Below, piece by piece: positions 1 to 64,000 of a stretch of 64,000 nt of DNA (positions within the stretch are counted from its first letter, which is position 1; each line of letters begins with the position of its first letter). Source of the stretch: Methanothermococcus thermolithotrophicus DSM 2095 (GTDB lineage Archaea > AGJL01 > Methanococci > Methanococcales > Methanococcaceae); the NCBI RefSeq assembly GCF_946463545.1, contig NZ_OX296583.1:744001-808000 (forward strand), in the 5' to 3' direction. A program made the position numbers and the translations under genes. Under the pieces are notes generated by a model, which saw only the letters and a program-made list of their open reading frames with translations, was not told the DNA's origin and did not search any database.

Positions 1-1065
1 GCAAATGGAGAATCATGGGATGAAAGGAAAGAAAACGTAAAAGATGCACTGGAAAGTTCAATTCCAGGTGTAATGGTTAACAGAGAAGATATTGAAAGTG
101 TAAGAGAACTAGGAAACATATCGGTAATATCAAATGATTTAGGTGCAGATATTGTTGTAATAAACAAAAACGAAGATTTAGAAATTTTAAAGAATGCATG
201 GGAACTGGGCAAAAAGACTGGAGTCTATGTTCCTATTGAAAGTAAAGAAGATGAAGTATTTGCTTCAGAAGTTAGCAGACTCGAATACGTCAACTACATT
301 ATTTTGGAGGGAAAAGACTGGACAATAATTCCTCTAGAAAACCTCATTGCAGACTTATTTAATGAAGACGTAAAAATAGTTGCAGTAGTTAACAGCGTTG
401 ATGAAGCTGAAACATCCTATGAAATCTTAGAAAAAGGTGTTGATGGAGTCGTATTAATTCCGAAAGACACCAACGAAATCAAAGAGTTCTCAAGATTGAT
501 AGAAAAAATGAATGCAGAAAAAATAGAACTAGATGTTGCCACAATTGTAAATGTTGAACCTGTTGGAAGTGGAGACAGAGTTTGTATAGATACCTGTTCA
601 ATGATGAAAACTGGAGAAGGTATGTTAATAGGTTCTTACTCAAGAGGCATGTTTTTAGTTCATTCTGAAACTGTTGAAAACCCATACGTTTCCACAAGAC
701 CATTTAGAGTAAATGCTGGCCCAGTCCATGCATACATCCTATGCCCAGGAAATAAGACAAAATATTTAAGTGAGTTAAAAGCAGGGGATAGAGTCTTAGT
801 AATTAACAGCGAAGGAATGACAAAAGAAACAGTTATTGGCAGAGTTAAAATAGAAAAAAGACCATTAATGCTTATTGAAGCTGAATACAACGGAGACATA
901 ATAAGAACTGTACTCCAAAACGCTGAAACTATAAGGTTGGTCGGAGAAGATGGGCAACCAATATCTGTGGTAGATTTAAAACCAGGGGATAAAGTTTTAA
1001 TAAAAGCCGATGAAAACGCAAGACATTTTGGAATGGCCATTAAAGAGACTATTATAGAAAAATAG
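1..1065 (+). CDS. aroB': 3-dehydroquinate synthase II (5' end missing)
   Basis: Archaeal-type dehydroquinate synthase of the modified shikimate route: it oxidatively deaminates and cyclises the aminodeoxy-fructose-derived precursor to 3-dehydroquinate for aromatic amino acid synthesis in the cytosol. The frame is open from base 1 and reads into the ATG at 73, which is internal. By comparison with my memory of the M. jannaschii protein (about 361 residues), only about eight N-terminal residues lie outside the window. Conserved stretches seen are SGDRVCIDTCSMM, GSYSRGMFLVHSE, RPFRVNAGPVHAY and the C-terminal RHFGMAIKE. The last eight codons (KETIIEK-stop) recur downstream at 1202-1225 after a hairpin repeat. 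Family assignment is firm. Confidence 0.93.
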   Translation, partial: ANGESWDERKENVKDALESSIPGVMVNREDIESVRELGNISVISNDLGADIVVINKNEDLEILKNAWELGKKTGVYVPIESKEDEVFASEVSRLEYVNYIILEGKDWTIIPLENLIADLFNEDVKIVAVVNSVDEAETSYEILEKGVDGVVLIPKDTNEIKEFSRLIEKMNAEKIELDVATIVNVEPVGSGDRVCIDTCSMMKTGEGMLIGSYSRGMFLVHSETVENPYVSTRPFRVNAGPVHAYILCPGNKTKYLSELKAGDRVLVINSEGMTKETVIGRVKIEKRPLMLIEAEYNGDIIRTVLQNAETIRLVGEDGQPISVVDLKPGDKVLIKADENARHFGMAIKETIIEK

Positions 1066-1079
1066 GCATAATGCCAATT

Positions 1080-1225
1080 GGATCCAACTTTTTTAAAGGA
1101 GTTGGATGGAGATTGGATTACCAGTTCCTTATTAACTACTAAAAGACATTACCAAGTAAAACGGTAGTGCATTCTTTGGATCCAACCTTTTTTAAAGGTT
1201 GGAAGGAAACCATTATAGAAAAATA
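1080..1225. repeat. hairpin repeat plus duplicated gene end after aroB'
   Basis: Two related hairpins with ATCCAAC/GTTGGAT arms lie at about 1081-1107 and 1179-1202, both with A/T-rich loops of the CTTTTTTAAAG type. They are followed at 1202-1225 by a second copy of the last eight codons of aroB' (1042-1065). The two copies encode the same peptide, KETIIEK-stop, but differ at four third or stop-codon bases (AAA/AAG, GAG/GAA, ACT/ACC, TAG/TAA). The second copy is not translated as part of the gene. The layout matches the elements after the methyltransferase and carbonic anhydrase genes. Confidence 0.75.
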
Positions 1226-1274
1226 AACAAAAACTTCACTTCTTATCTTTTTTAAATTTAAAAATTAACATGGG

Positions 1275-2054
1275 ATGAGTATGAGCATAAAAATAGGTAA
1301 AACAGAATCCAAATTGAACAGTATAATTGAAGAAGAAGGAGCTCTCTATTTTGTTTTAATTGACCCTGATGAAAGTAACTATGCAGAAGTTGCAGAAAAA
1401 GTCAAAGATTACGCTGATGCCATAATAATCGGAGGAAGCATCAGCATAACAAACTTAGACGAAATTACAAAAGATATAAAAGAAATTACAAACCTTCCTA
1501 CGATTCTATTCCCTGGAAACGTAGATGGACTAACACCTCATGCCGATGCAGTATTTTACATGTCACTTATGAACTCCAAAAACCCGTACTGGATGATAAA
1601 CGCCCCTACATTAGGTTCAATTACAATTAAAAAGTATGGTCTGGAAACCATACCAATGGCGTATTTAGGTATTGAACCTATCCAAAGAACTGCTGTAGGG
1701 TTCGTTGGAGAAGTTAACGAAATACCTCAGAGAAAACCAGAAATAGCTGGGATGTACTGTTTATCTGCATCATACTTTGGAATGAGATGGGCATACTTGG
1801 AGGCGGGAAGTGGAGCAGAATATCCAGTAAGTAATGAAATAATAGGTATTTCAAAAAAATTAAGTGGCATAAATATTATAGTCGGAGGGGGCATCAGAAA
1901 ACCAGAAATAGCCTATGAAAAGGTTTTAAGTGGTGCTGATGCAGTTGTAACTGGAACGCTGATTGAGAAAAATCCAAATGCAGTTAAAGAAATGAGGGAC
2001 GCCATAAAAAAGGCCGGAAAAGACAAATTGAACAAAAACCGAAGGTTTTTGTAG
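1275..2054 (+). CDS. geranylgeranylglyceryl phosphate synthase
   Basis: Transfers the geranylgeranyl group of GGPP to sn-glycerol-1-phosphate, the first committed step of archaeal ether-lipid synthesis. The TIM-barrel GGGPS/PcrB family is recognised from FVLIDPDES near the N-terminus, IIGGSIS, ILFPGNVDGLTPHADA, YLEAGSGAEYPV (phosphate and G1P site) and IIVGGGIRKPE. About 259 residues is normal for the family. The start is ATG 1275 or ATG 1281; the GGGATGAG just before 1281 favours the latter. The last residues, LNKNRRFL, and the stop are encoded by a palindromic module (2025-2082), so the native C-terminus has probably been replaced or extended. The substrate GGPP is made by idsA at 50592. 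Confidence 0.9.
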   Translation: MSMSIKIGKTESKLNSIIEEEGALYFVLIDPDESNYAEVAEKVKDYADAIIIGGSISITNLDEITKDIKEITNLPTILFPGNVDGLTPHADAVFYMSLMNSKNPYWMINAPTLGSITIKKYGLETIPMAYLGIEPIQRTAVGFVGEVNEIPQRKPEIAGMYCLSASYFGMRWAYLEAGSGAEYPVSNEIIGISKKLSGINIIVGGGIRKPEIAYEKVLSGADAVVTGTLIEKNPNAVKEMRDAIKKAGKDKLNKNRRFL

Positions 2055-2082
2055 CTCTTCGCTCACTTCGTTCGCTCCGATT
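2025..2082 (+). repeat. two-hairpin palindromic module forming the 3' end of a CDS
   Basis: Reads TTGAAC, then the hairpin AAAAACCGAAGGTTTTT, then GTAGCTC, then a TTCGCTCACTTCGTTCGC-type hairpin. The same order (GAAC, hairpin 1, TAGCTC, hairpin 2) recurs on one strand or the other at 5685-5739, 37012-37060, 54184-54246 and, without the GAAC, at 54719-54766. Here the first hairpin is translated as LNKNRRFL and the TAG of the GTAGCTC joint is the stop codon of the GGGP synthase gene. Confidence 0.75.
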
Positions 2083-2113
2083 AAAAAATAAAAAATAAAA
2101 TTATTTATTTTTA

Positions 2114-3922
2114 TCATTGTTTAACTTCCAATTTTCCATTATTCCATTCTAAATAATATCCTCCTGTCCCTATTTTAGACATATCGAGTATTGGAACTAT
2201 ACCTGGAGTAGGGTGGATACCCATTTTTTTCTGGAATGAAGTTTGTTCTTGGAAAGTTCCGCTATTTATCATTGCCACGCCTTTGTATATACCGTATCCG
2301 TTAATATGGATATGGCCGGTATGGAATATATCGGGCTCCCGTTCAATTGCCAGATAGTCTATATGTTCTGGAGCAATTGGGCACCTTCCACCATAGGTCG
2401 GACATAAATGCCTTCTTTTTAAAAGTTCTTTCATTATCGAACTGGGTTCGGTATATTTTGCAGTTGAAATTTGACCTATCACGTCGTCGAAACTTCTACC
2501 ATGATACAGCAATAAATCTAAACCATGAATATTTACCATTCCTGGATTTGCTACAAAGGTAAAGTTATCTCCTTCAAAGAGATTTGTTATTTTATCAGGT
2601 AGTGCAGGCTGTGGTTCAGCAGGTCTTAATGCATCGTGGTTCCCTGGAGAGATTATTACTTGGATATGATCTGGAATCTGTTCTAAATATGTTGCCACTT
2701 CCCTATATTGGGAAATAATATCCACTTCGTATAAATCATACTCCTGACCTGGATATATCCCCACTCCATCAACCAAATCCCCGGCAATTGAAATATACTT
2801 CAACCTACTTACGATTTTTTCCTCTAACCCATTATTCACATCCCCATTTAAAAACTCTATAAACTTCTTAAATGTTTTTTCCATGAATTCATGACTTCCA
2901 ACGTGAATATCTGATAAAAATGCAGTATAAACTTTTTCATCAGTACATTTAGGGCTTCTTGGAGTTACGTCTGGTCTTATGGCCCTATTGGCAAACATTG
3001 CGTCTCCCTTATCGTTAATGGCCCCTTCAAAGCCAATAACTTCATCCAGTAAAATATCGTCAGGGAGCTCACCATTTAAAATCTTGTCCTTCATCATGAG
3101 AACTGTGAAAGAATCTTTTTCGTCCTCTATTATTATCCTTTTATGGCCGTTTTTGGTAGTATTTATTTCGGTGATTATTCCCACAACAAAAACGTTATCC
3201 TCTCGTTTCCTGTTGTAAATTTTACTTAAAGGATAGGCCCTTCTCCCAGATTTAGCCTCTATAATCTTTTTAATTCTGTTGTATCTATCTCTAAAGTATT
3301 TAACAAAGTCTTCAATTGTACCTTCACAGGTAGATTTTCCAGTTACATCTATATCATTGTAAACATGCAGTTTAGTTTCAATATCCTTAGCCAGATAATT
3401 AATTTTTTTATTTATGCTTTCCCTTATGCTCCTTATCTCATTTAACCTATAATTTCTTTCACCATCGCTATCTTTAGTACTATATTTGCACTCGATACTG
3501 TCCTCCTCTTTTACTTCAACTTTCTTATACAACTCTTCAACCTGTACCGGAGCTCTGTTTAAAGGACTATCCAATATGTCTTCAGTTGAATTACTAATAC
3601 CATCTTCCAACTGTCTTCCTACTTCATTTAAATTAGGTTCAATATGTTGAATAGAATTTACGTCTTCTTCTTTAGAAAATCCATCAGAGGTATAGTATGC
3701 CATAAAATCAAAATTTTTATAATTATTCAAAATATTTTCCAAATCATTGTTTAAAAAAATGTTTAAAAAATGAGCATCTAATAGGATCATGCTATCGTTT
3801 GAATTCTTAAATTTTTTAATTTTATTTATTAAGTTTAATCGTCTGTTTTCTTCGAGCTCTTTAATTCTTTTGTAGGCGTGCGGTGAAAGTAGAACCTCAG
3901 CACTTAAAAAGTCCTCAATCAT
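2114..3922 (-). CDS. polB: DNA polymerase D small subunit (DP1, 3'-5' exonuclease)
   Basis: Proofreading subunit of the archaeal replicative polymerase PolD; pairs with DP2 encoded at 17888-21298. The N-terminal about 200 residues are variable and charged. An OB-like domain follows (VFVVGIITEI, about 265-310), then a calcineurin-like Mre11-type phosphoesterase domain with SDIHVGS, GDLVDGVG, SPGNHDALRP and the paired FHTGHIHINGYG, which carry the metal-binding Asp, His and Asn. The 602 residues match the family. The gene ends close to the convergent GGGP synthase gene and starts 7 bp after priL, so the pair is very likely co-transcribed, tying primase to polymerase. Confidence 0.93.
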   Translation of the reverse strand: MIEDFLSAEVLLSPHAYKRIKELEENRRLNLINKIKKFKNSNDSMILLDAHFLNIFLNNDLENILNNYKNFDFMAYYTSDGFSKEEDVNSIQHIEPNLNEVGRQLEDGISNSTEDILDSPLNRAPVQVEELYKKVEVKEEDSIECKYSTKDSDGERNYRLNEIRSIRESINKKINYLAKDIETKLHVYNDIDVTGKSTCEGTIEDFVKYFRDRYNRIKKIIEAKSGRRAYPLSKIYNRKREDNVFVVGIITEINTTKNGHKRIIIEDEKDSFTVLMMKDKILNGELPDDILLDEVIGFEGAINDKGDAMFANRAIRPDVTPRSPKCTDEKVYTAFLSDIHVGSHEFMEKTFKKFIEFLNGDVNNGLEEKIVSRLKYISIAGDLVDGVGIYPGQEYDLYEVDIISQYREVATYLEQIPDHIQVIISPGNHDALRPAEPQPALPDKITNLFEGDNFTFVANPGMVNIHGLDLLLYHGRSFDDVIGQISTAKYTEPSSIMKELLKRRHLCPTYGGRCPIAPEHIDYLAIEREPDIFHTGHIHINGYGIYKGVAMINSGTFQEQTSFQKKMGIHPTPGIVPILDMSKIGTGGYYLEWNNGKLEVKQ

Positions 3923-3929
3923 GTTTCCA

Positions 3930-5039
3930 CTATCCTTTATTTTTATTTTTACTCTGATTCTGGTTTAAATTCCGATTTAAATTCTGGTTTATACTATAAC
4001 AGAGGTAGTCTAACGGATGTATTACATTTCTTCTTTTGCAAATTTCATCAGGTTTGCAGTAATAACTAAGTCCCTTACCCCCATCCTCCTTCCAATTCTT
4101 ACAGTATTCACAGTGAGTTATGTGGTTTGCAACTTTGTAACCTATGTTATTACTTATATAATATTTAGTCTTTTCAACGTCAAAATCACCAACTGATTTA
4201 AAGATAGTTATAATCTCATTTAGAAAATCTTCCACTTCATCCTCTTTTGCAATATCCAGAGCTCCTGTATCGTTTATCTCATTGTTCTCAATAGGTCTTA
4301 AGTTAGGATCAAACTTGGCCACAAACCAATAAACCACAAAACTTCTTCTTGCGTAGTGGGAAGGAGATCCACCACTTAGGATGTCATTTAATATTCCTCT
4401 AATACATGGCGGATGCCACTCCATTGGTATATTTCCCTTGTAGTTTAATGCTTTAATACCTTCAAGACCGTCAAAATCAACCTTATCCTTTAAGTAATCA
4501 TTTATTTTATTGAGAAGACTTTTTACCTCCTCGCTTTCAGGGAGCTCAACTCTCTTAATTTTTTCAACGAGCTCCCTAAGTTTAACCCTTATACACTCCT
4601 TTGCATAGGTTTCCCTGACCTTGCAAATATTAACATATCCATTATCTATATCCATTCTTTCCAAATGGAGATCGTTATTTCGAGATAACGAAGCTATGTT
4701 TATAAATTCCCAGATTGGAATTTTGTTTGGAAGTTTTTCCTCCATTTTTTCCCAGTATTTTTCAGCATATTTCCTAACGTAAATACTGTGGTATCTTGTG
4801 TTTGCCACTAAAGTTAATATTAAATAATCAACCAAATAATTCAAATTTTCAATTTTTTCATCATATAACTTCGCATATGTTGTTAAATCTTTACGGTAAT
4901 CCACATATTGTTCTTTATAACTCTCACTGTTATCATCTACTAAAATATATCTTAATTTTGAAATAACTAGAGAACCATATTTTTTAATTGCCTCTAAAAA
5001 ATCGACATCCCTTACCTTATCAAGCTGTTCCCAGAACAT
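3930..5039 (-). CDS. priL: DNA primase large subunit
   Basis: Large, iron-sulfur subunit of the archaeal primase PriSL, which makes replication primers with the catalytic PriS (not in this window). The C-terminal domain holds the cluster cysteines: HPPCIRG, then HCEYCKNW, then YYCKPDEICKRR. GGSPSHYARRSFV is the typical lid of this domain. I place the start at ATG 5039 because the GTG at 5048 is itself part of a GTGG ribosome-binding site. The last about 15 residues are an Asn/Lys/Gln-rich tail (NQNLNRNLNQ) from a short DNA repeat, probably disordered. It is first in a two-gene operon with polB. Confidence 0.92.
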   Translation of the reverse strand: MFWEQLDKVRDVDFLEAIKKYGSLVISKLRYILVDDNSESYKEQYVDYRKDLTTYAKLYDEKIENLNYLVDYLILTLVANTRYHSIYVRKYAEKYWEKMEEKLPNKIPIWEFINIASLSRNNDLHLERMDIDNGYVNICKVRETYAKECIRVKLRELVEKIKRVELPESEEVKSLLNKINDYLKDKVDFDGLEGIKALNYKGNIPMEWHPPCIRGILNDILSGGSPSHYARRSFVVYWFVAKFDPNLRPIENNEINDTGALDIAKEDEVEDFLNEIITIFKSVGDFDVEKTKYYISNNIGYKVANHITHCEYCKNWKEDGGKGLSYYCKPDEICKRRNVIHPLDYLCYSINQNLNRNLNQNQSKNKNKG

Positions 5040-5096
5040 AAAAACCACAGTTGAGTAAAAATTAAGAGTTAAAATATATATTAACTATATGTTGCA

Positions 5097-5525
5097 TTAA
5101 TGCTGTTGCATCATGTAGAGGAATATGGCAACTTCCCCTATGGCTGCAATGTCATTTTCAACTACGTACCTTCCAGACCATTTTTCGAGCTCCTTCTTTG
5201 TAAACCCTGAGGAAGAACCACAAAATACAACTAAATCCCTATCTCCGATACTGCTAAAATCAATTTTTTCATTGCATATTTCCTTATTTCCTATCAATAT
5301 TACGTTTTCAGGTTTTAAAATTTCAACTGCATCGTCAATATCTTCAAAGAACATTAAATTTTTATTTAACTTTAAGGCTATTTTTTGAGCTATAGGTACC
5401 CCATTCTGTGCAGCTGAACCTATTGCCTTTGTAATTATTAATGTATCCATTCCCATGCCAAAGATTGTCTTGGCAAATTCTTCCACCTGTTTTGAACTGT
5501 GTGCATTGTGTAATACTACAAACAT
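5097..5525 (-). CDS. SPOUT-like RNA methyltransferase family protein (tentative)
   Basis: A 142-residue alpha/beta protein beginning MFVVLHNAH. The start at 5525 is chosen because GAGGTGG precedes it; the longer open frame to 5579 has no such site. Sequence features are a glycine-rich MGMDTLIITKAIGSAAQNGVP near residues 25-47 and LVVFCGSSSGFTKKEL near 105. The size and pattern resemble small archaeal proteins annotated as SpoU/SPOUT-family (COG4080-type), but I see no decisive catalytic motif and the assignment is weak. It lies just upstream of the priL-polB pair, on the same strand. Confidence 0.5.
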   Translation of the reverse strand: MFVVLHNAHSSKQVEEFAKTIFGMGMDTLIITKAIGSAAQNGVPIAQKIALKLNKNLMFFEDIDDAVEILKPENVILIGNKEICNEKIDFSSIGDRDLVVFCGSSSGFTKKELEKWSGRYVVENDIAAIGEVAIFLYMMQQH

Positions 5526-5601
5526 GAAACCACCTCTAATTGAATTGATTATTTCCAACCCCTTTATAAATCGAAGCAAATTTCAAAGTGATTTGTCTCA
5601 G

Positions 5602-5767
5602 TTTATAAAAGGCTTGGTTTTATAAGATCCTCCAACTTACATATACCTACTCAACTTCGTTGAGTAGGTATCCTATTTTGGAATCATCGAGCGAAGCGAG
5701 ATGAGCTACAAAAATCACTTCGTGATTTTTGTTCAATCCAAGCCTTTTTATAAAAGGCTTGGTTTTA
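5602..5767. repeat. palindromic element flanked by 21-bp direct repeats of a gene end
   Basis: Positions 5602-5622 and 5747-5767 are an identical 21-bp repeat; the right copy is the last seven codons or so (minus strand) of the methyltransferase gene, including its stop. Between them lie a TACCTACTCAA...TTGAGTAGGTA hairpin (about 5644-5669), the GAGCGAAGCGAGATGAGCTA hairpin, the AAAAATCACTTCGTGATTTTT hairpin, and AATCCAAGCC, which pairs with the adjacent gene end. The CTCAACTTCGTTGAG core also occurs at about 55060-55085 and 61768-61792. Confidence 0.8.
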
Positions 5768-6824
5768 AAGCTTTGGCTATGACTCTTGAAAGAGTAGGGG
5801 GAACACTTTCTCCAACTTGGTTATACTGTGACTCCCTACCACCTACAAATATATGATAGTCAGGATATCCCATTAATCTAGCTTGTTCTCTAACAGTCAA
5901 CAGCCTATCCTCATACGGATGTATAAACCTTCTTTTTCCCATCACAGTTTCAGAGATTCTATGAGGGTGTAACTTAATATAGTTGTCCAGGACACCACAG
6001 GGGCTTTTAAATTTAACCAGTCCTGAGCCATATCTAAGTTTATGAAGCCTTTTTAAAAACCTATTTGACAGGGGAGCTCCTTCATGATTTAATATATTTT
6101 TACCGATTTCCAAATCTTCAATTACCTCAATAACATATACTCTTTTTTCTGCTTTTTTTGGTTTTATTTGAACATTTGAAACAAAAACCCTTTTTCTCTC
6201 GGAAGGATTTCCATAATCTTCAGCCCATAGGGTATTGAAGTATATATCATCATACCCTACTCTCTTAAATTCTTTTTCTATACTTTCCTTTATCTCATAA
6301 CTTAGAATCCCGGGAACATTCTCCATAACAAAAACTTTTGGCTGTAAATCTCCAACTATTCTAATGTACTCGAGAACCAGCCTTCCCATCTCATTTTTAT
6401 AAAGCCTATCGATTGGATTTTTTTCTCGTTTTGGATTTGCTCCAGTGTAGGCTTCACAGGGAGGTCCTCCAATAACTAAATCAACTTCTTCGGTATCATG
6501 AACTTCTTTAATTTTTCTAAGAATGTTTAAAGAGTGAATGTTTCTTATATCATCATTTATCACTACAGGGTTCAATCTATCGTATTTGTTCAGTTTTTTA
6601 AACTCTACGATGTCTTCAGATGTTAGAAAGTCTTCCAGTTTAAAATACATGTCCTTTTGAACTAAGTTGTTATATCTCTTTTCATAGAGGACTCCGTTAT
6701 AATTTAAAGCATAAGAATTTGCGGCATTTTCATCTATCTCAATTGAAAGTAAGGGAACAAATCCTTCTTCTACAAATCCACGAGAAAATCCGCCACAGCC
6801 ACAAAATAAATCTATAAATTTCAT
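5748..6824 (-). CDS. DNA (cytosine-5-)methyltransferase, orphan
   Basis: Transfers methyl groups from S-adenosylmethionine to C5 of cytosine in DNA. Motif I is FCGCGGFS (residues 7-14). Motif IV is GGPPCE with catalytic Cys123; the usual Gln after the Cys is Glu here. Motif VI is ENVPG (168-172), followed by ERKRVF (VIII) and, near the C-terminus, QVGESVPP (motif X, normally QxGNSVPP). At 358 residues it has a compact target-recognition region. No restriction endonuclease gene is adjacent, so it is either an orphan or a remnant of a restriction system. Palindromic repeats flank it on both sides (5602-5767, 6899-6975), which fits a mobile or recently exchanged segment. Confidence 0.9.
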   Translation of the reverse strand: MKFIDLFCGCGGFSRGFVEEGFVPLLSIEIDENAANSYALNYNGVLYEKRYNNLVQKDMYFKLEDFLTSEDIVEFKKLNKYDRLNPVVINDDIRNIHSLNILRKIKEVHDTEEVDLVIGGPPCEAYTGANPKREKNPIDRLYKNEMGRLVLEYIRIVGDLQPKVFVMENVPGILSYEIKESIEKEFKRVGYDDIYFNTLWAEDYGNPSERKRVFVSNVQIKPKKAEKRVYVIEVIEDLEIGKNILNHEGAPLSNRFLKRLHKLRYGSGLVKFKSPCGVLDNYIKLHPHRISETVMGKRRFIHPYEDRLLTVREQARLMGYPDYHIFVGGRESQYNQVGESVPPTLSRVIAKALKPSLL

Positions 6825-6847
6825 ACTACCACACTGATTCCTTATAG

Positions 6848-6980
6848 CCGTTCTACGAGGATATTCAACAGGCCCTAATTTAAATTAAAGTTGTTGAGTG
6901 TTTTTTCGGAGCTCCGAAACCTTTCAGGTTTTTGTTCACCGAGCTCACGAAGTGAAGTGAGCCATAAACTGTAGAACGAC
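6848..6980. repeat. palindromic repeats upstream of methyltransferase gene
   Basis: Contains CGGAGCTCCG (6907-6916 region), the hairpin AAACCTTTCAGGTTT, and CTCACGAAGTGAAGTGAG. Short inverted arms GCCGTTCTAC (about 6848) and GTAGAACGAC (about 6970) bracket the block. It belongs to the same mosaic hairpin family as 36841-37110 and 54691-55123. It lies between the divergent methyltransferase and CoA-binding genes, so their promoters must lie inside or beside it. Confidence 0.6.
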
Positions 6981-7049
6981 CATGAAAATAGAGAGACGTA
7001 ACTATTCATATATCATAATCCCTATATAAAATTAAGGCTAGGTGGAAAA

Positions 7050-7478
7050 ATGGTAGTTGAATATATGTTAAAGGACGATGAAATAAAAAGAATACTACAG
7101 GAGAGCAGGACTGTGGTGGTTGTGGGCATTTCTCCAAACCCTGAAAAACCCAGTTATTTTGTTTCAGAAAGTGTTAAAAAATGCGGATTTAAGATTTATT
7201 TTGTAAATCCAAAGTATTCTGGACAGGAAATATTGGGAGAAAAAGTTTACCCCGCTATAAAGGATATACCAGATGAAATCGATATAGTTGTCGTATTTAG
7301 AAAACCTTCGGAAGTTCCACATATTGCTGAAGAAGCGAAGGAAAAAGGATTTAAAACTTTCTGGTTACAGCCCGGGACGGAAAATAAAGAAGTTGTAGAA
7401 CAATTACTAAAAGAAGGTTACAAAGTAGTGGTTGGAAGATGTATTAGAGTAGAATGTCGAAAAATTTATAATGGCTAA
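7050..7478 (+). CDS. CoA-binding domain protein (YccU/CoA_binding_2)
   Basis: Small Rossmann-fold protein of the CoA_binding_2 family (142 residues, full length). Visible hallmarks are VVVVGISPNPEKPSYFV near the N-terminus, YFVNPKYSGQEILGEKVYPAIKDIPDEIDIVVVF in the middle, and FWLQPGTENKE. The family resembles the CoA-binding domain of succinyl-CoA synthetase; its physiological role is not settled. GGTGG lies just before the chosen ATG. Single gene between a divergent methyltransferase and argH. Confidence 0.85.
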   Translation: MVVEYMLKDDEIKRILQESRTVVVVGISPNPEKPSYFVSESVKKCGFKIYFVNPKYSGQEILGEKVYPAIKDIPDEIDIVVVFRKPSEVPHIAEEAKEKGFKTFWLQPGTENKEVVEQLLKEGYKVVVGRCIRVECRKIYNG

Positions 7479-7606
7479 TTCTACGAATCATATAATTCAA
7501 TGCATACTAACAAATCCAATTTTTAATTGTTAATATATTATTATTGCAGAATGGTCATAGCTACGACCAATAATATTCTAATTAAATACAATATCTAGGT
7601 GATACA
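7479..7606. promoter_or_regulatory. argH upstream region
   Basis: TTGTTAATATATTATTATT (about 7532-7550) is TATA-like; GGTCATAGCTACGACC (about 7551-7566) is a short inverted repeat between it and the AGGTGATACA ribosome-binding site of argH. Confidence 0.35.
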
Positions 7607-9064
7607 ATGAACATCCTAAGAAGGGGACGACTGGGAAACAACGTCAAAGAAGAGGTCATGAGATACACCACAAGCTTGGATTTCGACAAAGAAATATTTG
7701 AAAGTGATATACTGTGCGATATAGCTCATACCATCATGTTAATGGAAAGAAACATAATTCCAAAGGAAAACGCAGTTAAAATAATAGAAGAGCTCAGGGA
7801 AATAATGAAAAAAGGAATGGATAGTTTAAACTTAGATCCATCCTTGGACGACATACACATGGTTATTGAAAGTGGGCTAATAGAAAAACTTGGTGAAGAT
7901 GTTGCAGGAAGAATGCACACTGGAAGAAGTAGAAACGATGAAGTTGCAACAGATCTGAGACTTTCACTAAGGGAAAAAATACTTGAAATTCTGGAATTAC
8001 TGATAAAAATGGAAAAAAATATCTTAAAACTTGCAAAAGAAAACAAAGAAACTCTTACTGTTGGATATACGCACCTACAACATGCACAACCGGTCACGTT
8101 TGGACATCTACTATTGAGTTATGTTTCTGCAATTGAAAGAGACATCTGCAGGCTTTTAGATGTTTATAAAAGGATAAATATTTCACCTCTCGGATGCGGA
8201 GCAATGGCCACAACTGGATTCGACATAGATAGAAATAGAACTGCAGAACTACTCGGATTCGATGGATTAATTGAAAATTCAATGGACGGGGTTTCTGCAA
8301 GGGATTTCATAGTTGAAACTATGGCCCACCTATCGATGCTTGGAACAAACCTTTCAAAAATCTGTGAGGAATTGATACTATTCTCAACCTATGAATTTGG
8401 AACAATTGAAATAGCCTACGAATACACTTCAACATCCTCAATAATGCCTCAAAAGAAGAATCCAGATGTTGCAGAGATTGCAAGGGCAAAGTTATCAACA
8501 TTGAATGGAAACCTAGTAAGTGTTTTAACAATTTTAAAAGCACTTCCGAACACGTACAATAGAGATTTGCAGGAAATAAGCCCGCATCTATGGAAAAGTG
8601 TATATACAACAATAGACACCATCAAAATGATCGATGGAATGGTCTGTTCTTTAAAAATAAACAAGGGAAGAATGAAGGAGCTCGCAGAAAAGAATTACTC
8701 AACTGCAACTGAATTAGCAGATACTTTAGTTAGAGAATGTGGAATAGCCTTTAGAATGGCCCACGGTATTGTAGGAGAGGTTGTAAGGAAATCTATTGAA
8801 GAAAAAAAGGAAGTTATAGATATTGTTGACGAGGTTCTGGAAAAATATAACATAACTCTTGAAAAAGAAAAAATAATAAATGCACTTGACCCTATGGGGA
8901 ATGTTAAACTAAGAGATGTAATTGGTGGTCCTGCACCAAAAGAAGTTGAAAGAGCCATTAATTCCTTTGAAAATAGAATAAAAACCTATGAAAAAGAAGT
9001 AAACGAAAAAACTGAAAAAATTAAAAAAGTAAAAGAGATACTACTGGAATCAGAAATAAAATAA
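7607..9064 (+). CDS. argH: argininosuccinate lyase
   Basis: Cleaves argininosuccinate to arginine and fumarate, the last step of arginine synthesis. It is a fumarase/aspartase superfamily member of 485 residues, as usual for the family. Signature regions seen are HTGRSRND (104-111), THLQHAQP (about 155-162) with the catalytic His, and the mobile loop SSIMPQKKNPD (277-287) with its catalytic Ser. AGGTGATACA precedes the ATG. The gene ends two bases from the convergent truD stop codon, leaving no room for a separate terminator between them. Confidence 0.95.
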   Translation: MNILRRGRLGNNVKEEVMRYTTSLDFDKEIFESDILCDIAHTIMLMERNIIPKENAVKIIEELREIMKKGMDSLNLDPSLDDIHMVIESGLIEKLGEDVAGRMHTGRSRNDEVATDLRLSLREKILEILELLIKMEKNILKLAKENKETLTVGYTHLQHAQPVTFGHLLLSYVSAIERDICRLLDVYKRINISPLGCGAMATTGFDIDRNRTAELLGFDGLIENSMDGVSARDFIVETMAHLSMLGTNLSKICEELILFSTYEFGTIEIAYEYTSTSSIMPQKKNPDVAEIARAKLSTLNGNLVSVLTILKALPNTYNRDLQEISPHLWKSVYTTIDTIKMIDGMVCSLKINKGRMKELAEKNYSTATELADTLVRECGIAFRMAHGIVGEVVRKSIEEKKEVIDIVDEVLEKYNITLEKEKIINALDPMGNVKLRDVIGGPAPKEVERAINSFENRIKTYEKEVNEKTEKIKKVKEILLESEIK

Positions 9065-9066
9065 TA

Positions 9067-10251
9067 TTATAGTGTATTAAATACCCTCTTTACAATCATG
9101 GTAGCATAGCATCCCTTATCCAGTTCAAACTCCAAGCATATTTTATACTTTCCTTTATTTAATTCATCCTTTTGGAATTTTCCGTGGTTAAAGTTCTTTG
9201 GAATGGATAAAATATTTCTTTCGTGGTATTGGAATTTACCAAAATCTATTTTATTCAAATCGTTCATTTTGATTTTCTCCTTTTTCAAAGCCTTTTTAAT
9301 GATATTTTCAGTCTCGCCTTCATAGGCTATATCAGGAGCTATTGTTGGAAACTTTGTTCCCTTAAGTTCCTCAAAGATATCCTCATCCAGATCTTTATAG
9401 AATAAAAAGGTCCCGCAGGAGTAATCCAAATAAATTCTATCCTCCTTTGGAACATGATTTTTTAAGAGCTCTTTTACACACTCATTCCAGAGGTAACTCT
9501 GATAGGCAGAAACAAAAAGCTGTTTTAACCTGTTATCCATGTAATCAAAAGCTTTTTTAAAATCCCCTGAATCTTTAAGTTCCTTTAGCATGTTGTTGAA
9601 CATTTTACTTTTTATATTGTTCTCTTTAAGGTAGTTAAAGCATGCGGTCCAATCTCCCCAGTTTTTATCAATAAATCTCTTTAAATCTTTTATTCTCTTG
9701 TTTTCACTTTTTTTATACTTGGTAAGTATTATTTTCATTGCCTCTTCATAACCGTTCTTTAGTATCTCCTTTACTATGAACTTTCCATAAAATGCACTGC
9801 CAAACCTTTGTTCATCATAATAGTTCGGAGCTCCTTTATCCAACGCCCTTAAGTTGTCGCCTACTTTTAAAAAATGTTCCTTTTTTATGTCTCTAACTGT
9901 AATCTTAAACCTGTTCCCCTCCAAGTCTCCTATTTTTAAAGGTTTAACTGAAGTTCCCACATGTTGAAGCTTTAAATTCTCCTCATTTAGTGAGAGAATT
10001 CCATATTCTTTTGGGACTGTAATGTATTGTGTGGTAATACCGTGTCTATCTTTTAACCCACAATAGCCTATGCTCTTTAAAGGAACCTTGAAATATTTTG
10101 AAATATAAGAAAGAGCTCTCAAATTCTCTATATTCTTCTTTTTTAATGAATAAATATTATAATTGACTTCTTTATTTCCCATATCTTTTATATTCTCTAA
10201 ATTTACAATCTCTTCAACTATAAAATCTTCAGGTATCTGTTTAAGTTTCAT
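9067..10251 (-). CDS. truD: tRNA pseudouridine synthase D
   Basis: Isomerises a uridine (position 13 in characterised tRNAs) to pseudouridine. The TruD family is recognised from GLKDRHGITTQY, which carries the catalytic Asp68, and NYYDEQRFGS (about 153-162). The TRUD insertion domain and the C-terminal catalytic half follow. I start it at ATG 10251 (394 residues), which has GGTGTTATT directly before it; the frame extends to 10281 without a ribosome-binding site. Convergent with argH. Confidence 0.92.
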   Translation of the reverse strand: MKLKQIPEDFIVEEIVNLENIKDMGNKEVNYNIYSLKKKNIENLRALSYISKYFKVPLKSIGYCGLKDRHGITTQYITVPKEYGILSLNEENLKLQHVGTSVKPLKIGDLEGNRFKITVRDIKKEHFLKVGDNLRALDKGAPNYYDEQRFGSAFYGKFIVKEILKNGYEEAMKIILTKYKKSENKRIKDLKRFIDKNWGDWTACFNYLKENNIKSKMFNNMLKELKDSGDFKKAFDYMDNRLKQLFVSAYQSYLWNECVKELLKNHVPKEDRIYLDYSCGTFLFYKDLDEDIFEELKGTKFPTIAPDIAYEGETENIIKKALKKEKIKMNDLNKIDFGKFQYHERNILSIPKNFNHGKFQKDELNKGKYKICLEFELDKGCYATMIVKRVFNTL

Positions 10252-10330
10252 AATAACACCATAAAAAGTAATATCCAACAAAAGGAAAAAAATTAATCAA
10301 GATAGTTTATAAAATATAATTATTTACATT

Positions 10331-11131
10331 TTAAATTGATTCTATTTCTTTGATCTCTTCCATACTTTTTTTATCGTTTCTCTTGGATACGATTTCCTTT
10401 ATTTTTTTGAGTACCTTTAAATTCTTGTTGCAGAGTTTTTTATATTCTTTACAGTATTCTATAATATCCCTATAATTAGTTTCAAGTACGTTTTTATCGT
10501 ATTTTGAAATTTCATGAGCAATTATCCCTTTTATAACTCTATCACTCGAGAATAAAAATACTGGATGAATCCATATTATTACCCTATCACCTTCTTTTTC
10601 CACAACTGTCTTAATATTTTCCAAATTCATAAAAACGTCAATATATACTAAAAACTCCTTTTTGACCGTGCTGTTCTCCAGCAGCTGATAGACAATAGAA
10701 TCAGCCATTAAGTCAAATTCTTCAAGCCTTTTATCCAGTTCCTCATCGTTTAGCTCTGTCCATCTCAACATTCTCTCTCTATGTTCATAATTTATACCTG
10801 ATGATGGATTAACTACTTCAAAGGAACTATCCAACTCAAAAGAATAGTTATCTGATTTTCTTGACGATAGATGAATTGTTAAAAGCCCATTATCTATATT
10901 TTTTAAATTTACCTTTCTCAATTTGTACTTTCTGTTTTGAGCCTCAAAAGAAGGAATATGTTCGCAGTCGTCCAAATTCCTCATTGAAAATCTTCTGTTT
11001 TCATCATCAATTAAATTAAATCCCTTAAATTCAACATCAACCATGTTGGCCATTATAAGGTCTTTTGAGTATTCGTCCAAATTCTTATAAATATCGTTCA
11101 AAATTCTTTTAACCATCTCTTTTGAGTCCAT
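10331..11131 (-). CDS. hypothetical protein, possible metal-binding
   Basis: A 266-residue protein that I do not recognise. It is soluble, charged and lacks a signal peptide. Residues about 200-215 read VIKGIIAHEISKYDKN, which has HE at the end of a hydrophobic helix like a zinc protease, but the second His of HExxH is absent, so protease activity is unsupported. The C-terminus is a Lys/Glu-rich predicted coil. GGTGAAAAA precedes the ATG. It is followed on the minus strand by truD and preceded by the PUA protein and the radical SAM gene, which may form one transcript. Confidence 0.6.
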   Translation of the reverse strand: MDSKEMVKRILNDIYKNLDEYSKDLIMANMVDVEFKGFNLIDDENRRFSMRNLDDCEHIPSFEAQNRKYKLRKVNLKNIDNGLLTIHLSSRKSDNYSFELDSSFEVVNPSSGINYEHRERMLRWTELNDEELDKRLEEFDLMADSIVYQLLENSTVKKEFLVYIDVFMNLENIKTVVEKEGDRVIIWIHPVFLFSSDRVIKGIIAHEISKYDKNVLETNYRDIIEYCKEYKKLCNKNLKVLKKIKEIVSKRNDKKSMEEIKEIESI

Positions 11132-11149
11132 TTTTTCACCAAAAAGTGT

Positions 11150-11638
11150 TTATCCGCCTTCCCTTAAATACCATCCTTTATCAATAACATTCTTGATCAT
11201 TTTACCATCATAATTTCCAATTCCCAAGAATTCCATGTTTTTATTAAATACTACTACTTTACCATGACCTTTTAACTCTAAAATCGATGATTTAAATATA
11301 TCCCTACCATAAAGAAAGAGATTTTCCCCTTTTTTATTCACAACAGCGTAATTTTTAACTATATCTTTGGAAATAATGGACATTCCTTCTAAAGATAATA
11401 AAAATTTATTTTTTCCATTTTTGGTAACTATTTCTCCAAAAATCACTCCTGCGTTGTAAATATCTTTAAAGTTTTTTAGACTCTTTAAAACATCCCTACC
11501 TGCGTAGATAACGTTTATCTGTTTTCCTCCCAAAGCCCACAGATTCCCATATTGAAAATCTTCAGCGTTTTTTAAGTATTTCTTTAGTTCATCTTTTATT
11601 AGCTGAATCTCAGCTTTTTTTAAACGCCTGTGTTTCAT
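11150..11638 (-). CDS. PUA-domain RNA-binding protein, NIP7-like
   Basis: A 162-residue protein. The C-terminal about 75 residues fit a PUA domain (LFLYGRDIFKSSILEL, then VVVFNKNMEFLGIGNYDG and IKNVIDKGWYLRE), which binds structured RNA. The arrangement, with a short alpha/beta N-terminal domain, resembles archaeal NIP7-type ribosome-biogenesis proteins, and the PUA region matches my memory of Pyrococcus NIP7 best. GGTGAATT precedes the ATG. It sits between the radical SAM gene and a hypothetical gene on the same strand. A different PUA subfamily is possible. Confidence 0.6.
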   Translation of the reverse strand: MKHRRLKKAEIQLIKDELKKYLKNAEDFQYGNLWALGGKQINVIYAGRDVLKSLKNFKDIYNAGVIFGEIVTKNGKNKFLLSLEGMSIISKDIVKNYAVVNKKGENLFLYGRDIFKSSILELKGHGKVVVFNKNMEFLGIGNYDGKMIKNVIDKGWYLREGG

Positions 11639-11687
11639 AATTCACCTTTTATCTTTTGGTGCGTATTATTGCATATTACATATATTT

Positions 11688-12746
11688 TTATTCTTCCCTA
11701 TTTATTCTAGATAATGTTTTCCCCACATAGCTATTTATTCTTTCGTCAATATTTTTCCTTAGACTCTCAATCACTTCCATATTTTTATCACTTATTTTTA
11801 TTTCTTCATCAACATAAGGCGTGTTTTTAAGCTCCTTTTTTCCCTGTAGTACTTCAACATCTGAAAATGTGCCAAGTAAATCCCTACCTGTTGAAAGTAT
11901 TTCTTTTTCTACGGTAATTCCTTCTTTTTTTCCAAACATGCTAAAAAGCGGAAATTTAGTTATGGTGTTTGAACCGGACATTACAAGAGGTCCGATATTG
12001 GTTAGTTTATCAACCCAAGTTCCAGTTACTATTTTCATCTTTGGAAAGTTTATTCTAACAGAGGAAACCCAATTCATATACTCCAGGGTGGTTATTGAAG
12101 TTTTTCCTTGGAAAATTGTATTTTTTTGAGGGTTTAATGAGTAAAATGTTATTCTGTCCAATTCCAGCTCTTCAATTAAATTCAGTAGTTCTCCAATATC
12201 CTCTTCTTTTTCACCCAATCCAAGAATTATGGTTATTCCAGTTTTTAAACCTGCATCTTTTGCCTTTAAAAGCATTTCCTTTGTTTTATCCAAGGGTTTT
12301 TGAGGGCATAAATAATTGTGCAGTTCTTCATTTACAGTTTCGACAGCTCCAACGACACCTTCAATAACATCCAAATTTAAATTTTCAAAATCGACTATAC
12401 CTACATTTAGATATTGTCTTGACTTTTGTACATAAGCTATCATTTCTACAATATCATTTAGTTCGTTGGCACTATAACCATAACCTCCAGATATAAATTC
12501 AAGTTTCCACCCTATTCTCTTCATTATTATGGCTTCAGCAAGTATACTTTCAATCTTTCTTCTTGCTTTTTTAGGATCCTTTATTCTATCCTTCTGAGTT
12601 GACATGTAGCAAAATTTACATGGGTCTGTTAAATTACAGTACCAACCTAAAAAAAGGGCCCTTTCAAGGGATATGTCATTTCCAAAATGCTTTTCAGTCA
12701 ATTTAAAAGCCTTAATTGAGTTTTCCAATACTTCTATTGAATTCAT
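11688..12746 (-). CDS. radical SAM protein, HcgA/HmdB-like
   Basis: Biotin-synthase-like radical SAM enzyme of 352 residues. The cluster-binding motif is CNLTDPCKFCYMS, that is C-x5-C-x2-C instead of the usual C-x3-C-x2-C. This spacing is known from HmdB/HcgA, implicated in synthesis of the iron-guanylylpyridinol cofactor of [Fe]-hydrogenase. GGYGYS, GAVETVNEELH and ILGLGEKEEDI fit the BioB-like barrel. No hmd or other hcg gene is in the window, so the role could differ. It is divergently transcribed from a LysR-like regulator, and the nikR gene is nearby. Confidence 0.7.
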   Translation of the reverse strand: MNSIEVLENSIKAFKLTEKHFGNDISLERALFLGWYCNLTDPCKFCYMSTQKDRIKDPKKARRKIESILAEAIIMKRIGWKLEFISGGYGYSANELNDIVEMIAYVQKSRQYLNVGIVDFENLNLDVIEGVVGAVETVNEELHNYLCPQKPLDKTKEMLLKAKDAGLKTGITIILGLGEKEEDIGELLNLIEELELDRITFYSLNPQKNTIFQGKTSITTLEYMNWVSSVRINFPKMKIVTGTWVDKLTNIGPLVMSGSNTITKFPLFSMFGKKEGITVEKEILSTGRDLLGTFSDVEVLQGKKELKNTPYVDEEIKISDKNMEVIESLRKNIDERINSYVGKTLSRINREE

Positions 12747-13036
12747 AATTTCTACCCTCTATCACTATTATCAAAAGTCAAAATATTTAAAACCTTGTGG
12801 GACATAACAATCTAACAACTAAATGATTAATAGGTTTATTAAAATTTTTAAAATATATTTTAATAACCTAAAAATCCGGTTACATTGTATTTTCGAGCAA
12901 ATCGAAGTTTCGACTTTATAACGGCATGTAATCTATATTTAATAACATATTGTAGTACCACTCATAGGATGACATGCTACTAAATATATTGCATATGCAT
13001 AAACACCCGGTATATATTCTTATAAGAGGGGGCAGT
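12747..13036. promoter_or_regulatory. divergent promoter region with palindrome
   Basis: 290-bp non-coding region between the minus-strand radical SAM gene and the plus-strand regulator. It contains an imperfect inverted repeat of about 40 bp at roughly 12826-12868 (AGGTTTATTAAAA ... TTTTAATAACCT), and a second TCGAAG/TTTCGA block near 12900-12920. Either could be an operator for the adjacent LysR-like protein. TATA-like runs lie on both strands, so I cannot fix the start sites. Confidence 0.4.
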
Positions 13037-13873
13037 ATGAAAAACGTTAAATCAAAACTAAGTACCACGTTAAATATAAAATATGATGGTAAGATCATAA
13101 CCCAAAATCAAATGAAAATATTAAAACTAATCTCAGAAAAAAAATCACAAAATAAAGTTGCCAATATTTTAAATATACCTCCCTCCACGGTAAACATCCA
13201 ATTAAAGAGGCTTGAAAAAAAATTAGGTTTTAAATTAACTTACTCCTCCCCCTCAGGCACAATATTAACTGATGAAGCCCTTGAACTGCTGGAATACTAT
13301 GAATCGATGAATAAAAGAATATCAGAAAACCCATTTATCGCCTGTGGATTTATAAGCGGTGAAATAGGTAAAATACTGTTTGATGATATAGTGGTATCTT
13401 CTTTTGGAAATGTCTTAAAACTTTACAATATGGGATTAACAAACATTGTAGGTATAGATGACCCATACTGGAGTTTTAGAATGGGAGAACCTGTTCCAGT
13501 AGCTTATGATCATTTTGTGATGGTGTATAAAGAAGATTTCGATTTTAAAAATCTCATAGGCATAAGTCATTCTGCACAAAGAATTGTATGGAAAACCCTA
13601 AAAAATATGAAAATTGATTTTAGTGTGACAAAAGTTGTTAAAAACCCATATTACGCTATTGATCTAGTTGAAAATGGATACAGCCTATTTTTAAATAAAG
13701 GGCTTCTAAGATACGTTAAAAAGGATTATATAGTTGAAAAGCCCGACTTCTACGAAAAAACCCGGCACACCATAAACTTCATTTTAAATATGGAAGACTA
13801 TGAAGATGATTTTGAAAAATTAGTTTTAAAAAAGAGAAAGGAAATAAGTTCTGCAGGTTTTGAACCCATCTAA
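13037..13873 (+). CDS. LysR/ModE-like winged-helix transcriptional regulator
   Basis: A 278-residue regulator. Residues about 20-80 form a winged helix (ILKLISEKKSQNKVANIL, STVNIQLKRLEKKLGF, then LTDEALELLEYY) of the LysR/ModE kind. The remaining about 190 residues look like a periplasmic-binding-protein-like ligand domain, as in LysR co-inducer domains, but diverged (YWSFRMGEPVPVAYDHF). I start at ATG 13037 because AGAGGGGG lies just before it; the frame is open to 12974. Divergent from the HcgA-like gene, which it may regulate. The ligand is unknown. Confidence 0.65.
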   Translation: MKNVKSKLSTTLNIKYDGKIITQNQMKILKLISEKKSQNKVANILNIPPSTVNIQLKRLEKKLGFKLTYSSPSGTILTDEALELLEYYESMNKRISENPFIACGFISGEIGKILFDDIVVSSFGNVLKLYNMGLTNIVGIDDPYWSFRMGEPVPVAYDHFVMVYKEDFDFKNLIGISHSAQRIVWKTLKNMKIDFSVTKVVKNPYYAIDLVENGYSLFLNKGLLRYVKKDYIVEKPDFYEKTRHTINFILNMEDYEDDFEKLVLKKRKEISSAGFEPI

Positions 13874-13887
13874 GTTATGAATTGATA

Positions 13888-14313
13888 TTATTGAGGTATG
13901 TTACCACCTGGGACCATTACTGTTAGTTTTACTTGTTTTACCCCTTTCTGAGATGTTAACTTATCAGTTAATTCTTTAATTACCTTGGCATCGCCTTTAA
14001 CCAGTATAACTTCCATGCAGTGATCATGATCCAAATGCATATGTAGTGTTGCTATTATTAAATCCTGATAATCATGCTGTATACTTGTTAACTTTTCCAT
14101 GACGTCGGATGCGTGATGGTCGTATATTATTGTTATTGTTCCAGCCCTTTCCCCTTCTAAACTATGTATCCACTTATGTTTTATTATATAATCCCTTATG
14201 GAGTCACGAATAGCTTCGCTTCTACTTGCATACCCCCTATCTGCAATTATCTCATCGAATTCTCCAAGTAATTTAGTTGGCAATGAGATACTTATCCTAT
14301 CCATATCTACCAT
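13888..14313 (-). CDS. nikR: nickel-responsive regulator NikR
   Basis: Ribbon-helix-helix repressor with a C-terminal ACT-like nickel-binding domain. With ATG 14313 as the start (GGAGG eight bases upstream) the protein has 141 residues. RISISLPTKLLGEFD is the DNA-binding strand and helix. All four high-affinity nickel ligands are present: His80, His91, His93 and Cys99, aligning with His76, His87, His89 and Cys95 of E. coli NikR. It probably controls nickel uptake and nickel-enzyme genes, important in a methanogen (methyl-CoM reductase, NiFe hydrogenases). Convergent with the LysR-like gene. Confidence 0.93.
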   Translation of the reverse strand: MVDMDRISISLPTKLLGEFDEIIADRGYASRSEAIRDSIRDYIIKHKWIHSLEGERAGTITIIYDHHASDVMEKLTSIQHDYQDLIIATLHMHLDHDHCMEVILVKGDAKVIKELTDKLTSQKGVKQVKLTVMVPGGNIPQ

Positions 14314-14457
14314 AGTATCAGCCTCCGAAGAGCATTTTAAATCTAGACACATAATACATTTATATGTATATGAAAAGTATTGATTTTTATAAAATGATAA
14401 TATTTAATAATATTATAATGATGATATTTAAATATTATGTAATAAATGGTGAAAAAT
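14314..14457. promoter_or_regulatory. nikR / DUF2121 divergent promoter region
   Basis: AT-rich gap with TATA-like sequences on both strands and overlapping imperfect dyads (AATATTTAATAATATTATAA and TGATATTTAAATATTATG region, about 14399-14440). Autoregulation by NikR through one of these dyads is plausible, but no sequence is an unambiguous NikR operator. Confidence 0.3.
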
Positions 14458-15333
14458 ATGAGCGTCATAATAGGATACTATGGAAAAAATGGAGCGGTAA
14501 TTGCAGGAGATAGAAGGAATATTTTATTTAGAGGCGATCCTAAAAAAAGAGAAGAGCTCGAAAAGAAACTATACAGTGGAGAATTGAAAAGTGACGAAGA
14601 ACTTATCAGAGCTGCCAAAGATCTTGGAATTAATATCCATATAGATGATGAAAAAATCAAAGTAAGAAAAATAGAGGATGTCTTAGTTGGGGAGGTCAGT
14701 TCCATAGGAGCAGAATCCAAGAGAAGAAGAATGTATATAACAAAGGGAAAATGTGCAATTATAGATATATTAAATGATACAATTACTAACAAATCCATAA
14801 GAGAAGGAAGTAGTATAGTAGTATTTGGGAATAAATATATAAAGAACCTTGTCCAGCAGGAATTAGTAAAATATAAGAATAAAATCCTAAAAATGAGTAT
14901 TTTAGAGATAAAAAATCTATTTGAAGAGATATTGAAAAACTGTAATAACCCTACTGTAAGTAAAAAGTATGATGTATTTTACACGGTGAATTGTAGTAAA
15001 AACTTCGAAGAGACCATTGAAAATGATATAAAAGATTTATTTAACTACAGAAACGAATTAAATAAAAAAATGTTTGAATTTGGAAAAATAATGACTATAG
15101 TGAATAAAATAGCAAATGAAGGAGAAATTGGGACAATAAAAAACGGAAAATTGGTTTTAAATGACGATCATATTGCCATAGATAAAGTATGCCCTAATCC
15201 AAAACTATTTACTGAAATAGAGGTTGAAGGGAATTTTGAAGATGGAGATATAGTTGTTATTGAAAATGGAAATATGAAGATAAAGGGAAAAAACGAAAAC
15301 ATTACTACAAAGTATATAGTATGTAAAAAATAA
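14458..15333 (+). CDS. methanogen conserved protein, DUF2121-like
   Basis: A 291-residue protein beginning MSVIIGYYGKNGAVIAGDRRN. This start resembles the mature N-terminus of proteasome-type Ntn hydrolases (strand, then GAVIAGDRR), and I associate it with the methanogen family DUF2121, but no catalytic Thr/Ser is obvious. The middle third is Lys/Glu-rich and helical (YSGELKSDEELIRAAKDL). GGTGAAAAAT precedes the ATG at 14458. It is divergent from nikR, so their promoters share the 14314-14457 gap. Function unknown. Confidence 0.55.
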   Translation: MSVIIGYYGKNGAVIAGDRRNILFRGDPKKREELEKKLYSGELKSDEELIRAAKDLGINIHIDDEKIKVRKIEDVLVGEVSSIGAESKRRRMYITKGKCAIIDILNDTITNKSIREGSSIVVFGNKYIKNLVQQELVKYKNKILKMSILEIKNLFEEILKNCNNPTVSKKYDVFYTVNCSKNFEETIENDIKDLFNYRNELNKKMFEFGKIMTIVNKIANEGEIGTIKNGKLVLNDDHIAIDKVCPNPKLFTEIEVEGNFEDGDIVVIENGNMKIKGKNENITTKYIVCKK

Positions 15334-15666
15334 TTAATTAATTATTATTTTCTTTCCCAATAATTCATCTATATCAACATTTCCAGACTTTATTTCCAAC
15401 ATGGCGTTTGAATATACTCTTGATCTGTAAGTTTTCCAAGGTTTCATATTTTTTACAGTATCTACAACTTCATCGTCCATCAAAAAAATAATATCCAAAG
15501 GATATTTTACAAAGTATGTATGAATATGAATCTTTCTTTTTTTGTAAAGAAACAGTAAACCCTCATCATCTTTTATATTCCTAAACATCAATCCAAAGGC
15601 CCGTTTTACAAAGTTATCGGCTAATTCTATATTATATACTTTATTACCTATTTTTATCGTTGGCAT
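15334..15666 (-). CDS. DUF192 family protein
   Basis: A 110-residue protein of the DUF192 family, a small beta-rich fold found in bacteria and archaea. It shows the diagnostic series AFGLMFRN, DDEGLLFLYKK, HTYFVKYPLDIIFLMDDEVV and a C-terminal ILEIKSG-like strand (MLEIKSGNVD). There is no signal peptide, unlike many bacterial members. Its start overlaps the end of the upstream protease gene by 23 bases, which indicates an operon and translational coupling. Biochemical function is unknown. Confidence 0.85.
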   Translation of the reverse strand: MPTIKIGNKVYNIELADNFVKRAFGLMFRNIKDDEGLLFLYKKRKIHIHTYFVKYPLDIIFLMDDEVVDTVKNMKPWKTYRSRVYSNAMLEIKSGNVDIDELLGKKIIIN

Positions 15667-16489
15667 TTAAAATCCCCTTTTTGTAAGGTACAGGTATGTA
15701 CTGTACAGAAGGCCTCTGATTCACAGGTTGTTTGTAGAGGTCGAATAAATCATAAACCTTTTGAGGTACGTCGGTATTTATCTTAATTCCCATTTCCTTT
15801 AATTTTTTAACGGTTAGTGGATAGTCATGAGTCCATTTTCCACTTGAAAGTATTTTAGCCAGTTCCCATGCCTTTTCATCATCATCCAGTTTATCCTTCA
15901 AGAGCTCATAGACAAACTCGGTAACTTGATTTATGGCCTTTTTAGATATATCTGCTAAAATCAAAGTTTCATCATCCAGCTCATCTACATATTTTGTATT
16001 TACAGTATTTAAAATGGAAGCTGCAGGATATTGACCTATTTGTGGATCCACAGGACCCATTACCGCATTTTTATCCATTATTATTTCATCTGCAGCAAGT
16101 GCAATTAAGCTACCCCCACTCATTGCATAATGAGGTATTATTGCAGTGGTTTTTGCCTTATGTTCCTTTAAAGCCATTGCTATTTGTTCGCTGGCTAAAA
16201 CTAATCCCCCCGGTGTGTGGAGTATTATATCAATAGGCATATCTTCAGGAGTCAGCCTAATGGCCCTTAAAATCTCTTCACTATCTTCAATATTTATGAA
16301 ACGATACAGTGGTATGCCAAATAGGGCCAACTGTTCCTGCCTATGTATTAATGCAATCACTCTTGTTTTTCTTTCACTCTCTAAATTCTTTATAAATTTG
16401 TATCTTTGTAATAATTTCCACCTAAACATTATCTGCGGATAGACAAACAGGAATAAGAAGAATATCCAAAAAAGACCTGATGGATCCAT
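15644..16489 (-). CDS. membrane-anchored ClpP/SppA-like serine protease (SDH family)
   Basis: A 281-residue protein with one N-terminal membrane segment (LFWIFFLFLFVYPQIMF) followed by a crotonase-fold, signal-peptide-peptidase-like domain of the SDH_sah family. Landmarks are IDIILHTPGGLVLASEQIA (oxyanion glycines) and HYAMSGGSLIALAADEI with the probable nucleophilic Ser, then MDKNAVMGPVDPQIGQ. It probably cleaves membrane or signal peptides at the inner face of the membrane. GGGTG precedes the ATG. Overlaps the DUF192 gene downstream. Confidence 0.85.
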   Translation of the reverse strand: MDPSGLFWIFFLFLFVYPQIMFRWKLLQRYKFIKNLESERKTRVIALIHRQEQLALFGIPLYRFINIEDSEEILRAIRLTPEDMPIDIILHTPGGLVLASEQIAMALKEHKAKTTAIIPHYAMSGGSLIALAADEIIMDKNAVMGPVDPQIGQYPAASILNTVNTKYVDELDDETLILADISKKAINQVTEFVYELLKDKLDDDEKAWELAKILSSGKWTHDYPLTVKKLKEMGIKINTDVPQKVYDLFDLYKQPVNQRPSVQYIPVPYKKGILNANDKNR

Positions 16490-16739
16490 AGTTACACCCT
16501 ACTCTTATTAAATTAAACATTATGAAAATACAATAATAGTTATCATTATTTTACACTATATATGCTTTTTATATACTTTAACATGTGTACCGAAAAACCG
16601 ATAGTGAAGCTACCCCAAACATACAATCAATATTTATTTTCCAGTTTTAGGATGGCTTTAGTTTTTACGACGCAACCTACCAATATTTAAATATCGGTGT
16701 AATATATATTAGTATCGTACAATCCTCTGAGGTGTACTC
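16490..16739. promoter_or_regulatory. divergent intergenic region
   Basis: 250 bp between the minus-strand protease gene and the plus-strand AAA ATPase gene. TATA-like runs at about 16555-16575 and 16700-16712 could serve one gene each, and AATATTTAAATAT near 16682 is a short palindrome. I find no RNA gene or repeat of the mosaic family here. Confidence 0.3.
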
Positions 16740-17852
16740 ATGAATAACATCAACATAAATTCAATTAAAATCAAACCTGCACTCTCAAAATCGATAATGT
16801 TATCTGACGAAGCCATGGCTTTAAAATACATTATTTTAGAGCCGATAGGATTCCCGATTAGGATAAATGGCGAGAATGTAAAGGTTAGAGTCGAAGACCC
16901 TAAATTATTCAATGTATATGCGAGAGACCAGTGGGTTGGAGAGATTGTTAAAGAAGGAGATTACCTATTTGATAATACAATTATCCCAGATTATGCTTTC
17001 AAAGTAGTTTCAACATATCCGAAAGAAGGCGGCATAATAACAAAAGAAACACTATTCAAGTTAGAAACTAAGGATGCATGCAGTGAAGGCGATTTCAAAA
17101 AAGCGAGATTCAGTGAAGTCATAGGTCAGGAAGAGGCAAAGAAGAAGTGTAAAATTATTATAAAATATCTACAGGACCCTGAGCTCTTTGGAGAATGGGC
17201 GCCAAAAAATGTGCTATTCCACGGAGCTCCAGGAACCGGAAAGACATTGTTAGCCAGAGCTCTAGCAACTGAAACTAATGTTCCACTATATCTTATAAAA
17301 GCCACTGAGCTCATAGGGGAACATGTTGGAGACGGTTCAAAGCAAATCCAAAACCTCTATATGAAGGCTTCAGAAAATAGCCCCTGTATCATATTTATTG
17401 ACGAGTTAGATGCTATTGCATTAAGCAGGCAATACCAGTCACTAAGAGGAGATGTTTCTGAAGTTGTAAACGCTTTATTAACTGAATTGGATGGAATAAA
17501 AGACAATAAAGGAGTAGTTACAATTGCAGCTACAAACAACCCAGACATGCTCGATAGTGCAATAAGAAACAGGTTTGAAGAAGAGATTGAATTCAAACTA
17601 CCGAATGATGCTGAGAGACTAAAAATAATGGAATTATATGCAAAAAAAATGCCAATACCAATTAAGGCTAACTTAAAGAAGTACGTTGAAAAAACTAAAA
17701 ACATGAGTGGAAGAGAGATTAAAGAGAAATTTTTAAAACCTGCTCTCCATAAAGCCATATTGGACGACAAAGAGTTCATTGGGGAAAAAGAGCTAGATGA
17801 AGTTTTAAAAAGTATTGGTAAGAAGAGTACTCCTTCAGACCTATATTGCTGA
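16740..17852 (+). CDS. AAA family ATPase (26S-protease-regulatory-subunit-like)
   Basis: A 370-residue single-ring AAA ATPase. An N-terminal about 120-residue substrate or adaptor domain (with VKVRVEDPKLFNVYARDQWVG) precedes the AAA core: FHGAPGTGKTLLA (Walker A), IIFIDELDAIA (Walker B), GVVTIAATNNPDMLDSAIRNRFEEEIEF (sensor 1 and arginine finger) and a C-terminal helical lid. It resembles the M. jannaschii protein annotated as a 26S protease regulatory subunit homologue (MJ1494, from memory), which differs from PAN. Likely a protein-remodelling ATPase; the substrate is unknown. GAGGTGTACTC precedes the ATG. Confidence 0.85.
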   Translation: MNNININSIKIKPALSKSIMLSDEAMALKYIILEPIGFPIRINGENVKVRVEDPKLFNVYARDQWVGEIVKEGDYLFDNTIIPDYAFKVVSTYPKEGGIITKETLFKLETKDACSEGDFKKARFSEVIGQEEAKKKCKIIIKYLQDPELFGEWAPKNVLFHGAPGTGKTLLARALATETNVPLYLIKATELIGEHVGDGSKQIQNLYMKASENSPCIIFIDELDAIALSRQYQSLRGDVSEVVNALLTELDGIKDNKGVVTIAATNNPDMLDSAIRNRFEEEIEFKLPNDAERLKIMELYAKKMPIPIKANLKKYVEKTKNMSGREIKEKFLKPALHKAILDDKEFIGEKELDEVLKSIGKKSTPSDLYC

Positions 17853-17887
17853 TTTAAAAAACATTTATTTTTATTTTTTGGATGAAT

Positions 17888-20800
17888 TTATTTAAAGAAA
17901 TCATCAATTTTAACTTGTTTTCTTTTATCATTTTTAAATAAACTGTCGATACCGTCTTTAATTAAGTCCAATCTCTGTTTTATATAATTGCTCGCATTGT
18001 ACCTTTCTGCCATAGTTTGAGAAACTTCCATATATTTTTCTACAGCTCCTTTTGAAACCGTTAGTATTAACTTACTTCCGCACTTCTTACAAACTCCTTT
18101 TAATGGTATTCTCCTGTACTTTGCCCCGCATTTACATCTGACACTCTGTCTTGAAAATGCCCTTAGATTACCGATTAGATCTGGGACAAAGTGGGATTGA
18201 ATAACCTTTTCTGCAACGTCTCTTTCATTTGTAGCCCTTATTTTTTTTGCTACATTCAACTGGGCACTGGTTTTTTCAAGCATGGATCCTAAAGTCTTAT
18301 ATGCACAAACTAATGGTCCCTCATCTATTCTCGAAGTTTCGTGAGTATAGCCGATACCTTCATATTGGGAAGGCTTACCCAATCTGTCCTCTATAGTTTG
18401 AATTAATTCCTTTACCTCTTTTGGAGAAACCATTTCAATGGTCTTTTCATAAAACTCAAGTGGGTACTCCCACACCGAATCCATGTTGTGAACTTCACCA
18501 TCGACTTCCTTTGGATCAAGTATTGTTGTTAATACCAGTGGAGCATCCATCTGTCCCCCTCTTTTATCTGGGAGGAATTTTTTAGAGAAGTTCAGAAATG
18601 CGTCTAACAGTAGAAAGAAGGCGTCCTCATCGCCGTCGCAATTTCTCCTCTTAGATGCGTGGAAATAAGGATGTGCATAACCTACATTGGCTTTACTATA
18701 ACCCACTATTCTTCCAACCATTCCTGCCGAGGTGTGAGGTGCCATACCTATAACTAAATGCCCTATCAAGTCTTCCTCATTGGTTACGTTGTAGAATCTC
18801 TCTCTTCCATAGTATTTTTCAAGTAGATCATCTATGAACTTAGCTACATTTACGAAGTATTTGGCACACTTCTCAGGGATTATCACATCCTGAGGTTTTA
18901 ACTCTAAAACTTGCTCCCCATCTTCAAGAGGAGCTCCATGAATATCCTTAGTATATCCTAACCCTATTAATTTATCAATACTTGCATTAATTTCATTAGG
19001 TCTAAAATGTGTAACTGGGACATCGGTGCAGTCAAATCTTGTTGTACCATCCTTAAACACATATATATTATTCATTGCCCTTAATATCGCCTTTTCTAAT
19101 GGTTCAACTACTTTTTCTTTTGAGGTCATACCTTTGATACATTTAACATCCCCAGGTTTGTTTATACCCAAGTTTTCTAAGGTTTTATACCAGTAGTCTT
19201 TCAAAGGTATGGTTATACGTGATGGCCCAGTTAAATTCACAGGAGCTCCACAGAATGGACATTTTCTATAAAGGCTTATTCTTTCACAGCGTGGACATTT
19301 ACCATAGGAAACTTCCACATCGTCAGTTTTTCCTTCTTCAACAGCTTTATTTATCAATCTAACTTGACTTCCAGCGTTGCCTATTGGAAATAAACCATTA
19401 ACTGGTGGTTTCATTTTTCTTTCTGCTGCCTTTTCAGGTCTTCCCATACGAGCTCCAACATAAACGTAGGTGTTTCTTTTTATCTCAAAAGGTGCCAACA
19501 AATTTATAAAATGCATGCTGTTCTTTGCTCTTGAATGGGCCTCGCCTATATCTTCAACTAAATCTATATTATTTTCAACGTCATAGCCAAGTGAGTAAAG
19601 AAGCGTATAGTATTCCTCGACTTCAACGGTCTTGGTTTCTCCATTAACTTTATGACAACAACCAATTAATTCTAAAATCCTTTTAGCATTTTTATGAGCT
19701 TCATTTTTAACATCGTAAGGAATTATCCAAGTATTACTCCTTTCATCGTAGTTTCCACTTAATACCCAATCCCTAAGTTGAAGTACATCATCCTTTGAAA
19801 CATCGTGCCAACGATACGTATATTTTGGATGCAAAGGTGTTTTTGTTTTTAAGGCATAATTTACGGCGTCTTTTGGGGTTGGGTTGTTTATAAACTCTTT
19901 TTCATAAGGTATGTTTTTTGAAATTAGAATTTTTTCATACCATTCTTCACACCAACTACTTGGAAGTAATGGGTGGTTGTTCTCCAAAAAATCTCCAAAG
20001 TTAACTAATATATCCCCTAAAAACAATATTTCCTCTACTAAATTTCTATACTCCAGGGCTTTCTCAATGGTATCTATTTTAATTACACTTCCATTTTTTA
20101 ATTTAACTATGGGGGGCTCTATACTATCTACTGGAACTACACAAGTTGCTTTTCCAGGTCTTTCAGTTTTTAACTGAGTTCCCACAGCCATGAAATCATC
20201 TACAAGATACATGAGCGCAGGGTGAAATCCATCCGTTGCAAATCCTGTGTTTCTACTTCTTCCATACCTTAATCTAAATCCTCCCTTTTTTGAAGGATGT
20301 GCGAAAACAGGCCTTCCCGCAATAACCTCCCCTATAAATTTGGTTATTGCCTCAATTTCAATATCATCGTAATCCGATGAACCATCATCTTCATATACAT
20401 ATTCCTCCTCATTTTCTTCCTCTTCTTTTTTTTCAAAATCAACTTCTTCTTTTTTATTTTTTAATTCCTTTAACCAGTCCCATCCTTCTATTCCTAACTT
20501 ATCAACATGTCTTAAGATTTTTGGAGCCTTTAAAAGTACCCCTTCTACTAATGCAAGTAGAGCTCCACCCCTTATTTGGTTGGTTTCTACCCTATCCAAA
20601 TCTCTGTGACCACTAACTTCAACGTCATCAGTGGCTTCTCCAGTAATTTCAACTGAGATATTTTTAACTGCAGCCCTTATTTCCTCAGCTTTTGGGGAAT
20701 ACTGGAAGCTCCCAACCTCTGATTGATAGAGATCGACTTCTTCAACATATCTTTCTATCTCATCCTCAGTGGGAATGTACCTATTCAAACCCATGTTTTT

Positions 20801-21298
20801 TCTAACATAGTCCCCTACCAAAACCGCCAAAGCCTGAGCTGTACCTCCTGCACTTCTAATAGGGCCTGCAAAATATATTGCCAAGTATTCACTACCATCT
20901 TTATTTTTCTTTATTTTAACATGGGCTATACCTTCAAGTGGAGCTGCTACAATTCCCTCAGTAATAACTGCTAGTGCTGTTCTTATGGCTTGTTCAGCTG
21001 CCATCTCCCTATCAAAATTTCCAAATCTTCCTTCAACAATTTCTTTGGCAATTTCTAATGCTGCAGGCTCCTTACCAAGTTCTGAAACTAACTCTCTAAT
21101 TCTCTCTGCTACGCCGTCAGGCCCCACAATACCCTCTACCCTATCAGCCATATCTTTTGCCAAAGGTATTTCCACACTTTCAGCTACATCAAAACCTTTG
21201 TTTCTACACTCCTCGGCAATTTTGTAAATTTTTTTGACATCTGTTAAAATGTGATTAAAATATTCTTCCATATCTTTTGAACACGCAACGTGAAACAT
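17888..21298 (-). CDS. polC: DNA polymerase D large subunit (DP2, catalytic)
   Basis: Catalytic subunit of the replicative polymerase PolD (1136 residues, normal for Methanococcales without an intein). Seen are [26 protein letters not shown] near the N-terminus, [17 protein letters not shown] (zinc module), the active-site region [32 protein letters not shown] with the clustered acidic residues, and the C-terminal zinc site [20 protein letters not shown]. The final residues [10 protein letters not shown] match a PCNA-interacting tail (QxxhxxFF type). GGTGAAATC precedes the ATG. Its partner DP1 lies at 2114-3922. Confidence 0.95.
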
Positions 21299-21458
21299 GA
21301 TTTCACCTAAGATGATAATAATATGCCTATTATTACATTATTATTAAATTAAAATTTAAAACACCATTAAGTTTAATTATGTTATTTAATTGCCAAATAT
21401 ATAACTCTTCTAAAAAATAATAAATTTAAATTAATAAATATAATTTACTAAAAATAAA
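21299..21458. other. AT-rich gap between RNase P RNA and polC
   Basis: Nearly pure A/T. It should hold the polC promoter and the terminator of the RNase P RNA (minus-strand CTTTTATTTTTAG at about 21450-21462). No other feature is supportable. Confidence 0.35.
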
Positions 21459-21703
21459 AGGCATGAGGGCTATAGCCCGCCTTCTGTAATTTCGGCGACA
21501 TTCAGCTAAGCGCTAATGCTTGCACCCGTGCAGAATGGGGCCGTTTCACCGATTCCTTAAAACTCCTCAATTTTCGGATATCATCGTCATCTGTTTTAAG
21601 GCCGTGTCGTTTCTATGCCCCATTCAATCCCTCTCGGGATTGTTGCACATAATGGGTGGGCGGAGCTTCCTCCCAATTGGATAGTCACCAGCCCTCTTGC
21701 CTG
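21459..21703 (-). ncRNA. rnpB: RNase P RNA (archaeal)
   Basis: The minus strand holds a GC-rich transcript of about 245 nt. Its ends pair as P1: GGCAAGAGGGCT (5' end, about 21702-21691) with AGCCCTCATGCC (3' end, 21471-21460), one mismatch. Near the 5' end is GAGGAAGCTCCGCCC, the universal CR-I/P4 sequence, and near the 3' end is ACAGAAGGCGGGCTA, the matching CR-V sequence. The size fits the short type M RNA of Methanococcales. It processes pre-tRNA 5' ends. It lies directly downstream of the 5S gene; a TATA-like ATATAAC at about 21729 suggests it may have its own promoter. Confidence 0.9.
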
Positions 21704-21770
21704 TTGGATTGTATAAATTAAAATTCCATATAACACTCGAAAATTCGAAAGTAGATTGTAAAAATAAAAG
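21704..21770 (-). promoter_or_regulatory. 5S terminator / RNase P RNA promoter region
   Basis: On the minus strand the 5S 3' end is followed at once by CTTTTATTTTT (21760-21770), a T-tract terminator. The next about 40 bases hold GTTATATGG (about 21727-21735), 24-28 bases before the inferred RNase P RNA 5' end, the right distance for an archaeal TATA box. Also present is a CGAAAATTCG palindrome (21739-21748). Confidence 0.45.
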
Positions 21771-21888
21771 TGGCTAACGGCGTCACCCTGTTCCCACCAG
21801 ATGGCAGTACTTAGGGTATCGCTGGAGGGCTTAATTTCCGAGATCGGGACGGGATCGGATGTGGCCCCTCCGCTATGACCGTTATGCC
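21771..21888 (-). rRNA. rrf: 5S ribosomal RNA
   Basis: About 118 nt on the minus strand. The ends pair (TGGCATAACGG with CGCCGTTAGCCA), and the interior contains the conserved CACATCCGATCCCGTCCCGATCTCGG and the loop CTGGTGGGAACAGGGTGACGCC expected of archaeal 5S rRNA, which I checked in pieces. It lies directly after the 23S gene, as in other Methanococcales. Ends are estimated from the pairing to within a few bases. Confidence 0.93.
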
Positions 21889-21900
21889 AGAGAATAAAAA

Positions 21901-21921
21901 GTGCATAAGCCCCTTGTGTCT
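21901..21921 (-). other. 23S rRNA processing stem, 3' arm
   Basis: GTGCATAAGCCCC here pairs with GGGGCTTATGCAC at 24940-24952 across the 23S gene. Together with the flanking ACACAAG/CTTGTGT bases it forms the long pre-rRNA helix that archaeal splicing endonuclease cuts at a bulge-helix-bulge. Confidence 0.75.
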
Positions 21922-21927
21922 TTAAGT

Positions 21928-24926
<2,999 letters not shown>

Positions 24927-24932
24927 ATCACC

Positions 24933-24952
24933 AGACACAGGGGCTTATGCAC
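24933..24952 (-). other. 23S rRNA processing stem, 5' arm
   Basis: AGACACAGGGGCTTATGCAC on the plus strand is complementary to 21901-21921 (one extra base on the other side). It forms the helix that circles the 23S precursor. Confidence 0.75.
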
Positions 24953-25013
24953 GACCTTCACTCTAAAATCCAGTCCTTCATCCATAACCTTGCGATTATG
25001 GATTGCACCTACA

Positions 25014-25086
<73 letters not shown>

Positions 25087-25097
25087 ATTATTCCTTT

Positions 25098-25130
25098 AAG
25101 CCCACAATCATTTGGTGCCTAGTAACGACC
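25098..25130 (-). other. 16S rRNA processing stem, 3' arm
   Basis: TAAGCCCACAATC and GCCTAGTAACGACC here are complementary to GATTGTGGGCTTA and GGTCGTTACTAGG at 26661-26695, forming the long 16S precursor helix with an internal bulge. Confidence 0.75.
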
Positions 25131-25138
25131 TTTTTTTC

Positions 25139-26608
<1,470 letters not shown>

Positions 26609-26660
26609 TTAGTTGCCTTAAAGGCAACTACTCTCGTGGAGTACGTAAGGAATTGACATT

Positions 26661-26695
26661 GGTCGTTACTAGGTTTCACCTAGATTGTGGGCTTA
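26661..26695 (-). other. 16S rRNA processing stem, 5' arm
   Basis: Partner of 25098-25130: GGTCGTTACTAGG followed by GATTGTGGGCTTA. It lies about 55 bases before the mature 16S 5' end. Confidence 0.75.
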
Positions 26696-26760
26696 CATCC
26701 AACCTGAGCTCTTTAGTCAGGTTATCACATTTGCATAATATGACCGTGATCTGGAGTTTG

Positions 26761-26810
26761 TATTGTTTTTAGGTATGAAACAATATGTTTTAAAAAAATA
26801 TATAATTTTA
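26761..26810 (-). promoter_or_regulatory. rRNA operon promoter
   Basis: Minus strand: AATTATATAT at 26807-26798 is a TATA box placed just beyond the stop codon of the upstream channel gene. Transcription should begin near 26773. An inverted repeat, ATTGTTT ... AAACAAT (26762-26784), sits at the predicted start site. No other sequence in the 200 bases upstream of 16S looks as good. Confidence 0.5.
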
Positions 26811-26811
26811 A

Positions 26812-27831
26812 TCATTTATCATTCAATACCAACTTCTCTAAATTATCCAGTTGTTCCCCTGTTCCAAAAGCATAAATTTCATCATTTGAATTTAAGACCA
26901 CATCTGGACGAGGATTTATCACTAAATTATCACCTTTTTTAATACCTATTATTGTAGCTCCGCTTTTTTGTCTTATCTGAGTATCAGAGAGACTTTTACC
27001 AGCTATATTGGAATCTTTAGGAATGGCTATCTTTCTAATTTCCATATCTTCATTATATTCATATTTCGCAATTGACATGAATGTTGAAACAAAATCCAAA
27101 ATATCGGGTTTCAATGCCAGTTCTGCAAGCCTAAGCCCTCCAATAATATATGGCGAAACTACCTTATCAGCCCCAGCCATTAGTAGTTTATCCATCGCTA
27201 CAATTTCATCAGCTTTTGCAATAACGTAAAGCTTAGGGTTTAATCTTTTGGCAGACAGTACTATGTAAACATTATCTGAATCGGTAGGTAACGTAGATAT
27301 AAGACATTTTGCCTTACTTATCCCTGCATCAATTAAAACTTCATCCAATGTTGCATCTCCTTTAATAAAATTAAACGTCTGATCTTTTTCTAACTCATTT
27401 TCTAAAATTTCAGGGTTGTTATCGATAACCACAAAATCCACGCCCTCTTTTCTAAGTTTATTTACTACGACCCTTCCAACTCTACCATATCCACATATTA
27501 TGTAATGATCATTTAATTTTTCAATCCTATTTTTCATCTTCATCATCCATCTCGTTTTTTTAAAATGCCCTTCTATGAAAAATTCAGCAAGACTACCTAA
27601 GGTATAAAGTCCAGCACTAACACCGAATACTATAAAAACAGAAGATAGAATTTTTCCAATTTCAGTTTTTGGAGTATAATCGCCGTAACCAACGGTAGAT
27701 ATTGTGACTATTGAAAAATATATTGAATTCAATAAATCTAATCCTTCAACATTCATAATTATTAAAGAAAACATAATAATTATAATAAATATTGTAAGAA
27801 CGCCTAATTTTATTCTCTCAATGGCTTCCAT
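26812..27831 (-). CDS. TrkA-domain (RCK) potassium channel
   Basis: Two-membrane-helix K+ channel with a cytosolic RCK domain, in the MthK manner. Residues about 8-27 are the first helix, the selectivity filter TVGYGD is at 46-51, and the second helix is about 60-85. The Rossmann part follows with YIICGYGRVGRVVVNKL and FVVIDNNPE, then a TrkA_C part (IRKIAIPKDSNIAGKSL). I use ATG 27831 (339 residues; AAGGGGTACT upstream) rather than the open frame to 27846. It controls K+ flux in response to a ligand such as Ca2+ or a nucleotide, which the sequence does not identify. Confidence 0.9.
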   Translation of the reverse strand: MEAIERIKLGVLTIFIIIIMFSLIIMNVEGLDLLNSIYFSIVTISTVGYGDYTPKTEIGKILSSVFIVFGVSAGLYTLGSLAEFFIEGHFKKTRWMMKMKNRIEKLNDHYIICGYGRVGRVVVNKLRKEGVDFVVIDNNPEILENELEKDQTFNFIKGDATLDEVLIDAGISKAKCLISTLPTDSDNVYIVLSAKRLNPKLYVIAKADEIVAMDKLLMAGADKVVSPYIIGGLRLAELALKPDILDFVSTFMSIAKYEYNEDMEIRKIAIPKDSNIAGKSLSDTQIRQKSGATIIGIKKGDNLVINPRPDVVLNSNDEIYAFGTGEQLDNLEKLVLNDK

Positions 27832-27917
27832 AGTACCCCTTAACAAATATCAGATTAAAATATATTATATAATAAACATATTCATTTTTATTACTATACT
27901 ATATCAAGGGGATATAA

Positions 27918-29405
27918 ATGGAAATTGGCATATTGGATATAAAAGGCTCATTGCCTTGTTTTGAGAATTTTGGAAACTTACCTACAAAGATAATCGATGA
28001 AAACAGTATTAAGGAAATTAAAGACTTAAATATGCTTATAATACCTGGAGGAAGTTTAATTGAAAGTAAATCATTAAATGATGATTTAAAAAGATATATA
28101 ACTGAATTTGACGGTTATATAATTGGAATATGTAGCGGATTTCAGGTGTTGTCTGAAAAAATAGATATAGGTAGAAAAAGCCCAATTCCCATAGTTAAAG
28201 AGGGTTTAAGCCTATTAAATGTAGAATTTTCTCCATTAATATGTACAGATAGGGTTGAATCAAGATTAGAAAATGACTCCATCTTTGGAAACGCCGGAGA
28301 ATTAGGGCATGGATTTCACTGCCATACATACGGAGATATAAAAATAAAGGATGAAAAAACTAAAATACTAACAACTTCAAAAATAAAAAAACTAAATTAT
28401 AAGATGGTTGGCGAAAAAGAAATAATATCCGGTGTATTCTGTAAAAATGTATATGGAACCATGGTTCACGGACTTTTAGACAATATTAACATTAAGGAAA
28501 ATATATTAAAGAGTTTAAAGGTTGATGAAAACGAAAGAGAAGAAATCTATAAAAAAAATAAAGAAATTGTTGAGAAACTAAAATCTAAACGTTTGTTCAA
28601 AGATGGAGCTCCAGATGAACATGATAAATGTAGTAAATATAATAGTTCTGAGAGTGGAAAAAACGCGAAAAAAGGCATGGTACTTCTTGCCACAGGTTCT
28701 GAGAGTGGGAAAACGTTTCTTACCACAGGTTTGGTCTCAAAACTACCTGGAAAAACTTTTGTAGCTAAAATAGGGCCTGATGTAAGGGATATTGTGCCTG
28801 CACTCTATATATTGAGAGAACCTATGACTGAGTACAGCAGCATAAAAATCGCAGATAGGGGCTGGTGTAATGTTGATGACTTCTTAAAATTTGTTAAAAA
28901 TTCGGATTATAACTACTACATAGTTGAAGGAGTAATGGGAGCATTTACTGGAGCTCTGAATAAGAGAAACTACAGTGGAGCCGAAATATCGAAACTTCTA
29001 AATTTTCCAGTATATATTGTATCATCATGTAGCAAAAGTGGGATAGAAGGGGCATTTGTAGAAAGTTTAGGTTATTATTCACTATTAAAAGAAATGGGAG
29101 TTAATGTTGAAGGTATTATACTAAATAGAGTATATAACTTTGATATTTTTGAGAAGGTTAAGAGAATAGGGGATGAGCTCGGTGTTAAGGTTATAGGTAT
29201 CCGAAAAGCAGAAAATAGCAAATCTGAAAAAAGAGGTTTAATCCCTGAAGTTGAAATTGACTATGAGGAATTTTGTAGATTGACAAATAAATTAAACATA
29301 CAACTCGAAATACCGAAACTTGAATTCAATGATGTAAAAAAAGAATATAAAAGTTTTGAAGATCATTTGAAAAACTGGAGCAAAAAAATAAAGGATATTA
29401 ATTAA
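27918..29405 (+). CDS. CobQ/CobB-like protein with permuted domain order
   Basis: A 495-residue protein. Residues 1-195 form a class I-type glutamine amidotransferase domain of the CobB/CobQ kind: [13 protein letters not shown] places the nucleophile-elbow Cys near 78, and GTMVHGLL contributes the His. A charged linker follows (about 196-255). Residues about 256-495 are a CbiA/CobQ-type P-loop domain with [18 protein letters not shown] (Walker A, about 257-275), [14 protein letters not shown], and GVMGAFTG. In cobyrinate and cobyric acid synthases the order is the reverse. An amidase acting on a corrinoid or tetrapyrrole-like substrate (vitamin B12 or F430) is plausible; the exact reaction is unknown. 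Confidence 0.75.
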
Positions 29406-29651
29406 TAAGGACTCTCATTATACAACGTACTCATAGTTTCAACAAAATAACAGCCCACTACAAAATTAGCTAAGGAATAACTCTAGAATCCACCAACAAC
29501 AACTTTTTTAATTAATTTTTATTTTCATTAAAATTTAAACATTTAACAACATTCCCGCTCCTGCCCATATCACATATAAAATACATCATATAGATAATGT
29601 AACAGACATAATTATAATACCAACAACATATAATAATAGTTCGTGATACCA
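29406..29651. promoter_or_regulatory. intergenic region upstream of mcm
   Basis: About 245 bp of AT-rich DNA. A T-rich stretch around 29500-29520 could end the upstream transcript, and TATA-like CACATATAAAATAC (about 29572-29585) is a fair promoter for mcm. No repeat or RNA is recognisable. Confidence 0.35.
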
Positions 29652-31670
29652 ATGAACGAAGGTAAAATTGAGGAACTAAAACACTTAATAACCAACTATT
29701 TAAGAAATTTTCATAGTGACGACATTATTTCAGAAAATGAGAAGGTAGTTGTAGATTTAAAGAATATTTACGACTATGGGATTATAGAATTTGTAGAATT
29801 AATACATGAAAGACCAAAATTAGGATTGGAAATATTAAAAGAATGTTACGACAATGCATACTATACCCTAAAAAACGAAACACCAAACTGTGAAATTTCC
29901 ATAAAAAACTTGCCTACAATATTCAACAAATCAGGGAAAAACAAGACAATTACTATAGAAAATATAAAAAGCAATACTTTAGGAAAACTAGTTGAATTTG
30001 AAGGCGTAGTGGTTACAGCAACAAAAATAAAATCTGCATTAAAAAAAGGAGTCTATATATGCGGTTCTTGTGGGGAAAAAACAGTTATTGAAGTTGAAAA
30101 TCCATTTGAGGCTTCATTTGATCCATCCTGTAAAAAATGTGGCGGTGGAAATTTAGTACTAATTGAAGAGGAATCGGAGTTCATAGACTTTCAAGAAATA
30201 AAAGTCCAACAGCCATTAGATTTGATGGACGATCCCGAAGAACCTCCAAAGTACATAACTGTTTTTCTAACAAACTCTCCAGGAATATTCTGTGGACGTG
30301 TAAAAATAATGGGGATACCTATTAAAAACCAGAAAAATAGAAAAGTACCAATTTATGACATATATATCAAAGGACTGTATTGTGAAGTCATAGAAAACAA
30401 AATAGAAACCAGATTAAGTGAAGAAGACATTGAAAACATAGAAAAAGTAGCTAAAAATCCAAAAATTATAGATATACTGTCAGATCGACTCATTCCTGAA
30501 ATAAAAGGATATAATATGGTTAAAAAGGCTATATTCTTACAACAAATAAAAGGTGTTGAAAAAGGGAATAAAAGAGCAGACAGTCACATACTTCTAATTA
30601 CCGACCCGGGAATTGGAAAGACTGTCATGTTAAGAAGGATTGCAGAATTACCCGGAAATCTCTATGGTTCTGTGACGACAGCTTCAGGCGTTGGATTAAC
30701 TGCAGCAGTTATAAGAGAAAAAACAGAAATTGGAGATGACACCTGGGTCATAAAGCCAGGTTTACTTGTAAAGGCAAATAAAGGTACTGCATGTATTGAC
30801 GAGCTCACTGTGAATAGAGACCTTCAAAGTTTTGTATTGGAGGCAATGGAAAGTCAAACAATACACATAAGTAAAGGAGGAATAAACGCCAAATTACCAT
30901 CCAAATGTGCAATACTTGCGGCATGCAACCCACGATGGGGAAGATTTGACCCCAATGTATCCGTTGCAGAGCAAATAAATATCCCTGCGCCTATGTTGAG
31001 TAGATTTGACTTAATATTTCCAATTAGGGATGAAGCTGATAGATCAAAAGATAAAGATATTGCAGAGCACATAATAAACGTCCATAGAGCTCTATTAAAC
31101 AATGAAATTGATCAGATAGGTTTAGAATACATTGAACTAGACGGCGTTAAAATTGATAAAGATTTTATAATAAAATATATATCCTACGCAAGACAGAAAG
31201 AACCTATAATATCAAAAGATGCTGAAAAGGTTTTAATAGACTACTACTTGAGTATGAGGAAAGGTGCTGTTCAAATAACTGCAAGACAGTTAGAAGCAGC
31301 AATAAGGCTCGCCGAAGCTCATGCAAAGGCCAAATTAAAGGACGTTGTTGATGAAGAAGATGCCAGAGAAGCTATAACTATAATCACAGAATCATTAAAA
31401 GAAATTGCCTATGACCCTGAAACTGGGCAATTTGACATTGATAAAATAGCAGGTATCTCCAAAAAAGACAGAAATAAAATGACTCATATTTATGATATTA
31501 TTAAAAAACTTGCAGAAAAGAATGAAGATGGTCTAGTAATATATGAAGATATTGTTGAAGAGGCCAAATCAGAAAACATAGATGAAGAAGAAGTGGAAAA
31601 TATACTTAAAAAAATGGTCAAATATGGAGATATTGACGAGCCTAAAACTGGAAAATATAGGCTCATTTAA
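29652..31670 (+). CDS. mcm: MCM replicative DNA helicase
   Basis: Minichromosome maintenance helicase that unwinds the replication fork as a hexamer. Order seen: N-terminal helical domain, an OB/zinc domain with CGSCGEKT and CKKCGGG (about residues 140-175), the AAA+ core with TDPGIGKTVMLRR (Walker A; the usual sequence is GDPGxxKS), TACIDELT (Walker B), ILAACNPRWGRFDP (sensor 1) and SRFDLIFPIRDE (arginine finger), and a C-terminal winged helix. I start at ATG 29652 because GTGAT lies just before it; the GTG at 29643 belongs to that site. 672 residues, family length. It lies next to the origin candidate. Confidence 0.94.
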   Translation: MNEGKIEELKHLITNYLRNFHSDDIISENEKVVVDLKNIYDYGIIEFVELIHERPKLGLEILKECYDNAYYTLKNETPNCEISIKNLPTIFNKSGKNKTITIENIKSNTLGKLVEFEGVVVTATKIKSALKKGVYICGSCGEKTVIEVENPFEASFDPSCKKCGGGNLVLIEEESEFIDFQEIKVQQPLDLMDDPEEPPKYITVFLTNSPGIFCGRVKIMGIPIKNQKNRKVPIYDIYIKGLYCEVIENKIETRLSEEDIENIEKVAKNPKIIDILSDRLIPEIKGYNMVKKAIFLQQIKGVEKGNKRADSHILLITDPGIGKTVMLRRIAELPGNLYGSVTTASGVGLTAAVIREKTEIGDDTWVIKPGLLVKANKGTACIDELTVNRDLQSFVLEAMESQTIHISKGGINAKLPSKCAILAACNPRWGRFDPNVSVAEQINIPAPMLSRFDLIFPIRDEADRSKDKDIAEHIINVHRALLNNEIDQIGLEYIELDGVKIDKDFIIKYISYARQKEPIISKDAEKVLIDYYLSMRKGAVQITARQLEAAIRLAEAHAKAKLKDVVDEEDAREAITIITESLKEIAYDPETGQFDIDKIAGISKKDRNKMTHIYDIIKKLAEKNEDGLVIYEDIVEEAKSENIDEEEVENILKKMVKYGDIDEPKTGKYRLI

Positions 31671-31740
31671 ATCATTTAAACTCTTTAGAACAAGCCGTTT
31701 AAAAAACATGCAAATATACGCCAATATATACTAACTTTGA

Positions 31741-31758
31741 CCAACCTTTAAGGTTGGG
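31741..31758. repeat. short hairpin before the AAA-like gene
   Basis: CCAACCTTTAAGGTTGG, a near-perfect inverted repeat whose right arm runs into GGTGTGAT, the ribosome-binding site of the gene at 31771. It could end mcm transcription or hide the binding site when folded. Confidence 0.5.
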
Positions 31759-31770
31759 GTGTGATACTCT

Positions 31771-32877
31771 ATGAACATGATATACAATGTGGCAGAAGAT
31801 TTTTTAACTGGAGATATATGGATACTACCTACGGACAGGGATAACCTACTAGAACTAAATGAAAATGGATGTATTAAACTAGTCAGGAATATACCTGTTT
31901 TAAGGATTTTAGCCACACCATCTATAAAAAAAACAGTTAGTAGGTTAGCATATACAATAAAGGATAAAATGACAATGTTTAAAGGAGAAACATCAGGATG
32001 GATGAAAAATTTAATTAACTACCTCCATAAAACATACTTCGACAAAAAGAGCAACAATTACTATAAGGCAAAAAAGGCATGGTATAGATTTATAGGAGAT
32101 TTATTTAAAAATATTAGAGATTGGGAGTTTAACAAAGTAAGAGGTAAAATAATCGCACTTTTGAGAATTTTAAACCCAGTACTTGTATTCGATATCCACA
32201 ATACAACAAAGTGGAATTATACTACAAGTTTTGTTAAATTCATCAAAGAATTGAAAAAAAACAATATAACCGTCGTACTAAGGTGTCCGTTCGAATCTAT
32301 GGACCATGTTAAAGAACTGTTTAAAGAATCCAGAATAAACAATATTGCAACAATTAAATACTACGGAAAAACACTCGGTCATACCATATCAGCAAAAGTT
32401 GCAAAATATTTAATCGAAATTTCGAATGGTAATTTGGATGTTATTAGATTGATACTGAAACATTCAAAAAGGGAGCTGAAATCATTGCGGGAGTTAAGGA
32501 TACATTGGTTAAAAATAATACCTGAGATTGTTCCTAAAAAATATAGAAAAATTATGAAATTAGCCTGTAAACTGAAAAAATTCAATATAAAAAATATAGG
32601 CAATTATTTAAACTTCAGTTTATCCACAACCTACAACTATATGAATGAATTGGTTGAACTGGGCCTGTTAACTAAGAGGAAAGTTAGAAAAAACGTACTA
32701 TTTAAAATAAGAATTGATAAGGATTCCTTGTTGAACGTAATAGGGAAATATAACCCCAACAACTTGCATGAGATTTTTTTAATAAATAGCAAATGTAGTA
32801 AATATGTCCAAAAAAATACGTTTTTAAAGAAAAAAGGGTTTTCTACTTTTCGAACTAAGTGTGATTATATAGAATAA
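31771..32877 (+). CDS. degenerate AAA-like ATPase with C-terminal winged helix
   Basis: A 368-residue basic protein that I do not recognise by name. Its layout resembles AAA+/STAND ATPases. A P-loop-like position reads ILATPSIKKTVSRLA (48-60), which keeps Lys-Thr but lacks the glycines. A Walker-B-like strand is NPVLVFDIHN (135-144), and a lid-like segment is IEISNGNLDVIRLIL (215-229). A winged helix follows at about 265-313 (IGNYLNFSLSTTYNYMNELVELGLL). It is therefore likely to be an ATPase-dead DNA-binding protein. It lies between mcm and the proposed origin, and an ORC-like protein with intact motifs lies 1.7 kb downstream, suggesting a related replication or regulatory role. Confidence 0.6.
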   Translation: MNMIYNVAEDFLTGDIWILPTDRDNLLELNENGCIKLVRNIPVLRILATPSIKKTVSRLAYTIKDKMTMFKGETSGWMKNLINYLHKTYFDKKSNNYYKAKKAWYRFIGDLFKNIRDWEFNKVRGKIIALLRILNPVLVFDIHNTTKWNYTTSFVKFIKELKKNNITVVLRCPFESMDHVKELFKESRINNIATIKYYGKTLGHTISAKVAKYLIEISNGNLDVIRLILKHSKRELKSLRELRIHWLKIIPEIVPKKYRKIMKLACKLKKFNIKNIGNYLNFSLSTTYNYMNELVELGLLTKRKVRKNVLFKIRIDKDSLLNVIGKYNPNNLHEIFLINSKCSKYVQKNTFLKKKGFSTFRTKCDYIE

Positions 32878-33380
32878 TACAAAATATACAATACATAATA
32901 TCAAATATGTTGAGTGTAATGTTGTGACACAGCCTTATTTTTCGAATACTACTTATGATTCATATTATAAGAAAATTATTTTGCTATTTTTTAACTTATA
33001 CGATTTCGAGTTTTCGAGTGTAGTGTATGTATAGAATTTTGGAAGGTATCCCCATTTAGGTTTTACAAAAATTATTCCAAACGTATTCTATATGTTATTA
33101 CTATTTTGATCTATAAATGTATAATATGTATAAATAATAAACAATATGTTATAATATACACTATAGTGTGATTATACTACTAAAAACGATGTAAACAATC
33201 AATACTAATCTAGAGAAACATGTTTAATTATCATTAAACATATTTAACAAGATGATAACTACTATGTGGTAAATACTGGATAAATTACTCTCTGTTATAA
33301 TCAAAAATGCATTTTTTATTTATTGGTGGATACATTTCAAAACCATATACATACATCACGTTCGAAAACCCGAAATACTA
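32878..33380. other. AT-rich non-coding region, left part of origin candidate
   Basis: 503 bp without a supportable gene. It contains a perfect 12-bp palindrome ACACTATAGTGT (33158-33169), ATGTTTAA ... TTAAACAT (about 33219-33241), and several TTCGAA/TTTCGA motifs (32940, 33003, 33361). The end of the upstream gene (AGTGTGATTATA, about 32858) resembles GTGTGATTATA at 33166. Base composition is overwhelmingly A+T. Confidence 0.45.
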
Positions 33381-33899
33381 TTATTTTGTAGATTGGTAAT
33401 ACTTTTTCAGATAGTTTATGTGCTTACATTCTTGAGATTGGCAGGATATACACCACCAAGTATCGTTTTTAGTTTTAAATACTCTCGAAACTTCTTCTCC
33501 CCTGTAGTCGTAGAATTTAAAAGTAATTCCTCCAAAATTATCGGCGAATTTTCTTATTTCAAATCCCATATTCTTTACTGGATAATACTTTGTTTCAAAT
33601 TTCTTTTTCGGAAGACTTTCGAAAACACTCGAAAAACTAACGTCGAATATTTCGGGACATATTCTCTTTAATATTGATATTCCTTTCACCGTTAAGGAAT
33701 ATAAGACTTTATGTCTGTTTCTTTCTCTTTTAGCCACATTTAAAGCTACGCACATCCTTAAAAACTGTGAAGGTAGCCCTTTTGAAATTCGAAGGTTTTC
33801 GGATATCTGCTGGGGATAAGTTGTGCCATTAGTTAACACATAGTGTAAAATTAGTTTTCTAAATGGTGTTGAGATTATTCCTTTTACTAAGTTATCCAT
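33381..33899 (-). CDS. winged-helix protein with C-terminal zinc (SWIM-like) motif
   Basis: A 172-residue protein. Residues about 1-75 form a winged helix (STPFRKLILHYVL, GTTYPQQISENLRIS, HKVLYSLTVKGISIL), and the C-terminus has WWCISCQSQECKHINYL, a Cys-x2-Cys-x4-Cys-x-His cluster similar to a SWIM zinc finger (CxCxnCxH) but with one extra residue. The start is ATG 33899; GGTGAT precedes it. The gene is alone within about 1.7 kb of AT-rich DNA between the degenerate AAA protein and the ORC-like protein. A DNA-binding role at the origin or self-regulation is an inference. Confidence 0.65.
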   Translation of the reverse strand: MDNLVKGIISTPFRKLILHYVLTNGTTYPQQISENLRISKGLPSQFLRMCVALNVAKRERNRHKVLYSLTVKGISILKRICPEIFDVSFSSVFESLPKKKFETKYYPVKNMGFEIRKFADNFGGITFKFYDYRGEEVSRVFKTKNDTWWCISCQSQECKHINYLKKYYQSTK

Positions 33900-34580
33900 C
33901 AAATCACCTTTTTTTAGTTATTGGGTGCTCTTTGACTAAGATCTAATGAATATCTAATTTTTTAAACGAATATTTATCTTTAGGGTTTTTGATTCATATA
34001 ACGTTTTTCGTCCAATACTAATTTACTAATAATTTTGATAGTATATATGTCTTTTTATTTGATAGTTTTTTGTTTAAAGCCAATAATTTGGATATGTTGA
34101 AAAATGTAGGGGGTATATCCGTTGTTTTAATTTTCTTATATGATACTTGATTAACTTTCAATTTTTAATATTTTATTCAAAGTTATTTTACGTTTTATGG
34201 TTATATTCACAATATATTTTTTAGTATATAAGTAAAAAATACAATTAAAGAAAAATTTATTAAATAAGAATAATTATATATACTTTTTCTTTTTTATTAA
34301 AATAAATTTTAATTGAATTTTGAGAGTCATTTGGCTTTGTATTGTTTATATAATTTTTTATTCACAATATTTTTGCTATTTTATGTTTTATTCACAATAT
34401 TATTGCATAGTAAATAATTTATATAGTTATATCTATAAATATTTTTAGATGTTAAATTTTAGATTTTCGAATTTTCGAAAAGTATAAAAAAGTTGATAAT
34501 GCAATTATCTAATTATTATTTTAAAATTTTCAAATTGAAAATTTGCACTAGGACGCTTCTTTTTAATTTATGGTGGTATT
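33900..34580. other. candidate replication origin (oriC) core
   Basis: 681 bp directly upstream of the ORC-like gene, almost all A/T. The 12-mer TATTCACAATAT occurs three times (about 34204-34215, 34359-34370, 34389-34400); the last two are exactly 30 bp apart and share the longer TTTTATTCACAATATT. A perfect inverted repeat AAATTTTCAA-A-TTGAAAATTT lies at 34524-34544, and TTTTCGAATTTTCGAAAA near 34474-34491. This fits archaeal origins, which are AT-rich, carry repeated initiator sites and lie beside orc1/cdc6. No functional data support it. The promoter of the ORC-like gene is also here. Confidence 0.55.
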
Positions 34581-35807
34581 ATGTTGGACCCTATTGAATT
34601 TATATACAATTCATCATCTATAACAAGAAAAGCGATGAATAGATTGAAACTAAAAACAAATCCTTTTTCGGAAAAACCTATTAGGGGAAATACTAAGTTT
34701 TTCGTAGGTAGAACTTCAGAGCTGAAAGAAATTGCCGACATATTGGGTGCAGCTCAGTATGGAAGTATAGCTAACGCTGCCATTGTAGGTACAAAAGGTA
34801 TTGGTAAGAGCTCTATACTCAACATATTGTACTATGCTGCAAAAAGAAAGGGTTATTGGGTAGTGGAGCTCGAGGCCTCGCAAGTTACTCCCAGGCAATT
34901 TTTAATCCAGTTAATGTATGGTATTATTAAGGATAATTTATTTTCAATAGATGGTACTTTATCAACGGATTATATGGAACATTCCCAAAGAATTATTGAA
35001 ATATATAGGCGACTGAACAACTATAGCGATAAAACACCGGTTCACTATCCAAGGGAAAAAATAGAAAGGGATTTGGATTATCTATTGACAAATGTGAGGG
35101 AAGAAGGAAAGTTATGTATAATAACAATAGATGAGGCAGACCAATTTGCTAAAAAAAGCTGTCTAAGCCTTTTACAGTTCTTTCATTCATTCCTCTATGA
35201 AGATGGAATTTTAGTATTTTTTGCAGGTTCTCCTACATTAATGGAGGGTTTAACAAAAGTATCTCCTGCAATGAAGGATAGAATACCTAAGGTAATAAAC
35301 ATGCCTCCACTCCTAAAAGAAGAAGCTTATGATTTAATTAAAAGACGATTGGAAGATGCTCACACAGTTAAAGCAGGAGATTATGAGCCATTTACCGATG
35401 CTGCAATTGATAAAATAGTTGAAGAGTGCGATGGAATCCCAAGAAAGATAATAATGACTTGTTCTGAGGCAATATCTATAGCTATGAAAAAAGGAATGGA
35501 TAAAATAGATGAAGACATAGTTAGAATGGCAATGAAAAAACTAGGTATTAGTGTAGGTCATCAAATATTAAATCATTTAACACCTGCCCAATCTAAAATA
35601 GTTCAAGCACTTGCGGATTTGGGCGGCAGTTCAACAGTAACTGAGTTAGCTAGAATTTTAAACAACTCTCCTGGAACTATTGGAACTCATTTATCGGATA
35701 TTTATGAAATGGGGTATGTATATAAAGAAAGAGTGGGTAATAATGTATATTACTCATTATCAAAGGAACTAACAGAGGTTCTAATCAATGAAGATGAAGA
35801 AAATTAA
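34581..35807 (+). CDS. Orc1/Cdc6-like AAA+ ATPase with winged helix
   Basis: A 408-residue protein. FFVGRTSELKEIADIL (40-55) is the leader typical of ORC/Cdc6 and related AAA+ proteins. Walker A is GTKGIGKSS (70-78), Walker B IITIDEAD (180-187), a sensor 1-like FFAGSP follows, then a helical lid (IVEECDGIPRKIIMTCSEA) and a C-terminal winged helix (STVTELARILNNSPGTIGTHLSDIYEMGYV). It is followed by mptA as MJ0774 is in M. jannaschii by my recollection; MJ0774 has been proposed as a divergent initiator, because classical Orc1/Cdc6 is missing in that order. GGTGGTATT precedes the ATG. The initiator role is likely but not proven. Confidence 0.7.
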   Translation: MLDPIEFIYNSSSITRKAMNRLKLKTNPFSEKPIRGNTKFFVGRTSELKEIADILGAAQYGSIANAAIVGTKGIGKSSILNILYYAAKRKGYWVVELEASQVTPRQFLIQLMYGIIKDNLFSIDGTLSTDYMEHSQRIIEIYRRLNNYSDKTPVHYPREKIERDLDYLLTNVREEGKLCIITIDEADQFAKKSCLSLLQFFHSFLYEDGILVFFAGSPTLMEGLTKVSPAMKDRIPKVINMPPLLKEEAYDLIKRRLEDAHTVKAGDYEPFTDAAIDKIVEECDGIPRKIIMTCSEAISIAMKKGMDKIDEDIVRMAMKKLGISVGHQILNHLTPAQSKIVQALADLGGSSTVTELARILNNSPGTIGTHLSDIYEMGYVYKERVGNNVYYSLSKELTEVLINEDEEN

Positions 35808-35888
35808 TATATTCCTAATCCAAGGATGGAAACTTGTTAAAAGTCCCGGATTTTATTAAGGATTTGTTCTAGGAGCAAAGGTGGTTAA

Positions 35889-36833
35889 ATGTTGTTTTGT
35901 GATGTTCAAGCTACTGAACCTGATATTAAAGTCTCACTTACAAGGGTCGGTGTAACCAACCTAAAAAAACTTGTAAAAATAAAAAGAAAAGCAAAAAGGC
36001 CCATAGTACTTTTGCCCACTTTTGAAGTCTTTGTTGATTTGCCAAGTTCCCAAAAGGGAATACATATGTCCAGGAGCCCCGAGGTAATAGAGGAAATTAT
36101 TGAAAATATAATTATCGAAAAAGATGTGTATGGTCTTGAAGAACTTTCCGTAGATATTGTAACAAAATTGTTTGAAAAACATGAGTATGCAAACAGGGCA
36201 GAAGTTCTCATATATGGGGACTATATGATGGAAGAAAAATCTCCAGTAACGGAAAAAAAATCCCAAGAAATATGTAAAATAATTGCCAGAGCATATGGTA
36301 TAAAAAAAGATGGCAAAATAAACATTAAAAAAATGGTTGGGGCAGAAGTTGTAGGAATGACTGCATGCCCTTGTGCCCAAAATCTTTTAAAGGAAAAGGC
36401 TGTGAAAAATCTGAAAGATCAAGGATTTTCAGATGAAGATATTAAAAAAATAATGAGCTCGGTAGTCATAGCAACCCACAATCAAAGAGGGATAGGTACT
36501 GTAATGATCGAAGTACCTCATGGTTACGATGTTGGAATTTCAAATATAATTGAAATAATAAAGAAGTCAATGAGTGGAGAAGTATATGAACTTCTAAAGA
36601 GAAGTGATGAAGCTTATGTTGTAGAAACTGCCCATAATAATCCTAAATTTGTTGAAGATTGTGCCAGAGAAATGATTAAAAGAGTCGTAGATGAATTTAG
36701 CTATCTTCCGGATGATACTCAAGTTTTAGTAAGGCAAGTAAATAAGGAAAGTATTCATAGGCATGATGCATTTGCAGAAAGGTTTTCGACAATGGGTGAG
36801 CTAAGGGAAGAATTATCTAAAACACACAAATAG
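35889..36833 (+). CDS. mptA: GTP cyclohydrolase MptA (GTP cyclohydrolase IB family)
   Basis: Fe(II)-dependent enzyme that opens GTP to 7,8-dihydro-D-neopterin 2',3'-cyclic phosphate, the first step of tetrahydromethanopterin synthesis. The FolE2 family is recognised from VFVDLPSSQKGIHMSRSPE near residues 50-68, GMTACPCAQ (metal-site Cys region), THNQRG, and a C-terminal HRHDAFAERFST. Its 314 residues are complete. The gene follows the Orc-like gene at 81 bp. It ends just before a dense hairpin array. Confidence 0.92.
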   Translation: MLFCDVQATEPDIKVSLTRVGVTNLKKLVKIKRKAKRPIVLLPTFEVFVDLPSSQKGIHMSRSPEVIEEIIENIIIEKDVYGLEELSVDIVTKLFEKHEYANRAEVLIYGDYMMEEKSPVTEKKSQEICKIIARAYGIKKDGKINIKKMVGAEVVGMTACPCAQNLLKEKAVKNLKDQGFSDEDIKKIMSSVVIATHNQRGIGTVMIEVPHGYDVGISNIIEIIKKSMSGEVYELLKRSDEAYVVETAHNNPKFVEDCAREMIKRVVDEFSYLPDDTQVLVRQVNKESIHRHDAFAERFSTMGELREELSKTHK

Positions 36834-36840
36834 TTAAACT

Positions 36841-37110
36841 CGACGAAAATCAAAGATTTTTGTGAATCGACATCGAAGCAAATCTTCGATTTGCTGTCGA
36901 AGCGAATCCAAAGGATTCGCTGACTTACGAAAACCTGAAAGGTTTTCGTTAAGACTCACAAAATCTGAAGGATTTTGTCTAGAATTCCAAGGAAATTTGT
37001 CTCGATCAGCAAATCACCAACTTCGTTGGTGAGCTACAAATCCGAAGGATTTGTTCAATTTCCTTGAAATTTGCTTCGACAGCGAATCATTCTGATTCGC
37101 TTCGATATTA
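36841..37110. repeat. tandem array of hairpin repeats
   Basis: At least eight perfect or near-perfect hairpins lie in about 270 bp: GAAAATCAAAGATTTTT, GCAAATCTTCGATTTGC, GCGAATCCAAAGGATTCGC, GAAAACCTGAAAGGTTTTC, CAAAATCTGAAGGATTTTG, TCACCAACTTCGTTGGTGA, CAAATCCGAAGGATTTG and GCGAATCATTCTGATTCGC. The last three also lie inside longer arms that pair (CCAAGGAAATTTG with CAATTTCCTTG). Spacers such as TGTCGAA and TGACTTACGA are shared. The stem sequences vary but pairing is kept, so the structure seems to matter more than the sequence. The array fills the mptA to ATP-grasp gap (36834-37270); the last about 150 bases carry the promoter. Confidence 0.85.
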
Positions 37111-37270
37111 TATCAATTATACAATATATGATATTTTTTTAATACAATCCTCGAACATAGCAGAGGATATAATCTTTACTTTTAACACTCACCCGTTAAG
37201 AGATCTTCGGATTTTCTCGTAACATATATATACAATTAACTATACTTTCACTCAATTATGTCGTGATTTT

Positions 37271-38368
37271 ATGAAGGTACTTGTGGTAGGAGTTAACACT
37301 CGTCCAGTGGTTAATTCTGTTAAAAATTTAGGTTATGAAGTTTATTCTGTATCTTATTACAATCCAATGGATTTAAATGCAGATAAAAAGAAATATATTA
37401 TAAATGACAAACAACACGGACACTTTAAAGATAAATACAATGAAAAAGAATTGATAAACCTCTCTAAAAATTATGTTGATGAGGTAGATTTAATTTTTGT
37501 TTGTTCAGGAATTTTTGAGAGCAAACATTCAAAAACGCCAGATTGGGACGTTGTTGGAAATTCACCAAAAAAGATTAAAAGGGTAAGTAACAAATATCAT
37601 ACTATACGAAAGTTAGAGAATCTGGGCTATAATGTACCTATAACGTATATTGCAAATAATTTATTCCAACTTGAAAAGTACTTATCGGAGTTAAAATCTG
37701 TAGTTATAAAGCCCATCTCAGGTAGTGGCGGGATGGGTGTAGTTTCATTAAGTTATGATGGATTGGACTGGGAATTAAAACGAAGCAAAGATATTTTAAA
37801 CATTAAGTTTCCAGTAATTGTCCAAGAGCTGATTCAATCATATAGCTTTAGTGCATCATTTATTGATTTGAATTTCATAACATTCAATAAACAAATAATT
37901 GAAAACAACATGTATATTGGGAATATAACCCCTTACATGCCTAAGGATATATCAAAAGAAAGTACCGTATCCCAATTTAAAGAACTGATAGAGGCTTTTG
38001 ATTTAAAAGGGATGAATGGTATTGATTTCATGATTAGAGATGGTAATCCTTGTATTTTAGAAATAAATCCTCGAATTCTAGGGACATTTGAAACTATAGA
38101 AATGTCATCTAATGAGAACCTTGCAAGTGCTATACTAACCAATAAGCCCGTAAAACCGAAATTCCAATTTTTTAAAAGAATTTTATTTGCAAAAGAAAAA
38201 CTTGTAAGTTATATTAAAAAACAACCCCTTGTTTTTGATATTCCAAGGTACGGCGCAATAATCGAACAAAATGAGCCACTAACTACAGTAATTGGAAGAA
38301 ACATTGATGAAATCAACAAAGTAACAGACCATGTTTTCAAGAGGTGCATCAGTTATGAAACTAAGTAA
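37271..38368 (+). CDS. ATP-grasp protein (predicted carboligase, COG2232-type)
   Basis: A 365-residue ATP-grasp enzyme. The N-terminal preATP-grasp domain starts [22 protein letters not shown]. The ATP-grasp domain shows [30 protein letters not shown] (Gly-rich loop), [14 protein letters not shown] and the metal-binding [12 protein letters not shown]. Such enzymes join a carboxylate to an amine or thiol via an acylphosphate; the substrate here is not known. By my recollection the gene order ATP-grasp, tfe, HD matches MJ0776-MJ0778. The TFE gene overlaps its end by 14 bases. Confidence 0.8.
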
Positions 38369-38912
38369 GGGAGAAATTTATGACATGCTGGACAATCCCT
38401 TAGTTCAGCAAGTTATATTTGACATAGTGGAAGAGGATATGAGTGGATTCAATATTTTAACCATTCTTGTAGAATTAGAACAGGTTACCGATGATGAAAT
38501 TTCAAGACAGCTCAATTTAAAACTAAACAATGTTAGAAAAATTTTATATAAATTGTATGAAGCAAGGCTGGTAAATTACGATAGAGAAAAAGATGAAGAA
38601 ACCAACTGGTATATATATACCTGGAAACCAGCTCTTGAAAAACTACCTTATGTTGTAAAAAAGAAAATGGAGCAAATACTCGAAGACATGAAAAAACAAC
38701 TCGATATTGAGGAGAATAATATTTTCTTTTACTGTTCCAGTTGTGAATTGAAGTTTACTTTTGAAGATGCCATGGACAATGGGTTTAGGTGTCCGCACTG
38801 TGATGAAAGACTTCACGAATATGACAATCGGAACGATATTAAACTAATTAAGGAGCAGATAAAGTTCTTAGAGGATGAGTTCAAACTAAATCCTTTATTT
38901 TCTAATTTATAA
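38355..38912 (+). CDS. tfe: transcription factor E (TFE alpha)
   Basis: Archaeal homologue of TFIIE-alpha that stabilises the open promoter complex of RNA polymerase. The N-terminal winged helix is [34 protein letters not shown] linking coil follows ([19 protein letters not shown]), then the zinc ribbon [24 protein letters not shown] start at ATG 38355 (185 residues), which has GAGGTGC before it; the longer frame to 38331 lacks a site. Translation-coupled to the ATP-grasp gene by overlap. Confidence 0.93.
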
Positions 38913-38927
38913 TTTTTTGGTGAAAGT

Positions 38928-39539
38928 ATGCACGGTGCTTTTTTAGATGGTTTAAATTTTAATTTTAAGGAATTGTATCCTAATTTAACAAGCATATTGG
39001 AACATCCTCAATCATACCGTGGCGATATGTATTTAAAATTTAAAGAATTATTATATTTCCTTTTAGAACACTGCGAAAAAAATGTTGTTTTACACTGTTT
39101 GGCAGTTTCAGATTATGTCTATGAGTTAGGAATTCAAATAAAAAATAAAGGAGTAGATTTTAACTTAGAATTGGCTGTTTTAGGTGGGCTTTTACACGAC
39201 ATTGGCCGGTGTAAAACACACGATATAACCCACGGTATTGTTGGGGCAAATATTTTAAGAGAAAATGGTTTTAAAGAAGAACTTGCATTAATTGCTGAAA
39301 GGCACATCGGTGCAGGAATTCCAAAAGAGGAGGCTTTTGAACTAGGTCTTCCCCCTAAAGATTATATCCCAATGACTTTAGAAGAAAAAGTAGTAGCACA
39401 TGCTGATAACTTAATAAACGGTACAAAAAGAGTAGATATGGATTTTGTAATAAATAAATTTAGAAATAGGTTGGGAGATCATCCCTCTATAAACCGAATT
39501 ATGGAGTTAGATGCTGAGATAAATAAATTATTAATATAA
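38928..39539 (+). CDS. HD-domain phosphohydrolase (TIGR00295-type)
   Basis: A 203-residue HD-superfamily hydrolase found in archaea as a uncharacterised family. HCLAVSDYVYELG supplies the first His and LGGLLHDIGRCKTHDITHGIVG the HD pair; AERHIGAGIP and AHADNLINGTKRV complete the metal site. The likely substrate is a nucleotide or phosphate ester. GGTGAAAGT precedes the ATG. It follows tfe by 15 bases and is probably in its transcript; it is convergent with the secretion genes. Confidence 0.85.
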   Translation: MHGAFLDGLNFNFKELYPNLTSILEHPQSYRGDMYLKFKELLYFLLEHCEKNVVLHCLAVSDYVYELGIQIKNKGVDFNLELAVLGGLLHDIGRCKTHDITHGIVGANILRENGFKEELALIAERHIGAGIPKEEAFELGLPPKDYIPMTLEEKVVAHADNLINGTKRVDMDFVINKFRNRLGDHPSINRIMELDAEINKLLI

Positions 39540-39556
39540 CAAATATTTATCTTTTT

Positions 39557-40441
39557 TTAGCTAAACAACACTCCAGATAGGTATAATGTTCCATAGAATG
39601 CCGTAATTCCAAAAGTCATACAAAATGCACAAGTTATTACCATCCTATTAAGTTTTATGCCAAATAAGGGTATTGAAAATAAAAGACCAAATATGCCAGT
39701 TCCTAATTGAATAACTTCAACTGCCCTAGCGATTTGATCATGTGATATGGGGGGCATTGATGGTGTCAATTGTGACAATATAGATAAATAACCTCCAATT
39801 AGACCTGCAGTTGCCGGTATAACACCACAAAGGATAATTAACCCAACTGCAAGACCGTTCGCTGTAATACTTAACAACTGGGCCTTTAAATTTTGTAAAT
39901 CTTCGAGAGTTTTTGCCAAGGTTTTGAGTGTGGTTGCCAATTCCCCTCCATATTTTCTATTTTCAATTATCAACCTACCAAGTTGTCTGAATATCCTAGA
40001 GTCGATGGAGTTTGAGACTATTAACATAGCGTCTTCAAAACTTAGCTTTCTCTCAGTCATCAATACAATAACCTTTGAGAAAATGACATCGACTTCACGG
40101 ATACCGCTGTTTATAACTTCGTTGATTGCATCTATTACTGAACGTCCGGATTCTAATGATAATATCATTACATAAAGTGCTTTTGGAATGTTACGTTCAA
40201 ATCTCTCAATTTTAGACTCATGGAGTAGGGAAGGTATTGATAACACAGAACCCAAATACACAAAAGTCAATATCAAAGTAGTTCGTGTTGTAAAACCCAA
40301 TAATAATTTTAATATTGCCGGCATTATTGCTATAACTAGTAATATGGCAATAAATATTCTCTCATCAATTTTCTTTCCAGCTTTTTTTAGTATTAATATA
40401 TTACGCTTTACAATATAATTGTAAAGTTTTTGAATGTTCAT
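39557..40441 (-). CDS. type II/IV secretion-like membrane protein (TadC/FlaJ-type)
   Basis: A 294-residue integral membrane protein with a T2SSF domain (ALYVMILSLESGRSVIDAINEV ... MTERKLSFEDAMLIVSNSI) and about five hydrophobic segments (residues about 30-75, 200-230, 255-290). It is the last of three genes encoding a pilus- or secretion-type machine, downstream of a second T2SSF protein and the ATPase. It probably forms the platform that the ATPase drives. No prepilin gene is in the window. Confidence 0.85.
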   Translation of the reverse strand: MNIQKLYNYIVKRNILILKKAGKKIDERIFIAILLVIAIMPAILKLLLGFTTRTTLILTFVYLGSVLSIPSLLHESKIERFERNIPKALYVMILSLESGRSVIDAINEVINSGIREVDVIFSKVIVLMTERKLSFEDAMLIVSNSIDSRIFRQLGRLIIENRKYGGELATTLKTLAKTLEDLQNLKAQLLSITANGLAVGLIILCGVIPATAGLIGGYLSILSQLTPSMPPISHDQIARAVEVIQLGTGIFGLLFSIPLFGIKLNRMVITCAFCMTFGITAFYGTLYLSGVLFS

Positions 40442-40575
40442 ATTTTCACTTCACCTACTGGCGCTAGCTCCTTTTTGAGGATAATTCTAGACTAGACAAT
40501 GGTAATATAATAAATATGGATAATAATAACATGAGGATGTCCCTATTTTACATAATATTAAAAGAGAGCTCTCAT
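40442..40575 (-). other. gap between the two secretion membrane-protein genes
   Basis: 134 bp. No terminator-like T-tract or mosaic repeat is obvious, so read-through from the upstream gene is expected. Confidence 0.25.
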
Positions 40576-41622
40576 TTATTCGATTTTCATTTTAATAAAT
40601 ATTGCGAATACCAGTGTGGATATAGGCCCTATTTTAGTTAGTACAAGGTCTATAGTGTTTATTATTCCATCAAATCCTTGTTGCCCCCCAAGGGCAGATT
40701 GCATCATCCCAGCAAATGGTAATATCATACCTACCCCAAATACGAGGTTTCCTAAATTTGATATTTGGAATTTTGAAGAATCAATTTTTGATAATGACTC
40801 TCTAACGATTTCATTGTACAGATTTTCTAAAAGCAATTGCGTTCCCCCTTTATTTGCAGCAATTATAAGCTGATCGTAGAGTTTTTTCATTAATCCAATT
40901 TTTGTTCTTCTTTTTGCCCTCTCAATGGCCTCAATAAAGTTATAACCCCCTCTGTTGATATCGTATAATATATTTCTAAATTCAAAATATGTTATCCCAT
41001 ATTCTGGATTGGTTGCGATATTTTTTAAGGCTTCTTGAATAGATGCTCCTGAGTTTAATAGAGATATAATGTGTAAAATAGATATCAATATTTGGATTTT
41101 TATCTCACCACGAAATAGTGTTAGTCTTATTTTAGGATATAAAGTCCCACCTAAGAGTATTAGTACTGCAACTATCAAACCATTAAATATACTTAAAATT
41201 GGATTTCCTGTAATTACACCATATATGGCGAACAAAACAATAGTTGCAATTGAACCCAATATCAACTTTAGAAAATATGCTCTTTCATCTGCTATTCCAG
41301 CATATTGGAAGTCCCTCTTTGAAGGTAAGAATGATGTATGAGTCACCCAATAGGAAAATGACTTAGAATAATCATCTAAAACTCCAAAATCACCTTTAGA
41401 TATTAAATCGTCAATATCGATCTTCATTACAGGTGTTTCATCAATATAGGGTTCGTAAAATTCCAATATCTCCTCTTCAGGATGCATCTTTTTTCCTAAA
41501 ACTCTTTTTAAATACTGGGATCTTACAGTACGAGGTATTATACTTTTTTTCCGTTTAAATCCTAAACTACGTAAAATACTATTTAAACTATCGCGTAGCG
41601 AGTCATAAAGACTTTTTTTCAT
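40576..41622 (-). CDS. type II/IV secretion-like membrane protein (TadB/FlaJ-type)
   Basis: A 348-residue membrane protein with one T2SSF domain near residues 170-300 (LLNSGASIQEALKNIA, RGGYNFIEAIERAKRR, GTQLLLENLYNEIVRES) and hydrophobic segments at about 125-165 and 305-345. The start is ATG 41622, right after GGTGATATT; the longer frame to 41673 has no site. It is a paralogue of the downstream gene at 39557 and lies just after the ATPase gene, so the two form the inner-membrane core of the machine. Confidence 0.85.
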   Translation of the reverse strand: MKKSLYDSLRDSLNSILRSLGFKRKKSIIPRTVRSQYLKRVLGKKMHPEEEILEFYEPYIDETPVMKIDIDDLISKGDFGVLDDYSKSFSYWVTHTSFLPSKRDFQYAGIADERAYFLKLILGSIATIVLFAIYGVITGNPILSIFNGLIVAVLILLGGTLYPKIRLTLFRGEIKIQILISILHIISLLNSGASIQEALKNIATNPEYGITYFEFRNILYDINRGGYNFIEAIERAKRRTKIGLMKKLYDQLIIAANKGGTQLLLENLYNEIVRESLSKIDSSKFQISNLGNLVFGVGMILPFAGMMQSALGGQQGFDGIINTIDLVLTKIGPISTLVFAIFIKMKIE

Positions 41623-41707
41623 AATATCACCAATAGGGGGCAGAGAAAGCAGCAGGGAAAATGATTTTATCACACACCCAAAAGTTATAAAATGAAGCTC
41701 TCTTATT

Positions 41708-44662
41708 TTATTCTAAAATACTCTTTAACATGGCTTCCGGATTTTCTTGATATTTCTTAATTATTTCCCCTACTTTTGTGATTCCATTTATATTGTTGTT
41801 TATCATATACTTTAGAACTTTTTTCCTACTTATTCTATCGTCCATGAGTTCATCCCTTGTTATACCTGCAATATCACAAACTTCCTCTTCCCACATGCAA
41901 ATTCCTGTTTTAACGATAGAATCGGTTACACCATCGTATTTAAAATGTTCTGTTTTACTTATGTCTTCACCACTACCGCTAATTTCAACTACACCCAAAA
42001 TTCTTCTTAGGGTTTTTTTATTTCTTTTAATTCTTTGCTGATTTATAATAAAATCCAATGAAGAAATCATGACCTTTGGAACATTCATCGGTGGGTTTAT
42101 CAATCTCACAATGGCTTCATCAGCACTGTTTGCGTGAAGCGTTCCTGAGCAGTTTGAAACGATAAATCCACCATACTTACCTGCAATGTATGTGTGGTTG
42201 TCGTCAACTGTTAAATCATAAATATATCCTTTGTATTCAATTTCTTCAACACTTACAACTTTATCCCAATATATGTCTGAATTCGCCAATATTTTTAAGT
42301 TTTCAGCATTTAATATTCCTGCTATTTCATTTAGCTTCGTTTTAGAAGGGTTTCTTACACCTGTTTCATAAGCTCGGATTAAACTTCTGGTTTTTAATCC
42401 GAGCTCCTCAGCTAATTCTTGCTGTGTTAGTTTATTGTTTAATCGATAATATTTTATCAATTTTCCGATATTTGGTATAACATCTATGGAATTTTTGGAT
42501 TTAAGCAATATGTTATTTAACTTTTCACGTTTTACATGGTGTGTGAAACCAATATGTTTCCAGTATTTCCATATATTATCATGTCCACTAATAGTTATTT
42601 TATAGTATGGGCCGATATTTCCTTTTCCATCTATTTTTTGTTCTGATTTATGAGATATAATCCCAAATCTTAGCAGTAAATATGGAAGAGTAATTGCAAG
42701 ATTTTTGTTCGATGTTGCAAATTCAATACATCTTGTAGTTTCATTTACATGGCCATCAGAATCAAATAATCCTTGTATAAATTCTGATAAATAATCATCG
42801 TCTGATAGTAATACATCTCTTGGGATACTGAATGATTTTGTTTTATTTCCAATTGGGATATATTTTGAAAGTTTACTGGCTGACTCTACTCCATACACTT
42901 TGGCTCTTGTGTAGTTGTTATATTTTAAACAAACAACATTTCCATAATTACTCAGTTCACTTGAAACTTTTTCAATTACGTCGCTATCTTGATTTACAAA
43001 GTCAATGCAATATTTGCTTAAATGACCATCTCCTAATAAAGCACCAATTAAATATGGATTTTCAACATTTTTTCTTTCAACCGGGTGAAGCGTAGAGCTA
43101 CAAAATCCATAAGAATTTTGTTCAACTTTTAGTTCTCTTGGGAGTGCAATATAATCGTTAATTTTAACCATTTCCGCATTTATCTCAAATATTTTATTAT
43201 TTAGAGTATATATTGGATGGTCATGAGTAAGGATTATTTCTTTACCACTTTTTGTTTTTATTTTCATCATCTTTCCAGAGTATTTTTTTCTCCAAACTCT
43301 TGATATTAATTTATCCTCAATTTTTAAAGTGGTTTTATTGAAACTTTTAATAAATGTGTTTTCATTAGATATGTCAATCCATTCGAATCCATTACTTTCT
43401 TTTACTTTCATTGAATTATACTTTTTAAAAAATTTATCAACAAATTCTCCGATACTAACAATATTTCCATTAGATAGATAAATAGGCTCATCTTCTGCTA
43501 ATGCACCATCATGCCCCGTATTCATAGCAACTAAGAGAGATTGAGCTTCTGAACCTCTGACCTCTCCTACAAAGATCCTATCTGGCCTCATCCTCAAGGC
43601 GTTCTTAATTAAATCTTCCATAGTGATCTCATATTCTGGAATTCCAGGTCTTGGTGGTCTTGTTATCATTTTGATAACATGCGTAAGTGGAATTTGCAAC
43701 TCTGGAGTATCTTCAATAGTTATAATCCTGTCGGTGTACATTGAAAACATTGAAACTATGTTAAGTGTTGTTGTCTTACCTGAACCAGTACCACCTACAA
43801 TCAGGGTGTTCGCAGGCTTTGCTCCAAAATAGCCTTCAATAGCCTGCCATAAAAAAGCAGCAAGTTCTAGGTCAAAAGTACCAAACTTTATTAAATCAAC
43901 AATAGTTAGTGGTTCTGCCGAGAACTTACGGATTGTTAGGGTACTTCCATTTAATGTTACATCGGATGTTGTTGCGTTAACCCTACTACCATCTGGTAAA
44001 AAAGCATCTAACATTGGACTTCTGGAATCTATAGATCTACCTGCTAGATAAGCTATACTTTCAATTATTCTAGTCAATTCACTTTTATCTAGTAATATGT
44101 TTGTTTCACACATTTGAAATTTTCTATGGAATACAAATGTGGGATTATTTAATCCATTCACCATAACTTCTTCAAGGTTTTTATCTTTTAAGGGTATTTC
44201 TAAAAGCCCTAACTTTCCAATTGTAAGATAGAAGTATTTTGACAAATGAAGAATATCTATATCCCTAAGGCCCAAATTATTTTTTTCTGAATAGTTTTTT
44301 AAGTACCCTTGAATTTGGCCTAGTCTTTCAAATAAACCTTCTGAAAGATCTGATTTTATAGCTGCCAACTGATCTTCTGAAAGCTTGGCCAACGCTGAGT
44401 TTATCAACATGATTTCAGGTATTTTATAATAGGTTATCCCTTCTTTTTTTTCGATAATAACGTCAAACTCAACATCATCAACTTTTAAAAAATATTTATC
44501 CAATAAATTCGAACCTATGGATTCACTTATTTGTGATATATCGCTGATTAATGGGCCAGTAGTTTTTTTAATTTCAGGACTGGGTTTTTCTTCTTCTTTT
44601 TTTTCTTCTTTTTTAACGGGCTTTACTACTTCTTTTTTATGAATTCTATCAAAAAGACCCAT
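41708..44662 (-). CDS. VirB11/KlbA-type secretion ATPase containing an intein
   Basis: Secretion-superfamily ATPase, 984 residues as read, about 533 after splicing. The extein has an N-terminal Lys/Glu-rich tail, VMVNGLNNPTFVFHRK, Walker A GGTGSGKT (290-297), ITIEDTPELQIP (Asp box), and PDRIFVGEVRGSEAQSLLVAMNTGHDG (His-box), resuming after the intein as CSGTLHANSADEA. An intein occupies residues 387-837. Downstream are two T2SSF membrane genes, so the three make a pilus/secretion operon. Position next to tfb and tfe agrees with MJ0781 (KlbA), which by recollection also contains an intein at this site. Confidence 0.93.
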   Translation of the reverse strand: MGLFDRIHKKEVVKPVKKEEKKEEEKPSPEIKKTTGPLISDISQISESIGSNLLDKYFLKVDDVEFDVIIEKKEGITYYKIPEIMLINSALAKLSEDQLAAIKSDLSEGLFERLGQIQGYLKNYSEKNNLGLRDIDILHLSKYFYLTIGKLGLLEIPLKDKNLEEVMVNGLNNPTFVFHRKFQMCETNILLDKSELTRIIESIAYLAGRSIDSRSPMLDAFLPDGSRVNATTSDVTLNGSTLTIRKFSAEPLTIVDLIKFGTFDLELAAFLWQAIEGYFGAKPANTLIVGGTGSGKTTTLNIVSMFSMYTDRIITIEDTPELQIPLTHVIKMITRPPRPGIPEYEITMEDLIKNALRMRPDRIFVGEVRGSEAQSLLVAMNTGHDGALAEDEPIYLSNGNIVSIGEFVDKFFKKYNSMKVKESNGFEWIDISNENTFIKSFNKTTLKIEDKLISRVWRKKYSGKMMKIKTKSGKEIILTHDHPIYTLNNKIFEINAEMVKINDYIALPRELKVEQNSYGFCSSTLHPVERKNVENPYLIGALLGDGHLSKYCIDFVNQDSDVIEKVSSELSNYGNVVCLKYNNYTRAKVYGVESASKLSKYIPIGNKTKSFSIPRDVLLSDDDYLSEFIQGLFDSDGHVNETTRCIEFATSNKNLAITLPYLLLRFGIISHKSEQKIDGKGNIGPYYKITISGHDNIWKYWKHIGFTHHVKREKLNNILLKSKNSIDVIPNIGKLIKYYRLNNKLTQQELAEELGLKTRSLIRAYETGVRNPSKTKLNEIAGILNAENLKILANSDIYWDKVVSVEEIEYKGYIYDLTVDDNHTYIAGKYGGFIVSNCSGTLHANSADEAIVRLINPPMNVPKVMISSLDFIINQQRIKRNKKTLRRILGVVEISGSGEDISKTEHFKYDGVTDSIVKTGICMWEEEVCDIAGITRDELMDDRISRKKVLKYMINNNINGITKVGEIIKKYQENPEAMLKSILE
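42152..43504 (-). other. intein in the secretion ATPase (class 2-like, with homing endonuclease)
   Basis: 451 residues (387-837). It begins with Ala (ALAEDEPIYLSNGN) and ends FIVSN before Cys838. Ala at position 1 and Ser instead of His before the final Asn are features of KlbA-type class 2 inteins. The splicing blocks include ILTHDHPIYTL. The endonuclease is of the LAGLIDADG (DOD) type: LIGALLGDGHLS (about 538-549) and FIQGLFDSDGHVNE (about 628-641). A helix-turn-helix of the XRE type (LIKYYRLNNKLTQQELAEEL, about 735-754) sits between the endonuclease and the terminal splicing block. The reading frame is intact, so the endonuclease may be active. Confidence 0.9.
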
Positions 44663-44864
44663 AAGATCCCCACCATAAAATAATATAATTAATTAAGCTT
44701 AAAATTAAATTGATTATATGATGGTGTGCATTACTTATTAAACTTATTATTTGGTAAATTTATTGTATCGCTGTCTTTTGTTAATTGTTAAATTGGAATT
44801 AGATAACATACGTCTTTTACTTCTATTTCATTTGGTAATTATTTTAAGTTTAATTGCACACCTA
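44663..44864. promoter_or_regulatory. upstream region of secretion operon with paired GTGTGCA motif
   Basis: Contains TGGTGTGCATTAC (44722-44734) and its near-complement TAATTGCACACC (44851-44862). Read on the minus strand, this is GGTGTGCAATTA followed about 115 bases later by GTAATGCACACCA. The same pair in the same order lies at 53634-53757. It is probably a regulatory element for the ATPase operon. Confidence 0.5.
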
Positions 44865-45884
44865 TTATAATGTCACATCAATGTCTAAATGTTCTGTTAG
44901 TTCCTTGTATCTATTTCTTATTGTTACCTCAGTAACTCCTGCAACATCTGCAACTTCGCGTTGAGTTCTTCTAGTTCCATGTAAAACGCTTGCAATATAT
45001 ATTGCTGCTGCAGCAACCCCTGTTGGACCTCTACCGCTAGTTAAACCTTTTTCATTGGCTTTTTGGAGTATAGATATAGCCTTTGATTCAACTTCTCCCG
45101 GTAGCTTAAGTTCTGATGCAAATCTTGGGACATAATCTATTGGGTTTGTTGGAGTTAGTCTTATGTTTAATTCCCTTGAAATAAATCTATAGGTTCTTCC
45201 AATTTCTTTTCTATCTACTCTGGATCCTTCTGCAATTTCATCCAAAGTTCTTGGGACTTTACATCTTCTACATGCTGCATATAATGCTGCTGCAGCAACC
45301 CCTTCAATGCTTCTACCTCTAATCAGGCCTTTTTCAACAGCTCCCCTATATAAAACTGCTGCGTTTTCCCTAACGTTTCTTGGGAGACCTAATTTAGATG
45401 CTATCCTATCCAATTCAGACAAAGCAAACGCTAAGTTTCTTTCTGAAGCATCTGAAACCCTAATTCTTCTCTGCCATTTTCTTAATCTATAGAGCTGAGC
45501 TCTTTTATCGGCTGAGATATCCTTCCCATAACTATCTTTATTTCTCCAGTCGATAACTGTGGACAGCCCTTTATCATGTATTGTGTAGGTCATAGGAGGT
45601 CCGACTCTACTTCTTTTGACGCGCTGTTCATGATCAAAGGCTCTCCATTCAGGGCCTACATCAAATAAGTTTTGCTGCAAAACACACCCACAAGTTTCAC
45701 AAACAATTTCGGCTCTTTCATAGTCCTTAATGATATTTTTACTGCCGCACATAGGACAAATAAGTTCTTCTTCTTTTTCAAGAATGACATTTTTATTTGA
45801 TGAATCATTATGCTCTATTAATTTATATATTTCTTTCTTATTTTCTAATTTCTTTTTTTCCTTAACAACAGGTTTGGTAGCCAT
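44865..45884 (-). CDS. tfb: transcription initiation factor IIB (TFB)
   Basis: General transcription factor that bridges TBP-DNA and RNA polymerase. The zinc ribbon is CPMCGSKN ... CETCGCVL (about residues 43-66), followed by the B-finger/linker ([21 protein letters not shown]) and two cyclin-like repeats ([51 protein letters not shown] and a copy ending in [25 protein letters not shown]), which carry the promoter-recognition helix. The 339 residues have no intein, unlike M. jannaschii TFB. Confidence 0.95.
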
Positions 45885-45899
45885 GATTTACACCATATT

Positions 45900-46169
45900 T
45901 TATCTTTTATTTTTAGATTTGGCCCCTTTCTTAGAATTTACGATAAAAGTTTCTTTACTCCCTATACATCCCTGAATATCCACGTTTTTAAGAGGTATGA
46001 TCTTCACATATGGTTTATTAACCGGCCCAAAAACATCGTAAATTTTCCCAATCTTTATGATCTTATTTCTGGTTTTTAAAACAACAAAAGAATTTATCCG
46101 GGGCTGACGGTATGTTCTGCCTATTAATTTTCCTTTAGGAGTTTTATGTAAAATTTCTATTCTTTCCAA
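45900..46169 (-). CDS. gar1: H/ACA RNP protein Gar1
   Basis: Component of the box H/ACA pseudouridylation RNP. A small beta-barrel protein with IGKIYDVFGPVNKPYVKII, the typical Gar1 core. I use TTG 46169 (89 residues, starting ERIEIL after the initiator), because GGAGG lies seven bases before it; the open frame starting ATG 46205 has no ribosome-binding site. The C-terminus is a Lys-rich tail (KKGAKSKNKR). Gene order gar1 then tfb on the minus strand, 15 bp apart, suggests an operon. The partner Cbf5 is not in the window. Confidence 0.85.
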   Translation of the reverse strand: MERIEILHKTPKGKLIGRTYRQPRINSFVVLKTRNKIIKIGKIYDVFGPVNKPYVKIIPLKNVDIQGCIGSKETFIVNSKKGAKSKNKR

Positions 46170-46205
46170 AATGACGCCTCCAATATAAGAACTCCTTTTA
46201 ACCAT

Positions 46206-46424
46206 GTATTTAAAACAATTGATTTAAGATATGCCATTACAAGTACATTGCTATCTATATTTAATAGTATATAAATGTTTCGAAAACTATATATATCGCC
46301 TACTTAAAATCTGAATAAGTCTCATTTGAGGAACATATCTAAAATAATATAATGGATAGGATCAATAGGCATATAATGTATTAAATTGATAAATTAAAAC
46401 CTGATTAATTAGGGGAGGGATTTT
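46206..46424 (+). promoter_or_regulatory. RuBisCO gene promoter region
   Basis: CGAAAACTATATATATCG (about 46279-46296) gives a good BRE/TATA pair; transcription would start near 46320, leaving a leader of about 100 nt before the GGGGAGGGATTTT ribosome-binding site. The divergent gar1 gene may share the gap. Confidence 0.4.
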
Positions 46425-47702
46425 ATGGATTACGTGGAATTAGGGTACAAACCAAAAGAAAATGAATTATTATCATGCATCAAAATTAAAGCAGAAGATC
46501 TTGAAAAAGTTGCAAACGAAGTTGCAGCGGAGAGCTCTATAGGGACATGGACAAAGATTAAAACAATGAAGAAAGAAGTCTATGACAAACTCAAGCCTAC
46601 GGTATATGAAATAAATGAGATAGGAACCGATGGAAAGGATAAGATAGGTATTATAAAAATAGCTTATCCATTGGATGCATTTGAACCTTCAAACATGCCT
46701 GGAACTTTGGCAGGAATAGCTGGGAACATTTTTGGAATGAAGATAGTGAAAGGATTAAGAATTTTAGATTTTAGATTCCCTGAAGAGTTTATAAAAGCCT
46801 ATAAAGGACCAAAATATGGTATAAAGGGAATAAGGGATTTGTTAAAAGTTGATAATAGGCCTTTAGTAGGTACCATAGTTAAACCTAAGGTTGGATTAAA
46901 TACCGAAGAACATTCAAAGGTAACCTATGAATCATGGGTCGGAGGTTGTGATATAGTAAAAGATGATGAAAATTTAGTTTCCCAGGATTTTAACAAATTT
47001 GAAGATAGAATTTTTAAAGTAATGGAGTATAGAGATAAAGCTGAAGATGAAACTGGAGAGAAGAAGATCTACATGCCAAATATAACTGCACCATATAAAG
47101 AAATGATACGAAGAGCTCAGGTTGTAAAGGATGCAGGTTGCGAGTATGCTATGCTGGATGTTGTGGTTCTAGGCTTTTCAGCGGTTCAGCAGTTTAGGGA
47201 AGAAGATTTTGACTTTGTAATTCATGCCCACAGGGCTATGCATGCGGCAATAACCCGTTCCAGAGAATGGGGAATTTCAATGTTGGCGCTTTCTAAAATA
47301 TATAGACTTTTAGGTGTGGATCAGCTCCATATAGGAACTGTTGTTGGAAAGATGGAAGGGGAGCAGGATGAGGTTTGTGGAATAAGGGATGAAATTGTAC
47401 AAGATAGTGTTAAAAAGGATGATTTGAATAAGTTCTTTGATCAAGAGTGGTATGGAATGAACAATGTATTCCCTGTTTCATCAGGAGGAATATATCCAAA
47501 ATTAGTACCTAAAATAACAGATATGTTAGGAAAGGATGTTATACTACAGGCAGGTGGAGGTATCCACGGGCATCCAGATGGAACAATCTCCGGGGCAAAA
47601 GCTATGAGAGCAGCAGTTGAATCAGTAGCTGAAGGTATTTCACTGGAACAAAAGGCAGAAGAAGTTCCTGAGTTAAAAACAGCACTTGAATATTGGAAAT
47701 GA
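46425..47702 (+). CDS. rbcL: ribulose-bisphosphate carboxylase, form III
   Basis: Archaeal type III RuBisCO of 425 residues. It probably acts in the AMP/nucleoside degradation route (ribose-1,5-bisphosphate isomerised to RuBP, then carboxylated) rather than in autotrophy. VGTIVKPKVGL holds the catalytic Lys153, GGCDIVKDDE holds the carbamylated Lys179 with its metal-binding Asp181 and Glu182, and SGGIYPKL and LQAGGGIHGHP contribute phosphate binding. The gene is complete and single. The other AMP-pathway genes are not in this window. Confidence 0.93.
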   Translation: MDYVELGYKPKENELLSCIKIKAEDLEKVANEVAAESSIGTWTKIKTMKKEVYDKLKPTVYEINEIGTDGKDKIGIIKIAYPLDAFEPSNMPGTLAGIAGNIFGMKIVKGLRILDFRFPEEFIKAYKGPKYGIKGIRDLLKVDNRPLVGTIVKPKVGLNTEEHSKVTYESWVGGCDIVKDDENLVSQDFNKFEDRIFKVMEYRDKAEDETGEKKIYMPNITAPYKEMIRRAQVVKDAGCEYAMLDVVVLGFSAVQQFREEDFDFVIHAHRAMHAAITRSREWGISMLALSKIYRLLGVDQLHIGTVVGKMEGEQDEVCGIRDEIVQDSVKKDDLNKFFDQEWYGMNNVFPVSSGGIYPKLVPKITDMLGKDVILQAGGGIHGHPDGTISGAKAMRAAVESVAEGISLEQKAEEVPELKTALEYWK

Positions 47703-47963
47703 ATTATTCTAAAACATATGGCCTATAATTAATATTTATTTTCAGTTTTGATAACTTCAATATATTATTTTTTAAATATTATTTTTTTATTGCACTATTT
47801 TTTAGGAAACTTTTTATTTTAATTAAACTGATCTATACTTAGGTTTATAAGGGAATGAAATAAATGGAATTATGTTTTATACAACTTATAACTATTTTAT
47901 GAAACTATCATATAATGCGGATTTCTCACGTATATGGGGTTAATAATATATAGGTGATTGTTA
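47703..47963. promoter_or_regulatory. intergenic region upstream of idi2
   Basis: 261 bp, AT-rich. T-rich stretches at about 47768-47822 are probable RuBisCO terminators. A TATA-like AGGTTTATAAGG (about 47841-47852) is a fair promoter for the next operon. The leader then runs to AGGTGATTG. Confidence 0.35.
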
Positions 47964-49034
47964 ATGAATAATAACAACATCGAGTTTAGAAAGTTGGAAC
48001 ACTTACTTGTGTGTAACTACTGCGATGTAGAGTATAAGAAAGGAACACTTTTTAGTGATGTAGAATTAATACATAGTGGAGTATCAAGATGTGACTTAGA
48101 GGATATAGACACATCAATTGAATTATTTGGAAAAAAATTGGGAGCTCCACTTATTGTTGCTGCCATAACTGGTGGCCATTCCAAGGCAAAGGAAGTAAAT
48201 AAAAATATTGCAATTGCAGTAGAGGAACTTAATTTAGGAATGGGTGTAGGTTCTCAAAGGGCAGCAATAATGCACGATAATTTGATAGATACCTATTCGG
48301 TTGTAAGGGACCATACATCTTCTTTAATTCTTGGAAATTTGGGTGCTGTTAATTTTGTAGAAGACGGGTGGGATGTAGAGACCATTAAAAAATCAGCTGA
48401 AATGATAGATGCCGATGCAATGGCAATTCATTTCAATCCACTTCAGGAGGCTATTCAGCCAGAGGGAGATGTAAACTTTAAAGGAATGGAAGTTATAAAG
48501 GAGTTAATAGCCGATTATAAAAAAACTTACGGTAGTTTACCATTTGTTGCAAAGCAGGTTGGAGAAGGGTTTTCAAAGGAAGACGCCGTATTTTTAAAGA
48601 ACCTCGGGTTTGATTCCATAGATGTGGGCGGAAGTGGAGGAACCTCCTGGGCAGCTGTTGAAATGTATAGGATAAAGGATGAAGAGATGAGAAGTTTCTC
48701 AGAACAGTTTGTAAATTGGGGTATTCCAACGGCAGCTTCGGTAATGGAGGTTAGAAGTGTCTTTAACGGTCCAGTGATAGCCACCGGAGGAATTAGATCA
48801 GGTATCGATATAGCCAAATCCATAGTTATAGGTGCAGATTGCTGTGGAACGGCGCTTCCTATTTTAAAAGCTGCACTGAAATCTTCAGATGAAGTAGTTA
48901 AAGTCCTTGAAAGGATGATAAAAGAGCTGAAAACTAGTATGTTTTTGGTTGGAAGCAGTAATATTGAGGAGCTGAAAAAAACATCTTATGTGTTAAAGGA
49001 TGATTTAAGAGAATGGGTTTCCCAAAGGATTTAA
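47964..49034 (+). CDS. idi2: isopentenyl-diphosphate delta-isomerase type 2
   Basis: FMN- and NADPH-dependent enzyme that interconverts IPP and DMAPP for isoprenoid lipids. FMN-barrel features: PLIVAAITGGHSKAKEVN, GVGSQRAAIMH, AIHFNPLQEAIQPEGD, FVAKQVGEGF, VGGSGGTSWAAVE and VIATGGIRSGIDIAKSI. I use ATG 47964, with AGGTGATTG in front; the frame begins at a TTG inside that site. 356 residues, full length. A hairpin AAAGGATTTAATCCTTT overlaps the stop codon. It is the first gene of an idi2-rnj-idsA run that I recall as MJ0862-MJ0860. Confidence 0.93.
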   Translation: MNNNNIEFRKLEHLLVCNYCDVEYKKGTLFSDVELIHSGVSRCDLEDIDTSIELFGKKLGAPLIVAAITGGHSKAKEVNKNIAIAVEELNLGMGVGSQRAAIMHDNLIDTYSVVRDHTSSLILGNLGAVNFVEDGWDVETIKKSAEMIDADAMAIHFNPLQEAIQPEGDVNFKGMEVIKELIADYKKTYGSLPFVAKQVGEGFSKEDAVFLKNLGFDSIDVGGSGGTSWAAVEMYRIKDEEMRSFSEQFVNWGIPTAASVMEVRSVFNGPVIATGGIRSGIDIAKSIVIGADCCGTALPILKAALKSSDEVVKVLERMIKELKTSMFLVGSSNIEELKKTSYVLKDDLREWVSQRI

Positions 49035-49225
49035 TCCTTTTTCGTTTCAGCACGTGTAAAATCCGAAGATTTACAGCTGTCCTTGCTTTGCTTGGATATT
49101 TTATACTGTTGTTACTGTTAATCTTTGTTATAATTATGTTGTTATTTATAACAACCAAGGGGCGGAAAATATGAAAAAACTACAGAACCTTTGGTTGTAT
49201 CTAAAAAGAAATAGGATGTGATAAT
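49035..49225. other. gap between idi2 and RNase J gene
   Basis: Contains GTAAAATCCGAAGATTTAC (about 49057-49075), a hairpin of the mosaic type, and a T-rich region after it. The RNase J gene may be transcribed separately from about 49150 or by read-through. Confidence 0.4.
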
Positions 49226-50572
49226 TTGCAGTTAGAGGTTGTAGCTATAGGTGGATATGAAGAAGTTGGAAGAAATATGACTGCCGTCAATATTGATGGA
49301 GAGATTATAATATTCGATATGGGTATCAGGCTCGATAGGGTTATGATACATGAAGATGTGGATATTTCAAAGATGCACAGTTTAAATTTAATTGAAATGG
49401 GCGTTATACCTGATGATACTGTAATGAAGAATATCGAGGGTGAAGTTAAGGCTATAGTCATAACTCACGGACACCTCGATCACTTTGGAGCAATAACCAA
49501 ACTGGCCCATAGGTACAATGCCCCTATAATTGGGACGCCGTACACTTTGGAACTTATAAAAAGAGAAATTTTGAGTGAAAGGAAATTTGATGTCAGAAAT
49601 CCATTAATTACCCATGAAGCAGGGCAGGTAATGGATTTAACTCCAAATATTTCTTTGGAATTTATAAGGGTGACCCACAGTATCCCGGATGCAGTACTTG
49701 CAGTATTGCATACTCCATATGGGGCTATAATGTATGCAAATGACTTTAAATTTGATAACTTCCCTGTTGTAGGTGAAAAACCAGATTACAAATCCATAAA
49801 GAGGGTTGGTAAGCAGGGAGTAATTTGCATGATCTCAGAGAGTACTAGGGTAGATTTCCAGGGAAAAACTCCATCAGAAGGAGTAGCTGCAAACCTATTA
49901 AAGAACGATTTAATAGGTTCAGATAATGAAGGTAATGGTGTGGTTGTAACTACGTTCTCATCACATATAGCTAGAATAAAATCAATCACAGATATTGCCG
50001 TTAAGATGGGTAGGACTCCTGTATTGATAGGAAGATCCATGGCCAAGTACTGCGGAATTGCGGAAGATATTGGTATTGTAAAATTCCCAAAAGAAACAAG
50101 AATATGTGGGGATCCTTCAATAGTAGATAGAACATTACATAATGTAATGAACGAAGGTAAGGAAAACTACATGTTAATTGTTACTGGTCACCAAGGTGAA
50201 GAAGGGGCAGTTTTATCCAGAATGGCAACCAACAAAACGCCATATAGATTTGAAAAACATGATCAAGTAATATTTTCAGCAGATGTTATTCCAAACCCTA
50301 TGAACTCAGCTCAAAGATACATGTTGGAAGCTAGACTGGCTCTAATGGGTGTAAGAATATTTAAGGGAGCTCACGTATCAGGACACGCTGCCAAGGAAGA
50401 TCATAGGGATATGTTAAGATGGGTAAACCCTGAACACGTAATCCCATCACATGGTGATTTCAACCTAACAGCTACCTATGCAAAACTTGCAGAGGAAGAA
50501 GGTTATAGATTAGGTGAAGATGTTCACTTGCTAAGAAATGGCCAGAGTTTGAAATTTGAAAGGATACTCTAG
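49226..50572 (+). CDS. ribonuclease J-like metallo-beta-lactamase (aRNase J)
   Basis: Euryarchaeal RNase J, a 5'-3' exoribonuclease for RNA decay (448 residues). The beta-lactamase core has EVGRNMTAV, the metal motif HGHLDHFGA (81-89), YANDFKFDNFP, and the beta-CASP part has STRVDFQGKTPSE, GVVVTTFSSHIARI, IVTGHQGEEGAVL and VSGHAAKEDHRDMLRWVNPEHVIPSHGD. The TTG start at 49226 has GTGAT upstream and is the only sensible start. It lies 20 bases before idsA and about 190 bases after idi2. Confidence 0.9.
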   Translation: MQLEVVAIGGYEEVGRNMTAVNIDGEIIIFDMGIRLDRVMIHEDVDISKMHSLNLIEMGVIPDDTVMKNIEGEVKAIVITHGHLDHFGAITKLAHRYNAPIIGTPYTLELIKREILSERKFDVRNPLITHEAGQVMDLTPNISLEFIRVTHSIPDAVLAVLHTPYGAIMYANDFKFDNFPVVGEKPDYKSIKRVGKQGVICMISESTRVDFQGKTPSEGVAANLLKNDLIGSDNEGNGVVVTTFSSHIARIKSITDIAVKMGRTPVLIGRSMAKYCGIAEDIGIVKFPKETRICGDPSIVDRTLHNVMNEGKENYMLIVTGHQGEEGAVLSRMATNKTPYRFEKHDQVIFSADVIPNPMNSAQRYMLEARLALMGVRIFKGAHVSGHAAKEDHRDMLRWVNPEHVIPSHGDFNLTATYAKLAEEEGYRLGEDVHLLRNGQSLKFERIL

Positions 50573-50591
50573 TTTGGGTTGAGGTGGAACG

Positions 50592-51548
50592 ATGGACCTA
50601 TTCGACAAAGAAATACTAGGAAAAATTGAAGAAGAACTGAAAAAGCATGTTGAAAAAGATGACGTCCTTTATGAAGCTTCTAAACACCTTTTATTGGCAG
50701 GGGGTAAAAGAATAAGGCCCTATCTGGCCGTTTTAACATATATGTTAAAAAAGGATAATATTGAAGAAGTTTTACGACCTGCAGCTGCAGTTGAGTTAAT
50801 TCATAACTACACCCTGGTTCACGATGACATAATGGATAACGACGATGAAAGAAGGGGAAAACCAACTGTTCATATAGTTTATGGCGAACCAATAGCGATT
50901 CTTTCAGGAGATTTACTATATGCAAAGGCATTTGAAGCCTTGTCAAGTATTGAGGACCCTAAAAAAGCCCATGAAGTTTTAAAGGTATTATCAAAGGCAT
51001 GTGTTGAAGTTTGTGAAGGTCAGGCCATGGATATGGAATTTGAAAACAGGTTTCCAACCATGGACGAATACTTTGAAATGATTTCAAAGAAAACAGGTGC
51101 ATTGATCGTAGCTCCTGTGGAGATAGGGGCCATTATGTCTGAATGCAATGAAGAGGAAAGAAAATCATTATATGAGTACGCTAAAAGGATAGGTATGGTT
51201 TTTCAAGTGCAGGATGATGTTTTGGACTTAATAGGGGACCAGAAAAAAATTGGAAAGCCCGTTGGTAGCGACATAAAAGAAGGTAAAAAAACCTTAATGG
51301 TAATTCATGCAATGGAAACTCTCCCTGAAGATAAAAAGGAAAGACTAATGAATATTTTGGGCAACAGCGATGCTACAGATGAAGAAATTTCAGAAGCCAT
51401 AGAACTATTGGGCGATTCAATTGAATATGCAAAAGAGCTCATGAAGAATGCAGTAAAAGAAGCCAAAGATTATTTAAAAATATTCGATAGTGAAAAAAGA
51501 AAGAGATTGGAAGACATTGCAGACTTTATAGTGGATAGAATATATTAA
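50592..51548 (+). CDS. idsA: geranylgeranyl/farnesyl diphosphate synthase
   Basis: Bifunctional short-chain prenyltransferase that adds IPP units to DMAPP to make FPP and GGPP for archaeal lipids. The first Asp-rich motif is DDIMD (78-82) with ERRGKP after it, and the second is DDVLD (about 208-212). GGKRIRP (about 38-44) binds diphosphate. The 318 residues are complete. It is 20 bases after the RNase J gene and GAGGTGGAACG precedes its ATG. Its product feeds GGGP synthase (1275). Confidence 0.93.
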   Translation: MDLFDKEILGKIEEELKKHVEKDDVLYEASKHLLLAGGKRIRPYLAVLTYMLKKDNIEEVLRPAAAVELIHNYTLVHDDIMDNDDERRGKPTVHIVYGEPIAILSGDLLYAKAFEALSSIEDPKKAHEVLKVLSKACVEVCEGQAMDMEFENRFPTMDEYFEMISKKTGALIVAPVEIGAIMSECNEEERKSLYEYAKRIGMVFQVQDDVLDLIGDQKKIGKPVGSDIKEGKKTLMVIHAMETLPEDKKERLMNILGNSDATDEEISEAIELLGDSIEYAKELMKNAVKEAKDYLKIFDSEKRKRLEDIADFIVDRIY

Positions 51549-51746
51549 TTGAATTTAACTTTTTTTAAAATATTTGCTTTCTTCAATGTTTTTGTTATTT
51601 TGGTAAACTGTAGTTTATCCAGGCATATGTCTATACTATATGTTAATAATTTTTTATAAATAAAAAATATATTATTGTTAACAAATTTATGTAAATTAGG
51701 GCAGTTATATAAAATTATAAGAATTAAATGGTAGGAGATGAGTTAT

Positions 51747-52199
51747 ATGAAAATACCTAGAGTTTATGTTGAAGGTAAAGGTGATGGGAGTAATAGGGTC
51801 GCCATTGAAAAAAACGGAAAAGTTATTATATTTTTAGATGAAGGGGAAGAGTATACCGGAGATGGTAAAATACTGTCCCAGATAGTTTGCGATGACTTAG
51901 AAAAATACATTATAAACTCCAAGTTTGTAAGGGATGTTTTGATTAGGTACCCTGATAAAAGAACATTTACCTATTTGGAAAAGGGCACTGAGATTTTGCA
52001 AATACCTGCTGAAGGTTACAAAGTGTATCCAATTGTGGATTTTGGATGTAGGGTTTTAGAAGGTCACAGGCTTGCAGCTTTAGAGAGCAAAAAAGGAGAT
52101 ATGAGATTTGTGAATTCTCCTATAAATGGAACAATAGTTTTTATGAAGGAAATACCCGGTAAAAGAGCCAACTATGTGTTTTACATATTGGAAGAATAA
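51747..52199 (+). CDS. methanogen conserved protein, DUF2118-like
   Basis: A 150-residue protein. The C-terminal part ([37 protein letters not shown]) has the strand-turn-strand spacing of a biotinyl/lipoyl-type barrel, although the modified Lys motif (MKM) is not present. I connect it with the archaeal family DUF2118 from memory, with modest confidence. The ATG 51747 has GGAGATGAG in front and is preferred to 51738. Function unknown. It is monocistronic by spacing (190-bp gaps on each side). Confidence 0.55.
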
Positions 52200-52257
52200 T
52201 TATATACTTCCACAAGTTAAATTGAAATTATCTTTTTAAAATTTAAATTTAAATTAA

Positions 52258-52386
52258 AGAATGTAGAATCGAGACAAGTCTTTTTGTTTCTAAAAAGATT
52301 TGCTGACTTACGATCCACCGCAACATAGTTGCGGGGAAGTTGAATAATCTACGATTATTCAACTAAACCTGAAAGGTTTTCGTCGA
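52258..52386. repeat. mosaic palindromic repeats
   Basis: Contains AATCGAGACAAGTC, CGCAACATAGTTGCG, GTTGAATAATCTACGATTATTCAAC and AAACCTGAAAGGTTT, all of the mosaic hairpin family. The joint TGCTGACTTACGA is also found at 36919-36930, where it is followed directly by the AAACCTGAAAGGTTT hairpin; here about 50 bases of further hairpins are inserted between them, so the units are modular. Confidence 0.7.
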
Positions 52387-52392
52387 GTTTGC

Positions 52393-53520
52393 CTATTTTG
52401 TGGAATCACCATATTTGTTTAGTTTTGCATATTGATGCCCCCAAGAGCCGCTAATTTGACCTTTTTTAGCCATTTTTCCAAGGATTTTAAATGTATATGC
52501 ATCGAGCTCTGTAGGTTTGCTATCTTCAAAATAGGTACCAGGTAATGGCATGAAATAGTGGGCATGGATTTTTCCATTCTTTTTTGATATATAATCCATT
52601 AAATCAATACTTTCTTTTCTTTGGTCTTCATTTTCACCAGGAAATCCAAAGATGAAATCTACCTTTGGAATAAGGCCGTATTCTTTGCACAAATCTACGG
52701 CGTTTAGTACGTCCTCTACTGTATGGCCCCTCCTAATAAATTTGAGTATTTCATTACTTCCACTCTGAGCTCCAAAGTGGAGGTATTTGTTATCACAGTA
52801 TTTTACAAGAACTTCTAAAGTTTCCTTTTTAACAAATTCTGGTCTAACTTCAGAAGGAAATGTTCCAAAAAACAACCTATTTTTGATTTCATAAAGATTT
52901 TTTAGAAGTTTTTCTAGTTTTTCAATGTTTGGTTTTGTTCCGTCTGACGAACCGTAGCATAGTGCATTTGGGGTTACAAATCTTATGTCACCCATGGTTT
53001 TTACAGATTTTACAATATTGTCGATACTTCTGTGTCTAACTTTTTTACCAAATATTTGAGGGGTTTGGCAAAATCTACAGTTATAAGGGCATCCTCTGGT
53101 TATTTCAATTGGGGAGAGAGGATAGGTTTCATTATAGTTGTCAAGATTTTCTACGGGTTCTCCTTTTATTATATTTTTAACATTCTCCCCTTTTTTTAAA
53201 GATTCTATTAATTTTGGTAGTGTTATTTCTCCTTCCCCAATAATTACATGGTTAAATCCTATTTTCAAAGTATCTTCCGGATTTCCAGAGGGATGAGGTC
53301 CTCCGGCTATCAATATAACATCTTTTTTAGTTTCTCTTATTTTTTTTACCTCTTCAATTACCTCTTCCCTCTGCAAGGTCATGAAAGAGTAGATAATTAT
53401 ATTAATTTCTTCAATACTATTAATTAATTCATCTAAATTCTTAAATAAATATCCACCAACAATAGGATAGATTTTTGAAATACTATATCTGTTTTTAGCA
53501 GTCAATCTAAATCCAATCAT
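52393..53520 (-). CDS. B12-binding/radical SAM protein (MJ_0865 family)
   Basis: A 375-residue protein with a vitamin-B12-binding-like N-terminal domain (AGGPHPSGNPEDTLKIGFNHVIIGEGE) and a radical SAM core with CPYNCRFCQTP (C-x3-C-x2-C cluster). The middle region (FGAQSGSNEILKFIRRGH, DFIFGFPGE) is typical of the family. TIGR04013 is my best match. I take ATG 53520 (MIGFRLTAKNRYS) because family members start there; the frame reaches 53613 without a site, and a TATA box lies about 27 bases ahead of 53520, suggesting a very short leader. Substrate unknown. Confidence 0.8.
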   Translation of the reverse strand: MIGFRLTAKNRYSISKIYPIVGGYLFKNLDELINSIEEINIIIYSFMTLQREEVIEEVKKIRETKKDVILIAGGPHPSGNPEDTLKIGFNHVIIGEGEITLPKLIESLKKGENVKNIIKGEPVENLDNYNETYPLSPIEITRGCPYNCRFCQTPQIFGKKVRHRSIDNIVKSVKTMGDIRFVTPNALCYGSSDGTKPNIEKLEKLLKNLYEIKNRLFFGTFPSEVRPEFVKKETLEVLVKYCDNKYLHFGAQSGSNEILKFIRRGHTVEDVLNAVDLCKEYGLIPKVDFIFGFPGENEDQRKESIDLMDYISKKNGKIHAHYFMPLPGTYFEDSKPTELDAYTFKILGKMAKKGQISGSWGHQYAKLNKYGDSTK

Positions 53521-53840
53521 AAGTTTAAATAATAATTCTGTAGTATATAAAATTGTGGTGATTAATATAGTCGTTTTTGTTATAAGTCGCCATGCTTTAT
53601 TTAAAAATGTCATGTTGAGTAATCGGTATATAATGTGTGCAATTTTAGTTAAAACATACCATATTTAAAGTTAAAAAACCAATTAATACTGTTTAATTTA
53701 CCTAATTAAAAGCAATTGAGGGCAATTTATTTATCTCTGTGATGTAATGCACACCAACTATAAATTCGAAAACAACTATAATTTATATCATAATGAATAT
53801 ATGATGATCATATGAATAGATAAATACAGGGGTGTTGTAT
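53521..53840. promoter_or_regulatory. divergent gap with paired GTGTGCA motif
   Basis: 320 bp. TGTGTGCAATT lies at 53634-53644 and GTAATGCACACCA at 53745-53757, the same pair in the same order as on the minus strand upstream of the secretion operon (44722-44862). The sequence between also begins similarly (TTAGTTAAAACATACCAT here; AAACTTAAAATAATTACCAA there). A TATA-like run ATATTTTA... is absent, but CATAATGAATATATG (about 53790-53805) may serve the downstream gene. Confidence 0.5.
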
Positions 53841-54107
53841 TTGACAAAGAAACCTACTTTGCGTGTTAAAATACACTATCCAGGAAGTATATTGGAAGGA
53901 GAGTTTGATTTTGACATTGTAGTTAAACTTAAAGACAAATACATGAAATATCTTGAGACAGGTAGAGGTTTTGGGATGATAATATTCAATGAAGAGAAAA
54001 GAAGGTTCGCAGTAGTAAACTTTGAAAAGATCTGTGCAATAGAGGTCGAAAAGACATTGATATTTATGGACGAGTATGAAAGAAAATGGGAGCATGTCTC
54101 CAAGTAA
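53841..54107 (+). CDS. small hypothetical protein
   Basis: 88 residues if TTG 53841 is the start (GGGGTG lies six bases upstream; the GTG at 53832 is part of it). It has no known domain; it is an acidic/basic mixed alpha/beta protein with IHYPGSILEGEFDFDIVVKL and FGMIIFNEEKRRFAVVNFEKICAIEVEKTLIF, which looks like a small antiparallel beta barrel. Placed after an intergenic element shared with the secretion operon. It is likely to be real because the frame is well populated and the ribosome-binding site is good. Confidence 0.55.
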   Translation: MTKKPTLRVKIHYPGSILEGEFDFDIVVKLKDKYMKYLETGRGFGMIIFNEEKRRFAVVNFEKICAIEVEKTLIFMDEYERKWEHVSK

Positions 54108-54168
54108 TTTATTTAAATCCTTTATCACTTCGCTCGAAAACTGAAAATAAAGAGGAATTAATGGTACT

Positions 54169-54690
54169 ATGAAAAACGAGCAAAAACTGAACAAAAACAA
54201 AAAAGCGATTTTTATAGCTCACAGTGAGATTCGCTCACTACGAATAGCAAAAAATGCGGTTATTGTTGGGGATGTTGAATTGGGTGAAGATGTAAGTGTA
54301 TGGTATGGGGCAGTTTTAAGGGGCGACGTTAGTAAAATAACGATAAAAAAAGGTTCAAACATCCAAGACAACTGTGTGATACATGGCTCAAAAGATTGTC
54401 CAACGATAATCGGAGAGTATGTGTCTATAGGCCATGGTGCAGTTGTTCATGGCTGTAAGATGGGAGATAATGTTTTAGTTGGGATGAATGCCACTATTCT
54501 AAACGGTGCAAAAATTGGAAACAACTGCATCATCGGAGCAAATGCTTTGGTTACTCAAAATAAAGAAATACCACCTAATAGCTTAGTTTTAGGAGTTCCA
54601 GGAAAGGTTGTTAGGGAGCTCACAGAAGAAGAAATAAAATCTATAAGAGAAAATGCAGTAAACTATATAAAATTATCAAAAGATTTATAA
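54169..54690 (+). CDS. gamma-carbonic anhydrase family protein (left-handed beta helix)
   Basis: A 173-residue hexapeptide-repeat protein (VGDVELGEDVSVWYGAVLRGD, NIQDNCVIHG, VSIGHGAVVHGCKMGDNVLVGMNATI, GANALVTQNKEIP). The metal His residues in VIHG, IGHGAV and VHG match Cam-type anhydrases. Homologues start near RIAKNAV; here about 25 extra residues precede this (residues 4-25), and they are encoded by a palindromic module (54184-54246) also seen in the GGGP synthase gene. An upstream ATG (54160) is followed by an early stop. Its last nine codons (54665-54690) recur at 55124-55149. Confidence 0.85.
   Translation: MKNEQKLNKNKKAIFIAHSEIRSLRIAKNAVIVGDVELGEDVSVWYGAVLRGDVSKITIKKGSNIQDNCVIHGSKDCPTIIGEYVSIGHGAVVHGCKMGDNVLVGMNATILNGAKIGNNCIIGANALVTQNKEIPPNSLVLGVPGKVVRELTEEEIKSIRENAVNYIKLSKDL
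54184..54246 (+). repeat. palindromic module inside the N-terminus of a CDS
   Basis: CTGAAC, AAAAACAAAAAAGCGATTTTT, ATAGCTCA, then CAGTGAGATTCGCTCACTACG. It has the order of the module at 2025-2082 (GAAC, hairpin, TAGCTC, hairpin). In the carbonic anhydrase frame it reads KLNKNKKAIFIAHSEIRSL, and in GGGP synthase the same start of the module reads KLNKNRRFL, that is, the frame is the same in both genes. Confidence 0.7.
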
Positions 54691-55123
54691 CCGACCCTTT
54701 TAAAAAAAGTGTTGAATTAAATGAAAACCTAACGGTTTTCATAGCTCACCAACTTCGTTGGTGATTCCAAAATCCGATACCCCTTCACGAAGTGAAGGGG
54801 TATATTTGGAAACAACCTTTTAAAAAAAGTTGGATCGAAATGATAAATACCTTTGGAATCCAAGCCTTCTCGACGAAACCTTTGGTTTCGTGAGTCCCAG
54901 CCGAGACCATAGGTCTCGTTGGACCCAGCAATTTTTAATTTGTTTGGGCAGCAAATCCGAAGGATTTGCTTCGACGACAAATCAACGATTTGTCTCGATT
55001 TTCTAAAAGGTTTGGCTTTTAATATTTACCAATTTATGGTTGGTGGGAAGTAATATATACTCACTCAACTTCGTTGGGTGGGTATCCGGTTTTGGAATCC
55101 AAACCTTTTTCTAAAAGGTTTGG
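54691..55123. repeat. 433-bp mosaic palindromic element between duplicated gene ends
   Basis: Bounded by identical 26-bp copies of the carbonic anhydrase gene end (54665-54690 and 55124-55149). Inside are GAAAACCTAACGGTTTTC-TAGCTCACCAACTTCGTTGGTG (54723-54762), TACCCCTTCACGAAGTGAAGGGGTA, AACAACC...GTTG, ACGAAACCTTTGGTTTCGT, CGAGACCATAGGTCTCG, GCAAATCCGAAGGATTTGC, GACAAATCAACGATTTGTC, CTCACTCAACTTCGTTGGGTGGG and CCAAACCTTTTTCTAAAAGGTTTGG. No gene is encoded. It lies in the gap between this gene and ribH. Confidence 0.85.
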
Positions 55124-55193
55124 ATATAAAATTATCAAAAGATTTATAATTTATAATACATATAATAAGGTAAAACCTAACGAGGATGAAAAA

Positions 55194-55607
55194 ATGGTTA
55201 ATTTAGGATTTGTTATAGCAGAGTTTAACAGAGATTTGACCTACATGATGGAAAAAGTTGCAGAAGAACATGCAGAGTTTTTAGGAGCTGATGTAAAATA
55301 TAAAATTGTGGTTCCAGGGGCTTTTGACATGCCACTCGCCATTAAAAGAATGCTTGAAAAAGATGATATTGATGCAGTGGTTACTATAGGATGTGTTATA
55401 GAGGGGGATACAGAACACGATGAGATTGTAGTCCATAATGCAGCAAGAAAGATAGCTGATTTATCATTGGAGTACAACAAACCTGTAGCACTTGGAATAT
55501 CAGGTCCTGGAATGACAAGATTGCAGGCAGAAGAAAGAATAGATTACGGTAAAAGGGCAGTTGAAGCTGCAGTTAAAATGGTAAAAAGATTAAAAAGTAT
55601 TGAATAG
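55194..55607 (+). CDS. ribH: 6,7-dimethyl-8-ribityllumazine synthase
   Basis: Condenses 5-amino-6-ribitylaminouracil with 3,4-dihydroxybutanone phosphate in riboflavin synthesis. Start ATG 55194 ([14 protein letters not shown]); GAGGATGA precedes it and homologues start here, so the open frame from 55074 is not used. [39 protein letters not shown] (catalytic His) and [17 protein letters not shown] are diagnostic. 137 residues. It lies after a long repeat block, on the same strand as the carbonic anhydrase gene. Confidence 0.94.
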
Positions 55608-55676
55608 ATTGTAAGCAACATTGAAGATCATTTTAATTGCAGAATAACTAAATTTTACACACAACTAAGTGATAAT

Positions 55677-55967
55677 ATGGACGTTTTAAAGGAAGTTTAT
55701 AAAGTAGTTGAAAGTAGGATAAAAGAAAAACCTGAAAATTCCTATGTATCCAAATTAACAACAGACGATACTAAAAAAGCCATCAACAAAATTTGTGAGA
55801 AAATAGGGGAAGAAGCTGCCGAAACTATTATTGCAGCAAAAGATGAAGATAAACGTGAGATAATATATGAAAGTGCTGATTTAATATTCCATACAATGAT
55901 TCTCTTAGCATACTTCGGAGTAGAGTATGAAGAGTTGATGGATGAGTTTAAAAGAAGAATGAAATAA
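55677..55967 (+). CDS. hisE: phosphoribosyl-ATP pyrophosphohydrolase
   Basis: Removes pyrophosphate from phosphoribosyl-ATP, the second step of histidine synthesis. Single-domain HisE of 96 residues with [15 protein letters not shown] and [18 protein letters not shown], the conserved MazG-like motif with EExxE and ExAD. GTGATA precedes the ATG. The gene follows ribH with a 69-bp gap, as I recall for M. jannaschii (MJ0303-MJ0302). Confidence 0.93.
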
Positions 55968-55968
55968 T

Positions 55969-56898
55969 TTATTTATTCATTTTTTTATTTTCAATAAGTT
56001 TTTTTAATATTTTGGGAAACATAGTACCTTCAATAAGTTCCAATATATCGGTTCTTGTAAGTATTCCAACGACTTTTTCGTTCTCATCAACAACTATCAA
56101 TCTTCCTACATTGTTTTTTTCCATTAAAACAAGGGCGTCATATATGGCATCATTTACAGATACAGTATATGGGTTTTTTGCCATTATACTTTCTATCTTT
56201 TCGTTTTCCATTCCCTTTGCAACTGCCGTGGCAATGTCATGAAGACTTAAAATCCCCAGGAGTTCCCCATCTTTCATTATTGGAAGCCCACTTATATTCT
56301 CCTTTGAAAGTAGTTCTGCGGCGTCCCTAATAGTTTTGTCAGGCTCTATCCAAAAAAGCTTGTCTTTAATTGCAATATCTCCTACCAAAATATTTGGAAT
56401 ACTTGCCACACCAATAACGTCGATTAAAAGGATGTGGTTTATATCGTCCCTTCCAATAACTTTACCCAATATTACGATTTTATTGTGGTGGGTAGGCCCT
56501 ACTTTTACAATTTCATTTTCACTGAATTTTTTAGTGTCCCCTTTTATGTAAATCTTTGAAGAACATGATTTTTCATAGGTTACGGTATCAAAAACTATTT
56601 TTTCTACATAAACTCCTTCAACCCTCTCATCGCCCTTATATATTGGAACTATGATTTCTTCCTTAGACATCAATCCAAGGGTCCTATACGCTTCACTCGT
56701 TGGTACGTATCCCCCCTTTGGTCCAGGAACGCCATCTACTAAATTTAAGGCCCTTAAAGCCTGCATCTGGTTCCTTATAGTTCCAGGATTTCTATTTAGT
56801 CTATTGGCTATTTCAGTACCCTTAACCGCACTATTTTTTTCCCCATAAATTGATATTAATTCCTGTAATATTTCCTTCTGAACTACAGTGAGATCCAT
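55969..56898 (-). CDS. winged-helix transcriptional regulator with CBS pair
   Basis: A 309-residue protein (start ATG 56898, GGTGTTTTT upstream). The N-terminal winged helix is VVQKEILQELISIYG ... GTEIANRLNRNPGTIRNQMQALRALNLV, followed by a beta domain with VDGVPGPKGGYVPTSEAYR, and two CBS domains (TIRDAAELLSKENISGLPIMKDGELLGILSLHDI and MAKNPYTVSVNDAIYDALVLMEKNNVGRLIVVDENEKVVGILTRTDILE). CBS pairs bind adenylates, so it may sense energy charge or SAM. Its targets are unknown. Convergent with hisE by one base. Confidence 0.85.
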   Translation of the reverse strand: MDLTVVQKEILQELISIYGEKNSAVKGTEIANRLNRNPGTIRNQMQALRALNLVDGVPGPKGGYVPTSEAYRTLGLMSKEEIIVPIYKGDERVEGVYVEKIVFDTVTYEKSCSSKIYIKGDTKKFSENEIVKVGPTHHNKIVILGKVIGRDDINHILLIDVIGVASIPNILVGDIAIKDKLFWIEPDKTIRDAAELLSKENISGLPIMKDGELLGILSLHDIATAVAKGMENEKIESIMAKNPYTVSVNDAIYDALVLMEKNNVGRLIVVDENEKVVGILTRTDILELIEGTMFPKILKKLIENKKMNK

Positions 56899-57091
56899 AA
56901 AAACACCTGGCACTACAATTTATGATAATTATAAATTATGATATTCGCAACTATAAAAATGTTTTTATTTTTATCAAATTACAAATTTTGCACATATTAT
57001 TTCTTAAAAGCACACCATATCAAAAAACGGTAAATTGAAATAATTTTGGGGGTATTATCATAAAAATTCCATAGTTAAACCAGATCTAAAT
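56899..57091. other. gap between CBS regulator and ABC transporter
   Basis: 193 bp, A/T-rich. AGCACACCATATC (about 57009-57021) resembles the GCACACCA motif of 53745, but the pair is absent. The promoter of the CBS regulator is probably near 56935-56965 (TTATAAATTATGATATT). Confidence 0.3.
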
Positions 57092-57871
57092 CTAAGAAAT
57101 TTTTTGCATATTTGGTGTTATCATTTTGAACCCCTCTTCATTCTCTTTAATGTCACATATGTTTCCATACAATGTTTTTAAAACTTCTTTTGTTAAAACA
57201 TTGCGGGGTTCTCCACTGGCAATAATTTTCTTGTCATGCAACACAACAACTTTATCACAAAACCACATCATGTGGTTAGGGTCATGCACACTAACAACGA
57301 TTGGCATCCCTCTTTTGGTGAGTTTTTTTAACATACTCCATATTTTCAACTGGTTTCTAAAATCCAATGCAGAAGTTGGCTCATCTAAAATCATGGCTTT
57401 TGTTTCTTGTGTCAATGCCCTTGCCAATAAAACAAGCTGTCTTTGACCACCGCTTAAATCTGTGTAAGGTCTATCTGCGAGATGGGATATGCCGATGACA
57501 TCCATGGCTTCAAGTGCTTTTTCAACATCTTTCTTTTTTGGACCGAATATGCCCCCCAAATGAGGAGTCCTCCCCATTAAAACAACTTCTTTAACCAAGT
57601 ACGGAAATGGTGGCTTATGTTCTTGGGGAACATAGGCAATTAGTTTTGCAATGTCCTCAACAGGCATTTTTAGTATGTTCCTTTCACCAATAGATACTCC
57701 TCCTTTTTTCGGCTTTAAAAATCCAATCATGCATTTGAAGAGCGTCGATTTCCCTGCTCCATTAGGTCCAAATATTGCACATAACTCCCCTTTCTCCACC
57801 TTAAAAGAAACCCCTCTTAATATATCATGTTTTTCATCATAACCAAAGTGAAGGTTTTTAATTTCTATCAT
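57092..57871 (-). CDS. ABC transporter ATP-binding protein (FecE/BtuD-type)
   Basis: Energises import by the upstream permease. Walker A GPNGAGKSTLF, Q-loop VPQEHKPPFP, signature LSGGQRQLVLLARAL, Walker B AMILDEPTSALD and switch His HDPNHMM (259 residues). The start codon has GGAGGGG in front. It is third gene in a binding protein - permease - ATPase operon (order on the minus strand 58949, 57873, 57092); it overlaps the permease end by only two bases. Confidence 0.93.
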   Translation of the reverse strand: MIEIKNLHFGYDEKHDILRGVSFKVEKGELCAIFGPNGAGKSTLFKCMIGFLKPKKGGVSIGERNILKMPVEDIAKLIAYVPQEHKPPFPYLVKEVVLMGRTPHLGGIFGPKKKDVEKALEAMDVIGISHLADRPYTDLSGGQRQLVLLARALTQETKAMILDEPTSALDFRNQLKIWSMLKKLTKRGMPIVVSVHDPNHMMWFCDKVVVLHDKKIIASGEPRNVLTKEVLKTLYGNICDIKENEEGFKMITPNMQKIS

Positions 57872-57872
57872 A

Positions 57873-58910
57873 TTAATCCCCTCCGAAGAATTGAGTTTTC
57901 TTTGACCTCAGTAAATAGATTAAATACGGAGCTCCGAGAATTGATGTTATTATTCCCAGGGGGACTTCTCCAGTGGTTATTGTTCTTGAAATAGTATCAC
58001 AAACAATTAAAAAAATCCCCCCCATTAATGCAGATAGTGGGAGAAGAAATCTATGGTCTGGACCTACAATAAGACGAGAAGCATGGGGAATCATCAAGCC
58101 TACCCATCCGATAATTCCTGCAACAGAGACGGATAGGGATGTTATGAATGTGGCAATGGTAATAAGGATGATTTTTAGTCTTTCAGTGTTTATTCCCAAT
58201 GCCCTTGCTTCTTCATCCCCCATTGATATAATATTTAATTTCCACGCATAAAGCATCAATGAAATTATCCCTAATGGTATCAATAATCCAACACCATACA
58301 CTTCTTTCCACCCAATATGATAAAGACCCCCCATCAACCAAAATACTATTGCTTTTAATTGAGATTCGGTGGCAACATATTGGAATACCGCAACCATTGC
58401 ACTAAAAAATGAACCTAATATAATTCCTGCAAGCAACAGGGTTACTAATGGAGTTTTCCCCCTGACTCTTGCCAATGAATACGCCCCAAATACCGCAACC
58501 ATCCCAAAAATAAACGCTGAAAATTGTATGGAGAATGGAATTGATGAGAACATTATTGACAGAGCTGCTCCAAATGCCGCACCTGCGGAGATACCTAATA
58601 TAAACGGACTAACGAGAGGGTTCCTAAATACGCCCTGATATGTAGCCCCCGATGTTGCAAGTGCCATTCCTATTAACATTCCTATTAAAACTCTGGGAAT
58701 TCTTATGTCCCATACAATAGTGTCATAGATGTTGTTGGTAATATGGCCACTTCCTAAAATATGGTATTTCATAACCTCAAATACTTCAAACACTGGAACA
58801 TTGTATGCTCCGATACTAATGGAAATTAACATTGTAGTTAACAACAAAAAACCAGTAAGACCAATAATAAAAATTTTTGATTTATATTCAAAATTAACAT
58901 TGCCATCCAT
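57873..58910 (-). CDS. ABC transporter permease (FecCD/BtuC-type)
   Basis: Integral membrane permease of the iron-siderophore/cobalamin importer family, 345 residues with about ten membrane segments. Family markers are IVWDIRIPRVLIGMLIGMALATSGATYQGVFRNPLVSPFILGISAGAAFGA near the N-terminus and VSVAGIIGWVGLMIPHASRLIVGPDHRFLLPLSALMGGIFLIVCDTISR toward the C-terminus, where the ATPase-coupling helix lies. GGTGATAATAC precedes the ATG. Two bases from the ATPase gene. Confidence 0.93.
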   Translation of the reverse strand: MDGNVNFEYKSKIFIIGLTGFLLLTTMLISISIGAYNVPVFEVFEVMKYHILGSGHITNNIYDTIVWDIRIPRVLIGMLIGMALATSGATYQGVFRNPLVSPFILGISAGAAFGAALSIMFSSIPFSIQFSAFIFGMVAVFGAYSLARVRGKTPLVTLLLAGIILGSFFSAMVAVFQYVATESQLKAIVFWLMGGLYHIGWKEVYGVGLLIPLGIISLMLYAWKLNIISMGDEEARALGINTERLKIILITIATFITSLSVSVAGIIGWVGLMIPHASRLIVGPDHRFLLPLSALMGGIFLIVCDTISRTITTGEVPLGIITSILGAPYLIYLLRSKKTQFFGGD

Positions 58911-58948
58911 GTATTATCACCTTAAATTAAAAAAAGAAAAAAAGAAAT

Positions 58949-60139
58949 TTAGTGAGGATTGCCATAATATCTCTGTGCTTTTACAGCTTCTGCGATTTCA
59001 TCATCATTTAATCCATAGATATTCTTATATAATTTAATCTCTTCTTTATCTGGGTCAATATCGGCAAATTTCTCTGGATATAATGTTTTTGCTTCCCTCA
59101 ATAATCCAATTGGGAATTCAATGGTTGCTCTCCATTCAGTAGTTCCTACACTACCAACTCTTTTTTCCTTAATTGCCTTAGCATTTTGAACTAATTCCCA
59201 ATTAAAGCCCATATCTTTTCCGGCATATACATCTTCTGGACTTACATATCCACCATGTCCCAATATTATCATGACATCAGGGTTTAATTTTAAAACTTGT
59301 TCGGGGGCTGTTTTTACCCAGCTGCCTTCTTCAAGGACATTTTTCCCATGGACTATTTCCTCTAGGAAGTATGACTGAATTGTTTGAGGTCCCAACATAT
59401 AATCAGGAGTTGCAAATAACATGACATTTGGTCTTTCATCTTCTGGAATATCTTTGGTTCTTTCTTTAACCAGCTGAACTTTTCCGTTGAGATAATTAAT
59501 TAAATCTTTTGCTTCGCTCTGCTTGTCGAATATATCTCCTAAAATTTCAATTTCTTGCCATACTGTATTTACATTTGGTTTTTCATAGGATGTTGGATGC
59601 AGTAGTAAAACAGTAGGAATTCCCATCTCATTTAATCTATCTATGATTTTTTGATACCTATCCTGTCTTTCTTTGTCGGTGGCGAACGCCCTAATAATTA
59701 CAACATCAGGGTTCGTTGCAGCGAGAGTTTCATAATTTAACTCTTTTGAGCTACCGACATTGGTTATACTTTCAATTCTTGGGCATACAACTTTTAAAAA
59801 TTCATTTTTCATTTGGGAATTATCAACTGCGACAACTTTATCGTCAATTTTCCAAATTTTCATTATTTTTATATATGTTCCTGTGAAGTCGATTAAAGCA
59901 ACATTCTTTACATCTTTTTTAATCTTAACTTCTCTATCCCACATATCTTTGATGGTCTTATATTCTACATCTTTATTTTCTGCGACATTGGACTTTTCTG
60001 CTGCTGTTGTAGGACTGCTTTCAGCTGTAGGTGATGGATTTACTTCATCTGCAACAGTCTTTGATGTGCAACCACACATGCTTACCGTAAAAATCATCAT
60101 CCCACATAATAATAAGACTCCTAATTTTTTTAGGTTCAA
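58949..60139 (-). CDS. substrate-binding lipoprotein of the ABC importer
   Basis: A 396-residue periplasmic-type binding protein of the iron/cobalamin class. I choose TTG 60139, right after GGTGATATT; it gives an N-terminal Lys-Lys plus hydrophobic signal (NLKKLGVLLLCGMMIFTVS) and a lipobox-like SMCGC. The ATG at 60163 has no ribosome-binding site. A Ser/Thr-rich linker (residues about 30-50) precedes the binding domain (VALIDFTGTYIKIMK, LNYETLAATNPDVVIIRA, GHGGYVSPEDVYAG). Its ligand (Fe3+ chelate, haem or corrinoid) is not decided by sequence. First gene of the importer operon. Confidence 0.88.
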   Translation of the reverse strand: MNLKKLGVLLLCGMMIFTVSMCGCTSKTVADEVNPSPTAESSPTTAAEKSNVAENKDVEYKTIKDMWDREVKIKKDVKNVALIDFTGTYIKIMKIWKIDDKVVAVDNSQMKNEFLKVVCPRIESITNVGSSKELNYETLAATNPDVVIIRAFATDKERQDRYQKIIDRLNEMGIPTVLLLHPTSYEKPNVNTVWQEIEILGDIFDKQSEAKDLINYLNGKVQLVKERTKDIPEDERPNVMLFATPDYMLGPQTIQSYFLEEIVHGKNVLEEGSWVKTAPEQVLKLNPDVMIILGHGGYVSPEDVYAGKDMGFNWELVQNAKAIKEKRVGSVGTTEWRATIEFPIGLLREAKTLYPEKFADIDPDKEEIKLYKNIYGLNDDEIAEAVKAQRYYGNPH

Positions 60140-60325
60140 AATATCACCTAATTTAAATTTCATATTAGTTAATAATATAAATCATCTGAAAATTATTACT
60201 AATAATATATAAGAGTTACGATTTGATTCTACAATTAAAAATTTGCCACCATCAACTTGATTTTGATGACTATTGTATTAAAATCGATGACGGCATATTA
60301 ATGAATTATTTGACAAAAAAAGAGA
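60140..60325 (-). promoter_or_regulatory. ABC importer operon promoter and possible operator
   Basis: The inverted repeat TTAGTTAATAAT (60165-60176) and ATTATTACTAA (60192-60202) is imperfect but long. The TATA box TTATATATTA (about 60211-60202, minus strand) would start transcription near 60183, inside that repeat. This arrangement suggests repression by a metal regulator. The remaining bases are featureless. Confidence 0.45.
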
Positions 60326-61078
60326 TTAAAAATCTAATGAAATTACCTCAATACCTAAGGCATCTTCCATATATTTTTTAAATAATTTCAATCCATAAAC
60401 CTCAGTTCCATAGTGTCCCCCATCTATCACACATAAACCGAGCTCCTCTGCAAGTATCTTTGAATGATGAATTAGGTCTCCGGAGATATAAATGTCAACA
60501 CCTGCTACTTCTGATACATATTTTATAGAGCTCTGGGATAATCCATAACCAGAAAGTACAGCAACCTTTAAATCTTTTTTATCGTCAATTATTTCAGAAT
60601 TTACAACTACTGGATTTTTTACAATATTTTCTTTGGTTATTTGTAGTAGTTCGTCAAAAGAACCATTAAATTTTCCTATTCTTCCCAAACCATTGGTATA
60701 TAAGTTTTCAACGTTTTCAAGCTGATACAAATCAACTAAAGCATCGTTTAAACCGTTTTTACATATATCAAGATTTGTGTGTGCTGAGTATAGAATTATC
60801 TCGTTATCCATTAATATCTTTAATTTTTTATAAATAACTCCTGTAAAGGTTCTTATGGGATCTTTTAGTATTGGATGGTGGGTAAATAAAAAATCAACCT
60901 TCTCTTTTTTGGCTTTTTCCACAACATCTAAAGATGGATCCAATGCTACACCTATTTTTTTAACTTCATTGTTTAAATCGTTTCCAACTTGAAGTCCTAT
61001 ATTGTCCCCTTCAATTGCGAGCTCCTTTGGAGCAAATTCTTCTATAAAATTTATAATATTCCATGCGTATGTCTTCAC
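60326..61078 (-). CDS. Nif3-like dinuclear metal centre protein
   Basis: NIF3/YbgI family hydrolase-like protein (250 residues). The start is GTG 61078 (KTYAWNIINFIEEFAPKELAIEGDN after initiation); the open frame to 61087 lacks a site. EGDNIGLQVG, FLFTHHPILKDPIRTF (His pair), LYSAHTNLD and the C-terminal DGGHYGTEVYGLK provide the metal ligands. Its biological role is not settled. The GTG start overlaps the methyltransferase stop by four bases, so the two are coupled. Confidence 0.9.
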   Translation of the reverse strand: MKTYAWNIINFIEEFAPKELAIEGDNIGLQVGNDLNNEVKKIGVALDPSLDVVEKAKKEKVDFLFTHHPILKDPIRTFTGVIYKKLKILMDNEIILYSAHTNLDICKNGLNDALVDLYQLENVENLYTNGLGRIGKFNGSFDELLQITKENIVKNPVVVNSEIIDDKKDLKVAVLSGYGLSQSSIKYVSEVAGVDIYISGDLIHHSKILAEELGLCVIDGGHYGTEVYGLKLFKKYMEDALGIEVISLDF

Positions 61079-61689
61079 TTTCTCCACCCTGTAATTACCT
61101 GTAGTTCTTCAAATGGAAATGCCATTGAGCCTGTTTTTTTGGCTTTAAATCCATATTTTTCAAGCATTCCAATAGTTTTATCTTCGCCAGTTAATGAGGA
61201 TTGAACTATCTGAACAATACCATTTTCATTTAAATAATCTCCAACTTCTTTGATAAATCTACCAAGAACTTTTCTTCCGTCTTCTCCCCCATCAAATGCG
61301 TAATTTAGGTATTCTTCAAGTTTTTCATCTTCAGAAGTTGGTAGATATGGGGCATTAAATAAAATAACGTCAAATCTTTCATTTATGCTGCTGAATAAGT
61401 CACTTTCTAAAAAGAAAATAGATTTATTCAATTCCAATTTATTCAATATTGCATTTTCCTTTGCAGTTTCTATTGAATAAGGGTTTATATCTATTCCAAC
61501 AACCTTTTTAGCTCCTTTTTTTAATGCGTTAATGGCCTGAATTCCAGTACCGGTTCCAACATCTAGGACTGTTTTATCTTTTACATCCACCAAATTATCA
61601 ATCAATAGTTCACTATCCTCTGCTGGTTCATAGACCTTTGGATGAGTTTTTATTAGAATCCCTTTTATTTCAACTGTCGTAGGTGACAT
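61075..61689 (-). CDS. HemK-like SAM-dependent protein methyltransferase
   Basis: A 204-residue methyltransferase resembling archaeal HemK/Mtq2, which methylates the GGQ glutamine of release factor aRF1. DVGTGTGIQAINALKKG (SAM-binding motif I), GIDINPYSIETAKENA (motif II) and NAPYLP (an NPPY-type catalytic motif with one change) are clear. Coupled to the Nif3-like gene downstream. The substrate is inferred from the family. Confidence 0.85.
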   Translation of the reverse strand: MSPTTVEIKGILIKTHPKVYEPAEDSELLIDNLVDVKDKTVLDVGTGTGIQAINALKKGAKKVVGIDINPYSIETAKENAILNKLELNKSIFFLESDLFSSINERFDVILFNAPYLPTSEDEKLEEYLNYAFDGGEDGRKVLGRFIKEVGDYLNENGIVQIVQSSLTGEDKTIGMLEKYGFKAKKTGSMAFPFEELQVITGWRK

Positions 61690-61844
61690 AGTTATTCCGT
61701 TTTATTTTTTTTATTACCATTTATAGTGCTCGACATAACAAACTTAAATATATCCTTCAAAATATACCTACTCAACTTCGTTGAGTAGGTATCGGATTTT
61801 GGAATCAAAACCTTTTTTTAAAAGGTTTTGTCTTTGACTATAAT
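61690..61844. repeat. palindromic repeats between PUA and methyltransferase genes
   Basis: ACCTACTCAACTTCGTTGAGTAGGT (61766-61790) is nearly identical to 5645-5668 and to 55060-55085. Then GGATTTTGGAATC and AAAACCTTTTTTTAAAAGGTTTT (61807-61829), like the hairpin at 55104-55125. A mosaic-family member, with no duplicated gene end visible. Confidence 0.7.
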
Positions 61845-62321
61845 TTAAAATTTCCAGATTTCATCACCAATATAATGGATGGTCTTTATGGCTTTGCCCT
61901 TTTTTTCTTCCTTCATAGTTTTTCCATCCATTAAAGCTATTCCAACTGATAAAGGTTTTTGATGGGTTTCATCTACAACAAAAACAACATCTCCTTCTTT
62001 GATATTTTCGTCTGCATCGACTATTCCTGGAGCCATTACATCGGCACCGTTTGCAAGGAATTTAACGGCCCCCATGTCTACAACGACTTTATTTTTATCC
62101 AAATTATGGTTTAATAGGGTTTTTAATGTTGGATATATCTTATCCTCTATTTTAACGGCAATAGGTTCGTTGTCTATTAAGATCATTTCATATTCATCAG
62201 TTATGGCGATTTCTGCATTTGCCTTTTTAGAAATTATCTCCTTTCCAAATATGTTGTCCAATTCTTCTTTTAATTTTTTTAACTCCTTTTTTTTCATGCA
62301 GTATCTTCTTTTTATTTCCAA
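61845..62321 (-). CDS. MCTS1-like PUA-domain RNA-binding protein
   Basis: A 158-residue archaeal protein with an N-terminal pre-PUA domain (EIKRRYCMKKKELKKLKEEL, IEDKIYPTLKTLLNH) and a C-terminal PUA domain (VVVDMGAVKFLANGADVMAPGIVDADENIKEGDVVFVVDE). It belongs with COG2016/DUF1947-type proteins related to MCTS1. The TTG 62321 start is preferred because AGGTGAAATA lies just before it and homologues begin EIKRRY; the upstream GTG at 62339 lies before that site. Role in translation or tRNA binding is inferred. The cofH gene follows two genes later, as I recall for MJ1432-MJ1431. Confidence 0.8.
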   Translation of the reverse strand: MEIKRRYCMKKKELKKLKEELDNIFGKEIISKKANAEIAITDEYEMILIDNEPIAVKIEDKIYPTLKTLLNHNLDKNKVVVDMGAVKFLANGADVMAPGIVDADENIKEGDVVFVVDETHQKPLSVGIALMDGKTMKEEKKGKAIKTIHYIGDEIWKF

Positions 62322-62363
62322 TATTTCACCTAGATTCACATATTAGCTAATATTATTATTATA

Positions 62364-63764
62364 TTATTTAATATCATTTAATGCTTTTGAAGCTATAAGT
62401 CCAAGAAATCTAGATAGTTCCAATTCAAATTCCCTACTTACATCTGATGCCCCACTTGTTGCATGTGCAGCTTCATGTAATAATGTGTTAGCATACAATT
62501 CTAAACTTTTTAATTGAGTTCTTTTTATTATAATTCTTCCAAATAATGGTTCCCATACGCCTGCCGCTTCTGTAAAGCAAAGACCTTCTTTTTTCATAGT
62601 TTCAGATATTTTTATTTCCCGTACATTTTTAGGTTTCCCACCAATTAACTTAAAAATACCATCAGTCGTTTTAAAAATTTCCATTTCTTTTGGTGATAAT
62701 TCATTTAACTCCACAAACTTATATTCAAAGCTTTCATTATATTCTTCCATAAATTGCTCTAAATCCCTAATGGCATTTCCTGAAACGTCTTTTAATCCGT
62801 TAATTTTACTTTTAAGGTTCTCGGGAATTGTTATTATTTTATATCCTGATGATTTTGCTTCATCTACCATGTTGGTTGCATGTATTAAGTCATCATGAGT
62901 TAGAAATATTACTTTATCTAATGAATTTAATATTTTAACTGCATGTTTTTGGACATCTAACCAATGAAGTTCATCATGGATATTCCCAGTACTATAATTT
63001 TTTAAATCTTCTGCTAATTTTTCAGCCACTGTTTTACTACTGCATTGTAATATTATCTTCTTTATCCTATCGGAATATGCATTTCTTCCAACATTAGTCC
63101 TTTCCCTATTGAGTGCTTTTTTTATTTTCTTTGTTAAAGATGTTATATTATAACTAAAAAGAAAATTTTCTTCTTCTGATACCTTTACACCATTTATATA
63201 TATTTTCCCTCGTTTTCCTTTTTTCTCTAAAATTTCCCCATATTTAGTTTTTTCAAGTATTCGCTCTCCAGAAAATTTTAAAAATAAATTCATGGCTTTT
63301 GTAATGTCTTTGTCATTAACTCCTGTTAAAATAAAGTCAGTTCCTATAAATTCAGGTTCTGATGGGGGGCTTATACATGCATGCAAGGTAATAATATCAT
63401 CAAAACCGTGTTTTTGTGATTTTTCGATAGTTATGTCTCCATACTTTGATTTTATAAACACATCTACTCCCTTTCTTTCAAATGTTGCAAGGGCATCTTT
63501 TAAACCTATTCCAAATTTTCCGATTACATTTGGGTTTCTTAGTTTTTCATCATTTTCATTTTGTGTCAAATGTTCATATTTAAGTCCTCTACCATAATCC
63601 CTAATATGCCACCTATCTTCATCATCTTTAAATATCTCTATATCTTTTGTTTGTGTTAGCATTTGCTCATCGAGAGCGTTGGCAATAATTTCTCTGATTG
63701 CATGATAAAGTTCCCAATCTTCAAGAATTCGCTCAATATTTAAGTCAAATTTTTTAACACTCAT
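62364..63764 (-). CDS. GHKL ATPase fused to HExxH metallopeptidase-like domain
   Basis: A 466-residue protein. Residues about 10-210 form a GHKL (Hsp90/MutL/MORC-type) ATPase: REIIANALDEQ (N-box, Glu25, Asn29), WHIRDYGRGLKYEHL (G1, Asp56) and GKFGIGLKDALATF (G2). A middle region about 210-390 has no recognised domain. The C-terminus holds LYANTLLHEAAHATSGASDVSREFE: an HExxH zinc site (His430, Glu431, His434), with Asp441 or Glu445 as possible third ligand. GGGGT precedes the ATG. I know no named gene with this combination. ATP-gated protease activity, perhaps in defence, is an inference only. Confidence 0.8.
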   Translation of the reverse strand: MSVKKFDLNIERILEDWELYHAIREIIANALDEQMLTQTKDIEIFKDDEDRWHIRDYGRGLKYEHLTQNENDEKLRNPNVIGKFGIGLKDALATFERKGVDVFIKSKYGDITIEKSQKHGFDDIITLHACISPPSEPEFIGTDFILTGVNDKDITKAMNLFLKFSGERILEKTKYGEILEKKGKRGKIYINGVKVSEEENFLFSYNITSLTKKIKKALNRERTNVGRNAYSDRIKKIILQCSSKTVAEKLAEDLKNYSTGNIHDELHWLDVQKHAVKILNSLDKVIFLTHDDLIHATNMVDEAKSSGYKIITIPENLKSKINGLKDVSGNAIRDLEQFMEEYNESFEYKFVELNELSPKEMEIFKTTDGIFKLIGGKPKNVREIKISETMKKEGLCFTEAAGVWEPLFGRIIIKRTQLKSLELYANTLLHEAAHATSGASDVSREFELELSRFLGLIASKALNDIK

Positions 63765-63822
63765 TTTACCCCTTTTATTATATATTTATTATTTAAAATG
63801 ATGATACTTATATTTTCATTAT
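63765..63822. other. gap between GHKL/HExxH gene and cofH
   Basis: Only 58 bp of A/T-rich sequence separate the cofH stop from the start of the GHKL gene. With both on the minus strand cofH lies upstream, and TATTTAAAATG-type sequence could still hold a weak promoter. No terminator is clear. Confidence 0.2.
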
Positions 63823-64000
63823 TTATTCTAAAATCTCATATAAGGTATTTCTCTCCTTTGGGGCTCTTCCTATTCTTATAATAGCATCCCTTATTTCTTT
63901 GGAATTCATCGATACCCCGTATTCAGCTCCTGCAGCCTTTGAAATATTTTCTTCCATCAGGGTTCCACCGAAGTCATTTGCACCGCATTTTAGTGCTATT
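63823..64000 (-). CDS. cofH: CofH, C-terminal end (gene continues past the window)
   Basis: Radical SAM enzyme that joins 5-amino-6-ribitylaminouracil to a tyrosine-derived moiety in the deazaflavin (F420) route. The 59 visible codons read ALKCGANDFGGTLMEENISKAAGAEYG and end RAPKERNTLYEILE. This tail is typical of CofH and its paralogue CofG; the Arg-Thr-Leu-Tyr ending fits CofH better. The stop is at 63823-63825. Its active site and start are outside the window. Confidence 0.85.
   Translation of the reverse strand, partial: IALKCGANDFGGTLMEENISKAAGAEYGVSMNSKEIRDAIIRIGRAPKERNTLYEILE

Follow-up and report, generated by a model that had tools for sequence, protein, structure and literature searches.

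The end of one gene in this stretch of DNA, coding for a hexapeptide-repeat protein resembling gamma-carbonic anhydrases, stands a second time further downstream, with a mosaic of nested palindromes between the two copies, and this raises the question of how such an arrangement comes about. The stretch (the window, 64,000 nucleotides) comprises positions 744001-808000 of a genome assembled as a single contig of 1,706,496 bp with 33% GC, hereafter the host genome; genomes of relatives are labelled G003 to G019 and individual loci carry L numbers. An earlier note on the same sequence had proposed three independent cases of duplicated gene ends enclosing hairpins, two of which stand, at the carbonic-anhydrase-like gene and at aroB', while the one at a C5 methyltransferase gene does not (Table 1). 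The reading that we favour, at a probability only slightly better than even (roughly 0.55), is that short, non-coding, hairpin-ended elements spread in the Methanococcales, by strand joining or template switching, with the 3' ends of protein-coding and tRNA genes as their insertion sites.

Table 1. Features at the three loci of the window (window coordinates).
Feature	Position	Strand	Evidence or remark
aroB' (3-dehydroquinate synthase II), predicted start	73..1065	+	Pfam DHQS, 2.9e-134
End of aroB', copy 1	1042..1065	+	
First hairpin at aroB', GATCCAACTTTTTTAAAGGAGTTGG	1081..1105	+	
Passenger: last 24 nt of frhB (..IGLPVPY + stop), sequence of another locus	1112..1135	+	
Terminal hairpin at aroB', GATCCAACCTTTTTTAAAGGTTGG	1179..1202	+	Abuts copy 2 of the aroB' end
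End of aroB', copy 2	1203..1226	+	4 differences from copy 1
Repeat of one hairpin arm + 5 nt	5602..5622	.	Direct reading
Hairpin AATCCAAGCC..GGCTTGG, containing the C5 methyltransferase stop codon	5735..5762	.	Pfam DNA_methylase
C5 methyltransferase	5748-6824	-	Pfam DNA_methylase
Hexapeptide-repeat (gamma-carbonic-anhydrase-like) gene	54169..54690	+	ORF; Pfam Hexapep, 1.2e-21; 3' end is the target
End of carbonic-anhydrase-like gene, copy 1 (26 bp including stop)	54665..54690	+	Sequence identity with copy 2
Loose left part of insert, mosaic of nested palindromes	54691..55095	+	
Terminal hairpin AATCCAAACCTTTTTCTAAAAGGTTTGG	55096..55123	+	Abuts copy 2, no gap
End of carbonic-anhydrase-like gene, copy 2	55124..55149	+	Identical to copy 1

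At the carbonic-anhydrase-like gene the claim was confirmed. The two 26-bp copies are identical, end exactly at the TAA stop codon and are separated by 433 bp; within the window the only match to 54665-54690 is 55124-55149, with 0 expected in shuffled sequences. Fragments of the loose left part of this insert (54691..55095) recur about 60 times in the host genome. In the 14 relatives where the gene was found, it is accompanied by neither the repeat nor the hairpin.

The aroB' repeat is likewise real, but the second copy lies at 1203-1226, one base beyond the position originally assigned to it. The four differences between the 24-nt copies consist of three synonymous changes and a TAG/TAA exchange. 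Inside the insert lies a passenger sequence, matching at 23 of 23 positions the ends of the frhB genes (identified by Pfam) at 275058 and 576261 of the host genome, and the palindrome and hairpin that follow this tail are much like those found downstream of frhB itself. An frhB-type tail (..HRKEIGLLVPY and stop) also occurs in G006, in the insert behind the DUF1786 orthologue. The passenger is thus seen in two genera, at aroB' in one and at an unrelated gene in the other. A comparable trace is present in G009, where locus L232 contains the sequence that immediately precedes the element of L211. Since frhB tails and the L232/L211 traces are carried in this way, the left end of the element is loose and can take along sequence from a former host locus; in the host genome, passenger tails other than frhB gave only weak matches. 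The C5 methyltransferase case, by comparison, was rejected as a gene-end duplication. The 21 nt that 5602-5622 shares identically with 5747-5767 consist of 16 nt from one arm of the hairpin at 5735-5762 and 5 further nt, and the stop codon of the gene is located inside that hairpin.

Repeated gene ends were sought, as the earlier note had proposed, across the whole host genome, with genes called as long ORFs whose starts are predictions only, by comparing the last eight residues of 1620 ORFs with stop-terminated eight-residue stretches in the following 700 nt. At a score of at least 28, 14 genes have their end repeated within 700 nt downstream, compared with 0.0 in 20 permutations, so that gene-end repeats exceed chance well beyond the window. 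An ungapped DNA scan that ignored reading frame gave, at a score of at least 18, 24 tail/downstream pairs (some of them neighbouring paralogues, CRISPR or low-complexity repeats) versus 9 head/upstream pairs, the controls yielding 0 and 1. Head duplications were set aside, being few and in several instances attributable to neighbouring paralogues, CRISPR or repeats. The genes with repeated ends include those for ribosomal protein S15, frhB (two paralogues), DUF1786 and a tRNA synthetase of the asparaginyl/lysyl/aspartyl type (tRNA-synt_2). Three tRNA genes (Met, Leu and Ile) are also repeated, the second copy beginning at the T-loop or T-stem. At 884137-884560 (L051) and 963036-963303 (L055) of the host genome, units made of gene end plus hairpin, 93 bp and 84 bp long respectively, stand in tandem; these arrays were apparently amplified after insertion. 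A tandem duplication of another kind, 402 bp long and containing tRNA-Lys, a putative rRNA-like stretch and tRNA-Asp, is present at 852567-853284.

The loci share a common anatomy. Read along the gene, copy 1 is followed by a variable stretch, anything from a few nucleotides to nested palindromes, then by a T-rich run, the terminal hairpin and, with no gap, copy 2. The insert therefore lies between two direct copies of the target, each of 24 to about 80 bp; its right end is a hairpin, precise to the base, and its left end is variable. The hairpins fall into the families GATCCAAC..GTTGG, GATGCAAC..GTTGC, GATGAAAC..GTTTC and AATCCAAAC..GTTTGG, the terminal ones being summarised by the patterns GATCCAAC..GTTGG and GATG[AC]AAC..GTT[TG]C, and family hairpins number 60 in the host genome and 38 in 800 kb of G006. 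In a scan anchored on the hairpins, 21 of 28 repeats began 0 nt past the hairpin and all 28 no more than 6 nt past it, whereas the spacing between copy 1 and the hairpin ranged from 0 to 405 nt. The repeats themselves measure 24 to 82 nt and are longer in arrays. When the right flanks were compared with the left flanks of other hairpins, 0-2 repeats were obtained versus 23 with their own context. The mirror side of the hairpins yielded 5 repeats versus 23 in the host genome, where they correspond to short-insert or array loci already counted, and 1 versus 12 in G006.

The same hairpins and repeats extend to other genomes. In 800 kb of G006, which belongs to a sister genus, nine genes reach the score of 28 compared with 0.2 in controls. 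The hairpin pattern is present in 11 of 20 genomes examined, spanning five genera and two families of the order, and the same anatomy, tRNAs included, was seen in G003, G006, G008, G009, G014, G018, G019 and others. More than half of the loci fetched from hairpin matches have an adjacent repeat, including tRNA loci in G009 and G019. The named relatives with the same hairpin are Methanocaldococcus MAGs and 'Methanococci' MAGs, one MAG of each kind contributing one further repeat locus (two in total). Together with its gene content, these relatives assign the host genome to the Methanococcales. In L211 of G009 a 61-nt repeat runs from the T-loop of a tRNA to 45 nt beyond it. The youngest and cleanest insertion is L210 of G008: 32 nt (GGGTGG..GAATAA) are followed by CCTTTT plus hairpin (29 nt) and then by exactly the same 32 nt. 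Loci of this type support no simpler reading than an insertion with a long target duplication, and the first alternative of the earlier note, insertion with unusually long target-site duplications, is upheld by L210, by repeats starting exactly at the hairpin and by relatives without the insert. Such empty sites are found, at genus distance, for the carbonic-anhydrase-like gene, as described above, and for S15, whose end occurs once and without a hairpin in all 19 relatives read.

In two species of one genus the same gene is occupied at the same site (L213 of G003 and 576374 of G006), so that some insertions are inherited; DUF1786, too, carries an insertion both in the host genome (241271) and in G006 (109510). 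The GATGAAAC hairpin also occurs in other archaea, but outside Methanococci it is mostly without an adjacent gene-end repeat, and these occurrences were not taken as further examples.

The inserts are concentrated at the 3' ends of protein and tRNA genes. The host genome and G006 together have 23 primary events, of which 21 could be placed at such an end in sense orientation; two are unassigned and none is antisense (four more unassigned matches, being secondary copies in arrays, fall outside the 23). At protein genes the second boundary of the repeat lies at about -18 to +30 around the stop codon; past tRNAs it lies further out. The first seven native bases beyond the junction have G at position 4 in 19 of 25 events (P 3e-9), a purine at position 6 in 24 and A at position 7 in 21. 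The resulting motif, NNN[GC]RRA, fits 16 of 25 native targets versus 5.3% of positions in gene ends, although the P value is optimistic, since the motif was drawn from the same events and a few alignments in the host genome are one base off. Most of the tRNA T-loop sites (GTTC[AG]AA) fit the motif as well. The idea that stop-codon regions are targeted holds as regards enrichment at the 3' ends of genes and tRNAs; that stop codons as such are the target is doubtful, the fixed junction lying within the gene at a site resembling NNN[GC]RRA. Complementarity of the left flank of the element to the target, as a guide, exceeded that with shuffled targets (0 of 300) but not that with targets permuted among events (57 of 300) and is not claimed here.

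In the mechanism that we propose, a single strand ending in a hairpin would be joined, or would re-anneal, at the short purine motif. Copying or strand displacement would then fix the other boundary 24-80 nt downstream, which would make the duplication long and variable in length. Were template switching responsible, the finished hairpin could peel the strand off its donor, and no dedicated transposase would be needed. Copies that leave the gene readable would survive, with the second copy decaying thereafter. More tentatively, and at odds that we would put well short of even, this may amount to an undescribed form of transposition, in which a hairpin-ended strand enters the transcribed 3' ends of genes at a short purine motif, invariably in the sense direction and with duplications of 24-80 bp, through host replication enzymes alone or a new class of enzyme.

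A search for an engine bears on this proposal and on two alternatives. The Y1 transposase (PF01797) is absent from the host genome, G006, G008, G009 and six others, being present in 4 of 14 genomes. RVT_1 was detected in 1 of 14 genomes, that of the host, and in none of the carriers G006, G008 and G009, although a diverged enzyme could be missed. TnpB and Cas1 are both absent from G008, the genome with the youngest insertion. Neither Y1 transposase nor reverse transcriptase, TnpB or Cas1 thus fits all carriers as a common engine, unless the enzyme was lost or has diverged beyond detection. We infer from the lack of any of these four enzymes common to the carriers that template switching or joining is to be favoured. 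The inserts themselves contain no integrase and are too short to encode one, so that the other alternative of the earlier note, site-specific integration restoring the gene end, describes the outcome correctly, but a classical integrase as the agent is not supported: the mobilising integrase it envisaged is not found in the inserts, and a shared motif that is merely short, together with repeats of 24 to about 80 bp, does not suit a classical integrase.

The best placed of the rival explanations, though still an unlikely one, is that an unrecognised transposase or nuclease acts in trans, nicking NNN[GC]RRA and the other strand 24-80 nt away, the element then being a non-autonomous transposon with a wide stagger. 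The precise hairpin end, the defined target motif and the recurrence of hairpin families within and between genomes are what such an enzyme would be expected to leave; neither the left end nor the length of the duplication is fixed, however, and the enzyme distribution just described (no Y1 in the host genome, G006 or G008; no TnpB or Cas1 in G008) is also unfavourable. Less probable again is retroposition of the SINE type, in which a hairpin-ended mRNA would be copied at a nick in the target and the frhB passenger would represent the 3' end of a host mRNA. The anatomy of the ends, the sense orientation and the passenger all suit this idea, against which stands the near absence of RVT_1 from the genomes searched, the carriers G006, G008 and G009 included. 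The single protein concerned (1110 aa, at 25654-28986 of the host genome, L010:5654-8986) lacks a Pfam match at E 1e-3. It has an RVT_1 core and an apparent C-terminal nitrilase-like region, and is presumably a defence reverse transcriptase.

Comparison of the two copies bears on a further explanation, equally improbable, by which the gene end was replaced from a diverged allele, copy 1 plus hairpin being the donor sequence and copy 2 the displaced native end. Replacement of gene ends by recombination has a likeness in some fungal mitochondrial genes. This idea was considered because the differences between copies are often synonymous: 38 are at third codon positions versus 21 at first or second positions (P 0.018 relative to 1:1, the ratio expected if copy 1 is selected and copy 2 decays freely), and the S15 copies, with four synonymous differences, resemble each other more than either resembles any relative. 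The first 12 nt of copy 2 differ more from copy 1 (45/291) than the remainder does (47/768), with A to G and C to T changes predominating at the junction, and once the first 9 nt are excluded the bias is no longer significant (22 versus 16, P 0.21). Identical pairs also exist, of 26 nt at the carbonic-anhydrase-like gene and of 32 nt at L210, and replacement does not explain why the repeat should begin exactly at the hairpin. Reading frames at L204, L206 and L215 suggest that copy 1 there continues into the insert and that copy 2 keeps the older end. The fading of the bias away from the junction and the identical pairs lowered our estimate for gene-end replacement, and the identical pairs together with these three frames favour duplication in place, though a foreign donor allele may account for individual diverged pairs. 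Nested insertions next to some of the copies blur the boundaries there. Convergence of the junction bases on the element consensus was also considered and dropped (33 versus 24, not significant).

Finally, it is very improbable that no mobile element is involved and that gene ends were duplicated in tandem or terminators spread by slippage: the two tandem arrays speak for this, but the same hairpin families occur at unrelated genes with the repeat beginning at the same base, and a repeat rarely adjoins the other intergenic hairpins of the genome (17 of 596 sides, a number that includes family hairpins missed by the filter).

The insertion signature of the hairpin-ended element matches none of the standard classes, and no description of it was found in a full-text search of open-access papers. 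Like the bacterial REP, BIME and REPIN sequences, it consists of short palindromic hairpins next to genes, in many copies, in mosaic arrays and near stop codons (REP distance to the stop codon is among the matters discussed in PMC12306157). Unlike REP/RAYT systems, it is found in genomes (the host genome, G006, G008 and G009) that are missing the Y1, RAYT-type, transposase, and in the portions of the REP literature compared, duplicated gene ends next to REPs are not reported. The element also resembles MITEs in being short, non-coding and multi-copy and in having a target duplication. In MITEs the target duplications are short and fixed, and so are both ends. The element differs in its duplications of 24 to about 80 bp and in its one loose left end, variable over 0-405 nt, and it lacks two defined ends with terminal inverted repeats (MITEs are treated in the review PMC10969869). 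Mobile single or double hairpins (double-hairpin elements, RHE) have been described from intergenic regions of fungal and sponge mitochondria, as has one nad5 gene with its 3' end duplicated (PMC2800124). Those elements belong to other genomes and have other sequences, and a precise target duplication adjacent to the hairpin was not found in the parts of that description compared.

Islands and prophages that integrate at the 3' ends of genes or tRNAs likewise restore the gene end, leave a duplicate on the far side and use the T-loop position of tRNAs. The element, in contrast, inserts tens to hundreds of bp without an integrase, and hits many unrelated targets whose common feature is a short motif only. 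SINE-type retroposons share with it the precise 3' end, loose 5' end, long variable target duplication and carried sequence, although reverse transcriptase is unrecognised in most carrier genomes. Integration of the Cas1/casposon type differs in that Cas1 is absent from G008 and that the duplication lengths vary here; IS200/IS605 elements, which have a Y1 transposase and make no target duplication, differ in view of the long duplications and the lack of Y1 in key genomes.

If our reading is correct, hyperthermophilic and thermophilic methanogens harbour a widespread small mobile element that explains why their genomes contain mosaic palindromes and gene ends that are odd or extended. Compact genomes would tolerate its insertion in essential genes since the duplication keeps the gene whole. 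The mechanism is testable, because the Methanococcales include genetically tractable species.

Several further hairpins were observed in the course of this work. An exact 24-nt hairpin, GATGAAACTTTTTYTAAAAGTTTC, occurs near apparent tRNA genes in MAGs of Micrarchaeota and other DPANN archaea, mostly with no adjacent repeat (L236, L243, L253, L255, L272, L276 and others). The hairpin GATCCAACC..GGTTGG is located beside or inside CRISPR arrays near 90722, 993815 and 1417745 of the host genome. At L044 and L051 (regions of 707394 and 881512 in the host genome) there is a second hairpin type, GAAAGGGGC..GCCCCTTTTC, with a copy of the upstream gene end directly after it.
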